Origin: Diphasiastrum complanatum
Taxonomy: Eukaryota; Streptophyta; Lycopodiopsida; Lycopodiales; Lycopodiaceae
Direction: 5' to 3'
Assembly (NCBI GenBank): GCA_029204225.1
Contig: CM055094.1
Location: forward strand, 63,668,483 to 63,732,482
DNA length: 64,000 bases
Shown here: piece by piece, positions 1 through 64,000 of the stretch
Layout of the letters: each line of letters begins with the position of its first letter
Position numbering within the stretch: the first letter of the stretch is position 1
Made by a program: the position numbers and the translations under genes
Notes under the pieces: generated by a model
Databases searched by the model: none
The model's input: only the letters and a program-made list of their open reading frames with translations
Told to the model about the DNA's origin: nothing

Positions 1-8
1 AAAAATTT

Positions 9-694
9 GCAATTTTTTAATTTTAATTTTACATGCATTGATAGTCTCTCAACCTACATGACACACCAACATCATCACTTAGCCAACCATAATCAAATAA
101 AGATTATTTATTTGCATTCACAAAATCAATTTATATGTGTTTTTTTTATATTGTTATCATATCTTTACTCATGCACACATTTTGAATTAGAGTTCAATCC
201 TTGAGGTAGAAAAAGAAAAATAATCAAATTTTGATGGGTCCAAGACAACTAGGACTTGAAAATAGATAATTACGAGGATCCAATCTAACATAGTCACATA
301 TATAAATTGAGTAAATTTGTGACAATGCCATTGTGGTATACACAATGTTCTTGTTTAATTAAAAAACTATAGAAAGAATTCAATGTTTTTCTAGACGTAA
401 TCTTAGTTTTAACTTTTCAATTAAGAGAATGGTGTTGCCTTCCACAGCAGAATTTGTGGTAGTAAAATGTTTATGGCAAAAAAACATGAAACATGCACAT
501 TCTGGATGTCACAATGTGCACGTACAAAAATTTATCTTTTTTTTACATGCACCTTCCGTCTGAAAGGTGCGTGTAAAACAAATTACGGCAAAAACAACAT
601 TGAAAAAAAAAGTGAAAAAAAAAATTACGGCAGTGAAGTAGATGCCTCCTCGCACCATTCTGCCCTAGGAAGGGCATTCGGATACCACCCTTAC
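9..694 (+). repeat. Element X, partial copy 1 (left half)
   Basis: This AT-rich stretch matches 45863-46553 almost base for base and the left half of the longer copy at 24180-25484. It also matches, in inverted orientation, 38542-39820 and 52191-53428. It ends near 694, where the sequence changes to copia reverse transcriptase; the same breakpoint occurs at 46553. Short reading frames in it carry many stops and are not conserved, so I see no coding capacity. The class of the repeat is unknown. Confidence 0.75.
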
Positions 695-701
695 GACTGT
701 T

Positions 702-2170
702 GCAGAAGCACTCAGTCAGCACGATTCTGATCTTTGGAAAGAAGCTATGGATACACAATATTCATCTCTTATCAAGAACCAGACAAGGACAATTGGTGAA
801 TTACTTGCTGGTGAAATGTAGTTGATTTTCAAATGGATATCCAAAATCAAATACAAGACAAACGGAAGCATTGAGAGAAGAAAAGCTCAACTTGTTGCCA
901 AAGAATTCTCTCATATACATTACATCGATTATACCAAGACTTTTAGTCCAGTAGTTAAGCATTCTTCTATAAGAATTTTGCTATCATTTTCCGCTGCAAT
1001 AGATTTGGAAATACATCAAATGGATGTACAGACAACATATCTTAACGCATTTGTCAAAGAAGACATTTACATGGTGCAACCTGAAGGTTACAATATCGAA
1101 GGTCAACACAATCATGTGTGTAAACTCCATAAAGCACTTTATGGCTTGAAGCAATCTGCTCAAGCATGGTTTCAAAGAATCAATACTTTTCATATTGATC
1201 ACAGCTACACACCAAGCTCGTCAGGTTCCAATGTTTACTTCAAAACAGTGCAGCAGTCTTTTATTATTATCACTTTGTATGTGGATGACACACTGATTTT
1301 CAACAACAATATCGATCTGATAAAAGAAGCTAAGACAATGCTATCTTTCGAATTCGACAAGACCGATCTGGGCAAGCTCATTTCTGCCTTGGTATTCAAA
1401 TCCAAAGAGACAGAAATCAAAAGTTGATTTATATTACTCAACAGAGGTACATCTACAAGATGTTAGTCAGATATATTCTAGTTAATTGCAAGTTAGCTTT
1501 CTCACCAATGGAACGAGGTCTCAAATTGTCGAAGGACCAGAGTCCTCAAACAATTCAAGAAAAGGAGCAGATGCATGAGTATCCTTATCATTCGATAATA
1601 GCATCTCTTATGCATGCCATGATCTGTACCAGACCAGACATAGTCTTTGCAGTAAGCTCCTTAACTTACTTCATGACCTACCCTGATATAACACATTGGA
1701 AAGCTCTTGTCAGAGTTCTGAGATAGCTTTAAGCTACTATGGACTTTTGCATTTGTTATGGAGCAGTCGCACTCAATCTACTCAATGGTTACACAGATGC
1801 AAGTTTGGAAGGAGATGTAGATACTCGTAAATCCACTTCTGGATTTACATTCTTCTTCAACAATGGTCCTATTTCATGGAACACTCACAAGCAATCATCG
1901 ATACTCTATCTTCCACTGAATCGGAGTATATCCTAGCCTCTCAAGCTACAAAGGTAGCAATTTTGTTGAGGAACTTACTCTCATATATCGGTCTAAATCA
2001 ATATGCTTCGACGATTTATTTTGTGATAATCAAAGTGCCATTGCCTTATCGGCCAACCATAGGTTTCATTCCAAGAGTAAGCACATTGAAATCAAGTATC
2101 ACTACGTCAGAAGCAAATTACTCGAAAAAGAGGTTAATTTGTAAGATTGTCGATGAATGCAAGATATGAC
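702..2170 (+). pseudogene. Copia-A copy 1: reverse transcriptase and RNase H, broken
   Basis: Ty1/copia pol fragment that would make reverse transcriptase and RNase H for retrotransposition. The frame opens near 702 with the copia motif WKEAM, meets a TAG at 819-821, then continues through ALYGLKQS and the YVDD catalytic motif near 1280-1290. A one-base loss near 1372 relative to the second copy shifts the frame. The rest appears in pieces: connection domain 1424-1726 and RNase H pieces 1739-1936 and 1876-2169, where STES and YTDASLEGD are visible. The TAG is shared with the copy at 46560-48003, so the element was already dead when it was duplicated. No gag, protease or integrase is attached. 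Confidence 0.9.
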
Positions 2171-2265
2171 AACAAATATTTTCAACAAATCATTAAGCTT
2201 GGATGCACATAGAAATTTTTGTGCAGAACTAAGTTTGAAGGTCAAGGAATTCATGGATTTAGACT

Positions 2266-2756
2266 GAGGGGGAGTCTTGGATTATTCTCTTACTAATCAA
2301 CTAATTGATTTTTAATCTTCGTCCAACTGATTATCCAGATCTACAGTTTCTCTTCGTGTTTTCACATAGTCTGTAGAACTATTCGGAAATGTTCATAGCT
2401 GGTTATTGTTGCTTCGGCCACCAACGACATACTTCGGCCACTTCGAAGACCTTCGGACACTTCGTGTTTTTCGCCATTTGTCTGGGTGCCTAAAATATTA
2501 AGAGAATAGTTTTAGTAAAGCCTTTCGCATTTGTAGCATTTTTCGAGAAGAAATGTGAACTATGAGATAAACAGTTCATTTCTACAGAGAGACCATTAAC
2601 ATTCTGCTTGGAATTAAAGCCACTGATTTGCATTAATTTATTAGTAAGTGAATTTCAGAGAAGTCCTAACTGGATGGAATGCTAGCACCTATCACAGCAG
2701 CTGGATAAAGCAATTGACAATCTAATTTCTTTTTCTTATAATTACAAAGGGAAAGT
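2266..2756 (+). repeat. Copia-A 3' LTR, left part, with polypurine tract
   Basis: A purine run (tgagggggag) at 2266-2275 follows the RNase H remains of Copia-A at the usual polypurine-tract position, and a repeat beginning near TTGGATTATTC follows it. The same sequence occurs at 48122-48583 and, truncated on the left, at 34374-34796. Homology to those copies breaks off near 2757. The remaining LTR-like part lies at 7433-7752, after about 4.7 kb of foreign retroelement DNA. The matching 5' LTR is not in the window, so the LTR assignment rests on position and repetition. Confidence 0.65.
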
Positions 2757-3310
2757 CAAGGATGATTCTACAAGTTAGAGTTCTAGCAAGACATCATCAT
2801 CTCGAAATTCATCATCTCCACGATTAGTTCCTGCCACAGAAGGCTAATCGAAGATCCAAGACAAGTCCTTTCGACCAAAGAACAAGCAAATGTTGTCCAG
2901 CATGATATGCCGAACATTTTAAAAACGGTATACACTGGATGATGTGGTTATCATGTTACCTAAAGCACATTGTGAACCCGGAAGAACAGGTGCACAGAAT
3001 CGAAAGATGTTTATGAATGGCCCAGCTAGGTCCACAGCCAATGAAATCTTGCCTGAACTAGGAGAACTAGAAAATGTTGTACAAGTTGGATCAGAACTTA
3101 ATCCTGAACAATATCAAGCAACTCCAAACGTTATCTTATTATCAAGATTGCTTTGCATGGACTTATCAAGATCTGAAGGGTATTCCAACATCAATTATTG
3201 AACATACCATACCTTTAGTACCTGATGCAGTTTTAAAGGTTATAAAGTTGAATCGATGTAATCCTAATCTTGTGGTAGAGCCAACAGGTTATCACTACTG
3301 ATATCCCAGC
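2757..3310 (+). pseudogene. Ty3/gypsy fragment: start of reverse transcriptase region
   Basis: The frame at 3074-3301 reads DCFAWTYQDLKGIP followed by a histidine-containing HTIPL segment and a later NP motif. This is the conserved block just before the reverse transcriptase fingers of Ty3/gypsy polyproteins. The minus-strand gypsy at 21893-23560 carries the same DLKGIP motif. The 2760-2950 part is serine-rich and has no domain I can name. There are several stops and no protease or YxDD motif. It is a short, dead fragment between Copia-A LTR sequence and Copia-B. Confidence 0.6.
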
Positions 3311-3334
3311 AATGATTCTTCCAGACAACATAAT

Positions 3335-6300
3335 ATGGCTACGACAATCCAGACCAGAGTAGCAATCAGTCTCGATGGCGCAAATTACAGAATCTGGAAA
3401 TTCAAAATCAAAACACTCCTGAAGGGCGAAGGCTTCTGGTCGGTGACCGAGCTCTCAGAGGTGCAGCCTCCAGAATGAGACCCGAGGAGAGCTGAATGGA
3501 TCAAAAAGGATGAGCGCATAATGGCGATCATCGTCTCGTCCATAAATGAAGATCTACTCATCCAGATTGATCACTGCGAAAGCAGCCATGTAGCATGGGA
3601 AAGATTAAAGCATAAGTATAAAGTGAGAACTGCAGCTTCAATCATGCACCTTTACAATCAGCTGCAATCAATATGGTGGGATGGCAACCAGTTGGATCAT
3701 CACGTTGAGAAGATTAGAATGATCTTTCGGTCAAACCGCCTGCATCAGGACAGGAGCACTAGGTCCCAGCACCAAAGAGTAGCTGATGTACTTCATGCAA
3801 TCTCTACCGACATCCTATCAACTGCTGAGAATGCTCATACTGAGGTCTACTAGATATGACATTTGACGAAGCAAATCAGTCTTGTCGCTGATGAGGACTG
3901 ATGAGAGACAAAGAGAGGGAAGCAGTGATCAAGAGAAGGCTCTCTTCACGGAAAGGCAAGAAGAAGAACAAAAGCAAGCCAAGATTCGAGAAGACAAAGT
4001 CCTCAAATCAAAATCTTCTTCCTACGATCACTACCCACAAACCAGGCCATACAGCCAACAAATGCTAGTTCAATCCAGCAATACCTTGCATGCATTGCAA
4101 GAGGAAAGGGCAGATTCAACCCAAAAAGAAAAAAACAAAGCTGAAAAAGCAAACGTTGCAGAATCATCTAAAGATGCAGAAAGAAGGTGACGAAGCTTTC
4201 ACGATACTCGACGAAGCTTCGACAAGCTACTCCGAACATGACTACGATGTGGTCATCGATTCAGGAACAACATCTCACATAACCTGCAACAAGAAGATCT
4301 TGATCAACTTTTGCGAACTCAAAAACGATAGAGTGATGATTCTAGGCGATGGAAGTAGACATGATGTCAAAGGCATTGGATCTCTACAGTACGAACACTG
4401 TCAGGCCAAGCAGAGCTGCCAAGAGCACTCTATGTGCCCTCACTCGGAAAAGATCTGCTATCTATCTCCAAGATGGCACATCTAGGCATTCGAGTTTTGT
4501 TCGACGGCAACACTTGTCGTATGATCGAGAAGACGACAAACAAGTTGCTGACGGTCGGATGCAGACAAGGAAATCTCTACCAGGCCAAAATAATCAGCAA
4601 CTCTGATAGCATATTAAATGCTTCAAAAAACGAAGATCAGCGCTGGCATAGGAGATTGTATCATCTGAACATGCGGACCCTGTACAACATGAGCACAAAG
4701 CACATTGTCACAGGTCTCAAAATATCAAGGCCCGAGGCTGAGTTCTGCGAAGCTTGTCAGAAAGGCAAGCAACATTGGAGTCCATTTACACACGAAGGAA
4801 GAAGGGCTAAGGAAGTTCTTGAGCTTCTCCACTCTGATGTGTGTGGACCAATGAAAATAGATTCGCTATCAGGTTCGAAATATCTTCTAATGTTCATAGA
4901 TGATTACAGTCGAATGACCACGATCTACTACTTGAAGAAGAAATCCTAAGTATTTGGTTCTTTCAAGAAGTTCGTGGCATTCACAGAGCGACACACCTCG
5001 AAGAAGATACAGATCCTTAGATCTGACAATGGAGGTGTATACAAAAGCACAAAATTCTCAAGATTCTGCGAAGAACAGGGGATAGAACACCATTTCACTC
5101 CTGCATACACACCAGAATACAACAGTGTGGCAAAAAGGAAAAACAGAACGCTAGTCGAAGGAGCCAGATGCATGATGGCACAGGCTCAATTGCCAGGCCA
5201 ATTCTGGGACGAAGCAATAGCTGTAGTAGTACATCTGCAGAACAGATAAAAAATGACAGCGTTGGAGAACGAAATATTGTACGAGATGTGGACAGGCAGA
5301 AAGTTTGATCTATCATACGCACGAGTGTTTGGATGTACAGCATACAAGCACATTCCAAAAGAAAAGAGAATCTAGCTCGACGTCAAATCCCAAACAATCA
5401 TGGTCAACTACTCGATCAGAATACATATGTACAGAGTCTACGATCCAACCTCGAAGAAGGTTGTTTCGAACAGAGATGTGAAGTTCGACGAGTCCATATT
5501 CCCTGAACTGAAAGACGAAAGAGGCCATGAGATCTTCACACTACTGCCTATTCAAGAGGGAGACCGAGGACAATCATCAAATCAGCATGCAGGACCCCAG
5601 ACTCCAAAGCAGTAGGAAGCATAGGACCGACCCCACGAACAAGAAATGTTCGAGCAGCGACGAAATGAACCTCGAAGGCCAACAAGACAAAGAAGACCTC
5701 CAGACCGCTATTCTGACAATCTTCAATGGAGCTAAGACACACAGTTCGAGTACTGCAGCTTCACAGAAGAGCCAGCTACATACCAAGAAGCTATCTAAAG
5801 TCTAGAGAGAGAATTTTGAAAACAGACAATGTCAGAAGAGATCGAGTCGATGAGGCAAAACGAGGCATGGACATTAGAGCCACTGCCAAAAAACAGAAAA
5901 GTAGTCGACTGCAAATGGGTGTACAAGAAGAAGCTGAAATCAGATGGCACCATTGGTCGCTACAAAGCAAGGATTTTCGCGAAGGGCTACACGCAGAGAT
6001 ATGGTATTGACTATTTCGACATATATTCGCCCATGGTCAAGATGACAAGCATAAGGCTGCTCCTTGCATACGCCACACAGTACAATCTGAAAATTCACCA
6101 GATTGACATGAAAACAGTCTTTCTCCACGGAGATCTAGAGGAGAAAATTTTCATAAAGCAACCTGAAGGCTATGAAGACCCCGACAATAGATAATATGTC
6201 TGTCGATTGCAGAAATGCATCTACAGTCTGAAACAGGCATCACGAGCCTGGTACAAAAAGCTTGATGGTCTTCTGAAGTCCCTAGACTTCGATCCTACTC

Positions 6301-6475
6301 AACCAGACTATAATGTCTACATCAAAAGAGTTAGAAAGGATTTTGTGATACTGACCAATTTCGTGGATGATTCACTGATGATAGAAATTTTTTTGATGTT
6401 AATCAAGAACACAAAGAGTCTGATTTTTGAAAACTACGAAATCACAAATCTTGAAGAAGCAACAAAATGCCTAGG
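3335..6475 (+). pseudogene. Copia-B: gag, protease, integrase and reverse transcriptase remains
   Basis: Degenerate Ty1/copia polyprotein. An ATG at 3335 starts a gag-like frame with the motif NYRIWKFK. A TGA near 3476 breaks it, and it resumes in frame at 3521 with the gag region VAWERLKHKY. Protease is seen near 4250 (VIDSGTTSHI). The pre-integrase HHCC zinc region lies near 4640-4770 (RRLYHLN, CEACQKGK). Integrase follows: HSDVCGP near 4830, RSDNGG near 5020, and the expected Glu position in EYNSVAKRKNR is altered. Reverse transcriptase is at 5829-6475 (RIFAKGYTQ, YSLKQASRAWY), with FVDD in place of YVDD near 6361. At least six stops or frameshifts make it non-functional. No flanking LTR is visible. 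It ends in an abrupt fusion with Copia-C. Confidence 0.85.
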
Positions 6476-7432
6476 GCCCAACAAGAAAGCCTATCGAATC
6501 TACATGCTCTCTAATTCTACAGTAATTGAAAGTAGAGATGTAGTTTTTCATGAAGAAGAAAAGTCCAATCTAGAAGGGGCCGGGATCAAGTAACCTCAAA
6601 ATCTATCACCTTTTGATATTGAAGACAATCAAGATATGGAGGGGTCGAGATTTGAAGATGGAAGTCCTCAGATTTTCACTCCTAGAAGATCCATGAGGGA
6701 GAGATCCGAGCCTAAGAGGCTCACTTATGATGACAAAGGAAAACAAGTGGATCTTGATTCCACTTATGCTTATTTTGTTTCTCATGAGGAGCCCAAAGAT
6801 GTCCAAGAAGCCCTCAATACCAAGGAGTGGTATGAGGCCATGAAGATTGAATATGATGCCTTGATCACCAACCACACACGGGAGCTAGTGGATCCACCAC
6901 CTAACAAGCACATCATTGGACGCAAGTGGGTGTTCAAGATCAAGTACAATCATGATGGCTCCATCAACAAGTACAAGGAAAGATTATGTGCTGGAGGCTT
7001 TGCACAAATATATTGCCTTGACTATGAAGAAACCTTTGCTCCTATAGCAAAGATGGTGACAATAAGAATCATAATCTCTCTTGCCATATTTTTTAAGTGG
7101 AAATTGTATCAACTTGATGTCTCCAATGCTTTTTTGAATGGCTATCTTGAGGAGGAGATATACGTGGAACAACCTCAAGGATTCATCAAGGATAAATCTA
7201 AGGTGTGTTTGCTATTTAGAAGTCATTATGGCTTGAAGCAAGCACCTAGATCATGGAATTCAAGACTCAACAACTTTATACTTTCATTAGGATTTGCGCT
7301 TAGTGACTATGATCCTTCTATGTACTTAAAGTTTGATGGTAGTAATATTGTCATTCTTCTAATCTATGTAGATGACATTATTCTTAGTGGAAGTTGTTTG
7401 ATGCTAGTTCAAGAAACTAAGGATGCATTAGC
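6476..7432 (+). pseudogene. Copia-C: integrase tail and reverse transcriptase fragment
   Basis: This fragment begins inside a copia integrase C-terminal region (KAYRIY, then SRDVVFHEE), so the preceding Copia-B reverse transcriptase is fused to an earlier part of a different element. A frame of 274 codons at 6636-7460 holds the linker (RRSMRERSEPKRLTY), the reverse transcriptase entry WKVF-type motif (RKWVFKIKYNHDGS), TFAPIAKMVTIR, QLDVSNAFLNG, YGLKQAPRSW and YVDD near 7365. At 7433 it stops abruptly and joins Copia-A-type LTR sequence. It lacks gag, protease, the integrase core and RNase H. It is closest by eye to Copia-G and not to Copia-B. Confidence 0.85.
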
Positions 7433-7752
7433 CAACTGGATAACGCAATTGACAATCTAATTTCTTAGTATAAATAGTTGATCATACTTCTATTGTTTTT
7501 CATCAATTGAAGCAATAGTTAGCATCTCTCTCAAACTTTCAAGCTTGGACACTCTTGAGTATTCTACTTCAGTTTTAGAGTTGATTTAGAGTATGCTATT
7601 GCACTTACTGCTTATTAGCGGAAGTGCTTAATTCAGACATATTCTCAGTTACTCAGAGATAGCTTAGAGTATGCGGCTTCGACCCACATTCACCTTGTGC
7701 TCATTTGCATTCTGATTTGTTTTTCTTACTGAATCAATCAATCTTCTTGTTG
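7433..7752 (+). repeat. Copia-A-type LTR, right part, with TATA-like box
   Basis: It begins with a short stretch (ggataacgcaattgacaatc) that repeats 2701-2742, then runs on through a TATA-like tataaatag near 7470 into a leader-like region. The germin units at 34797 and 48584 lack this part: their LTR sequence jumps directly to the sequence at 7750. No PBS follows, as expected if this is the end of a 3' LTR, or if the next part has been lost. Confidence 0.5.
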
Positions 7753-8414
7753 CGTTCAGTATATGTGAGTATGTTTGCCTCTATGTAATACTTTGTAGCT
7801 GATAATTGTTTGATATTTCAATGCTTTATGTTTGGCTACGTAATCACTTAGTTGCTAGTGATTTCAAAGTTAGTTGCTAAAGGGTGAACGTGATTTCTTT
7901 CACTACCTTTTTGTTCAATATTGATAGGCATAGTCATGCATAGGAAAGAAGGTTCATTCCACTGCACTCGATGAAGTCGTCTATTTACTTCGACTATTTT
8001 GAATTGCTTTCTATCATCTCATGACCTCTTTTCAACACTGCACCTTCAGCTATTCGACAGGCAGGAGAACATAATCATCAAAGTAACTAAGAACAATTAA
8101 AGCCAAAAGGTAAACAATCAATGTGCAAACAATCATTACACAATTATAGCAAAAGCTCGAGTGAGGCATCATCGCCAAAGAACCAAAAACTTACATCTTT
8201 CATTCCATATTTTATCATGTGTCCTATAGAGCAAGAACTAGACAAAACTACTTTCATGTCGTTGTGACAATTAAATAGATTCTAAAATTGAACCAACGTT
8301 TCACTTATAACAGATTTCACTAGGTGATCCTTTTCTGGCTTGGTGGACCCATTGTTAGCATTGTGCAACTGCTTGTTTGAGAGTAGCATTCAGAGGTGGT
8401 GGATATTTCAAGCC

Positions 8415-8543
8415 GATGAAGTAGTAAAGTTTGTTATTCATGAAGCCAATAAGCGTTGATGAAGTAGTAAAGATTGTTATTCACGAAGCCAATAAGCACC
8501 GATGAAGTAGTAAAGTTTGTTATTCATGAAGCCAATAAGCATC
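8415..8543 (+). repeat. 43-bp minisatellite, three copies
   Basis: Three head-to-tail 43-bp units, each beginning GATGAAGTAGTAAAG and ending CCAATAAGC plus three bases, at 8415, 8458 and 8501. They differ by only a few bases. The same repeat has three copies at 29844-29970, two at 35536-35621 and one at 49316-49358. Confidence 0.95.
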
Positions 8544-9539
8544 GTGTAAAACTCCAAAACTAATCATCACACGAAAGTCCACATCAATTGGGAAAAACTT
8601 GTGTAAGAACATACAGAGTTATCCATATGATCTTCTGTTCACCAACCTCGACCTCCAAACTTAGATAAAATTTTGGGTTTTTAGAAAGACCCTAGCATAG
8701 CTTTGCTTCCTCGTCTCTTTATTAAGTAGCATAGAATAGCTAGAGACTTTAGGCATAAAACAAGGCAAAAACTCCCCTACACCACCGTGCCTTTGGTAAT
8801 GATAATACCCTACAAGATCACTTTGAAGATGATAACAATGATGCATAAGGAGTCTTTAAGAAGTTTTGATAACATTGTAGCAACATCTTGCCTATATGAC
8901 ACATCTATGCAACCAAATCCGACATCAAAACAATGTCCCAAATCGATTGAAAGTGCCTCGAGTTTCTCAGTGACCCATCTTGTGATCATGTAGAACCATA
9001 TGTCAGGATCGATTATGCCAATCCCAGTCTGAGAGTATCGATGAAGTTAACAATACGACGAGCCAAACTCCAAAAGTATGTTGAGAGATAACAGTTGGCC
9101 TTGTCACAGATAGTAGATTCAATTTGTAGGATGGATTTAGGAGGGCCTCTTGTGACCCCCTTCTAGAATCCCTCTGAATCTTACTAGCATCCCATAGAGG
9201 TTTGGATCCTATTAAGACTAGAGTGGTTTCTAGTTTAGGGTCTCCCAAGGTCCGGTTAGATCCTACTCAAGATTTAGATCAGCATCACTAGCATTTCTTT
9301 CCAGATGAAGAAGCTGAGTAGTGAACTTGAGTAGCCATTCATCTCACGAGCATACATTACCTGAAATTTCTTTCTAGACCAAGAAATCTGAGAAGTCAAT
9401 CAGTAGCAGTTATTCATCTTCTAGCGGTTATACCTCTAAGAGCCTGAAAAATTCTCATTGACCCGAGAGTTTGGGGTGACTATGACGGCCCTCGGGATTG
9501 GATGCGGCGTTACCCTAACCACTTGCGTAAGGGCTGTGT

Positions 9540-9576
9540 GGTCCCTTCCCCTTGTCGGGGATCTTCCGACGGGACC
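9540..9576 (+). promoter_or_regulatory. Conserved GC-rich hairpin upstream of germin gene
   Basis: GGTCCC at 9540-9545 pairs with GGGACC at 9571-9576. Between them, CCCC...GGGG can form a second small stem. The surrounding 100 bases are clearly richer in G+C and CpG than the neighbouring DNA. The same block occurs at 30865-30901, 36640-36676 and 50376-50412. Its role is unknown; it lies about 700 bp before the start codon. Confidence 0.5.
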
Positions 9577-10111
9577 AATCCCTCGACGAAAAATTCGCAC
9601 AACAATCACAGTTCCATGTTTCTGCAAAATATTGACATGCCAATTATGTGTAAGAAACAAAAAATCCATTCTAAAAACTAGGTGAAGATTTAGAGGACGT
9701 TTGTTGAAATTGGAATTTTACTTGGTGCTTTTAAACTTTTGTAAATATTCTATAGACAAAAATTTAGCCTATTTTAGTCTTATACATTTGAGCATCATAA
9801 GTTTTTGGCTTTGCCACTTAGTCGTAGGTCTTTCAACTTGAACAAAACATCTCTTGAGCTCGAATTTATCCTTGGTTGAGACTTCATCAAGTTTGATAAC
9901 AATATAAAATCCTGTCATTGAAAGTCAAGTTTTAAAACCCTAGAAACTCTATCATCTCTGCCTTCATCTCCAAAATACGACCGATAATTGACTTCAATTC
10001 TGTCACGCAACTATGTTGGAGGCATGCAGCAAAGGCGTAGGAAATCCCTCTCATCTATCTTCGAAGCTAGTTACTTGGGCGTTACGCGAGCGTCCATCTT
10101 CACCACTGTAT

Positions 10112-10118
10112 TATATAT
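10112..10118 (+). promoter_or_regulatory. Probable TATA box of germin-like gene 1
   Basis: TATATAT about 141 bp before the ATG, conserved at 37212-37218 and 50948-50954. Transcription would then start roughly 30 bp downstream, giving a 5' leader of about 110 bases. This is inferred from position and conservation only. Confidence 0.55.
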
Positions 10119-10258
10119 CTGTTGCGCAGATCTCGATCTCACATAGGCATCGCTCAACCTCTCAGTTCAGCGACATACGCATCTGTCTTGTTGGAATAGT
10201 TTCAGTCCATCTTACGTCGTATAAGCTGAGGTTTTCAACAAAGTTCATTTCAGACAAC

Positions 10259-10942
10259 ATGGAGTCCTCAACTTTCTTCAACATTTTTGCAGGGCTGCTG
10301 GTATTCCCGGCCTTGCTTCTGTTACAATTCGCGCCTCTCAATGTCAATGCCGCCGATGCGGATCCTTTACAGGACTTTTGTGTTGCTGATCTTACCAAGG
10401 ATCTATACCTGAACGGCTACCCTTGCAAAACACCAGCCGCTGTCACAACAGATGATTTCGTTTTTGATGGCCTCACAGCTCCTCCCCAGACTAACAACAG
10501 TGTCGGAGCCAGCGCTATTCTTGCTGACGTGGATACGTTTGCGGGCTTAAACTCTCTTGGGTTATCCTTTGCCAAGCTTGATTTTGCAAAGGGAGGAATT
10601 ATCCAACCTCACACCCACCCCCGTGCATCCGAGATCATTTATGTTGTAAAAGGAACTTTGTACGCTGGTTTTGTCACCGCTGACAACAAGCTATTTGCCA
10701 GGGTCATCAGCAAAGGTGAGGTCATGATTTTTCCAAGAGGACTCATTCACTTTCAGCTCAATGTAGGAGATGCACCCGCTCAAGCCGTGGTTGCTCTGAA
10801 CAGCCAGAGCCCTGGTTTCCAAACCATTTCGAGTGCCTTGTTTGGCTCAAACATCAAGGATGAAGTGCTACAGAAATCATTTTTGATCTTGGATCAGAAG
10901 ACAATAGACCGTCTGAAAGCAATTTTCTCGGGCTCCAAATAA
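10259..10942 (+). CDS. Germin-like protein 1, intact
   Basis: A 227-residue secreted cupin of the germin-like family; members act in the cell wall or apoplast as Mn-binding oxalate oxidases, superoxide dismutases or non-enzymatic proteins. Residues 1-31 form a hydrophobic signal peptide with probable cleavage after VNA. Cys41 and Cys56 match the conserved disulfide. Germin box 1 (about 111-132) has His118, His120 and Glu125. Box 2 (about 153-168, GEVMIFPRGLIHFQLN) has His164. All four metal ligands are therefore present. Asn79 lies in an NNS glycosylation site. Length is typical and there is no intron. I chose the ATG at 10259 because it starts the signal peptide; the in-frame upstream extension to 10013 has no family similarity and lies across the TATA box. 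Which activity it has cannot be read from sequence. Confidence 0.95.
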   Translation: MESSTFFNIFAGLLVFPALLLLQFAPLNVNAADADPLQDFCVADLTKDLYLNGYPCKTPAAVTTDDFVFDGLTAPPQTNNSVGASAILADVDTFAGLNSLGLSFAKLDFAKGGIIQPHTHPRASEIIYVVKGTLYAGFVTADNKLFARVISKGEVMIFPRGLIHFQLNVGDAPAQAVVALNSQSPGFQTISSALFGSNIKDEVLQKSFLILDQKTIDRLKAIFSGSK

Positions 10943-11375
10943 TTCTTACAGAGGACAGTTCATCAACTCAAGCCACTTGCAACGTAATTTGTCCTCTTAA
11001 TGTTGAATTATAGCAACTGTTTGAGTCTGATAGTTACTTGAATGCCGAAGTTTAGACTTACTACCACAACAGTTTGCAGCGCTATCTCTTGCCTCTGACG
11101 GCAGACTACGCCAGCTTTTTCAAGAATGGAAGTCATCGCTTTGCCTTGACTGTGATGAATTTACAAAAATAAACTGGAAATACACCAACTCTTCTAATTG
11201 AGAGATTATGATTATCATGCCTTCCATGCAGTAAGTAGTTGTTAGAGAATTAATCATCTTTGTATCTCTAATAGTGACTTCTGCTTGAAGATAATAATAA
11301 CTAACTAGTAACTCTAAAAACGTTGATTTCCTTGTGAGAGTTGATAAGCCACGGTTAATCATTATAATCATTATG
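10943..11375 (+). other. Germin unit 1 3' flank
   Basis: A conserved 3' flank also found at 38106-38541 and 51779-52190. It probably contains the 3' UTR, but no clear AATAAA was fixed. The shared sequence ends near attatgta at about 11375. In the other two units, element X begins at this point. A diverged inverted copy of about 160 bp lies at 25565-25735. Confidence 0.7.
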
Positions 11376-11813
11376 TATAGCAATTTTTACATTGTTTTGG
11401 ATCTCAAGACCTTGACCCCCAATTAAGGTGGATTTTATGAACTATTAGATTAGACACTAGGGTTAGTCATGGATGGATTTATGGTAGCCCTAAATGCTCA
11501 GATCCGACCCACTTATGTATAAATATGTGATGGATTTTCCATCCAATTATGAGTAAAATTGATAACTTCCGTCATGACTAGTTTTGGTCTATTATTTGCT
11601 TGATGATTGCTATTGGCATTTTATTTTTTGAAATTATTAAAAGGTTTTAAGGGTGCTGGTATAGTACACAGGCTGTACATCCACATGTGTGACCTATTTT
11701 GCATGATTTTGGAGCCATAGAGTGAATTTCAAGCCGATATAAGCTAGAAATCAATACATTGAAAGAGAGAGCAACACTTTTTGATCCATTGCAAGACAAT
11801 TCATCAAGGGAAG
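11376..11813 (+). other. Unassigned DNA before Copia-D gag
   Basis: AT-rich DNA between the germin 3' flank and the gag ATG of Copia-D. The last 150 bases are probably the leader of Copia-D. I could not find a primer-binding site or LTR end in it, so the 5' end of Copia-D seems lost or too diverged to see. Confidence 0.4.
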
Positions 11814-13008
11814 ATGGCTTCCCTAGGTTCCATTTTGTTGGAGCATGGTGAGAGATTGAACACTTCCAATTATGCTATTCGGAAGGTGAGGACGGAGTCC
11901 ATTTTGGTACTCCAAGATGTGATGGAGATTGTGCTAGGACTTGAGGAGGAGCCTCAAGTGCTCCAAGAGGTCCAAAAGTTCAAGCAGAGGACAAGGATGG
12001 CCCTTCATATCAGTGTTGAGGGAGATTGGCTCATGCACTTCGGCCAAGGAGGCTTGGGACACAATGAAATCCATCTATGAGGCAAGGAACACATCAAGGT
12101 TGCTCACACTAAGGAATGAAATTTTCCAAAGCTTCCAAAAGAGTGATGAGAGTGCTTCAAATTATATTTTGAGAGTCAAAGAATTTCACAGAGAGCTTTC
12201 TTGCATAGGAGAACACCTCAATCCAAGAGCTAGTGCAAGTGATCCTAAAATTGAAGGGTTGAAGAAAGAATTTGACAACCTTGTTCAATCTTATGCAATC
12301 AAGGAGAAGCTTCCAAGCTTGGAGGCACTACAAGGAGTTCTCATTTTCAAGAAGTGTAGGCAAGAGAACAAGCTATTGAGGATCAATCAACTTTTCTTGA
12401 AGGATGAAAGAGAGGTGAAAGCATACTTCACAAGGGACAAGCCAAGAAGAAGGGGCAAAGAGAATCATTAACATTTCAAGAAGGACAAATCGAAGGAGGA
12501 GAGTGATGAGGATTCATCAAAAACATCAACAAGTTGCAAATCCAACAAGAAGTGATTTTTTTGTGGTAAGAAGGGGCATTTTGCTTGTAATTGTTTCAAG
12601 AAGAAAGAGTTCCTCAAGCAAGCCAATTTTACTAAGGAGAGTGAAGGTGAGATAGAATGGAGTTATGAAGAAGGTTCTCTCATAATGTCTATGTATTTTT
12701 CTTCCAGTTTTGAAAATGAAAATGCATGGTGGATAGATAGTGGATCTAGTTCTCACATGACTAGTTCAAAAAAATTATCACTCATCTTGCACCTTACACT
12801 GATTCTAGAAAGCTTGTTTTCAATCCTATTGATGGTGAATGCAAGATAGAAGGAATTGGTAGTGTACCAATTGGTGTTGAATCCACTATGACACTTTATG
12901 ATCTACTTTTTGTGTCTAATCTCACTATGAATCTCCTTAGTGTTGGCAAGATTCTAGAAGGTTTCCAAGTTGATTTTGGAAAAGATGCTTGCTTGGTTAA
13001 GAGGGATG
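11814..13008 (+). pseudogene. Copia-D: gag, zinc knuckle and protease fragment
   Basis: Five-prime part of a Ty1/copia element related to Copia-E and Copia-G. The gag frame begins at the ATG at 11814 (MASLGSILLEHGERL, then NYAIRKVRTES), shifts near 12000, and continues to 12471 with KEAWDTMKSIYE and NLVQSYAIKEKLPS. The zinc knuckle near 12555-12600 reads FFCGKKGHFACNC; a TGA sits two residues before FFC, at the position of the first cysteine. Protease follows near 12727 (WWIDSGSSSHM), then a frameshift, then the post-protease segment to 13008 (NLLSVGKILEGF). The element is cut at 13009 by the LTR of Copia-F. Its remaining pol was not found on the other side. Confidence 0.88.
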
Positions 13009-13664
13009 TGTGAATAATTTCAAATCATTTAAGATCCAAATTCATAACCGGATATTTGGTTGGAAAGAGTCCAATCCTACCAATGTTGTCAATGTAGAAA
13101 AATCAACATCTACTCAATGAAAGAGATGCAAACTCAATAATAATCTGATCGAACATTAGAAATATGATATGATAAAGTTTCCGTCCATACAAAAACAGTA
13201 TGCTACTATATTGCACATGTATGGATCCGAAAATAACATAAAATGAGCATTCTACACACAACATTGCAAGATATCACAAATATAGTACACCTGGTCCAAT
13301 GGATGGATGTATCCAAGAGAACTCATGTTAAGCATGACGTGAGATAAGAGAGAGAGAATGTGTCTCTTCCCACGAGTGTACAACTATATAGAATAGATCC
13401 ATGACTCATCAATGAGTTTTGTTTCCCTCCATAACAAAAACCCTAGCATTAATGTGGGCTAGATTCAATGTCTCCAACATTCAAACTTGAATCTACTAAA
13501 ATCGTGTACTACACTTTCCCACACTTTCTAAAAGTGCTTATTTGAATGATTTTAGACTAATATAACTTTGAAAAGTCAAACTCTAAATCTAATATGAAAA
13601 TTGGCCTCAATTGCCAAATATACAAATATGACCAAAATAGCAAAACTAGTTGAAATTTCTCACA
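13009..13664 (-). repeat. LTR of Copia-F (3' LTR, minus strand)
   Basis: A 656-bp LTR with TG...CA ends, read on the minus strand from TGTGAGAAATTTC at 13664 to 13009. It belongs to the same family as 31786-32439 (plus) and 62915-63562 (minus). Its identity as the 3' LTR follows from the RNase H end lying just upstream on the minus strand. A purine-rich stretch (13665-13676, minus) fits a polypurine tract. Confidence 0.85.
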
Positions 13665-13675
13665 TTCCCTCTTCA

Positions 13676-13875
13676 TCTAGTTTTAGCATAGACTTTGAGG
13701 ACACTCAAAGTGAAGTTCTATGTTTCATAAACAAGCCTTTCCCAATGCTTTGTTAGAGATATCAGTCACATATTTTGTTGAAGAAACATGTTGAAGCTCC
13801 ACCTCCTATGCTATGACTTGCTCCCTCGCAAAGTGATATGCCACCTCAATATGCTTGCTCCCAGGATAGTTTTGA
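13676..13875 (-). pseudogene. Copia-F RNase H C-terminal fragment
   Basis: The minus strand reads SKHIEVAYHFARE and further RNase H C-terminal sequence closely parallel to the element at 63558-63998. Only the last third of RNase H is present. Upstream (higher coordinates) the match stops at about 13875, where unrecognised DNA begins. The fragment is not translatable as a whole. Confidence 0.8.
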
Positions 13876-14880
13876 TCATACCACTTGGGATGCTTCACTA
13901 TTTCTTACATCAATTTTAGATGTCAATATGTGAATAGAATATGAAGAACCAAATAGAATGTAAGTGACATGATTCCTCCATGCTATCAACTTTGAACTAT
14001 CTGGAAAATTACAGCAACCAAACAATAAATGTGAGTGATCAACCATTGCTTGCATGTATCCTTCCTCTTTGTCCTTTCTTGATATGTCTCCATCATAAAA
14101 CTCCATGAATGAGCCTCCATCTCCATATTGTCACAAGAAACCATCAAATCTTGGCAATCCATGAGTAAGTGAGTACATCAATGATGCTAATCCAGCAACA
14201 CATGACTCCATATAACTAAGTGGTAGCACTAGTCCTTCTTCAAGATCTACTTGACACAAGAAATTGACATGAATTCACCAAAAATTGACAATCTCCAAGT
14301 ATTGGCACCAAGTAGCTCAACACTTGAGAACTTTAGCCATGGATGAGTGATATAATGAGACTCCAATAGATTCATTTCCATCACCAAAACCTACCAAGAA
14401 TGCAAGTATAGCTTCAACATCAAAATGATACTCACCAGTGTAGCTAATTTTACCATATCTTGACAATTTGCACACATCCACATGAAATTGCTCAAACATG
14501 AGATAGAACAAGTAAAGTAGACTTGAAAAACACTTACTTGCTGCTACTAATAACCTGCAAAAATAGATCCATAACATCTTTGCCAATTGACTCTCCTTTG
14601 ATGCTCTTGACTAGCTCCAAATTGCCATCTCTCCTTTCATGTTGTTGAAGCCCTTTGAGATCAACCTCTTGATCTTCCACTTGACCATAAAAGTCATTGA
14701 CTAAGATCTCTTTTCCAAATCCATTAGTTTCTAGAAAACTATGAAAACATTCTTCTACTTACATAGCATCATCTACACAAGAAGATCCACCAAAGCATAT
14801 GAGAAAAGCAAAATAAGTCACTACTCATCGAATGTGAGCCTTGCAGTGTTTTCCTTTGCCTTGATGTTCTCCTTGGCTTT
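13876..14880 (-). other. Unrecognised ~1-kb segment inside Copia-F
   Basis: Between the integrase linker (14881-15290) and the RNase H end (13676-13875) of Copia-F, the reverse transcriptase is missing and a segment I do not recognise takes its place. Minus-strand frames include 13876-14106 (76 codons), 14317-14586 (89 codons) and an open stretch about 14529-14730 ending in LFLQVISSSK and a stop. None shows YVDD or another copia motif. It could be diverged retroelement sequence, filler, or a captured host fragment. Confidence 0.4.
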
Positions 14881-15290
14881 TGACTTAATGAAGGTCCTTC
14901 ATCATCACCATCTAAAGTATGATACATGTCATCATCATCAAGAATATTAGATCCATCCACAACATCATTACTTGAAGACACTTTTGGAATATTTCCCTCA
15001 TAAAAATTGACATCTCTACAAACAATCACCTTATAAGTAGTAGGAATGTAAACCTTGTAGGCTTTACTCACCTCACTATAATATCTAACAAATATACCTT
15101 TCCTTGAATATGGATCCTCGTTTGTCCTATCATCAAGAGTTATATTGACATAGCAAGTACATCCAAAAGTTTTAAGAAAGTTGACACTCGGCCTCCTCCT
15201 GAATAGCATCTCAAAAGGTGTTCTTCCATCCAAAATAGCACTCGGCCATCTATTGCATATAAAGTTAGCACACAACAAAGCTTGATCCCC
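14881..15290 (-). pseudogene. Copia-F integrase C-terminus and linker
   Basis: The minus-strand frame 14769-15365 contains copia integrase C-terminal sequence from about 15290 downward (FICNRWPSAILDGRTPFEML, then FGCTCYVNI, KGIFVRYYSE, KAYKVYIP and CRDVNFYEG), followed by the acidic linker and RRTSRQRK. In the same frame, the residues before it (SCDPCQRSGKP) belong to a Ty3/gypsy integrase zinc finger, so the reading frame is a fusion of two element classes. The core integrase and everything 5' of it are absent. Confidence 0.85.
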
Positions 15291-15671
15291 GTTGCCTTTT
15301 GTAGGCTTACCAGATCTTTGGCATGGATCGCACGAACGAATAAAATTTGATACATTCTTGAACATGGTTGGTCACCAGTATTTGGTGGTCAATATCTTAT
15401 TAACAGTGTTCTTTAAAGCAAAGAGTCCGCTAGCATCTTCTGAATGTAAGGCTTGAACCACCTTTTTAATATCTACTATTTCGAGACATCTTCTGAGTTG
15501 ATGATCAGCACCAAGCTTGTACAGGACATTGTTAATAATTGTATAAGGTGCTACCTTATATTGAAAAACTATCTTTTGCTCCAAATCATAACCATCCGGA
15601 TATATCTGATCCTTGAGATAAGTAATAATATCATAATATAACGAATTTGTAGATGAAATTTCAAATAGATT
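15291..15671 (-). pseudogene. Gypsy-H integrase zinc finger (downstream half)
   Basis: The minus strand reads LYKLGADHQLRRCLE, then an HHCC-type zinc region (ALHSEDASGLFALKNT ... CDPCQRSGKPT), the N-terminal domain of Ty3/gypsy integrase; the second zinc His position reads Leu (GLFA instead of GHFA). It is the continuation of the gypsy at 21893-23560, from which it is separated by Copia-G. A stop (TAG in KYW*P) interrupts it near 15372. It is joined near 15290 to the copia integrase of Copia-F. Confidence 0.88.
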
Positions 15672-16520
15672 TGTTGAAAATTGTCACTTCTCACTTGAGA
15701 TTGTTTATTGTAAATAAAGATCAAACATTAGAACAATGTTGATGATCTGATTTCACACGTGTGGAGCCTGTTCCCATGTGTCAAAGAAAGTGCTTTTCAT
15801 ACTTGTATATATCTAATTTGATTTTGTATCAATCTAGTTAGTGTGAACATGATATGACTAGTTTTTAGTCAAGTTGACTAGTCACCTAGATATTAGCTTT
15901 TCCTTGCATGTGTATGAGTAAATGCTCCCACATGGCAAGTGGATGTTCACACGTGTGTATAGAGTTCTAGAAGATAAGAGTTGACCATTTTTCTTAGATC
16001 CTATTTTGTAGGAAATATTCCTATATTCTAGGAGACTAGCTCTTTGGATTTTAGCCATATTCTAGAAGGTCAACTCTAGATAAGGATCAAGGATGGATCA
16101 AATGGATAGATCTAACTGATGTGGCACTCTTCACACATGTGAAGACCTGCTGGACTGTACCAGACTCATGGATGTACTTGATCCATAAAAGGATAAGAAG
16201 ATTGATGATACTTTTGCATTCTACACTTTTGTGAGATTTCTAGTCATTAGAATTGTGATTTCTATAAATGATTGCTATCAAGAACATTAGTACTTGTTGT
16301 TTCAGGTTCAGGCCGTACTGTGATCAGTATTCCACACGTGTGAGGCCGTCTTCACTAATTTATGATGTGTTGATTCATTGCTCTTGCTTAAATCTAAGTG
16401 TAGTGAAGCTAGATCAAGATCTAATGTGTAGAGCTTGATAGGTCCATTGATTAGGCAACCAATAACTCTCTATGATTGTTAAGTACAATCATTATTATCC
16501 TTTAAACTCAAAATTTATCA
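15672..16520 (+). repeat. Copia-G 5' LTR
   Basis: Starts TGTTGAAAATTG and ends AAATTTATCA, directly before the primer-binding site. It carries several palindromic CACACGTGTG motifs (15754, 15948 and 16333) and a decayed one, CACACATGTG, at 16132. The partner LTR is at 21048-21892. The 3' copy carries an extra 12 bases near 21560. Confidence 0.93.
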
Positions 16521-16532
16521 TGGTATCAAAGC
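16521..16532 (+). other. Copia-G primer-binding site
   Basis: TGGTATCAAAGC directly after the LTR, one base different from the canonical TGGTATCAGAGC complementary to initiator tRNA-Met. The region 16533-17107 that follows is an untranslated leader with a further CACATGTGTG motif near 16685. Confidence 0.88.
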
Positions 16533-17107
16533 TAAGTAAGAGAGTGATCATTTGAATCATAAAACTGGCAAAGATCGTTGGCAAAATTTGTTTCTGGCAA
16601 ATACTAGTGAGGGCGAGTTCATTTAGAGTGATAGCTTGTTTCTATTTGGATCAAATCGACTTGGAGGCTATGTATGTACTTTTCACATGTGTGAAACTTT
16701 ACAACAACTTTCATTTCTACTTAATTTGTGTTTGTTGGTCCTAAAATCACAATTCTAGTTCTTTTTGGGTGCTTTTTGAAGTATAATATTGATCTAGATT
16801 CAATCTAGTGCCTATGACCAAATAGAGTTTTGGATCATTGAAGCATTTTTTTTTAGAGTTTAAGATCAGATCTAAGAGGTTGATTTGTTCATATCCTTAG
16901 TTGAAGTGAAATCTCTAAGAAAATTGTAAAGCAAATTTTTTTGTAAGTGAAAGCTAGGAATTTTTGTCAAGATTTTTGTGTATCATTCAGCTTGTGTGCT
17001 AGTTTGATAGACACAAGGCTATAGGCAATCTTGTGAGCTTTAGGCTTTTTATAGATCTTTAAAAATTCAGAAATATTTGTGATTTTTAGAAGAGCATTCA
17101 TTCTACA

Positions 17108-17967
17108 ATGTCATCCATGGGTGGATATTTGTTGGAATCAAGTGAGAGACTCACTTCCACTAATTATTCCATTTGGAAAGTGAGGATGGAGTCACTCCTA
17201 GTGATCCATGACCTCTTTTACATAGTTCTAGGAGTTGAGGAAGAGCCTCAAGCTCCCAAGAACAAACCAAATACAAGAAGAGAGCAAGATTAGCTCTACA
17301 TTGCATAAAGGTGAATGTATGCAATGACCTCTTGAAGGTGTCTTCTTTTGTCTCATCCAAAGAGGCTTGGGATTCATTAAAGAGTATCTATGAATCCAAT
17401 AACACTTCAAGAATCCTCATGCTAGGAAATCAAGTTTTCCAAAGCATGAAAGGAAGTGGAGGGAGTGGACAAGAGTATGTCCTTAGGATCAAATCTCTTA
17501 ACAAGGAATTAAGTGCAATAGTAGAGAAGATCCAAGATCAAGAGCTAGTACAAATCATATTGAATGGCCTAGGTGATGAGTTCACCAACTTGGTCCAATC
17601 ATTTGCTATTCAAGACACTCTTCCATCCATTGAAAAGTTGCATAAAGTTCTTGTGGCAGAGGAGAGTAGACTTCTACCCCTCAAGACAAGAATGGATGGC
17701 ATGTCACTTAATGGAGGAGAGGAGAAATCAAACTTTACATCCAACGGCAAGAAGAAACAACATCCATTCAAGAAGAATCAAGGCAAGGAGGATGATATGA
17801 AGAATGGAGGATCTACTTACAAAGGCAAGGTGAAGAACAAGGCAAAGCTCAAGTGTTTCTTTTGTGGGAAGAAAGGACACTTTTCCTCGGAATGCTACTT
17901 GAAGAAGAATCAACAAGCCAATGGAGATCAAGGGAACATTGCTCAAGAGAAAGAAGATGAGGATTGA
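17108..17967 (+). pseudogene. Copia-G gag with zinc knuckle
   Basis: Capsid/nucleocapsid part of the copia polyprotein. The frame opens at the ATG at 17108 (MSSMGGYLLESSERL, NYSIWKVRMESLL), shifts between about 17275 and 17300, and continues to 17967 with KEAWDSLKSIYESNN and the CCHC knuckle CFFCGKKGHFSSEC near 17852-17893. A TGA at 17965-17967 separates it from pol, which is in the same frame. Copia elements normally make one continuous gag-pol protein, so this stop is more likely a mutation than a regulated readthrough site. Confidence 0.92.
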
Positions 17968-17982
17968 TTCAACACATTCTTA

Positions 17983-20900
17983 ATGGTTGCATCTACACCA
18001 ACTTCAAGTCAAGACACGTGGTGGATAGATAGTGGGGCTAGTTCTCACATGTCTTTTAACAAGCATTATTTCTCCACTCTTATCTCTTGTAATGACTCTA
18101 AGAATTCAATATACATTGCTAGTGATCAAGAATTAAGGATATATGGCATAGGATCTATTCCTCTTTGCTTAGGCACATCTAAAAGGATAGATCTTGATAA
18201 TGTTTTGTATGTTCCTACCATTTCAAGAAACTTGCTTAGTGTAGGACAATTAATGGACAATGGACTAGATGTACATTTCAAGAATGGAGTTTGTTCCATC
18301 TTGAAAAATGAAAAGTGCATAGCTAGTGGCATTAAGCAAGGTATATTTTTCAAGCTGGATGCTAATGTTGCAAATGAAAGTTTGAACTTGGCTAGGGAGG
18401 AGCTATCTCAAGTGGAGCTTTGGCATAAGAGATTAGGCCATCCTAATCTTCAATCTATGGAGTCAATGACAAGCAAGAAACTAGCTCTCAACCTACCAAG
18501 AGCTTTCAAGAAGTGTGGAAAGATGTGTGAGGCATGTGGCCTTGCAAAGTCACACAAATCTTCTTACAAGAGATCTTCATCAAGATCTCCCTCTCCCTTG
18601 GATCTCATACATTCTGATGTACATAGTTTTTCACATGCAAGTAATGGAGGTGCCTTGATGTATGTAGCTTTTATAGATGATTGTACTAGATTCACATGGA
18701 TTGAGTTACTATCAAAGAAAAGTCTTGTTTATGAAGCTTTCATTAAGTTCAAGTCTCTAGTTGAGAAGCAACTTAGTACTTCCATCAAAGCACTAAGATG
18801 TGATAATGGAGGAGAGTACACCTCCAATAAAATGAAAGGCTTTTGTGAGATCAATGGCATTAAATTGCAATACACTTGTTCCTATGCCCCCCAACAAAAT
18901 GGGGTGGCCGAGAGGAAAAATAGGAGTCTATATGAGTGTGCAAAGTCTTTAAGACTTGATGCATCACTTCTCATCTCATTTCGGGGAGAAGCTATAACAT
19001 GTGCTAATTATTTGTGTAATAGACTTCCTAGTAGTGCTATTGATGGGATCTCACCTTATCAAGTCTTGTTTGGTAAGAAACCCAATTTAAAAGACTTTAA
19101 GATCTTTGGATGTATTTGTTATGTCCACATCCCTTTGGAGACAAGAAGGAAAGAAGATGCTACCTCCTTCAAAGGGATTTTTGTTGGCTATGGAGAAAAT
19201 AGCAAGGGCTATAGGATATATGATCCTATATCCAAGAAAGTAGAGGTAAGCAAGGATGTATTTTTTGATGAGTCACAATTTGGTAAGATCTTGTCTAATG
19301 GATCTAACCCATTGTGCATTGAAGATCTTGACAAACCTGAGGAGGATCTTGACAAACCCGAGGATGGAGACAAGGATCCTAGTCAAAGGGGGCCGAGAAG
19401 ATCATCAAGATGCAAGGCCGAGCCCTCAAAGCTCACCTATGTGGACAAGGGAAAGCAAAAGGAAGACTCTACATCTTTTAACTCCTAACCTTTCTTAGCT
19501 ACATTGCTTGAAGAAGCATATAGATCTAAAGGTTGGAGAGATGCAATGCAAGTAGAGTATGATGCATTAGAAGACAATCATACTTGGAATCTTGTAAATC
19601 TTCCAAGAGGGAAGAAACCACTTGCATGTAAGTGGATTTATAGAATAAAGTACAATCAAGATGGATCTATTAGTAAGTACAAGTCTAGGCTTGTTGCTAA
19701 GGGATTTTTTCAAATAGAAGTATTGGATTATGAAAAAACATTTGCACCTATAGCTAAGCTTGTAACTATTATATTAATCATTTGCATTGCTACTTTGTTC
19801 AAGTGGAATCTCTACCAAATGGACGTGACAAATGCTTTCTTGAATGGCTTCTTAGAAGAGGAAATATACATGATGCAATCCAAGGGCTTCATCAAGGTTG
19901 GTGAGGAGCAAAAAGTGTGCTACTTAAGGAAGAGCCTATATGGCTTGAAGCAAGCACCTAGAGCTTGATATTCTAGGTTGCATGATTTTCTCTATTCCCT
20001 TGGCTTTGTACTAAGTGCTTATGAACCTTCTTTATATTTCAAATGTAATGAAAGAAAGATTATCATTTTGGTGCTTTATGTTGATGATGTCATTATGACA
20101 AGAAATGATGATGAAGGCATAAGCAAAGTAAAAGTTGATTTATCTAGTGAGTTCAAGATGGTCCTAAAGTTTATACATGGGATAGAAGTGTCTAGAAGTA
20201 GCAATTGTACTTTCATAAGTCAATCTAAGTATGCTACTTCCATTCTTAAAAGTTTTGGTATGAAAGATTGTAAGGGGATTGACACCCCTAAGGAGCATGT
20301 TGTGAAAGCAACTAATGAAGGTGATGAAGCATCCTTTGAGGACATCACCCTCTTTAGGAAGCTTATAGGCTCTCTAATCTATTTAACCATCACTAGACCC
20401 GACTTAAATTTTTGTGTAAGCAAGTTGAGTCAAAGTATGCAAGCTCCTTTAGTTCATCATTGGAAAAGTGCCAAGAGAGTACTTAGATATGTTTCTAGTA
20501 CTAGATTTTTTGGCATACTTTATGAAGGATCTGACTTGCACTTGAGAGCCTACTCGGATTCAGATTTTGGAGGTGACAAGATGGATAGAAAGTTTATTAG
20601 TGCATTTGCAAGATTTCTTTGTGGAGGAGTAATATCTTGGCTTTCCAAAAAGCAAGATAATATCTCACTATCTTCTTGTGAAGCCGAGTACAAGGCATTG
20701 ACTTCAACAACCAAAGAGCTCATATGGCTAAGAAGACAAGCTCATGGAGCTACATGTGCTAGAGGCCGAGGAGATCCCTTACATATTTTGTGACAATCAA
20801 GCTTCTCAACAAATTGCTTCAAATCATATCTTCCATGCTAGAACAAAGCATATTGAGATAGCTCACCACTTTGTGAGGGAGAAGGTACAATCCAAGGAGG

Positions 20901-21034
20901 TGCAACTACATCATGTACCATCATCCGAATGCATAGCTGATATCTTAACCAAGCCATTGTCCAAAGATCCATTTTTCAAGTTAAGATATGCTCTTGGAAT
21001 TGTAGATAGATGTACATTAGATTTGCCAAGTTAG
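17983..21034 (+). pseudogene. Copia-G pol: protease, integrase, reverse transcriptase, RNase H
   Basis: Domains in order: protease (WWIDSGASSHM near 18021), pre-integrase HHCC (LWHKRLGHP ... CEACGLAK), integrase D,D,E (HSDVHSF; RCDNGGEY; NGVAERKNRS), integrase C-terminus and linker to 19488, reverse transcriptase 19504-20300 (CKWIYRIKYNQDGS, QMDVTNAFLNG, YGLKQAPRA, YVDD near 20079) and RNase H 20540-21034 (AYSDSDFGGD, SSCEAEYKAL, DNQASQQIA). Breaks: TAA at 19486-19488 and TGA at 19966-19968 (in place of the Trp after KQAPRA), both in frame, plus a frameshift near 20745 inside RNase H. The integrase-protease half is a continuous 501-codon frame. This is the best-preserved pol in the window. 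Confidence 0.94.
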
Positions 21035-21038
21035 AAGT

Positions 21039-21047
21039 GAGGAGGAG
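21039..21047 (+). other. Copia-G polypurine tract
   Basis: GAGGAGGAG immediately before the TG of the 3' LTR, the position from which plus-strand DNA synthesis is primed in LTR retrotransposons. Confidence 0.75.
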
Positions 21048-21892
21048 TGTTGAAAATTGCTTGACATTGTTTATTGTAAATAAAGATCAAACATTAGAAC
21101 AATGTTGATGATCTGATTTCACACGTGTGGAGCCTATTCCCACGTGTGAAAGAAAGCACTTTTCATACTTGTATATATCTAATTTGATTTTGTATCAATC
21201 TAGTTAGTGTGAACATGATATGACTAGTTTTTAGTCAAGTTGACTAGTCACCTAGAAATTAGCTTTTCCTTGCATGTGCATGAGTAAATGCTCCCACATG
21301 GCAAGTGGATGTTCACACGTGTGTATAGAGTTCTAGAAGATAAGAGTTGACCATTTTCCTTAGATCCTATTTCGTAGGGAATATACGTATATTCTAGGAG
21401 ACTAGCTCTTTGGATTTTAGCCATATTCTAGAAGGTCAACTTTGGATAAGGATCAAGGATGGATCAAATAGATAGATCTGAGTGATGTGGCACTCTTCAC
21501 ACGTGTGAAGACCTGCTGGACTATACCAGACTCGTGGATGTACTTGATCCATAAAAGGATCATCATTTTGCTAAGAAGATTGATGATACTTTCGCATTCT
21601 ACACTTTTGTGAGATTTCTAGTCATTAGAATTGTGATTTCTATTCATGATTGCTATCAAGAACATTAGTACTTGTTGTTTCAGGTTCAGGCCGTACTGTG
21701 GACAGTACTCCAACGTGTGAGGCGCCTTCACTTATTTATGATGTGTTGATCCAGTGCTCTTGCTTAAATCTAAGTGTAGTGAATCTAGATCAAAATCTAA
21801 TGTGTAGAACTAGATCCATTGATTAAGCAACCAATAACTCTCTATGATTGTTAAGTACAATCATTATTGTCCTTTAAACTAGAAATTTATCA
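21048..21892 (+). repeat. Copia-G 3' LTR
   Basis: Starts TGTTGAAAATTG and ends AAATTTATCA. It retains intact CACACGTGTG at 21120, 21314 and 21498 and CCCACGTGTG near 21139. The 5' LTR has lost two of the corresponding sites by C-to-T or nearby changes. Confidence 0.93.
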
Positions 21893-23560
21893 ATATTTTC
21901 ATTTGGAAAATCATCATTAATTGGTTTTTCAGTTTTTTCCGTGTTGAGCCACGATAAATAATCAACATTCGTATGATATTTTCCTTGGCGAAGTTTTACT
22001 TTATAAGTGAATTCATGCAGAAGTAGAACCCATTGAGCAATTCATCTTGATAAATCTGGTTTATTTACAAGATACTTTAGAGCATAGTGATCAACGTGAA
22101 AAATAAAAGCATATCCCAGCAGATAATGCTGAAATTTCTTAACAATGAAAATCATTCTGAGAGCTTCCCTTTCTGTAGCCGAATAATTCTATTTCGAGGC
22201 ACTAAATTGTCGACTCGCATAGTATATGGGATGATCTTTCTCGTCCGTCTGGCTTAGACAGATGCCAATAGCAAATGCAGAAACATCAACATAACTATGA
22301 AATAAAATAGCCCAGTTGAGTGGTCTCAGAATAGGAGCATTGATCAACCTTTGCTTAAGTTCTTCAAATGCTTTCTATTGTTCATTCATCCACAAGTATT
22401 CCACTTGTTTCTTGAGTAGATGTGTAAGAGAGGTAGTAATAGAAGCATGATTTTGGATAAATCTCTGATAATACCCGACATGTCCTAAGAAAGCTCTTAG
22501 TTCATGTAGATTGGTTGGTATCTGGAGATTCTTTATAAGCTCGACTTTATCTTATCGACTTCTATTCCTCTGTTTGATATTCTGTGTCCAAGTAATATTC
22601 CTTCTTTCATACCAAAAAAGTATTTCTCTGTATGAAGGGACCGTTGCAATGTAAGTTTCAGCTTCTGTAGGTGTGTCTTTATATTACTATATACACAGAA
22701 ATCATCAATAAAAATTTCAAGAAAAGTTCTTAGGAAGGCAGCGAAGATTAACATCATGATTCGTTGAAAAGTCGTTGGTGCGTTACAAAGACCAAAGGGC
22801 ATTTTGTTGTAGGCACAAGTGCCCCAATCCATAGTGAATGTGGTCTTTGAACGATCCTCCTTTTGCACTCCAACTTGATTATAACCAGAGAAACCGTCAT
22901 AGTAACTGTAATGCTCTTAACCAGCAACCTGATCTAAGATAGAACCAGTGAAGGGCAGAGGATGATGATCCTTCCTTGTGGCAGCATTGAGCTTGCGAAA
23001 ATCTTGACATATTTGTATTTTGCCAGTATTCTTCTTTGGAAACGACAACAATAGGTGAAACCAATTCACTGCATAAGACGGGATAGATAATACATGCCTT
23101 AAGGTGCTTGTTGAGTTCGTCCTTAACCATGAGGGAGTACTTTGGATGGAGACGATATAGTCTCTATCGAACATGTATAACATCTTCTTTAAGATCAATT
23201 CGGTGCTCTCCGAATTCTGCAGGTATACCTTTCAAATCGTCTCTTTTGTTTCTGGAATTCTGATAACAGTCTACTGTTGCATGACCCCGTTTATGACAAT
23301 GAATGCATTCAATCTTTGGATTTAACCAACACTTTTCTTCTGTGTGACCTGATCTTTTGCATTTGTTGCAGATCTTCTTATCACTAGAATTTTTCTGTTG
23401 TTTTTCAGATTGTTGTTTATTAGTCTTAGACTCATTCTTTTTTTATGACTCCCTCTTAAACTTAGACTTCTTAGAAGATTTATTCTTCTGAGTAAATAGA
23501 GAATTTTCAGAATCGCCATTGTCGTCGTAGCGTTCATGAGCTTCTACTTCCTCTTTAACT
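21893..23560 (-). pseudogene. Gypsy-H: gag zinc knuckles, reverse transcriptase, RNase H
   Basis: Minus-strand Ty3/gypsy element. Two CCHC knuckles of gag lie at about 23280-23395 (CKRSGHTEEKC and CHKRGHATVDC). They are joined in frame at about 23243 to DLKGIPAEFGEH, the block before reverse transcriptase, so the protease is missing. Reverse transcriptase follows in pieces: ICQDFRKLNAAT near 23000, KMPFGLCNAPTTFQRIM near 22780, FIDDFCVYS near 22690 (catalytic YxDD as FIDD) and LGHRISNRGIEVD near 22570. RNase H lies at 21930-22200 (NYSATEREALRM, HVDHYALKYL). Several stops and shifts are present. The element continues at 15671-15291 as integrase, with Copia-G inserted between. No LTRs were found. 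Confidence 0.93.
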
Positions 23561-24179
23561 TTATGATTCCCCTCATCTTTGGAAGACTAGATTTCGACGC
23601 ACTCACAAAATCAAAACTGGAAAGCTTAGAATCTTCGCTCTTAAAAATTCTTCAGCTCTCTTCCCGTTCATGCTAGTTATATAGGTGATTTGTCACATGT
23701 CTACTCTAAATGCAAAAAATTGGATGAGCATGTAATTTATCTGTTCTTTCATTGTTATGCTCCAATTTGGAAATCAATGACTGACCTCTTAATTGCTCAC
23801 TTTTATGTCAAATTTAGGAGATTCAGCCACATGACATCAGATGTACTACTGAATGTTGATATCACTTTTGATGATGTAAATGTTAATGATTTCTAGCAAT
23901 GTATTAGAGCCATTGCTCTTTGAAACATATGGTTAGATATTAATAGAAGAGAATCTAGGACTGGTGATTTTGTCATCTCTCCTCTATTCCTTTTTAAAGA
24001 GGCTGATAAACCTAGGCTTCTTTAAGTTATGCTTTTAACGTGTATTTTTGTACAAATTAGTCTATAATCTAAGATCAGATATTTGAGAGAAAAATATAAT
24101 TCATCTCTCTCTCTTTTGATTTCATGCATGCCCATGCTTAAAATGCACTTTCATATGCGAGGCCTCAATAGCAAAAATT
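23561..24179 (+). pseudogene. LINE 3' end with zf-RVT-like motif
   Basis: The frame 23690-23896 reads HVYSKCKKLDEHVIYLFFHC followed by APIWKSM. This fits the Cys/His domain after reverse transcriptase in plant LINEs (C..C...E...HLFF.C...IW). The stretch matches 45250-45862, the end of the longer LINE there. It passes directly into element X at 24180, as at 45863. Upstream it abuts Gypsy-H. Confidence 0.75.
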
Positions 24180-25484
24180 TGCAACTTTTAATTTTTTATT
24201 TTGCATGCATTGATAGTCTCTCAACCTACATGACACACCAACATCATCACTTGCCAACCATAATCAAATAAAGATTATTTATTTGCATTCACAAAATCAT
24301 TTTATATATGCTTTTTTTATATTGTTATCATATCTTTACTCATGCACACATTTTGAATTAGAGTTCAATCGTTGAGGTAGAAAAAGAAAAATAGTCAATT
24401 TTTGATGGGTCCAAGACAACTAGGACTTGAAAATAGATAATTATGAGGATCCAATCTAACATAGTCACATATATATAATTGAGTAAATTTGTCATAATGC
24501 CATTGTGGTATACACAATGTTCTTGTTTAATTAAAAAACTATAGAAAGAATTCAATATTATTCTTTACGTAATCTTAGTTTTAACTTTTCAATTGAGAGA
24601 ATGATGTTGCCTCCCACAGCAGAATCTGTGGTAGTAAAATGTTTATGGCATGAAACATGAAGCATGCACATTCCGAATGTCACAATGTGCACGTACAAAA
24701 GTTTATTTATTTATTACATGCACCTTCCGTCTGAAAGGTGCGTGTAAAACAAATTACGGCAAAAACAACATTGAAAAAAAAAAGTAAAAAAAAAATTACA
24801 GCAATGAAGTAGATGCCTCGTCGCGCCATTCCGCCCTAGGAAGGGCGTTCGGATACCGCCCTTAGGCGACTTCCTTGGGCGAAATGCACTTGGAGGGTGA
24901 CCCTCCCCCTTCATTGACCTTGGAAACATTATTTACCCTAGATGCCCTTCTTGGGCGCATTGCCCTTGGAGGGTAACCTTCCCCACCCTTTCATTTATGT
25001 TGGAAACATTATTTAACTATGAAAAAAAAATTCCTAGTTGACAGAGTAGGAGTCTAAGTGTTCGGATGATGCGTTCATTTTAGTCATCTCCTATATATGG
25101 ACACTTACCATAAGTTTGCTCCTTCTCAAACATAGGTATAGGACCTTATCAAAATTTCATTGCTTCTCATTACGTAATGGATACTAGGTGTCTATTCTTC
25201 CCAATTTTTGAACAAGCAGAATAGGCATCTATTTTTTTTAAAATAAAATTGCTGCCCATTCCAGCCTGCACGTCATGCATCCATGCGCCAGCCAGCCACA
25301 TGGCAGTGTCAAAGTGGTTGAAAAATGTCAAACTGCTCATTATGCTTCATAATGAGCATGTAGAAATTTTCAAAGTATCCATTACACAATGGAAAGTGCC
25401 AAAAATTTTTAGGCTTAACCCTTCCGGGCCTCAGCTAAATTTTTTTGTGGAAATCCTTATCGGGCATAATAGCCCCATTCCATA
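24180..25484 (+). repeat. Element X, full-length plus-strand copy
   Basis: A 1.3-kb repeat present in five places: here, partial at 9-694 and 45863-46553, and inverted at 38542-39820 and 52191-53428. The left edge lies near GCAACTTTTAATTT and the right edge near GCCCCATTCCATA, as judged from where the copies diverge. It contains GC-rich, degenerate stretches (24840-24980) and a short perfect inverted repeat (CTCATTATG, 3-base loop) near 25338. There are no terminal inverted repeats that I can see and no credible protein. This copy is diverged from the inverted ones, and the class is unknown. Confidence 0.7.
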
Positions 25485-25529
25485 GTACATAGAGCACTAA
25501 GTGGAATATGGAACTGGAATGAGGCAATA

Positions 25530-25740
25530 GCCTTGTGACTACATAAAACATAATGACTAACTGTGGCTTATGAACTATCACAAGGAAAGCAATGATTTTA
25601 GAGTTACTCGTAGTTATTAGTATAGATTAAGAGTCCAACACTATATTTAATTATCTTTAACTAGAAGACATTATTAGAGATACAAAGATGATTAATTCTC
25701 TAACAGCTTACTACATGTTCCCTCATCAAAAGTCAAGAAA
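25530..25740 (-). repeat. Inverted, diverged copy of the germin 3' flank
   Basis: Read on the minus strand, this matches 11210-11375: blocks such as GAGAATTAATCATCTTTGTA, a stretch near AGTAACTC and GATAAGCCAC are recognisable in order, with many small changes. It follows element X directly, which is the mirror image of the X-next-to-germin-flank arrangement at 38541 and 52190. No germin coding sequence follows. Confidence 0.7.
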
Positions 25741-26310
25741 GTTATCAGATCCAAAAAAAAAGAAGAAAAGTACTTTCAAGAATCAAATGCTAATGGAAAA
25801 TGACTCAAAAAAAATAATTTTTTAGTCAAATCTTGAACAAATAGTCTTATGAACCTTCACCGAGTTGTCATATCATACATCCAGCTTAGATTTATCTAAA
25901 TTGAGCTGGAAAATGTTGGTTTGCACAATAAGTACTTGTTTTGAAGCCAAGCGAGAGTTCAAAAGCCTACCACTTTGGGAACCTTCGTCAAGCCCCTTCC
26001 ACTCATTATGAACCTTCGCTGACCTGCAAATGGATTTAGAATGCAAAAATTATGTTGGACATAGGTTCAGATCATGAAAATTTTCATTAAATGCAGTACC
26101 TAGGCAAAGGATGCACTTAGGCGAGAGTTGAACTCTTGCCAGCTAGAACCTTTGCCGAGCTACACCATTGGCCAAGAACCTTTGCCAATAATTCTAGAAG
26201 CTATTTTCACAGTACTGAATATGCCTTACAAATTTTTGTCTTGGGCTGATTTTGATTTCATTTCTCACAATTCGTCTGCTCAAAGGGAGGGGTCAACTAC
26301 CTAGGCCCTA
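25741..26310. other. No gene seen; degenerate AACCTTYGCC-type repeats
   Basis: No coding frame or RNA gene is supported here. The phrase gaacctt(c/t)g(t/c)c recurs about five times between 25850 and 26190 with irregular spacing, which suggests an old, eroded tandem repeat. Confidence 0.4.
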
Positions 26311-26940
26311 TTTAAGGTAATGGAAGAAAGAGTATGTCTAAGGAAGAATTCGAGGAGGGAGGCAGAAGAACTCGAGAGTCACCCCTACTGGTTGATAAAG
26401 GGTCGAGAACAGTCAATAATATCCTCTAAGGGCATAAGAGAGAAAATTTTAGCAAACAGTACAGGGCAAAGAGCCTTATTCCAAATCAAAGTATTGTTTA
26501 TAATATAAACTGAATGGCACTTGAAGAATTTGGCTAGAAAGAGATTAAAGTGGAGGGCAACTAGAAGGTAATCAGAAAGGGAAAAAGAAGGGATGGTGGT
26601 AAAAATTAAACAGCTTGAAGTTATCCAATTTCCTTTGTTGGAAAGAAAGAATCTTTCAAGTTTGGCAGATGTGAAAAAAGAGGTATGAATGTGGGGAGAG
26701 CTGCACAAGAAAAGAACGTCGAAGCAATAAAACCCATTATCACGTGATCCCACACTTATCTTTCAAAAAAGGAAATATGGTTAGGTCCATCAATAGCGTG
26801 AAGATACATATTGAAGTCCCCCATTAGCACTAAGGGTAGGGAATTAAGAGGAGAGATATCGTTCCATAGGTCTATACAAGAGTGAGGAGAATTAGGAGCG
26901 TAAATGTTGAAGATATTGAAGACAAACCTACATTTCCTAT
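26311..26940 (-). pseudogene. LINE endonuclease fragment
   Basis: The minus strand carries an APE-type endonuclease as found at the start of LINE ORF2. NIYAPN (about 26895) is followed by LVLMGDFNMYLHAIDGPN near 26800, and then in the frame 26385-26753 by RFFLSNKGNW and SLSDYLLVAL, where SLSDH is usual. A stop lies in between near 26757. It nicks target DNA in active elements. It lies opposite in strand to the LINE ends at 23561 and 44219 and is not joined to them. Confidence 0.8.
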
Positions 26941-27214
26941 TCTAGTAGTGTTTTCAAGTTTTTTCTGTTTATGTAATAGTTTGTCAGTTTCACGGGACAT
27001 GTTGTTGGAATATCGCTCGTCTGCTGATGTGAACATTGCGACAGAGAGAAGCTAGTGAAAAATCTCTGATACATGCAACTACATCTATCATATTCAGACT
27101 GACTTCGATAGTTCGAAGTCTGTCATACTTGATCACAGATTTGAAGTCACTAGATCGATACAATCGATTCCATAGTCATTCACTAATTAGATTAGATTTA
27201 GTTTTGCAAAAGCA
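26941..27214 (+). other. Unassigned spacer
   Basis: AT-rich DNA between the LINE endonuclease and the copia RNase H. Its last part may be highly diverged copia RNase H, but I see no motif that proves it. Confidence 0.3.
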
Positions 27215-27580
27215 TATTAAGTGCGGGGATCAGAGCATCACAATCGACTCAGACTTTCAGTCAAAGTACAATTGCTCTTTCCACCATAGAAGCAGAGTAT
27301 AAGGCAATGTGTAGTGCAGCACAGGAAGCTATATGGTTGAGACAAATCTTGGAAGAAATTGGCATGAAGCAGAAAAATCCCACGACTTTACATAGCGACA
27401 GTCAGAGTGGCATTCAGCTAGCAAAGAATCTAGTGTTCCATGCGAGAACTAAACACATTGAGATTCAATATCACTTTATACATGAGAGGCTGCTGAGTCG
27501 TGAAATTCATGTTGTTCATTGTAGCACAGAAGAACAACTAGCTGATATTTTCACTAAGCCACTTACTGGAGTTTGTTGAC
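27215..27580 (+). pseudogene. Copia RNase H fragment (another family)
   Basis: RNase H C-terminal half of a Ty1/copia element. The motif IALSTIEAEYKAM is readable at about 27262-27312, and the frame 27307-27579 continues with AIWLRQILEEIG, SDSQSGIQLAKN, HARTKHIEIQYHF and LADIFTKPL. A frameshift lies at about 27260. It differs from Copia-A and Copia-G. No reverse transcriptase precedes it. Confidence 0.88.
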
Positions 27581-27960
27581 TTTAAAGCTATGTATATGAT
27601 TGTATAAAAAGTAGACTCTACTTTAAGGGAGAGAGTTAGAATTAAAGTAGAATCACTGTGTTACTGTACTGTGGGTCCTATCAATGGATAAGGATCAGTT
27701 GGCCTCACCACGAGGCATGTCGATGGGACACGCATCTCGCCAATGGCAACCTGGGTCATGCATGGGTTGCCTGAGTGAACAACTATATGTACAGTGTAAT
27801 TTCATTTAGAAAAATACAGTTGCTATGTGAGCTTGCTGTGTAAAGTGTTTTCTGTCTATGTTACTGTGTAGCATGATCTGTGTTCCTGTGCAAAGCAAAT
27901 TCTAAGTGTTTTTGCAATATTAAGAACAATACAAAAAAATAAGTGCCTTGGGTAAGCCAA
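27581..27960 (+). repeat. Possible polypurine tract and LTR after copia RNase H
   Basis: The purine run AAGGGAGAGAG near 27625 follows the RNase H end at the usual distance, and TTAGAATTAAAG after it could start a 3' LTR. No second copy exists in the window to confirm it or set its end. Confidence 0.4.
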
Positions 27961-28930
27961 ATCCATGATGTGTGACACTTATATTAAGATGCTTGTAATT
28001 AGAGAAATATTTTTTGAATGTAATAAATCCATAAGCCTAAACATTTTCAAAGTCTACCCAAGTGTGGTGGATTCAATAGGTTTAAATTTTCTCTTATCAC
28101 ATATACCTGGAATGCCAAGAATCATGAGAAAAAAGTGTCTCACATAACTTGCCAAAACACCCAACCTATAATGCTATATTGAGATGCTAAATTTCTTCTA
28201 AATGTGACAAATCTACAACATCACCAACATGATCACTTTTAACAAAGGAAGTTCAAGATCATGAGTTGAAGTTAAAATTTTGACATTTAGAGAAACTAGC
28301 TCTTACAACAAGCATACTTCTATCACATGAATTTCCATTATTATAGCCATGAATAATGCAAGGATTGCAACAAATTCAAGATAAAAATTCCAGTTAGTAA
28401 ATAAAATAGGGGTTCCCACCAAAAATCAAACTCAAATTGGTTCCCTCCAGTTTTTTGTGAAAGTTAGCTCTCTGGTTCTTGGTGAAAATCTACTTTGATG
28501 GCCTCTTGTGTGAAGAACAAAGTGTCTCCAAATATGGTGGGGTGGTATTGTGTGCCTTGTGAGATACCTTTTGTGTATCATCTCTTGTGATTATCTTTGA
28601 GACTTATTTTGCTTCAACAATGTTGTGGATAAAAGACCTACATTAGCATTCAGTTGTGTAGAGAAATTAAGGTCTTGTGGGAGGCAGTATTGTGTTGAAA
28701 AAGCTTGTTTGAACCCAAAGATTTTTATCCAATACTGTGTTTGGCAGGTTTAGTCGGCTAGTGGAACACTCGGAATACTGGTAGTAGAGTGAAATTTGTA
28801 TTGACGTGAAAGATATGCTTGCTCTTTTTCTTTATGGCTAGCATCTATGCAAGGTGATGTTCCTCATTCAACTTTGCCTAATCAGTCATGGATCTATGTG
28901 GTGCATCCCCTTTGTAAACCTCAATAGTTC
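27961..28930. other. No gene recognised
   Basis: About 1 kb of AT-rich sequence with only short frames on either strand, none resembling a known protein. No repeat shared with the rest of the window was noticed. Confidence 0.4.
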
Positions 28931-29309
28931 TTCTTTGCAATTCTACTTCCAAACGTGATAGATTTTGATCCTACCCCAACAACAATAATGACACCTTTGT
29001 TACCTACAATGACCTCCTTACCTCATGTGATGAGCTCATGGGTGACAAAGAAGCCTCTCTTATATGTCATATGGATGGTGGCCGAAGAATCTAGGTACCA
29101 TGATGGGTCCTCAATGCTCCTGCATTCCCTTAGCAAGCTCACCACTAGTGTAGTAACCTCTGCACAACTATTCGATGAAGAGTCAGCGATTCCTTCTCAT
29201 TTGCCAGTGCCATGAGTGCAATTGGCTTTTCCTCTCCTTCTTCTTCAACCAAGTTGGCTTTAGCAGCAATCCTCTTCTTGATGTCTTCATGCTTCTTGGG
29301 ACAAGCGAT
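28931..29309 (-). pseudogene. Copia gag/protease fragment
   Basis: On the minus strand a zinc-knuckle remnant (CPKKHEDIKKR) and KANLVEEEGEE lead through a frameshift into a protease segment near 29105-29060 reading WYLDSSATIHM, where the normal active site DSG has become DSS. One stop follows in the same region. It is short, dead, and ends exactly where the truncated germin unit begins at about 29310. Confidence 0.75.
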
Positions 29310-31469
29310 TTCAAAGCTATTTGCTAAAGGGTGAACGTGATTTCTATCACTACCTTTTTGTTCAATATTGATAGGCATAGTCATGCACAGGAAAGAAGGT
29401 TCATTCCGCTGCGCTCGATGAAGTCATCTATTTACTTCGACTATTTTGAATTGCTTCCTATCATCTCATGACCTCTTTTCAACACTGCACCTGCTATTCG
29501 ACACGTAGCAGAACATAATCATCAAAGTAATTAAGAACAAAGCCAAAAGGTAAACAATCAATGTGCAAACAATCAATACACAATTATAGCAAAAGCTCGA
29601 GTGAGGCATCATCGCCAAATTCACTCTCATATATTCACTTCATAGGTATTAACACCAAGAACAAGACCCGTGCATGCCAAGAACCAAAAACTTACATCTT
29701 TCATTCCCTATTTTATCACGTGTCCTATAGAACAATAACTAGACAAAACTACTTTCATGCCATCTGGCTTGGTGGACCCATTGTTAGCATTGTGCAGCTG
29801 CTTGTTTAAGAGTAGCATTCAGAGGTGGTGGATATTTCAAGCCGATGAAATAGTAAAGTTTGTTATTCACAAAGCCAACAAGCGCCGATGAAGTAGTAAA
29901 ATTTGTTATTCATGAAGCCAATAAGCCCGATGAAGTAGTAAAGTTTGTTACTCACGAAACCATAAGCACCGCAAGTCCACCATTCTCCAGAAGTAATCAT
30001 CACACGAAAGTCCACCATCTGAGAAAAACTTGGGTAAAAACATACAAAGTTAACCATATGATCTTCTATTCACCAACCTCGACCTCTAGACTTAGATAGA
30101 ATTTTGGGTTTTTAGAAAGACCCTAGCATAGCTTTGCTTCCTCTTCTCTTTATTATTTAAGTAGCATAGAATAGCTAGAGACTTTAGGCATAAAACAAGG
30201 CAAAAACTCCCCTACACCGTGTCTTTGGTAATGATAATACCCTACGAGATCACTTTGAAGATGATAACAATAATGAAAAAACACTCTTTAAGAAGTTTTG
30301 ATAACATTGTAGCAACATGTTGCCTATATGACACGTCTACGCAACCAAATCCGACATCAAAACAATGTCCCAAATCGATTGAAAGTGCCTCGAGTTTCTC
30401 AGTGACCCATCTTGTTATCACGTAGAACCATATGTCAGGATCGATTATGCCAATCCCAGTCTGAGAGTATCGATGAAGTTAACAATACAACGACACATAT
30501 AGGCACATGAGCCAAACTCCCAAAGTATGTTGAGAGATAATAGTTGGCCTTGTCACAGATAGTAGATTGAATTTGTCCGGTTAGATCCTACTCAAGATTT
30601 AGATTAGAATCACTAGCATTTCTTTCCAGATGAAGAAGCTAAGTAGCGAACTTGAGTAGCCATTCATCTCACTAGCATACATTACCTGACATTTCTTTCT
30701 AGACCAAGAAATCTGAGAAGTCACTTAGTAGCAGTTATTCATCTTCTAGCGGTTATACCTCTAAGAGCCTGAAAAATTCTCATTGACCCGAGAGTATGGG
30801 GTGATTATAACGGCCCCCGGGATTGGATGCGGCGTTACCCTAACCACTTGCGTAAGGGCAGTGTGGTCCCTTCCCCTTGTCGATGATCTTCCGACGGGAC
30901 CAATCCCTTGACGAAAAATTTTCCCAACAATCACAGTTCCATGTTTATGCAAAATATTGACATGCCAATTATGTGTAAGAAACAAAAATTCCATTCTAAA
31001 AACTAGGTGAAGATTTAGAGAACGTTTGTTGAAATTGGAATTTTACTTGGTGCTTTTAAGCTTTTGTAAATATTCTATAGACAAAAATTCAGCCTATTTT
31101 AGTCTTATACATTTGAGCATCATAACTTTTTGGCTTTGCCACTTAGTCGTAGGTCTTTCAAGTTGAACAAAAAATCTCTTGAGCTCAAATTTATCCTTGG
31201 TTGAGACTTCATCTTTTGATAACAATATAAAATCCTGTCATTGAAAGTCAAGTTTTAAAGAAACTCTACCATCTCTGCCTTCATCTCCAAAATACGACCG
31301 ATAATTGACTTCAATTCTGTCACGCAACTACGTTGGAGGCATGCAGCAAAGGCGTAGGAAATTTCTCTCATCTATCTTCGAAGCTAGTTACTTGGGCGTT
31401 ACACAAGCATCCATCTTCACCACTTTATAATATATCTGTTTCACAGATCTCGATCTCACATAGGCATCG
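29310..31469 (+). repeat. Orphan germin upstream block (unit 2), no coding region
   Basis: Homologous in order to the upstream regions of the three germin copies, including three 43-bp minisatellite units (29844-29970), the hairpin (30865-30901), the TATA-like block near 31430 and the transcript leader start. The homology ends at 31469, shortly after the CACATAGGCATCG sequence that lies about 110 bp before the ATG in the other units. No germin coding sequence follows. The block carries small deletions (for example about 60 bp near 29745 and about 100 bp near 30580). Confidence 0.88.
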
Positions 31470-31627
31470 AACTCAAAATTCGAACAATTCGAACAATTTG
31501 CGAAACTAAGAAGCTTGAACAAGAAACTCGAACAAGTAATTGTCGCAAAATTTTCGCGAACAATTCTTGTTCAATCTTGAAGCTTGAAGCTCGAAATTAT
31601 CGCAAACTCAAAATATTCGCAAATTTT
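31470..31627 (-). repeat. CGCGAA-rich fragment resembling TR-GAG LTR
   Basis: Repeated GAACAATTC and CGCAAAATTTTCGCG motifs resemble, in reverse complement, the CGCGAATTGTTCG repeats in the LTRs at 57566-61271. It may be a small relic of the same LTR family. Confidence 0.4.
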
Positions 31628-31785
31628 TCTCACCAGGAAAAGCATTTACCACAAAACTGGAATACATACCCTGTGGTGGATCTACGATCATCATAGTCAC
31701 CTCCCCAATCCGCATCCACATAGCCACACAACTCAGGTAAACCATCATGCTTCCTGTAAATCAAGCCATACTCTAAAGTGCCTTT
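31628..31785 (-). pseudogene. Copia RNase H N-terminal fragment
   Basis: The minus strand reads YGLIYRKHDG, GYVDADWGGD, RRSTTGYVFQF and CFSW, the first half of copia RNase H. It stops exactly at 31786, where the LTR of Copia-E starts, so Copia-E probably inserted into it. The rest is absent from the window, in line with the truncation of Copia-E. Confidence 0.8.
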
Positions 31786-32439
31786 TGTGAGAGATTTCAA
31801 CTAGTTTAGTCTAGTTTAGTGACATTTTGGTAAATTGTCAATAAGAGGCCAAAACTCATTTTAGACTTAGAGATAAACTTTTTGAAGTTATATTAGTTTA
31901 AAATACATTCAATAAACACTTTTGGAAAGTGTGGGAAAGTCAGTAGTCGAGTTTGAGAGAGATTCAAATTTGAACTTTGGGTACATTGAATCTAGACCCA
32001 AAAATAGTAGGGTTTACATTTTGGAGGGAAAGCCAAGTGGCCAAATAGGGTTTGGAAACTCTATAAAAGGATGTAACTCGTAGAGAGACACATCTTCTCT
32101 CTTCTCTCTCTCATTTCATCATTATACATGGTTCTCTTTGGGTTCTACTACTCATTGGTGCACTATCTTGGTGTTATCTTGCAATTCTATGTGTAGAATG
32201 ATCATTTATTGCTATTTTCGGTTTCACACGTGTGAAATACAGTAGGGTACTGTAATTTTACGGACAGCAAACATATTTTATGTTTTGGTTCATGTTTGAT
32301 CAATATCTCTTAGAGTTTGCGTCTCATTTTGTATGTAGATGCTGATTTTTCTACATTGGCAGGATTGTTGGTTTGCTCCTTATTGTAACCAAAGATTTGG
32401 GACATGGATTGGATCTTGAATGATCTGAAATCCTTCACA
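31786..32439 (+). repeat. Copia-E 5' LTR
   Basis: A 654-bp LTR with TGTGAG...TTCACA ends, followed at once by a perfect primer-binding site. Same family as 13009-13664 and 62915-63562 on the other strand. It contains one CACACGTGTG palindrome near 32225 and a likely TATA region near 32060. Confidence 0.93.
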
Positions 32440-32451
32440 TGGTATCAGAGC
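32440..32451 (+). other. Copia-E primer-binding site
   Basis: TGGTATCAGAGC, complementary to the 3' end of initiator tRNA-Met, directly after the LTR. The 579 bp up to the gag ATG are an untranslated leader. Confidence 0.93.
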
Positions 32452-33030
32452 TCTTTGTTTCAGGTTATAAAAGGATCAGCCATCTTTAGCAAGGATTTGG
32501 AGGAGTTACTAATGCTAGAGCATGCTAGATTGATTTCTACTCAAAAATCAGCATTTTTGCATGCGTAGAATTGATCTTTTGTAGGTCAAAACTCAATATA
32601 GGGTTATATACTTGATCAATTCCGATTTCACACTTGGCTTACTGGATTTAGATGATTTTTGGTGCATTAGGAAGGTCTCATTGGAGTCTACAAGAAGATA
32701 TATCAAGTTTCTAGAAATTGCATGTAGATTTCAATTTTTTGTGATTTTGTCAAAACCCTAATTTTGATTGGATCTCTAGTTTGTGAGGTTACTGAACTTC
32801 AATTGAATGTGTTTCAATCTTAGGAAGTGGCAAGAATCATTAGATTGAGGATAGATCATAGGCTGATCAAGATTTCACTATTCTATGTGTTGATTTTCTA
32901 GTTAGAAGTGCTAGAAGAGATTTGAGAGGTTCCATATCTTTGTGATTTCTTCTTGAGTTAATTTGTTGACTTTCAAGAGAGTGCTTTGTGCATTGGAACA
33001 GGTTGAAAGAGAAGATCAGGTCACTTCAAC

Positions 33031-34373
33031 ATGGCTACAAGTGGAGGCTTTATGTTGGAGAGCAATGATAGGCTTACCTCAATCAACTATTCTACTTGGA
33101 AGGTGAGGATGGAGTCCTTATTGGAGATGAATGAAATCATGGAGATTGTTGTAGGTTTGGAGGAGAGACCAGCAACTCAACAAGATCAAGTGAGGTATGA
33201 CAAGAGAGCAAAGAAAGCTCTACACATGATCAAGATGAATGTTACCAATGAACTTCTCAAGGAAGTTGGTAAGTGCACATCATCTTTGGAGGCTTGGGAA
33301 GCTTTGAAGAAGCTTTATGAATCCAATTCTACATCAAGAGTGCTTACTCTTAGGAGGAAAATCTTTCAAATTTTGCAAAAGATGGAAGATAGTACTCGTG
33401 CTTTTGTTTTGAGGGTTAAAGCATTCAGTGATGAGTTAGCATGTATTGATGAAAGCATTAAGGTGGTAGAACTTGTTCAAGTTATACTTAATGGCTTGTT
33501 GGATAATCATGCTAATCTTGTTCAAAGTTTTTCTATTCAAAAGACTTTTCCAAGTATTGTGGATTTGTAAGAGATCTTGGTGAATGAGGATTATAGGCTT
33601 CAATCAGAAGGAGGTGGATCTACATTGAAATCTCATTATGAAGAGGATGCTATGTTCATCAAAGGCAAGTGGTCTAAAGGGCAAGATCAAGGTGAGACTT
33701 CTTCTTTTGGCAAAAAGAAAGATAAGTCTAAGTTGAAATGCTATTATTCTGGAATCAAAGGGCATTTTGCAAATGAATGTTTGAAGAAGCAAAGAGATGA
33801 AGGTAGCAAGCAAATCAACTTTACTACTAATGATGAGGATCTAGGTGGTGGTGATTCTCTTTTGACGTGTTCTTCAAGTCTAATATCAAGTGAAGGTGAC
33901 AAAGATTCATGGTGGATTGATAGTGGAGCTAATCACACATGACTAGTCACAAGGAGTTCTTTACTTCTTTGGTCACTTATGATGGAGCCAAGAAAGCAAT
34001 TCACATGGCCAATGGTGGTGAGTGTGTGATTGAAGATATTGGTTCAATTCCTATTTGTCTCTCTACTAATAGGAAAACAAGACTTGATGGTGTTCTTTAC
34101 ATTCCTTCACTTTCAAAGAATTTGCTAAGTGTTGATCAAATGATAGAGAAAGGATACATGGTAAAGTTTGGGGGTGATGCTTGTTTCATTACAAAGGAAG
34201 AAATCTTGGTTGCTAGGGGCAATAGACAAGGTAGACTTTTCAAGCTTGATGCTTTTGTTATGGCTAACAAAAAGGATGGAATGGAAAAGGAGACTGGTCT
34301 CAACTTTCCAAAGTTACCTTTTAGCATCAATAAGATTGGTGGATCTTATGCAAAGTCTATCAAGCTTCCTTAA
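33031..34373 (+). pseudogene. Copia-E gag and protease, truncated
   Basis: The gag frame 33031-33570 opens with MATSGGFMLESNDRL and NYSTWKVRMESLL, as in Copia-D and Copia-G. A TAA at 33568-33570 interrupts it, and it resumes to 33942 with a zinc knuckle near 33739 (CYYSGIKGHFANEC; Ser in place of the second Cys) and the protease motif WWIDSGAN at 33911. A frameshift follows; 33939-34373 carries the post-protease segment (SLSKNLLSVDQM, RGNRQGRLFKLD). The element is cut at 34373 and fused to Copia-A-type LTR. Integrase, reverse transcriptase and 3' LTR are lost. Confidence 0.92.
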
Positions 34374-34796
34374 TCAACTAAGTGATTTTTAATCTTCAGC
34401 CAACTGATTATCCAGATCTACCGTTTTCTTCGTGTTTTCACATAGTCTGTAGAACTATTCAGAAATGGCTCATAGCTGGTTATTGTTGCTTCGGCCACAA
34501 CGAGATACTTCGGCCATTTCGAAGACTTCAGACACTTCGGGTTTTTCACATTTGTCGGGTGCCTAAAATATCAAGAGAATAGTTTTAGTAAAGCCTTTCG
34601 CATTTGTAGCATTTTTCGGGAAAAATGTGAACTGTGAGATAATCAGTTCATTTCTGCAGAGAGACAATTAACATTCTGCTTGGAATTAAAGCCATTGATT
34701 TGCATTAATTTATTAGCAAGTGAATTTCAGAGACATCCTAACTGGATGAATGCTAGCACATCACAGCCAACTGGATAAAGCAATTGACAATCTAAT
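34374..34796 (+). repeat. Copia-A LTR fragment next to germin unit 3
   Basis: Nearly identical to 48150-48583 and 2290-2756, but missing its first ~20 bases, where Copia-E ends. It joins the germin upstream block at the same junction (ttcttattgcgttcag) as in unit 4, so units 3 and 4 share this breakpoint and differ from unit 1. Confidence 0.8.
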
Positions 34797-37362
34797 TTCT
34801 TTTTCTTATTGCGTTCAGTATATGTCAGTATGTATTCCTCTTTGTAATACTTTGTAGCTGATAATTGTCTGATATTTCAATGCTTTATGTTTGACTACGT
34901 AATCACTTAGTTGCTAGCAATTTCAAAGTTAGTTGCTAAAGGTTGAACGTGATTTCTATCACTACCTGTTTGTTCAATATTGATGGGCATAGTCATGCAC
35001 AGAAAAAGAAGGTTCATTCTGTTGTGCTCGATGAAGTCGTCTATTTACTTCGACTATTTTGAATTGCTTCCTATCATCTCATGACCTTTTTTCAACACTG
35101 CACCTTCAGCTATTCGACACGCAGCAGAACATAATCATCAAAGTAATTAAGAACAATTAAAGCCAAAAGGTAAACAATCAATGTGCAAACAATCAGTACA
35201 CAATTATAGCAAAAGCTCGATTGAGGCATCATCGTCAAATTCACTCTCATATATTCACTTCACAGGTATCCACACCAAGAACAGGACCCGTGCATGCCAA
35301 GAACCAAAAACTTACATCTTTCATTCCCTATTTTATCACGTGTCCTATAGAGCAAGAACTAGACAAAACTACTTTCATGTTGTTGTGACAATTAAATAGA
35401 TTCTGAAATTGAACCAACATTTCACTAATAACAGATTTCACTACGTGATCCTTTTCTGGCTTGGTGGACCCATTGTTAGCATTGTGCAGCTGCTTATTTA
35501 AGAGTAGCATTCAGAGGTGGTGGATATTTCAAGCCGATGAAGTAGTAAAGTTTGTCATTCACGAAGCCAATTAGCACCGATGAAGTAGTAAAGTTTGTTA
35601 TTCACGAAGCCAATAAGCATCGCATAAAACTCCAGAACTAATCATCACATGAAAGTCCACATCAATTGGGAAAAAACTTGTGTAAGAACATACAAAGTTA
35701 TCCATATGATCTTATGTTCACCAACCTCGACCTCCAAACTTAGATAGGAATTTGGGTTTTTAGAAAGACCCTAGCATAGCTTTGCTTCCTCGTCTCTTTA
35801 TTATTTAAGTAGCATAGAATAGCTAGAGACTTTAGGCATAAAACAAGGCAAAAGCTCCCCTACACCACCGTGCCTTTGGTAATGATAATACCCTACGAGA
35901 TCACTTTGAAGATGATCACAATGATGCAAAAGGAGTCTTTAAGAAGTTCTGATAACATTGTAGCAACATCTTGCCTATATGACACATCTACGCAACCAAA
36001 TCCGACATCAAAACAATGTCCCAAATCGACTGAAAGTGCCTCGAGTTTCTCAGTGACCCATCTCGTGATCATGTAGAACCATATGTCAGGATCGATTATG
36101 CCAATCCCAATCTGAGAGTATCGATGAAGTTAACAATATGACGACACATATAGGCACATGAGCCAAACTCCCAAAGTATGTTGAGATATAACAGCTGGCC
36201 TTGTCATAGATAGTACATTGAATTTGTAGGATGGATTTAGGAGGGCCTCTCGTGACCCCCTTCTAGAATCCCTCCAAATCTTACTAGCATCCCATAGAGG
36301 TTTGGATCCTATTAAGACTAGAGTGGTTTCTAGTTTAGGGTCTCCCAAGGTCCGGTTAGATCCTACTCAAGATTTAAATCAGCATCACTAGCATTTCTTT
36401 CCAGATGAAGAAGCTGAGTAGTGAACTTGAGTAGCCATTCATCTTACTAGCATATATTACCTGACATTTCTTTCTAGACCAAGAAATCTGAGAAGTCAAT
36501 CAATAGCAGTTATTCATCTTCGAGCGGTTATACCTCTAAGAGCCTGAAAAATTCTCATTGACCCGAGAGTATGGGGTGACTATGACGGCCCTCGGGATTG
36601 GATGCGGTGTTATCCTAACCACTTGCGTAAGGGCGGTGTGGTCCCTTCCCCTTGTCGGGGATCTTCCGACGGGACCAATCCCTCAACGAAAAATTCGCCC
36701 AACAATCACAGTTCCATGTTTCTGCAAAATACTGACATGCCAATTATGTGTAAAAAAGAAAAAATCCATTCTAAAAACTAGGTGAAGATTTAGAGGACGT
36801 TTGTTGAAATTGGAATTTTACTTGGTGCTTTTGAACTTTTGTAAATATTCTATAGACAAAAATTCAGCCTATTTTAGTGTTATACATTTGAGCATCATAA
36901 GTTTTTGGCTTTGCCACTTAGTCGTAGGTCTTTCAACTTGAACAAAACATCTTTTGAGCTCGAATTTATCCTTGGTTGAGACTTCATCAAGTTTGATAAC
37001 AATATAAAATCCTGTCACTGAAAATCAAGTTTTAAAACCCTAGAAACTCTACCATCTCTGCCTTCATCTCCAAAATACGACCGATAATTGACTTCAATTC
37101 TGTCACGCAACTATGTTGGAGGCATGCAGCAAAGGCGTAGGAAATTCCTCTCATCTATCTTCGAAGCTAGTTACTTGGGCGTTACGCGAGCGTCCATCTT
37201 CACCACTGTATTATATATCTGTTGCGCAGATCTCGATCTCACATAGGCATCGCTCAATCTCTCAGTTCAGCGACATACGCATCTGTCTTGTTGCAATAGT
37301 TTCAGTCCATCTTACGTCGTATATATAAGCTGAGGTTTTCAACAACGTTCATTTCAGACAAC
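34797..37362 (+). promoter_or_regulatory. Germin unit 3 upstream region
   Basis: Same block as at 7753-10258 and 48584-51094, with two 43-bp minisatellite units (35536-35621), the hairpin (36640-36676), and TATATAT at 37212-37218. It lies before a coding region that is now broken. A small insertion gives tatatata near 37321. Confidence 0.6.
35536..35621 (+). repeat. 43-bp minisatellite, two copies
   Basis: Two 43-bp units at 35536 and 35579, homologous to the three-copy array at 8415. Confidence 0.95.
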
Positions 37363-38105
37363 ATGGAGTCCTCTACTTTCTTCAACATTTTTGCAGGGCT
37401 GCTGGTATTCCCGGCCTTGCTTCTGGTACAATTCGCGCCTCTCAATGTCAATGCCGCCGATGCGGATCCTTTACAGGACTTTTGTGTTGCTGATCTTACC
37501 AAGGATTTATACCTGAACGGCTACCCTTGCAAAACACCAGCCGCTGTCACAACAGATGATTTCGTTTTTGATGGCCTCACAGCTCCTCCCCAGACTAACA
37601 ACAGTGTCGGAGCCAGCGCTACTCTTGCTGACGTGGATACGTTTGCGGGCTTAAACTCTCTTGGGTTATCCTTTGCCAAGCTTGCTTTTGCAAAGGGAGG
37701 AATTATCCAACCTCACACCCACCCCCGTGCATCCGAGATCATTTATGTTGTAAAAGGAACTTTGTACGCTGGTTTTGTCACCGCTGACAACAAGCTATTT
37801 GCCAAGGTCATCAGCAAAGGTGAGGTCATGATTTTTCCTAGATGACTCATTCACTTTCAGCTCAATGTAGGAGATGCACCCGCTCAAGCCGTGGTTGCTC
37901 TGAACAGCCAGAGCCCTGGTTTCCAAACCATTTCGAGTGCAATGGCGCAGGCAGCTCTAGGCCATCGGCCTTCTTGATCACCGATTGACCCCGCCCAGGT
38001 AAGTATGGCTCAAACATCAAGGATGAAGTGCTACAGAAATCATTTTTGATCTTGGATCAGAAGACAATAGACCGTCTGAAAGCAATTTTCTCGGGCTCCA
38101 AATAA
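37363..38105 (+). pseudogene. Germin-like protein 2, disrupted
   Basis: Homologous along its whole length to the genes at 10259 and 51095. The frame is intact for 160 codons, with signal peptide, Cys41, Cys56 and metal ligands His118, His120 and Glu125. Gly161 of box 2 is then a TGA (37843-37845), directly after the residues IFPR, so the fourth ligand His164 and the C-terminal third are lost. Further on, 66 bp of unrelated sequence (37941-38006) replace 7 bp and shift the frame. The rest up to the TAA at 38103-38105 is well conserved. A truncated protein would lack one metal ligand and the last beta strands and is unlikely to fold normally. Few other changes have accumulated, so the loss is recent. 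Confidence 0.93.
37941..38006 (+). other. 66-bp foreign insert in the germin pseudogene
   Basis: Replaces cttgttt of the other copies. It is GC-rich compared with its surroundings, is not seen elsewhere in the window, and ends with CAGGTAAGTAT, a perfect match to a plant 5' splice-site consensus. Origin unknown. Confidence 0.85.
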
Positions 38106-38541
38106 TTCCTACGCAAGACAGTTCATCAACTCAAGCCACTTGCAACGTAATTTGTCCTCTTAATGTTGAATTATAGTAACTGTTTGAGTCTGATAGTTAC
38201 TTGAATGCCGAAGTTTAGACTTACTAACACAACAGTTTGCAGCGCTATCTCTTGCCTCTAACGGCAGACTACGCCAGCTTTTTCAAGAATGGAAGTCATC
38301 GCTTTGCCTTGACTGTGATGAATTTACGAAAATAAACTGGAAATACACCAACTCTTCTAATTGAGAGATTATGATTATCATGCCTTCCATGCAGTAAGTC
38401 GTTGTTAGAGAATTAATCATCTTTGTATCTCTAATAGTGACTTCTGCTTGAAGATAATAATAACTAACTAGTAACTCTAAAAACGTTGTTTTCCTTGTGA
38501 GAGTTGATAAGTCACGGTTAATCCTTATAATCATTATGTAG
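38106..38541 (+). other. Germin unit 3 3' flank
   Basis: Conserved with 10943-11375 and 51779-52190. It ends at the junction with inverted element X. Confidence 0.75.
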
Positions 38542-39820
38542 TATGGAATGGGTTGGGCATATATGCCATTTTGTCCGTAAGGATCTTCAAAATCTTTTAG
38601 GCGAGACCCGAAGCCTGAAAAATTTTAGAAAGCAAAACCAAGCAAAATGGCCTATGCCAACACTTTCCATTGTGTAATGGATACTTTGAAAGTTCCTACA
38701 TGCTGATTATGAAGCATAATGAGCAATTTGACTTTTTTTTAACCACTCTCAAGTCAGCACGTGGCAGCTTGACGCCTGACGCACAAGATGAAACATGCGG
38801 CAATCTTTTTCTGAAAAAACCAAATGCCCATTTTGCTTTTTAATTTGTTCAAAAAGTGAGCAGAATAGACACAAAGTATCCATTTCATTTTATGTAGTTA
38901 GAAGGATATTGACTCATTCCATTTTCAAGAAATGACTCAAATGAACACATGTTCATCTGAACTGCTTCTATGTCAATTAGGAATACCTTTTTTCGTAATT
39001 AAATAATGTTTCCAAGATAAATGAAAGGGTAGGGAAGGTCACCCTCCAAGGGCAATCCTCGCAGGAAGGGCGTTCACCTGAGGGGGAGGGAGGTCACCCT
39101 GCAAGGGCATTCTGCCCAAGGAGGTCCCTCGAGGGCGGTAACCCAATGGCGGACACCCTAGGGCATAATGGCGGGAGGAGGCATATCATCCTTCCCTGCC
39201 GTAATTTTTGTTTTTACTTTTTGTTTTCAATGTTGTTTTTGCCGTAATTTGTTTTTACATGCAGCTTCTGGACAAAAGGTGCATGTGAAAAAAGGTAAAT
39301 TTTTTTATGTGCACCTTGTGGCATCAAAAAGGTGCATATTTAAAAAAAATTGTTGTAAACTTTTGACTCCCACAGATTCTGTTGTGGGGGCCAACGACAT
39401 TCTCTTTGTTAAAAAGTGAAAACTAAGATTACGTTTAGAAAAACCTTGAATTCTTTCTATGGTTTTGCAATAAAACAAGAACATTGTGGTATATCAATGG
39501 CATTGTCACAAATATTCTCAATAATAAATATGTGACTCTATTACATTGGATCCCAGTAATTATCTATTTTCAGGTCCTAGTTGTCTTGGACCCATCAAAA
39601 AATGATTATTTTTCTTTTCTTACCTCAAGGATTGAGCTCTAATTCAATATGTGTGCATGAGTAAAGATATGATAAAAACAAAAAAAATAACATATAGAAA
39701 ATGATTTTGTGAATTAAATAGACAATCTTTATTTGATTATGGTTGGCTAAGTGATGATGTTGGTGTGTCATCTAGGTTGAGAGCCTATTAATGCATGTAA
39801 AATTAAATTTTTAAGTTGCA
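38542..39820 (-). repeat. Element X, inverted copy next to germin unit 3
   Basis: Very similar to 52191-53428, which follows germin unit 4 at the same junction, and more distantly to 24180-25484. It runs from TATGGAATGGG at 38542 to AAGTTGCA at 39820. The GC-rich block at 39030-39180 has many small CACCCT/AGGGCG-type repeats. No credible protein. Confidence 0.75.
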
Positions 39821-40164
39821 TATACATAAAGTACCTCCTTTATCATTATGCTTTTGCCATCATGTAGTTGGTGGAAACAGTGCCTATCCCCTTTGACTTG
39901 CACACATCACCATTTGCTTGTGACACAGACGTTCCATTATCCAACTCTTTCAAGCTACTTCTTTATTACCTATCATGTGTTTTGTGGCTCCCGAGTCAAT
40001 GTACCAAGCTTGATTATATTGATTGGATGACAATGCTAATATAAAGATGCTAGAGTCTTCAACTTCACCTTCATCGACAAGGTTACTTGTTTGCTTTGAT
40101 TTTCCCTTGCCCGATTCCGAAGATTTTTTTCGGCATTCAGACTTCCAATGGCCCTTTTTGTCCC
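39821..40164 (-). pseudogene. Copia gag/protease fragment
   Basis: The minus strand shows a partial zinc knuckle (KKGHWKSECRKK) and the protease motif AWYIDSGATKHM at about 40011-39976, then degenerates into KGIGTV in another frame near 39890. It is fused upstream, at about 40165, to the LTR-like repeat shared with 61900-62621, which supplies the first codons of the frame 39950-40219. Confidence 0.8.
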
Positions 40165-40625
40165 GATGTGGGTGACTTCCCTCCAAGCCAGTCGCTCGAC
40201 ATACATCAAATTTAACCAACTCGAAGCTTCGTTACAAATGAGTAACATCCATTCCAAGCAAGCGGTCTGACTTACATCAGACTTAACCAACCAAAAGCTT
40301 CATCACGAGCACTGAAAGCCAACTTGGCGCCACGCAGACTGGACAGCCATAAACAAGTAACTTCCACCCAAGCAAGCCATCCAACTCAACCGACAAGTTA
40401 GAGCTTAATCCCTAAGAGCTCAACCCATTCCGGTTCATGCAAGGAACACTCAGAACCACAAGCCGCGACAGATATGGAGACAACTAGTTCCTGGACCGAA
40501 TAGTCCCGACAACATACTGTTGGTCTCAACATCATACCGCAGGCGTCCTGGGATATGACCCTCAACTATGTGCCAGATCAAAAAGTTGAAGCGGCCTTTC
40601 AACTGGCGCTTTTACCGAACACTGA
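40165..40625 (-). repeat. LTR-M fragment, inverted copy
   Basis: Reverse complement of 61950-62445 with small insertions and deletions. The plus-strand copy ends shortly before a primer-binding site, so this is probably part of an LTR. Both ends are truncated: one joins a copia gag fragment and the other Copia-J. Confidence 0.75.
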
Positions 40626-42330
40626 ATTCTAGATCAGAAAAGAAAGAAGCTGGATGAAAAGGTGGAGCAGGGATTCCTCGTAGGATATGATGTTCATTCA
40701 TCATACTACATGATCTACATGCCTGTTGACATCAAACAAATCAAGACTGTCAGAGACGTCAAATTTGATGAGTAAAAAACAGTGGCTGATGGAGATCCAG
40801 TTGGCTACGAAATCTTGACCAAAGGCTACTATGACCTACCAACATCTACGGAGGGAACGAACCTTGAGCATCCGAAGCAAGATGCTGAAATTCTAGATGA
40901 ACAAAGAGATTGTTCAAACAATGAGCAACAAGACACACATTCTGTACCCAAGACACCTGCTACTCACACTAGTTCGCAGTCAGCAAAAGCAAGAGACTTG
41001 GCAAAGACAAGGCAATCGATCTGACTGCAGACACTCCAAGAAGATTCATGAGAAAAAGAAGAGCACCTGTCAGATTTGTATCTGACAGCTCAGCCTTTAT
41101 ATTAGATGAGTTTTATGGATTTGGAGGAGAACCTCAAACATATGAGAAAGCTATCAGCTATCCAAATAAGGACAAGTGAATTAAAGCGATGGAAGACGAA
41201 ATGAATTCCATGGAGCAGAATCATGTATGGAATCTGGAGCCATTACCAACAGACAAGAAGGCTGTGATGTGCAAATGGGTTTTCAAATACAAGTATGGAC
41301 CTGATGGCAACGTATCGAAATACAAGGCCAAATTGGTGGCGAAAGATTTCTCTTTGACTATACTGAGACCTTTTCTCCAGTTGTAAAGCATTCGTCCTTA
41401 CTTACACCTATTATTTGCATATGCAGCAACGTACAGTCTCAAGATCGACATAGTGGATGAAAAGGCCGCCTTCCTACATGGTGAGTTGAATGAAGAGGTC
41501 TATATGGACCAATCACCAAGATTCATCTGCTCACGCTTTGCAAACTATGTCTGCCGAATGCAAAGAAGCATATACGGATTGAAGTAGTCTGCCAAGTAGT
41601 GGTATAAGAAGAAGGATCACACTCTTAGATCCTTAAAATCTCAACCGTTGATGGCCGACTATAATGTCTATACAAAGGTCACATATGGAAAAATCACAAT
41701 CATAGCAGTCTACATGGATGACACTTTGATCCTATCCAGTAGTGACGAGCTGATTGCTCAGGTGAAGCACGATATTTCATAGCCTTTTGAAATATCAGAT
41801 CTAGGGGAAGCAAGATGCTACCTAGGATTGCAGATTGAAAGAGATCTTGACAGAGAAAATCTGTATCTTCACCAGTCAAGATACATCCAAAAAATCATTG
41901 ATGATTTTCAAATGACAGACTACAAGGGAGCTAATATGCCGATGGTAGCTGGAACACTTCTGACCAAGCAAGACTGCTTGCAGAATGTAGGAGAGCAGGA
42001 AGCCATGCAGAACGTGCCCTACAAGAGGTTAATCGGATCACTCATGTACTTGGTAGATAATACACTCCCTGACATTGCATATACAGCTTTTAGAAGGAGG
42101 CAATTTAATACAATCTAGGCCCTACGCACTAGAAGATAGCCAAGAGAATTTTGCAATACCTTCAACAGACGAAGGATTATGGGCTGTGTTTCTCTCGGCA
42201 TGAAGGATTCCAGATCAAATCCTATAGCGATGCAAGTTGGGCATCCCTAAAAGATGACTGCAAAAGCGTCTCAGGAGAATGCATCGGTGCTGCTGTGATA
42301 TAAATCAACAGGAAGCACATCGTAACTGCG
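40626..42330 (+). pseudogene. Copia-J: integrase end, reverse transcriptase, RNase H remains
   Basis: A Ty1/copia pol fragment related to Copia-B. It starts in the integrase C-terminus (KVEQGFLVGYD, YMIYMP, VRDVKFDE). The linker frame is 40782-41024. Reverse transcriptase starts at 41189 (NHVWNLEPLP, CKWVFKYKYGPDG), degenerates near 41350-41700, and shows YMDDTLILSS near 41709 (YMDD for YVDD). The frame 41828-42118 has QSRYIQKII and YKRLIGSLMYL. RNase H traces run to about 42330. At least six stops or shifts occur. There are no LTRs. Confidence 0.87.
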
Positions 42331-43190
42331 CAATCATCTTTTTGGTTTAACTACCAGGCCCTTTTGCTTTAGATAGAATTTAAATAAGCTTTCAACCACA
42401 TCAACTGGAATTACCTGTTTGTGTGTTGTTCTTCTTTTGGACTACCAAACGACATCACCAAGCTCATCCGTGGCCTCTTTGCTCTTGCCTCTTCTTCCAT
42501 TCTTTTCGAAGGAGTCCTTTCTCCTTTTTTCTTGTTGCTTGTGGCCCTCTCTTTTCTACCTCTTTGTAATTGTTGGAATTGTGAAACGTTGAGATGCTCT
42601 GAAATCATTAATGGAAATCCGGAAGCGTCAAGGTGCTCTGAGTCCACTGATGGGAATAAGGAAATAGCTCCGCTGATCGGAGTTTCTGACATTCCCGAGG
42701 ATGAAGGCTAGATAGAGCCGACTTGGCAGGAGTAGCTACTGCTACTGACTGCGGTCTAATTCTCTTCCAAGCCCCAGATTGCTTCTGACGGTTTGTTGTA
42801 AAAAATCAAACTTGTAAGCAGCAGATAATGTTGAGTAAAACAACAGCAAAAATCTATCTACTGCTAGCATGCATTTCAATTTTGCAGATCATACACATCA
42901 CAAAAACAGAGCATTGAGAAGATCACTTCTATTATCAGAACTGAATTCACAATATTTTTTCTTCAGTGCTGTCTGATTCTCAGATCAGCGCGTTGGCACG
43001 GGAGACATGTTCTCTTCTCACGAATAATATGACTAGCTACTACTAATCTGTAAACTCACTCTAGAGCTATCTTAGACTGTCTGCATATATCTGTATCCTT
43101 CATTGATCCTTTCATGTGATCAATCCAGGGATCTGATTAAGTCTAAAAGATCTAATAAAAAAAAATGCATTAGTCTTAAACAAAACTGAT
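42331..43190. other. Unassigned DNA with one orphan basic ORF
   Basis: A minus-strand frame at 42411-42692 (93 codons) starts with ATG and ends in a basic run rich in Lys and Arg. Its last codons are followed by AACAGGTAATT, which resembles a splice donor. I do not recognise the protein and have no second copy to compare, so it may be chance. The remaining sequence holds nothing I can name. Confidence 0.3.
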
Positions 43191-43800
43191 TCCAATTTTC
43201 TGTCATTGTCCTCTATGAATCATTTGCCTTTTGTCCATTGCGTAGTGCCTTCACGCTGCAGGCCTTTGTTTTTTTTTGCTAAAGGACATTTTTGCGACTT
43301 TAAGAGCAATGTCGCTTTTTCAAGGGCACCTTTTCTTTTTGCCAAAAAGACACCTTATGGATTTAAAGGTCAGCTTTGCTTTTTCAGTGTCGCCTTTCTC
43401 GCAAAAAGGTGAAAAAGCCAAAGGTATGCCTAAAAAGGGTTTTAAGGCATTTGGCGATAGCGTCGCTTTTTTTCGAAGGGCGAAAAAGCCGATTTAATCC
43501 AAAAACCAGTTCTAAGCACAGGTGTCCCTTTTTAAGGGTAGGCGAAAAACATGACAGTAGAACAAAAAGCATTTCTAAGAGCAGGTGTCACTTTTTTCCA
43601 AAAGGCGAAAAAGCTGAAGGGCAAAAAAAAGCCGACGTTAGGGCATAAAACAGTTCTAAGGCAAATGTCACTTTTCTAATGGTGAGTGTCACTTTTCTAA
43701 TGGTGAGTGTCCCTTTTTCTAAGGGTCTAGACCTTTCTAAGGCATTTTAGGGACAATGTCTTCTTTTTTGCAAAAATGCAAGAAATGCGACAATGTCGGG
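43191..43800. repeat. Degenerate GCGAAAAAG-type low-complexity repeat
   Basis: Words such as gtcgcttttt, ggcgaaaaag, aagggc and gtcactttttc recur irregularly on both strands, and many of them can pair with each other. The frames at 43276-43648 translate into Lys/Phe/Arg-rich nonsense and are not considered genes. Confidence 0.6.
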
Positions 43801-44210
43801 AAAAGTTGCCAGAGTTATTTTCTAAGTGTTTTAGACCTAGGAATGAATCTTCCTCATGACCCAAAAATGCGAACTGTGCGACAAAACAGTTCAAAAATGC
43901 AGACTATGCGAAACTAGTTCAAGATGCACAGTTGCGAAAAATAGCAAATGAAAAACTGAGGAAAAATGCTAAGGCTTTGAAAGATAGAAACTCTTGGTTT
44001 CTTCAGTAATTGCTATAGAACTGCTCATTTTCCATCTTCATAAGCTTAATTCGTTCCCCTCCTTTCATCCTTTCATCTTCTGTGATGTTCCCACAACTCC
44101 TTGCTAACGATTGGGCCTGCATTATTGACCTTCACCACCAGCCAGTCTACCTCTCTTCTTCTATTTGAGTTAGCTTGCTCTTGTGATTTTTTAAACTCTT
44201 TGATCAATTT
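43801..44210. other. No gene recognised
   Basis: About 400 bp with no supported frame. Phrases like atgcgaactgtgcgac and cagttcaaaaatgc near 43870-43930 weakly recall part of the Copia-A LTR (near 2550), but the match is too short to call. Confidence 0.3.
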
Positions 44211-44218
44211 TCAAAAAT

Positions 44219-45862
<1,644 letters not shown>

Positions 45863-46553
45863 GCAACTTTTAATTTTTTATTTTGCATGCATTGATAGTC
45901 TCTCAACCTACATGACACACCAACATCATCACTTAGCCAACCATAATCAAATAAAGATTATTTATTTGCATTCACAAAATCATTTTATATATGTTTTTTT
46001 TATATTGTTATCATGTCTTTACTCATGCACACATTTTGAATTAGAGTTCAATCCTTGAGGTAGAAAAAGAAAAATAATCAATTTTTGATGGGTCGAAGAC
46101 AACTAGGACTTGAAAATAGATAATTACGAGGATCCAATCTAACATAGTCACGTATATATAATTGAGTAAATTTGTGACAATGCCATTGTGGTATACACAA
46201 TGTTCTTGTTTAATTAAAACACTATAGAAAGAATTCAATGTTTTTCTAGACTTAATCTTAGTTTTAACTTTTCAATTAAGAGAATGGTGTTGCCTTCCAC
46301 AGCATAATCTGTGGTAGTTAAATGTTTATGGCAAAAAAACATGAAACATGCACATTCCGGATGTCACAATGTGCACGTACAAAAATTTATCTTTTTTTTA
46401 CATGCACCTTCCATCTGAAAGGTGCGTGTAAAACAAATTACGGCAAAAACAACATTGAAAAAAAAAGTGAAAAAAAAAATTACGGCAGTGAAGTAGATGC
46501 CTCCTCGCACCATTCTGCCCTAGGAAGGGCGTTCGGATACCACCCTTACGACT
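45863..46553 (+). repeat. Element X, partial copy next to Copia-A copy 2
   Basis: Nearly identical to 9-694, with the same right-hand break into copia sequence. It joins LINE-K on the left as the copy at 24180 joins its LINE. Confidence 0.8.
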
Positions 46554-46559
46554 GTTGCA

Positions 46560-48003
46560 GAAGCACTCAGTTAGCACGATTCTGATCTTTGGAAAGAAGC
46601 TATGGATAAACAATATTCATCTCTTATCAAGAACCAGACAAGGACAATTGGTGAATTACTTGCTAGTGAAATGTAGTTGATTTTCAAATGGATATCCAAA
46701 ATCAAATACAAGACAAACGGAAGCATTGAGAGAAGAAAAGCTCAACTTGTTGCCAAAGAATTCTCTCATATACATTACATCGATTATACCAAGACTTTTA
46801 GTCCAATAGTTAAGCATTCTTCTATAAGAATTTTGCTATCATTTGCCGCTGCAATAGATTTGGAAATACATCAAATGGATGTACAGACAACATATCTTAA
46901 CGCATTTGTCAAAGAAGACATTTACATGGTCCAACCTGAAGGTTACAATATCGAAGGTCAACACAATCATGTGTGTAAGCTCCATAAAGCACTTTATGGC
47001 TTGAAGCAATCTGCTCGAGCATGGGTTCAAAGAATCAATACTTTTCATATTGATCACAGCTACACACCAAGCTCGTCAGGTTCCAATGTTTACTTCAAAA
47101 CAGTGCAGCAGTCTTTTATTATTATCACTTTGTATGTGGATGACACATTGATTTTCAACAACAATATCGATCTGATAAAAGAAGCTAAGACAATGCTATC
47201 TTTCGAATTCGACATGACCGATCTGGGCGAAGCTCATTTCTGCCTTGGTATTCAAATCCAAAGAGACAGAAATCAAAAGTTGATTTATATTACTCAACAG
47301 AGGTACATCTACAATATGTTAGTCAGATATATTCTAGTTAATTGCAAGTTAGCTTTCTCACCAATGGAACGAGGTCTCAAATTGTCGAAGGACCAGAGTC
47401 CTCAAACAATTCAAGAAAAGGAGCAGATGCATGAGTATCCTTATCATTCGATAATAGCATCTCTTATGCATGCCATGATCTGTACCAGACCAGACATAGT
47501 CTTTGCAGTAAGCTCCCTAACTTACTTCATGACCTACCCTGATATAACACATTGGAAAGCTCTTGTCAGAGTTCTGAGATAGCTTTAAGCTACTATGGAC
47601 TTTTGCATTTGTTATGGAGCAGTCGCACTCAATTTACTCAATGGTTACACAGATGCAAGTTTGGAAGGAGATGTAGATACTCGTAAATCCACTTCTGGAT
47701 TTACATTCTTCCTCAACAATGGTCCTATTTCATGGAACACTCACAAGCAATCATCGATACTCTATCTTCCACTGAATCAGAGTATATCCTAGCCTCTCAA
47801 GCTACAAAGGTAGCAATTTTGTTGAGGAACTTACTCTCATATATCGGTCTAAATCAATATGCTTCGACGATTTTATTTTGTGATAATCAAAGTGCCATTG
47901 CCTTATCGGCCAACCCTAGGTTTCATTACAAGAGTAAGCACATTGAAATCAAGTATCACTACGTCAGAAGCAAATTACTCGAAAAAGAGGTTAATTTGTA
48001 AGA
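46560..48003 (+). pseudogene. Copia-A copy 2: reverse transcriptase and RNase H
   Basis: Second copy of 702-2170. The same TAG lies at 46674-46676. The frame 46677-47582 is then open for 301 codons through AFVKEDIYMVQPEGY, YGLKQSARAW, YVDDTLIF near 47134, LGEAHFCLGIQIQRD and YHSIIASLMHAMI. A TAG ends it at 47580-47582. RNase H follows in two frames, 47595-47792 and 47732-48001 (FCDNQSAIALS, KSKHIEIKYHYV). It lacks the one-base deletion of copy 1, so copy 1 decayed further after the duplication. No gag, protease or integrase. Confidence 0.92.
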
Positions 48004-48121
48004 TTGTCAATGAATGCAAGATATGACAACAAATATTTTTAGCAAATCATTAAGCTTGGATGCACACAGAAATTTTTGTGCAGAACTAAGTTTGAAGGTC
48101 AAGGAATTCATGGATTCAGAC

Positions 48122-48583
48122 TGAGGGGGAGTCTTGGATTATTCTCTTACTAAACAACTAATTGATTTTTAATCTTCGTCCAACTGATTATCCAGATCTA
48201 CAGTTTTCTTCGTGTTTTCACATAGTCTGTAGAACTATTCGGAAATGGTTCATAGCTGGTTATTGTTGCTTCGGCCACAACGACATACTTCGGACACTTT
48301 GAAGACTTCGGACACTTCGTGTTTTTCGCATTTGTTGGGTGCCTAAAATATTAAGAGAATAGTTTTAGTAAAGCCTTTCGGATTTGTAGCATTTTTTGAG
48401 AAAAATGTGAACTATGAGATAAACAGTTCATTTGTACAGAGAGACCATTAACATTCTGCTTGGAATTAAAGCCACTGATTTGCATTAATTTATTAGTAAG
48501 TGAATTTCAGAGAAGTCCTAACTGGATGAATGCTAGCACATCACAGCCAGCTGGATAAAGCAATTGACAATCTAATTTCTTTT
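48122..48583 (+). repeat. Copia-A LTR fragment with polypurine tract, copy 2
   Basis: TGAGGGGGAG at 48122-48131, then the LTR-like repeat from TTGGATTATTC. It passes at about 48583 into the germin unit 4 upstream block with the same junction as unit 3. The TATA-containing part seen at 7433-7752 is missing. Confidence 0.7.
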
Positions 48584-51094
48584 TCTTATTGCGTTCAGTA
48601 TATGTCAGTATGTATTCCTCTTTGTAATACTTTGTAGCTGATAATTGTCTAATATTTCAATGCTTTATGTTTGACTACGTAATCACTTAGTTGCTAGCAA
48701 TTTCAAAGCTAGTTGCTAAAGGGTGAACGTGATTTCTATCACTACCTTTTTGTTCAATATTGATAGGCATAGTCATGCACAGGAAAAGAAGGTTCATTCC
48801 GCTGTGCTCGATGAAGTCATCTATTTACTTCGACTATTTTGAATTGCTTCCTATCATCTCATGACCGCCTTTCAACACTACACCTTCAACTATTCCACAC
48901 GCAGCAAAACATAATCATCAAAGTAATTAAGAACAATTAAAGCCAAAAGGTAAACAATCAATGTGCAAACAATCAGTACACAATTATAGCAGAAGCTCGA
49001 GTGAGGCATCATCGTCAAATTCACTCTCATATATTCACTTCACAGGTATCCACACCAAGAACAGGATCCGTGCATGCCAAGAACCAAAAACTTACATCTT
49101 TCATTCCCTATTTTATCACGTGTCCTATAGAGCAAGAACTAGACAAAACTACTTTCATGTTGTTCTGACAATTAAATAGATTCTGAAATTGAACCAACAT
49201 TTCACTAATAACAGATTTCACTACGTGATCCTTTTTTGGCTTGGTGGACCCATTGTTAGCATTGTGCAGCTGCTTATTTAAGAGCAGCATTCAGAGGTGG
49301 TGGATATTTCAAGCCGATGAATTAGTAAAGTTTGTTATTCACGAAGCCAATAAGCACCGCATAAAACTCCAAATCTAATCATCACATGAAAGTCCACATC
49401 AATTGGGAAAAACTTGTGTAAGAACATATAGAGTTATCCATATGATCTTCTGTTCACCAACCTCGACCTCCAAACTTAGATAGAATTTTGGGTTTTTAGA
49501 AAGACCCTAGCATAGCTTTGCTTCCTCGTCTCTTTATCATTTAAGTAGCATAGAATAGCTAGAGACTTTAGGCATAAAACAAGGCAAAAGCTCCCCTACA
49601 CCACCGTGCCTTTGGTAATGATAATACCCTACGAGATCACTTTCAAGATGATCATAATGATGCAAAAGGAGTCTTTAAGAAGTTTTGATAACATTGTAGC
49701 AACATCTTGCCTATATGACACATCTACGCAACCAAATCCGACATCAAAACAATGTTCCAAATCGATTAAAAGTGCCTCGAGTTTCTCAGTAACCCATCTC
49801 GTGATCATGTAGAACCATATGTTAGGATCGATTATGCCAATCCCAGTCTGAGAGTATCGATGAAGTTAACAATATGACGACACATATAGGCACAGGAGCC
49901 AAACTCCCAAAGTATGTTGAGATATAACAGTAGGGCTTGTCACAGATAGTAGATTGAATTTGTAGGATGGATTTAGGAGGGCCTCTCATGACCCCCTTCT
50001 AGAATCCCTCCGAATCTTACTAGCATCCCATAGAGGTTTGGATCCTATTAAGACTAGAGTGGTTTCTAGTTTAGGGTCTCCCAAGGTCCGGTTAGAGCCT
50101 ACTCAAGATTTAGATCAGCATCACTAGCATTTCTTTCCAGGTGAAGAAGCTGAGTAGTGAACTTGAGTAGCCATTCATCTCACTAGCATACATTACCTGA
50201 CATTTCTTTGTAGACCAAGAAATCTGAGAAGTCAATCAGTAGCAGTTATTCATCTTCTAGCGGTTGTACCTCTAAGAGCCTGAAAAATTCTCATTGACCC
50301 GAGAGTATGGGGTGACTATGACGGCCCTCGGGATTGGATGCGGCGTTACCCTAACCACTTGCGTAAGGGCGGTGTGGTCCCATCCCCTTGTCGGGGATCT
50401 TCCGACGGGACCAATCCCTCAACGAAAAATTCGCCCAACAATCACAGTTCCATGTTTTTGCAAAATATTGACATGCCAATTATGTGTAAGAAACAAAAAA
50501 TCCATTCTAAAAACTAGGTGAAGATTTAGAGGACGTTTGTTGAAATTAGAATTTTACTTGGTGCTTTTAAACTTTTGTAAATATTCTATAGACAAAAATT
50601 CAGCCTATTTTAGTCTTATACATTTGAGCATCATAAGTTTTTGGCTTTGCCACTTAGTCGTAGGTCTTTCAACTTGAACAAAACATCTTTTGAGCTCGAA
50701 TTTATCCTTGGTTGAGACTTCATCAAGTTTGATAACAATATAAAATCCTGTCATTGAAAGTCAAGTTTTAAAACCTTAGAAACTCTACCATCTCTGACTT
50801 CATCTCCAAAATACGACCGATAATTGATTTCAATTCTGTCACGCAACTACGTTGGAGGCATGCAGCAAAGGCGTAGGAAATTCCTCTCATCTATCTTCGA
50901 AGCTAGTTACTTGGGCGTTACGGGAGCGTCCATCTTCACCACTGTATTATATATCTGTTGCGCAGATCTCGATCTCACATAGGCATCGCTCAACCTCTCA
51001 GTTCAGCGACATACGCATCTGTCTTGTTGGAATAGTTTCAGTCCATCTTACGTCGTATAAGCTGAGATTTTCAACAAAGTTCATTTCAGACAAC
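48584..51094 (+). promoter_or_regulatory. Germin unit 4 upstream region
   Basis: Homologous to 7753-10258 and 34797-37362. It has a single 43-bp minisatellite unit (49316-49358), the hairpin (50376-50412, with one changed base inside), and TATATAT at 50948-50954. This block controls the second intact gene, if it is expressed. Confidence 0.6.
49316..49358 (+). repeat. 43-bp minisatellite unit, single copy
   Basis: One unit only, homologous to the three-copy array at 8415. Confidence 0.85.
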
Positions 51095-51778
51095 ATGGAG
51101 TCCTCTACTTTCTTCAACATTTTTGCAGGGCTGCTGGTATTCCCGGCCTTGCTTCTGTTACAATTCGCGCCTCTCAATGTCAATGCCGCCGATGCGGATC
51201 CTTTACAGGACTTTTGTGTTGCTGATCTTACCAAGGATCTATACCTGAGCGGCTACCCTTGCAAAACACCAGCCGCTGTCACAACAGATGATTTCGTTTT
51301 TGATGGCCTCACAGCTCCTGCCCAGACTAACAACAGTGTCGGAGCCAGCGCTATTCTTGCTGACGTGGATACGTTTGCGGGCTTAAACTCTCTTGGGTTA
51401 TCCTTTGCCAAGCTTGATTTTGCAAAGGGAGGAATTATCCAACCTCACACCCACCCCCGTGCATCCGAGATCATTTATGTTGTAAAAGGAGCTTTGTACG
51501 CTGGTTTTGTCACCGCTGACAACAAGCTATTTTCCAAGGTCATCAGCAAAGGTGAGGTCATGATTTTTCCAAGAGGACTCATTCACTTTCAGCTCAATGT
51601 AGGAGATGCACCCGCTCAAGCCGTGGTTGCTCTGAATAGCCAGAGCCCTGGTTTCCAAACCATTTCGAGTGCCTTGTTTGGCTCAAACATCAAGGATGAA
51701 GTGCTACAGAAATCATTTTTGATCTTGGATCAGAAGACAATAGACCGGCTAAAAGCAATTTTCTCGGGCTCCACATAA
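51095..51778 (+). CDS. Germin-like protein 3, intact
   Basis: Secreted cupin of the germin-like family, 227 residues, near-identical to the protein at 10259. I count six differences: Asn52Ser, Pro76Ala, Thr133Ala, Ala147Ser, Arg148Lys and Lys227Thr. The signal peptide (about 1-31), Cys41/Cys56, ligands His118, His120, Glu125 and His164, and the Asn79 glycosylation site are all kept. Thr133Ala lies just after box 1, so a mild functional change is possible but not shown. There is no intron. The start was chosen as for gene 1; the longer in-frame extension upstream to 50852 crosses the TATA box and has no family similarity. The copy looks functional and lies about 41 kb from gene 1. Confidence 0.95.
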   Translation: MESSTFFNIFAGLLVFPALLLLQFAPLNVNAADADPLQDFCVADLTKDLYLSGYPCKTPAAVTTDDFVFDGLTAPAQTNNSVGASAILADVDTFAGLNSLGLSFAKLDFAKGGIIQPHTHPRASEIIYVVKGALYAGFVTADNKLFSKVISKGEVMIFPRGLIHFQLNVGDAPAQAVVALNSQSPGFQTISSALFGSNIKDEVLQKSFLILDQKTIDRLKAIFSGST

Positions 51779-52190
51779 TTCCTTCACAGGACAGTTCATC
51801 AACTCAAGCCACTTGCAACGTAATTTGTCCTCTTAATGTTGAAGTATAGTAACTGTTTGAGTCTGATAGTCACTTGAATGCCGAAGTTTAGATTTACTAC
51901 CACAACAGTTTGCAGCGCTATCTCTTGCCTCTGACGGCAGACTACGCCAGCTTTTTCAAGAATGGAAGTCATCGCTTTGCCTTGACTGTGATGAATTTAC
52001 GAAAATAAACTGGAAATACACCAACTCTTCTAATTGAGAGATTATGATTATCATGCCTTCCATGCAGTAAGTAGTTGTTAGAGAATTAATCATCTTTGTA
52101 TCTCTAATAGTAACTCTAAAAACGTTGATTTCCTTGTGAGAGTTGATAAGCCACGGTTAATCGTTATAATCATTATGTAGTATGGAATGG
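51779..52190 (+). other. Germin unit 4 3' flank
   Basis: Conserved 3' flank as at 10943-11375, lacking about 40 bp that the other units have near 11270-11310. It joins inverted element X. Confidence 0.75.
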
Positions 52191-53428
52191 GTTGGGCATA
52201 TATGCCATTTTGTCCGTAAATATTTTCAAAATCTTTTAGGCGAGACCTGAAGGCTGAAAAATTTTAGAAAGTAAAACCAGGCATAATGGCCTATGCCGGC
52301 ACTTTCCATTGCGTAATGGATACTTTGAAACTTCCTACATGCTGATTATGAAGCATAATGAGCAGTTTGACTTTTTTTTAACCACTCTCAAGCCAGCACG
52401 TGGCAGCTTGACGCCTGACGCACAAGATGAAACATGCGCCAATTTTTTTCTGAAAAAACCAGATGCCTATTTTGCTTTTTAATTTGTTCAAAAACTGAGC
52501 AGAATAGACACAAACTATCCATTTCATTTTATGTAGTTAGAAGGATATTGACTCATTCCATTTTCAAGAAATGACTCAAACGAACACATGTTCATCTGAA
52601 CTGCTACTATGTCAATTAGGAAAACCTTTTTTCGTAATTAAATAATGTTATCAAGATAAATGAAAGGGTAGGGAAGGTCACCCTCCAAGGGCAATCCTCG
52701 CAGGAAGGGCGTTCACCTGAGGGGGAGGGAGGTCACCCTGCAAGGGCATTCTGCCCAAGGAGGTCCCTCGAGGGCGGTAGCCCAATGGCGGTCACCCTAC
52801 GGCATATGGCGGGAGGAGGGGTATCATCCTTCCTTGCCGTAATTTTTGTTTTCAATGTTGTTTTTGCCGTAATTTGTTATTACATGCAGCTTCTGGGCAA
52901 AAGGTGCATGTAAGAAAAGGTAAATTTTTTTATGTGCACCTTGTGGCATCAAAAAGGTGCATATTAAAAAAAATTTGTTGTAAACTTTTGACTCCCACAG
53001 ATTCTGTTGTGGTAGCCAACGACATTCTCTTCATTAAAAAGTGAAAACTAAGATTACGTTTAGAAAAACCTTGAATTCTTTCTATGGTTTTGCAATAAAA
53101 CAAGAACATTGTGGTATATCAATGGCATTGTCACAAATATTCTCAATAATAAATATGTGACTCTGTTACATTGGATCCTAGTAATTATCTATTTTCAAGT
53201 CCTAGTTGTCTTGGACCCATCAAAAAATGATTATTTTTCTTTTCTTACCTCAGGGATTGAGCTCTAATTCAAAATGTGTGCATGAGTAAAGATATGATAA
53301 CAATAAAAAAAAAAACATATAGAAAATGATTTTGTGAATTAAATAGACAATCTTTATTTGATTACGGTTGGCTAAGTGATGATGTTGGTGTGTCATGTAG
53401 CTTGAGAGCCTATCAATGCATGTAAAAT
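52191..53428 (-). repeat. Element X, inverted copy next to germin unit 4
   Basis: Very similar to 38542-39820, with a few small deletions, and starts at the same junction after the germin 3' flank. Beyond about 53428 the two copies have no common sequence. Confidence 0.75.
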
Positions 53429-54800
53429 CATGTCACAACTCTGCACGTGAGTTGTGAGGATGATTGTCATCGAATGAACGGCAACGACGAACGGATTCTC
53501 TCTTACTTTGCCAACTTCTTAGTAATGCTATCTTGCCACTTGAAGAGGAAGTGGTATCGATTTCAGAAGGTTCGGTGTTGTCAGGGCTCAAACAGTCAGC
53601 TGATCAATATATTTCCGCTTCTCATGGGATCACTCTCAGTGGGGTGGGTGGCTGCACACAATGGCTATGTTTTTTACTCAGCCAGTGAGTTCATCCCTCA
53701 TTTCGTCGTGGAGGTATGTCTTCATAGGTTGGCGGGTGCTATGCTCTCCTTGTCAGCGATTACACAGATTAGTTCCCCAGTGACAAGAAGCTACACTCCC
53801 AGGGCATCGTTGCTATGTCATTATTCCAAAACACAAGCATGAAAATGTATTTCTACTCAGCGGACTGGCAATGCCCGTTGGCCGCTCAGTTACTTCTATC
53901 ACTACTCTCTGATGATCGCGCCTTCCCACTAGTCCTTACAACAGATCGTGGTTGTTATTTTTTGACTCGATGAATGGCCACTCCAGAACGTATGCATATT
54001 GGCTTGCTCCTTCATTGTAGATTGGCGTCATCTTACAATCCGCTTACTGGCTGCGCTCCATCAACACACGTTTGACTTCCATGCTCAAGTATCAACAACA
54101 TAAACTGGTACTCATGCATCTGCTGGACTGCGGTCCATTTCATTCAAGGACACAATTCTGACTGATCTCTGACAAAGTGATCCAGGGAGACTCGAAAAAT
54201 GTCTCTTATCCTCAGCATGATCAGATGTATGCTGCCTAGTTGCGGGCCAAGGGAGTCTCTTTCTCACATGTGGCTATGAACTATCTGTAATGATATGCTT
54301 TGTCAGCGAGTGCTGCAAAACGTATGCACGTATACTCCTTGTCTATGGACTAGCGGCCTCATACTGGTTTTGAATTGGTTGTTGTCAAAACGTGTCTCAT
54401 CCTTGAGTTTCCAAAGGTCTCCCCTCACTATTTCTTCTCCCTTTTTGATGTGCGGGTCTCCTTCTAGCATGCTCTTCCTTGCTCTCTGATGGTCGTGATT
54501 GTGTTTCCTTCTGCCTGCGCTTTGATGACTGTGGGCACTACGTTCTTGGCTAGAGACACGAGATCAGGGATAAAGTTTGGCCAGCAAGCATGTTCTTCAT
54601 ACTTTTACATGTTGGATCCGTATCTTCTTTAGTGGACTATTAAGTTTGCTCATACTGCCACGATACTCAATAGCATTACACTTAACAGGCAAACTAACGT
54701 TTTGGATCATGATAGCAATATTCCTCAGTAGATTAACCAACAGTAACACAAATCTCTTCCAGCAACATTTTGAGTTGATAACTACACACATCTGACAACA
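53429..54800. other. Unassigned DNA with unrecognised ORFs
   Basis: The longest frame is 53447-53842 (+, 131 codons, ATG start), which I do not recognise; it has no clear signal peptide or repeated motif, and overlapping frames are nearly as open, so it may be chance. Base composition is less AT-rich than neighbouring DNA. It could be an old, decayed gene or element. Confidence 0.3.
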
Positions 54801-55640
54801 TACCCCTGTTAGCACTGCGACCTCACTTAGTCTATCTTTCTACACTTCTTTATTACACTTGACTGACCACAGTTGACTGACCAACAGTATAACGACTACA
54901 CTCTCACTCAGAACTTTCCTTCTTTAACTAACTTGAAACCACGGTTTAGCAACATGCCACATCAGACTCTATCTATACTCATCTAACTCACATGACTCAG
55001 AACTCTTCACTGCTCATTCTCTTGCTCATTCTCTTATCAAGTAGCATCACAATCTCGCCTCGGTAGGTTCTCTCACAACTAATCACAGATTGCATCAGCA
55101 GTCTGCCAAGATAATAACTCACACAACTCCTATTTCTTTCAGGCTCTCATAGCAGCATAACTCACTCTCTAACATCATACATCAATGCAAATTACTCACC
55201 AGTACCAACACAACAGCATAGCAGGATAGCAGAACATAGCAAAAGAGTAGCAAAACAACACAAGAGCAAAACTCTTCATTAGTGTATAGGTTTGTAGATT
55301 CTTCAGCACATGAGTATAACACAGCAGCATAACATAGCAGCACACCAAAACAAGAGCAACTACATTCTAAACTCTTCACTCACACACACTTTTACTCAAC
55401 TTTTTGTGATATTTAATAGATGGTGGTAGGAGTCCCCGTTCACTTAACCATTTTGTCATTCTTTACCCCTTTCTCTCTATTTCAACATGCGAACAATGCA
55501 ACTACACCCATCACATAGTAAACCCTTTGTCCATTATCCTTTTCCCTTGTACTTGCCCAAACACCTATGGACACTTGGTGTACATGCAGATATTACCAAA
55601 ATTTCCTTCATGATTACCAAAGTGACTTAGGCATGACGTA
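54801..55640. other. AC-rich low-complexity DNA
   Basis: Rich in ACTCA and CATAGCA words, with a loose repeat of acagcatagca at 55195-55370. No gene is seen. Confidence 0.4.
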
Positions 55641-56570
55641 GGCAGGCAGCCGGCCCCCCTTTTTACATTTGTCAATGGCATGATGTCTCTCCAAGATTTT
55701 TGTGAATAAAATTTACCCCCCGTTCCATTAACTTAGTGAGTTTTAGCCCAAACATTTTTTCAAATTACCCACTTGTGCAAAACTTTTTCTCTTTAAGTTG
55801 GTTGGCCATTTTGGCCTCTCCTGGTTTTTAATTCTGCCATTCTTATATGTCTTGGTGATTTTTTTCCTGTGATTGTGGTCTTGATGGCATAAATTGTTAT
55901 GTACCCATATTTTTAAAACCCATTGTGCCCATTCACTAATGTAGGCCATTTTGTCGATGTTTTTTAATCGGTAATTCAACTGACTCAATTTTGATTCTTC
56001 ATGTTCCAAGTGACAGACGTGATCAATCTTTGAAAGAAATCGACCATTCTTAAAAAACAAAGAAGTTTTTGCATTAGTAAAATGTTTTTGAATACATCAA
56101 AATTTTTGCTCGGCATTTCTGGCATTTTTACATTCGGCCCAACTTTAAGGCCGTAAAAGTTTTGACTACCCACATTTAGGCTGGCTGGGACCTATTTCTA
56201 CATCGACCGGCATTTTTCTTTTGTCTTACAAAAAATTAGTCTATGTCAACTATTTTTGACAGTTCTTAGGACCGTTTATAAAGATCTACCATCTATTAAT
56301 AATTAACGTGTCTAGCCACATTAAGGGTGGGCTAGAACTCCTTTTTGATCCACTTTTTGCATCAACTTTTGTAGAATTTGTAGTAGTTTGGATTTCGTCA
56401 AATACTCTTCAGCCACTTCCTGTTCAATATTAGTCCGATTTTTGCTGTCAAAAATTCGGCTAACAAGGGTTTTGCCAATATTTAACATTTCAATATCTTT
56501 CTGCACATTGCAATAAAATTTTCACCAAATTTCTTCTACTGTTGCACATTACAATTACCAAAGCACACTG
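55641..56570. other. Unassigned DNA, weak minus-strand frames
   Basis: Minus-strand frames at 55743-56060 (105 codons) and 56321-56506 (61 codons) are rich in Lys and Asn and do not resemble a family I know. They could be relics of one decayed minus-strand coding region. There is no supporting motif. Confidence 0.3.
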
Positions 56571-57565
56571 CACGTCGAAGAGCTGTTTAAAAGCTTCTTA
56601 TAGCAACAAAGTACTAGAGTGGTAGAAAGTACCAACAAGTAGAACCAAAGAACCAAAGCATCTTATAGTACCAAAGTACAAAAACATCTAATAGTACCAA
56701 ATCATCTTATAGTACAAAAGCACTAAACATGCAGAAAGTACAAGAACCTTAATTGGTAGTCTAGAGGATCAAAATTGTTACAGGATAGGTTCAAATAGTA
56801 CCAATCTTTGGTACTCTAAAGTTTCAGGAACACGTAAACATTATAGAAATAGTACAAACCTTGTAAAATTGGTAGTAACTAAAGCTTAGATTCCACCAAT
56901 TCGTAAACAACACTAAAATAGTACCAAAAAGACCACAAAGGATTGTATGCGAGCTGTGAACACAAATAAATATAAAGAAAAAAAGACCTGATTTTTGTAG
57001 TTTTATGCGTAAAATATGGTCACAAGAAGTCTAAATAGTACTTATTTGGTAGATTTTAAAATAAAACTAAGACACTTAGTATAAAAGACCTAATTTGGTA
57101 GTCAATAGAATTAGAATTGGTTCAAGATAAGTCACCTTGTAGTACGAATCTTTCACATTTAAGAGTTTTACCAATACAAAAATAGTACCAAAACCGTACA
57201 AAATTTGTAAAATTAGTATCTGACACTGGTGCAGCTCAACATAATGTTGGTTCACTCAAAACTTCTTAAAGATTTTTTTGCATAAAGTCATTGTTAACAT
57301 CTTCAAAGTGAACTTGAAGAGTATTCTCATTACCATTGATCTATATTCAAGAAGTCTTATCGTGTTACAGGTAGAAAGTACTTGCAGGTAGTACCAAAGC
57401 ATCATATATAGGTAGTACCAAAGTATCATACTCAAGTAGTACCAGGAAGGTAGAAAGTACCTATAGGTAGTACCAAAGAATCATATGCAGGTAGTACCAA
57501 AGTTTCATACACAAGTAGTACCAAGAAGGTAGAAAGTACTTGTAGGTAGTACTAAAGCATCATTA
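56571..57565 (+). repeat. AGTACCAAA-rich minisatellite region
   Basis: The word AGTACCAAA or close variants occurs well over ten times. The most regular part is 57371-57565, where a unit of about 80 bp starting GTAGAAAGTAC repeats 2.4 times. The stretch 56882-57003 recurs with changes at 61271-61385 on the other side of the LTR-gag array. Confidence 0.8.
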
Positions 57566-58328
57566 TGTAGGAAAAATAGTAATTATTCTTCCATAGAGAA
57601 CACGATTAAAGTTCAAATAAATCAAACTAATATCAGTATTTTCAATCGGGTCTGTATCTGATCTATGTACTAATAGAACAGTATTGCTTTGATTGAATTT
57701 GCATGTGAAAATAATATGCGGAAGTAAGAGAACTTAAGACAATTTTAGACAATAAGAAACTGTTGATCAAAAAATGAATTTTATAATTCTGAGTCTAAAT
57801 CAATATACATCTCTTGTTGTCTTATCTCACTGTTGTGTCTCTGATTGAATGAGATGGTTACAACAAGTAGTGCACATGTATTTATATTGCTACAAGATAG
57901 GTCTTATGGCCTTTTATTTACAGGTCTTTTGGCCTTTCAATTCTGTAACCATAGATCTAACCGTTTATGACGGTGATATTCAAATAGATGCTTCATTTCT
58001 AAGGTCAAATAATTTTTGTTCGCGACAGTCCATCTCTTCTTCTCATATTTGTGTTTCACGAATTGTTCTTGACAATTGTCTCTTCGTGACATTTTTGTGT
58101 TTCACGAATTGTTCGCGATAGGTGACAATTTTTGAGCTTGCAGTAGAATCCTGAACATTTCGCGAATTGTTCGTGAAAAATTTCGCGACATCTGAAGTTT
58201 GAACTAAGAAACAAGATTTTTCATTTCTAGAATCTTTTGAGTTCGCGTTTATTTTTTTCTCATCCTTTGTCAAGTAAATTGCATGCTTTGATAGTAGAAT
58301 CAAAATCTGTCTAATCATTTGTTCTACA
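57566..58328 (-). repeat. TR-GAG LTR a
   Basis: A 763-bp LTR with TGTAGAAC...CCTACA ends on the minus strand. By eye it differs from LTR b by only a few per cent. It has a TATAAATA box on the minus strand near 57873 and CGAATTGTTCG-type repeats in the part upstream of it. Confidence 0.9.
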
Positions 58329-58343
58329 GCTCCCTCTCAAAAT
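58329..58343 (-). other. TR-GAG unit 1 polypurine tract
   Basis: ATTTTGAGAGGGAGC on the minus strand directly before LTR a; the same sequence lies before LTR b at 59878-59892. Confidence 0.85.
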
Positions 58344-58460
58344 GGACAATTGGATTAAACCCAATCTTCTCCGCTTCTTCTCGAACAAAGCCTTTTGAAG
58401 TGTCATTGTCACATCTTTCGCAAATAAGGTTCGAGTTGTGTGGAATGACCTGGGTAGGGC

Positions 58461-58937
58461 TCAAAGAAAATAACTAAGCTGTTTTTCCTTAGAAATTGTA
58501 TTTTTTGCACTAGAATTTTGCAAGGAAATAAACAGATCTTTAATCTTTCGCATGAATGTGTTCAAGTCTTTGTCGTCCCACTGTAGGTAAGTTAATTGGT
58601 CTTCCAAGAATATGATCTGATTATGAAATGGAGTCTCATTCTTGGTTTGCAATTCTTCCCATAAATCCTTTGCATTTGAAATTGATGTAAGATCTGGCAT
58701 TATATTGTCATGCACTGAAGATGCAATACTTGCTATAGCTTTGTCATTTTTCAAACTCCATTCTTGAAGTTCTTTGCCAAGAGTAGCTATTGGCCTCTTC
58801 TCTATTAGTTCTATCCATTGCCATAGACTTTCGCCCTTCAATAAGAGTGAAGTCTTGAATTTTCAAATAAAGTAGTTTGAACCTTTTGGATCCAAGATCG
58901 TAGTGATCTTGGCTTGAATATTGATGACCGACGACAT
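58461..58937 (-). pseudogene. TR-GAG unit 1 gag, one stop
   Basis: A copia-type gag of about 158 codons. The ATG lies at 58937 (MSSVINIQAKITTILD, then NYFI). Codon 25 is TGA at 58863-58865, where the sister copy has TGG. It continues with LWQWIELIEKRP, SIASSVHDNIM, AKDLWEELQTKNE and LNTFMRKIKDLF to a TGA at 58461. These fit the N-terminal half of a UBN2-like copia gag. No zinc knuckle is found. In a non-autonomous element, gag would package the RNA into virus-like particles using pol from a helper. Confidence 0.85.
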
Positions 58938-59098
58938 CTTCTAATTCTGAATAACCTCCAAGATAACGGCTTCTTGATGGATGTATGAAGAATGCTGAGG
59001 GGTATGAAGATACCACTGTATCGACTTTGATTCATTCTGATATCACTGTATCAGCTTTGAACTTGTATATTCTGACATCATTGTATCTAATTTTGTAT

Positions 59099-59110
59099 GC
59101 TCTGATACCA
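59099..59110 (-). other. TR-GAG unit 1 primer-binding site
   Basis: TGGTATCAGAGC on the minus strand, one base inside LTR b, a perfect match to the initiator tRNA-Met type PBS. Confidence 0.92.
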
Positions 59111-59111
59111 A

Positions 59112-59877
59112 TGTAGGAAAAATAGTAATTATTCTTCCACAGAGAACACGATTAAAGTTCAAATAGATCAAACTAATATCAGTATTTTCAATCGGGTCTG
59201 TATCTTATCTATGTACTGATAGAACAGTATTGCTCTGATTGAATTTGCATGTGAAAGTAATATGCGGAAGTAAGAGACAACTTAAGACAATTTTAGACAA
59301 TAAGAAACTATTGATCAAAAAACAAATTTTATATTTTGAGTCTGAATCAATATACATCTCTTGTCGTCTTATCTCATTGTTGTGTCTCTGATTGAATGAG
59401 ACGGTTGCAACGAGTAGTGCTGACGTATTTATATTGCTATAGGACAAGTCTTTTGGCCTTTTATTTATAGGTCTTTTGGCCTTTCAATTCTGTAACCGTA
59501 GATCTAACCGTTTATGACGGTTGATATTCAACTAGATGCTTCATTTCCAAGGTCAAATAATTTTTGTTCGCGACAGTCTATTTTTTCTTCTCAGATTTGT
59601 GTTTCGCGAATTGTTCGTGACAATTGTCTCTTCGTGACATTTTCGTGTTTCGCGAATTGTTCGCCACAGATAACAATTTCTAAGCTTGAAGTAGAATCCA
59701 GAACATTTTGCGAATTGTTTGTGAAAATTTTCGTGACATCTGAGGTTTGAATAGGAAACAAGATTTTTCATTTCTAGAATCTTTCGAGTTCGCGTTTATT
59801 TTTTTTTCTCGTCCTTTGTCAAGTAAATTGTGTGCTTTGTTAGTAGAATCAAGATCTGTCTGATCATTTGTTCTACA
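59112..59877 (-). repeat. TR-GAG LTR b, shared by both units
   Basis: A 766-bp LTR flanked on one side by a PBS (59099-59110) and on the other by a PPT (59878-59892), so it acts as 5' LTR for unit 1 and 3' LTR for unit 2. TATAAATA on the minus strand lies at 59426-59433. Confidence 0.9.
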
Positions 59878-60009
59878 GCTCCCTCTCAAAATGGGTAGTT
59901 GGATTAACCCCAATCTTCTTCGCTGCTTCTCGAACAAAGCCTTTTGAAGTGTCATTGTCGCATCTTTTGCAAATAAGGTTCGAGTTGTGTGGAATGACTT
60001 GGGTAGGGC

Positions 60010-60486
60010 TCAAAGAAAATAACTAAGCTGTTTTTCGTTAGAAATTGTATTTTCTGCACTAGAATTTTGCAAGGAAATAAACAGATCTTTAAACTTTCGC
60101 TCGAATGTGTTCAGGTCTTTGCCGTCCCACTGTAGGTAAGTTAATTGGTCTTCCAAGAATATTATCTGATTATGAAATGGAGTCTCATTCTTGGTTTGTA
60201 ATTATTCCCATAAATCCTTTGCATTCAAAATTGATGTAAGATCTAGCATTATATTGTCATGCACTGAAGACGCAATACTTGCTATAGCTTTGTCATTTTT
60301 CAAACTCCATTCTCGAAATTCTTTGCCAAGAGTAAGTATTGGCTTCTTCTCTATTGGTTCTACCCATTGCCATAGACGTTTGCCCATCAATAAGAGTAAA
60401 GTCTTCAATTTCCAAATAAAGTAATTTGAACCTTCTAGATCCAAGATCGTAGTGATCTTAGCTTGAATATTGATGACCGACAACAT
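60010..60486 (-). pseudogene. TR-GAG unit 2 gag, one stop
   Basis: Sister of the gag at 58461-58937. The ATG at 60486 opens 94 codons (MLSVINIQAKITTIL, NYFIWKLKT, LWQWVEPIEKKP, AKDLWE), then a TAA at 60202-60204 where unit 1 has GAA. Coding similarity continues in the same frame to about 60010. The stop in unit 1 and the stop in unit 2 are different, so each copy decayed separately after the array formed, or only one was active. Confidence 0.85.
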
Positions 60487-60653
60487 TTTCTAATTCTGAA
60501 TAACCTCCAGATAACAGCTTGTTGATGGATGTATGAAGAATGTTGAGAGGGGTATGAAGATACCACTATATCGACTTTGATTCGTTCTGATATCACTGTA
60601 TCAGCTTTGAACCTGTATATTTTGACATCATTGTATCAGATTTAATTCTGTAT

Positions 60654-60665
60654 GCTCTGATACCA
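60654..60665 (-). other. TR-GAG unit 2 primer-binding site
   Basis: TGGTATCAGAGC on the minus strand, next to LTR c. Confidence 0.92.
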
Positions 60666-60666
60666 A

Positions 60667-61271
60667 TGTAGGAAAACTAGTAATTATTCTTCCACAGATA
60701 ACACAATTAAAGTTTAAATAAATCAAACTAATATCAGTGTCTTCAATCGGGTCTGTATCTGTTCTATGTACTAATAGAACAGTATTGCTCTGATTGAATT
60801 TGCATGCGAAAATAATATGCAAAAGTAAGAGACAACTTAAGACAATTTTAGACAATAAGAAACTATTGATCAAAAAACAAATTTTATATTCTGAGTCTGA
60901 ATCAATATACATCTCTTGCTGTATTATCTCGCTATTGTGTCTCTGATTGAATGAGATGGTTACAACGAGTAGTGCTGATGAATTTATATTGCTATAGGAC
61001 AGGCCTTTTGGCCTTTTATTTACAGGTCTTTTGGCCTTTCAATTATGTAACAGTAGATCTAACTGTTTACGACGGTTGATATTCAAATAGACACTTCGTT
61101 TTCAAGGTCGAATAATTTTTGTTCACGAATATTTCGTCACAGTCTATCTCTTCTTCTCAGCTTTCTGTTTCGCGAATTGTTCATCACAAATGACAATTTC
61201 TGAGCTTGAAATAGAATCCAGAACATTTCGCGAATTGTTCGTGAAAATTTTTGCGACATCTGAGGTTTGAA
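60667..61271 (-). repeat. TR-GAG LTR c, truncated
   Basis: Homologous to LTR a and LTR b from their PBS side, but ends at about 61271, where sequence related to 56882-57003 begins. About 160 bp of the outer LTR end are missing, so the target-site duplication cannot be checked. Confidence 0.85.
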
Positions 61272-61385
61272 GCTTAAATCCCACCAATTGATAAACAGCA
61301 CTAAAATAATACTAAAAAGACCACAAATGATTGTATGCGAGGTGCGAACACAAATAAATATAAAGAAAAAAATACCTAATTCAAT
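61272..61385 (+). repeat. Direct repeat flanking the TR-GAG array
   Basis: Diverged copy of 56882-57003 (for example, aaagaccacaaa and ttgtatgcgag are shared), in the same orientation, on the opposite side of the array. Confidence 0.8.
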
Positions 61386-61890
61386 AGTTTTTGTTTTAAA
61401 GCTATCTTCATAAGCTTTACTTCCGGTGCCACTGGCGCCAGCATTGTCCCCAGCGCCAGCAGCACCCCTGCTGCTCCCGGCGCCGGTGCCACTCCCGGCG
61501 CCACTATGACCAGAATCTAGCTAGCGCCAAGTTTCTATGGCTGAAAATCTTTGATCAGTTCTAGCAAAGTCCAGAGAGCTCAGATCGATGTGCAATCATC
61601 TCACACGATCTAGGCATGATCAAAGGAAGCATGGGGATCAATAAAATCTAGAGAGAGAAAATGACTTTCTAGGAAGAGAAAATCCTAGAGAGAGAAAGAA
61701 CGTGCTTTACCAGCTTGGGTAGAGTGCTTGGTATGAGGGGGGGTGCCGAATTCCACCAATACTATAGGGGAGTGTGAGTTGCGACTCAGGGCGAGCTCCA
61801 ACCAAGTCTCAGCCTCCCTTGCTAGAATGTTGTCATGGCTCTCGCCTTGGCATGCTAGCACCCCGGAGACTACGGTCGGTCACACACTTG
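61386..61890. other. Unassigned DNA with GGCGCC-rich patch
   Basis: Contains a GC-rich patch at 61430-61510 with repeated GGCGCC and GCGCCAG words, very different from its surroundings. It may be the outer part of LTR-M, but the boundary could not be fixed. No coding frame. Confidence 0.35.
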
Positions 61891-62621
61891 AAATGTAACC
61901 TTCTCAGATTTATTAATAAAGTGGGATTTTTCTCAAACTGACTCCGATTACCTTCTAGGTTTAAGTTTTCGATAAAAGTGCCAGTTGTAAGGCCACTTTC
62001 AAAATTTTTAAGTTGGCACATAGTTGAGGGTCGTATCCCGAGACGCCAGTGGTATGCCGTCGGGACCATTCGGTCCGCGGCGCCAGCGGTATGCTGTCGG
62101 GACCATTTGGTCCAAGAACTGGTTGTCTCCATATCTGTCGCGACTTGTGGTTCTGAGTGTTCCTTGCATGAACATGAATGGGTTAAGCTCTTGGGGAACG
62201 GGCTCTAACATGTCGGCTGAGTTGGATGGCTTGCTTCGGTGGAAGTACCTGTTTATAGTTGTCCAGTCTGGCGTGGCGCCAGGTTGGCTTCCAGCACTCA
62301 TGACGAAGCTTTCAGTTGGTTAAGTCTGATGTAAGTCAGACCGCTTGCTTGGAATGGATGTTACTCGTTTGTAACGAAGCTTTGAGTTGGTTAAGTTTGA
62401 TGTATGTCGGGCGGCTTGCTTGGAGGGAAGTCACCCACATCGGGACCCCCGATCTGGCATGGCGCCAGGTTGGATCTCAATGTTGATTTTCGAAACTTCA
62501 AGTTGGTTAAGTCTGATCATTGAATTGGCTGCTTGTATGTCAAATGGGTTTGGATGGAAAGAGTTGAAGGCTGGGAAGCTAAGTCGTGGTTCCCGGCTCC
62601 CTTTGGGATGCCTGCGCTACA
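61891..62621 (+). repeat. LTR-M, probable LTR before a primer-binding site
   Basis: Ends ...GCTACA at 62621, two bases before TGGTATCAGAGC (62624-62635). Part of it (61950-62445) recurs inverted at 40165-40625. Within it, a unit beginning near AGTTGGTTAAGT repeats about three times between 62300 and 62520. The start is uncertain. Reading frames in it (62008-62323, 62387-62880) change between copies and are not considered genes. Confidence 0.55.
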
Positions 62622-62623
62622 TG

Positions 62624-62635
62624 TGGTATCAGAGC
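62624..62635 (+). other. LTR-M primer-binding site
   Basis: TGGTATCAGAGC, perfect match to the initiator tRNA-Met type PBS. The following 62636-62914 is leader-like, with a repeated gtaagcacgg word, and is then cut by the LTR of the next element. Confidence 0.75.
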
Positions 62636-62914
62636 CGACTGGCCGGTCAGCTATGCGGATCTCACGGAAATGGCCACTATTTGGGGTTCATCAAGACAAC
62701 TGTTGTGCAAGATGCTGCCCACAGTATAAGCACGGGTGCATCCACGGTCGGGGTGGTTGGCAGAACGGGGGACTTGATGAGTCAAGGTGCTGCCCTCGAG
62801 GTGTAAGCACGGTCAGTTCTCGCAATTCGGGCTTGGCACTGTCTTCACGTAGGACAGATGAGACAGTGTGCTGCCATTAGGTTGGTGTAAGCACGGTTTA
62901 TGCCTTGTGGGGTG

Positions 62915-63562
62915 TGTGAAAGATTTCAGATCCTTAAGATCCAATCTACTTGACTGATCTTTGGTTAGAAAGAGAAATACACTACCAATTTCACCAACGT
63001 AGAAAAATCAGCATCTACACACAATTTGAGATGCAAACACTAATAGAACTTGATCAAACTTGAATGAAATGATTATGTACTGTTGCTGTCCTTACAAAAC
63101 CAGCAAGCTACTATATTTAACATGTGTGGATCCAAAAATAGCAAATATAGATCATTCTACACATAGAATTGCAAGCAATCACCAAGATAGTGCACCAATG
63201 GATAGGAGAACCCAAGAGAACCATGTATAAGCATGAAATGAGATAGAGAAGAGAGAAGATGACTCTCTCCATGAGTTAAATCCTTTTATAGTAGGTCCAA
63301 ACCCTATTTGGCCACTTGGCTTTCCCACCAAATGCTAACCCTACCAATTTTGGTCTAGATTCAATGTACCCAACTTATTCAAATTGAATCTACTCAAACT
63401 CGCATTCTATCTTTCCCACACTTTCAAAATGTGTTTATTCAAATGAAATTTAGACTAATGAACTTTGAAAAGTCAACCTCTAAGTCTAAAACAAGTTTTG
63501 GCCTCAATATGCCAAACATGGAAATATTGCAAAATGTGATGAAACTAGTTGAATCTTTCACA
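62915..63562 (-). repeat. Copia-L 3' LTR
   Basis: A 648-bp LTR with TGTGAAAG...CTTTCACA ends, same family as 13009-13664 and 31786-32439. It follows the RNase H of the same element on the minus strand. Confidence 0.92.
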
Positions 63563-63998
63563 CTCTCTCTTCAACTAGTTTTAGCATAGACTTTGATAAT
63601 ACTCCAAGTGAAGTCCTATGCTTTATGAACAAGTCTTTTCCCAATGCTTTGGTGAAGATATCAGCTACACATTCCCTTGAAGACACATGTTGAAGCTCCA
63701 CCTCCTTTGCAATGACTCGCTCCCTCACAAAATGATATTGTATCTCAATATGCTTGCTCCTAGCATGAAAGATAGGATTGGATGCCATTCTTTGGGCTGA
63801 TTGATTGTCACAAAAGATGATTGGGCTCTCTGAAAAATCCAGCAAGTGAAGATCTTTGATCATCCTCTTGATCCATACCATCTCCTTTGTGCAATGTGTA
63901 AGAGCTTTGTACTCGGCCTCACTAGATGACAATGAGATAGTGGCTTGTTTCTTTGACATCCATGATATAGCTCCATCACCTATGAAAATACAATAAGA
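63558..63998 (-). pseudogene. Copia-L RNase H, cut by the window edge
   Basis: C-terminal RNase H of a Ty1/copia polyprotein, open to the window edge: GDGAISWMSKKQATISLSSSEAEYKAL, FCDNQSAQRMASN, HARSKHIEIQYHFVRE and CVADIFTKAL. The stop codon TGA is formed with the first bases of the LTR (TGTGA). No frameshift or stop lies in the visible 146 codons, so this may be the youngest copia in the window. The rest lies beyond base 64000, so its state there is unknown. Confidence 0.9.
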
Positions 63999-64000
63999 AC

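Follow-up and report, generated by a model that had tools for sequence, protein, structure and literature searches.

The window, by which we mean the whole 64,000-nucleotide stretch of Diphasiastrum complanatum DNA analyzed here (contig C3:63668483-63732482 of a 1.74-Gb assembly), contains at 57566-61271, on the minus strand, an array in which LTR a, internal region 1, LTR b, internal region 2 and LTR c alternate. LTR a, the 5' LTR (60667-61271), has lost about 126 bp from its 5' end and is joined directly to a host repeat near 61270. LTR b (59112-59877) serves both units and carries some derived sites in common with LTR a and others with LTR c. LTR c (57566-58328), which forms the 3' LTR, is bounded by TG...CA ends and shares 92.5% identity with LTR b. 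Internal regions 1 (59878-60666) and 2 (58329-59111) are 93.6% (rounded, 94%) identical, and the LTRs 89-93% among themselves. Repeats within the array reach 88-94% identity over lengths from hundreds of bases to 2 kb, a similarity far above chance. An earlier note on this DNA had described three LTRs and two internal regions alternating on the minus strand, with a single LTR serving two units in tandem, and this anatomy is borne out by the boundaries and identities of the parts. Its three LTRs and the two internal regions between them, all of one family, give the array the L3I2 form of tandem LTR-retrotransposons.

Each internal region begins with the PBS TGGTATCAGAGC (60654-60665 in unit 1 and 59099-59110 in unit 2, both on the minus strand), which we take to be of the initiator-Met tRNA type, and terminates with the PPT GAGAGGGAGC; this PPT-like sequence stands directly before LTRs c and b. 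As would be expected of a defective Ty1/Copia element, the array has a PBS, a PPT and LTRs that start with TG and finish with CA. Between PBS and PPT lie a truncated copia gag and the last codons of pol. The gag of internal region 2 is matched by Pfam Retrotran_gag_2 at 2.8e-10 and that of internal region 1 at 4.6e-6 (26.6 bits, slightly below the curated 27), in agreement with the PBS, copia-like gag and PPT previously read in each internal region. A Pfam search of the window pieces beyond the junction between gag and pol gave no match; the weak names MvcA_ins, BREX_BrxC_helical and DUF3199 obtained in window pieces are unrelated and were taken as chance. The two gag copies had been said to carry different stops, which holds for one private stop in each but not for a further one that is common to both (58461-58463 in unit 2, 60010-60012 in unit 1, minus strand). 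The open gag ORF as sole coding part that defines TR-GAG elements is therefore lacking, as stops occur in both units and gag is shortened at the junction. Because both gag frames contain stops, a function of the array is not likely.

Insertion site

To the left of the array, 56882-57565 (no strand assigned) belongs to a dispersed AGTACCAAAG-type host repeat, the presumed insertion target of the element. This repeat (56500-57565) is AGTACCAAAG-rich and includes 24/79-bp tandem units, with non-array paralogues, about 85-91% alike, at 35 of the 40 places scored among 584 candidates. Its 112-bp segment at 56882-56993 recurs on the other side of the array at 61270-61381 (89%). In a paralogous 200-bp stretch (L076) the host repeat runs on beyond the insertion point; when this stretch was compared with the right flank of the array, no match was obtained. 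From the order of the repeats we infer that the right junction would be explained by a deletion that removed the 5' end of LTR a together with roughly 200 bp of host repeat. Because LTR a is truncated, the right-hand TSD is lost.

The gag/pol junction and pol-bearing relatives

Comparison with relatives assigns the last 60 bp upstream of the PPT in the internal regions to the end of pol and not to gag. The internal regions thus hold more than PBS, gag and PPT, beside which nothing else had been seen before: the last codons of pol are retained at their 3' end. At the junction, which is identical in both units (59938-59945 in unit 1, 58389-58396 in unit 2, minus strand), the array links CACTTCAAAAGGC to TTTGTTCGAG with preservation of the reading frame. 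The parental sequences have a 2-bp microhomology, GC, in common at the break, situated within the near-match AAGGC/AAAGC.

Among 2665 candidate places in the assembly, 40 were scored: 11 match through the junction, all of them array units, and 29 match on the gag side only, with a similarity that stops at 58390 (26 places) or 58392 (3 places). Past the gag break, relative L029 encodes Pol_BBD, gag_pre-integrase, SH3_retrovirus and RVT_2 along with a sub-threshold match to the integrase core (Pfam), while L020 and L025 encode Pol_BBD. Along the frame order of L029, Pol_BBD, gag_pre-integrase and the sub-threshold integrase core come before RVT_2, which agrees with the Copia order of integrase before RT. 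On the other side of the break, 58256-58394 or more, including the PPT and the LTR start, is matched in all six loci L070-L075, which were selected by a pol-end pattern; pol end, PPT and LTR start are also matched in L007. RVT_2 lies upstream of the pol-end tail in four of these six loci (L070, L074, L075 and, weakly, L072), and a single open frame of at least 100 residues spans the tail in three (L070, L072 and L073). By its position and by RNase H-like motifs in the frames that follow RVT_2 in relatives, the tail may represent RNase H; searches of the pol-end frames for this assignment in Pfam (pieces of L007, L070, L072 and L075), NCBIfam (three) and PDB sequences (one) returned no match. 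Locus L007 additionally carries, at 3950-4404, part of another member of the family (pol end, PPT and LTR), inverted and about 1.2 kb from the LTR of the first element.

The distance between intact gag and pol-end sites on the same strand is 3148-3577 bp in five of six pairs, chosen by eye within 10 kb among the first 100 exact places for each site, and 8459 bp in one, perhaps owing to a nested insertion. Given this spacing in the intact relatives, about 3.1-3.6 kb is missing from each internal region. Both internal regions are internal-deletion derivatives of an abundant pol-bearing Copia family. The earlier note had itself named relatives with pol at the gag-PPT position as evidence against its gag-only reading, and such relatives are present.

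Distribution of the junction in the genome

A 27-bp junction pattern, allowing up to three mismatches, occurs at 11 places in the 1.74-Gb assembly (8 forward, 3 reverse), all of them inside array copies, and at none in a control with the reversed pattern. The same type of test locates the intact gag-side site at 1327 places and the intact pol-end site at 1358. Neither this search nor the scored places yielded a single dispersed unit with the junction. Since a gag-only family spreading as such would leave the junction elsewhere, no dispersed gag-only family appears to be present at the sensitivity used, and this candidate was rejected on the contrast between 11 of 11 junction sites within arrays and the 1327 and 1358 intact-site controls. 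Of the forms that the earlier note had advised looking for, array copies and pol-bearing relatives were found in the assembly, but at this sensitivity no junction-bearing solo units.

The proposed membership in the gag-only TR-GAG class is not supported, given the confinement of the junction to array copies and the existence of pol-bearing relatives. A true TR-GAG family, i.e., a gag-only element that is mobile on borrowed enzymes and forms arrays, would account for LTRs that enclose a PBS, a gag-like frame and a PPT, and PMC8704663 reports that a TR-GAG has transposed in an Arabidopsis ddm1 mutant. Yet such a family would be expected neither to keep its junction within array copies nor to carry a shortened gag that is interrupted by stops in each unit, including a common one, and we regard this explanation as very improbable.

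Divergence of the LTRs and internal regions

All parts of the array belong to one lineage according to trees with 18 relatives, in which internal regions 1 and 2 form a clade (support 99.7/100) and LTRs a, b and c another (90.2/97); the grouping of LTRs b and c within the latter reaches 80.2/84 only. The 18 relatives include four near-identical pairs (L042/L043, L044/L045, L047/L048 and L052/L054), which may be uncollapsed haplotypes or recent duplications. The trees omit L008, L021, L024, L026, L027, L028 and L029 (duplicates or fragments) as well as L070-L075, which were obtained later. Independent insertions of two elements were rejected on the common junction, the clade supports and the host repeat that resumes to the right.

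The K2P divergence is 0.120 between LTRs a and c, 0.110 between a and b and 0.080 between b and c, compared to 0.068 between the two internal regions. Tested on raw counts against the internal divergence, a-c is larger (p=0.003), a-b is larger (p=0.016) and b-c is no different (p=0.42). Derived sites, polarized with the relatives, are shared by b and c in nine cases, by a and b in five and by a and c in none (0/14). Sites gapped in any array LTR, covered by fewer than four relatives or with less than 70% agreement (12 variable sites) are skipped in this polarization. A smaller first tree (7 LTR relatives, 8 gag relatives) gave an unchanged grouping with counts of 10, 5 and 0, respectively. Seven of the nine changes shared by b and c are C-to-T or G-to-A, and such changes can recur. 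The contrast between five sites for a-b and none for a-c has p=0.06, or 0.125 when the adjacent sites 456 and 457 are treated as one event. Along the LTR, 2 ab sites are followed by 6 bc, 3 ab and 3 bc sites, so that four runs are formed (p=0.038 by permutation).

If both LTRs of a single inserted element recombine, the middle LTR is predicted to be a mosaic of sites shared with either neighbor. A single crossover predicts only one switch in LTR b, so that gene conversion must be added to explain four runs. That the patches common to LTR b and LTR a, and to LTR b and LTR c, record LTR-LTR recombination after insertion is in our estimation an evenly balanced proposition. Alternatively, a dimer of the form LTR-int-LTR-int-LTR may have integrated whole, generated by template switching or from a transcript that was concatenated or had read through, after which its parts decayed equally. 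PMC11899658 proposes this route for tandem LTR elements and PMC7215508 for Cassandra, and the presence of all array parts in one clade agrees with it. Equal decay is nevertheless at odds with an a-c divergence that exceeds the internal one, and a star phylogeny would not give derived sites shared by b-c and a-b with none for a-c. We therefore hold integration of a dimer to be unlikely, and consider it probable that the tandem was doubled after insertion rather than inserted as a multimer.

Array copies and the germin-like gene block

The assembly contains five full copies of the array, of which three lie on C3 at distances of about 42 kb and one each on C24 and C213. A sixth copy at C3:69.71 Mb (L006) matches over 2.25 kb and is followed by N where the second unit is expected. 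In three of the four full copies other than that of the window, identity extends through the 1.5-kb flanks on both sides, whereas the similarity of the C213 copy stops at 61507 on the right. Compared to the window copy, the C24 copy shows no differences in the array (0/3706) or the flanks (0/3000), and the two other C3 copies show 18/3706 and 15/3000, and 21/3706 and 16/3000, respectively. Counts for pairs with L006, the left part of which is N, are meaningless, as are flank counts with L005, whose right flank is unrelated past 61507.

A germin-like (cupin) gene frame at 50828-51778 (plus strand), 5.8 kb from the array, recurs beside the other array copies, the germin-like stretch deviating by no more than about 12 bp from the expected offset in all four other full copies. 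Over about 2 kb this stretch differs from the window at 27, 35 and 28 positions in three copies and at 0 in the C24 copy, and thus diverges more between copies than the array does, C24 excepted. The equal divergence of array and flanks, in combination with the constant offset of the germin-like gene, suggests that segmental duplication carried the array along as a passenger and that it was copied without transposing. Spreading of the array as an element, as had been envisaged, is not what these copies look like: they share their flanks and a germin-like gene. Given the higher divergence of the germin-like stretch and the end of similarity at 61507 in C213, the gene blocks appear to have uneven histories, and the duplications are not uniform.

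The window itself includes three germin-like (cupin) frames (9992-10942, 37300-37845 and 50828-51778), situated in duplicated stretches that are about 90-98% alike, and repeats of the germin-like gene blocks occur within it. The germin-like cluster extends past the window along with the array copies.

One might also ask whether a single unit was falsely duplicated during assembly. Some relatives are found in near-identical pairs at two places, which makes uncollapsed haplotypes possible, and there are zero substitutions between the window and C24 arrays. Divergence, however, amounts to 6-8% between the two units and to 11% between the outer LTRs, and the structure is repeated at five places in four distinct sequences that are up to 0.67% apart, three of these places being on one contig. 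An artefact of this kind is hardly credible.

Discussion

In this study, we propose that the array is a decayed internal-deletion relic of a pol-bearing Copia element, which was doubled in place and subsequently copied in segmental duplications; we assign this reading a probability of about 0.75. The history includes a deletion of about 3.1-3.6 kb, judging from relatives, that fused the gag frame to the last pol codons and left LTRs, PBS and PPT in place, as can be read directly from the junction; it may have occurred during reverse transcription or afterwards in genomic DNA. This deletion is older than the doubling because the junction is present in both units. Judging from the order of the flanks, the element would have been inserted once into a AGTACCAAAG-type host repeat. 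Unequal LTR-LTR recombination between sister chromatids or homologues probably doubled the unit in place, giving rise to the mosaic middle LTR, a step for which the divergence data argue moderately. LTR a would have lost its 5' end in a further deletion, which also took some 200 bp of host repeat. The finished array would finally have been copied, again without transposition, in segmental duplications of the germin-like block; here the arrangement of the copies is observed, and the mechanism is the part that we deduce.

The sharing of one LTR by two units had been called unusual, but such tandems are reported to be frequent in plants (PMC11899658 and PMC4717578). The former counts 28 clear cases for a single rice genome and 266 for a rice pangenome; according to the latter, 35 of 43 genomes contain tandem TRIMs, with the L3I2 form in 63 of 93 tandem TRIM arrays in maize. 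Cassandra arrays are known as well, and a figure of at least 4600 such structures is cited for BARE1 in barley in PMC7215508. The tandem LTR elements of rice and other plants (Morales-Diaz et al. 2025, PMC11899658) likewise consist of two internal regions and three LTRs with the middle LTR in common, and in the TLI1 case internal regions that are 94% and LTRs that are 85-89% identical come near the values of the present array. In the same article, 89% of the 66 LTR-related rice candidates are Gypsy, whereas the present array is Copia, and all 28 curated cases encode conserved retrotransposon domains, whereas the present unit has lost most of pol and is truncated at one end. The article leaves undecided whether shared-LTR tandems arise by recombination or by multimer insertion.

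TRIMs form dispersed families and are not known to carry gag. The present unit differs from them in that it is found at one duplicated locus type only and has kept part of gag. In PMC4717578 and PMC7215508, tandem TRIMs and Cassandra arrays are likewise short, non-autonomous LTR-int-LTR-int-LTR structures, and the latter source describes Cassandra's group as dispersed families without gag. TR-GAG elements, as described in PMC8704663, resemble our units in that LTRs, a PBS and a PPT enclose a gag-like frame, whereas the pol enzymes are missing. The present array deviates from this type by its lack of an open gag, the absence of dispersed copies among our search results and a simple deletion scar at which the end of pol follows. 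The original description of TR-GAG elements is reportedly that of Chaparro et al. from 2015. A literature search on TR-GAG in combination with tandem arrays yielded one paper, which deals with centromeric elements of Coffea.

The array looks like an ordinary relic rather than a mobile element of a new type. It illustrates how a gag-only array, however striking, can go back to one deletion relic amplified by local recombination and by the segmental duplication of a gene cluster, so that copy number alone should not count as proof of transposition. The wider use of the array is only as one case for the formation of shared-LTR tandems. If the mosaic of LTR b does reflect recombination after insertion, old tandems can separate recombination from multimer insertion.

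Elsewhere in the window, a Copia element at 17239-20793 can be read as four abutting stop-to-stop frames, the first two of which contain the Pfam gag, zinc knuckle and integrase core; RT was assigned by eye in the remaining frames. Two more PBS-like TGGTATCAGAGC sites, at 32440 and 62624 on the plus strand, probably belong to other LTR elements.
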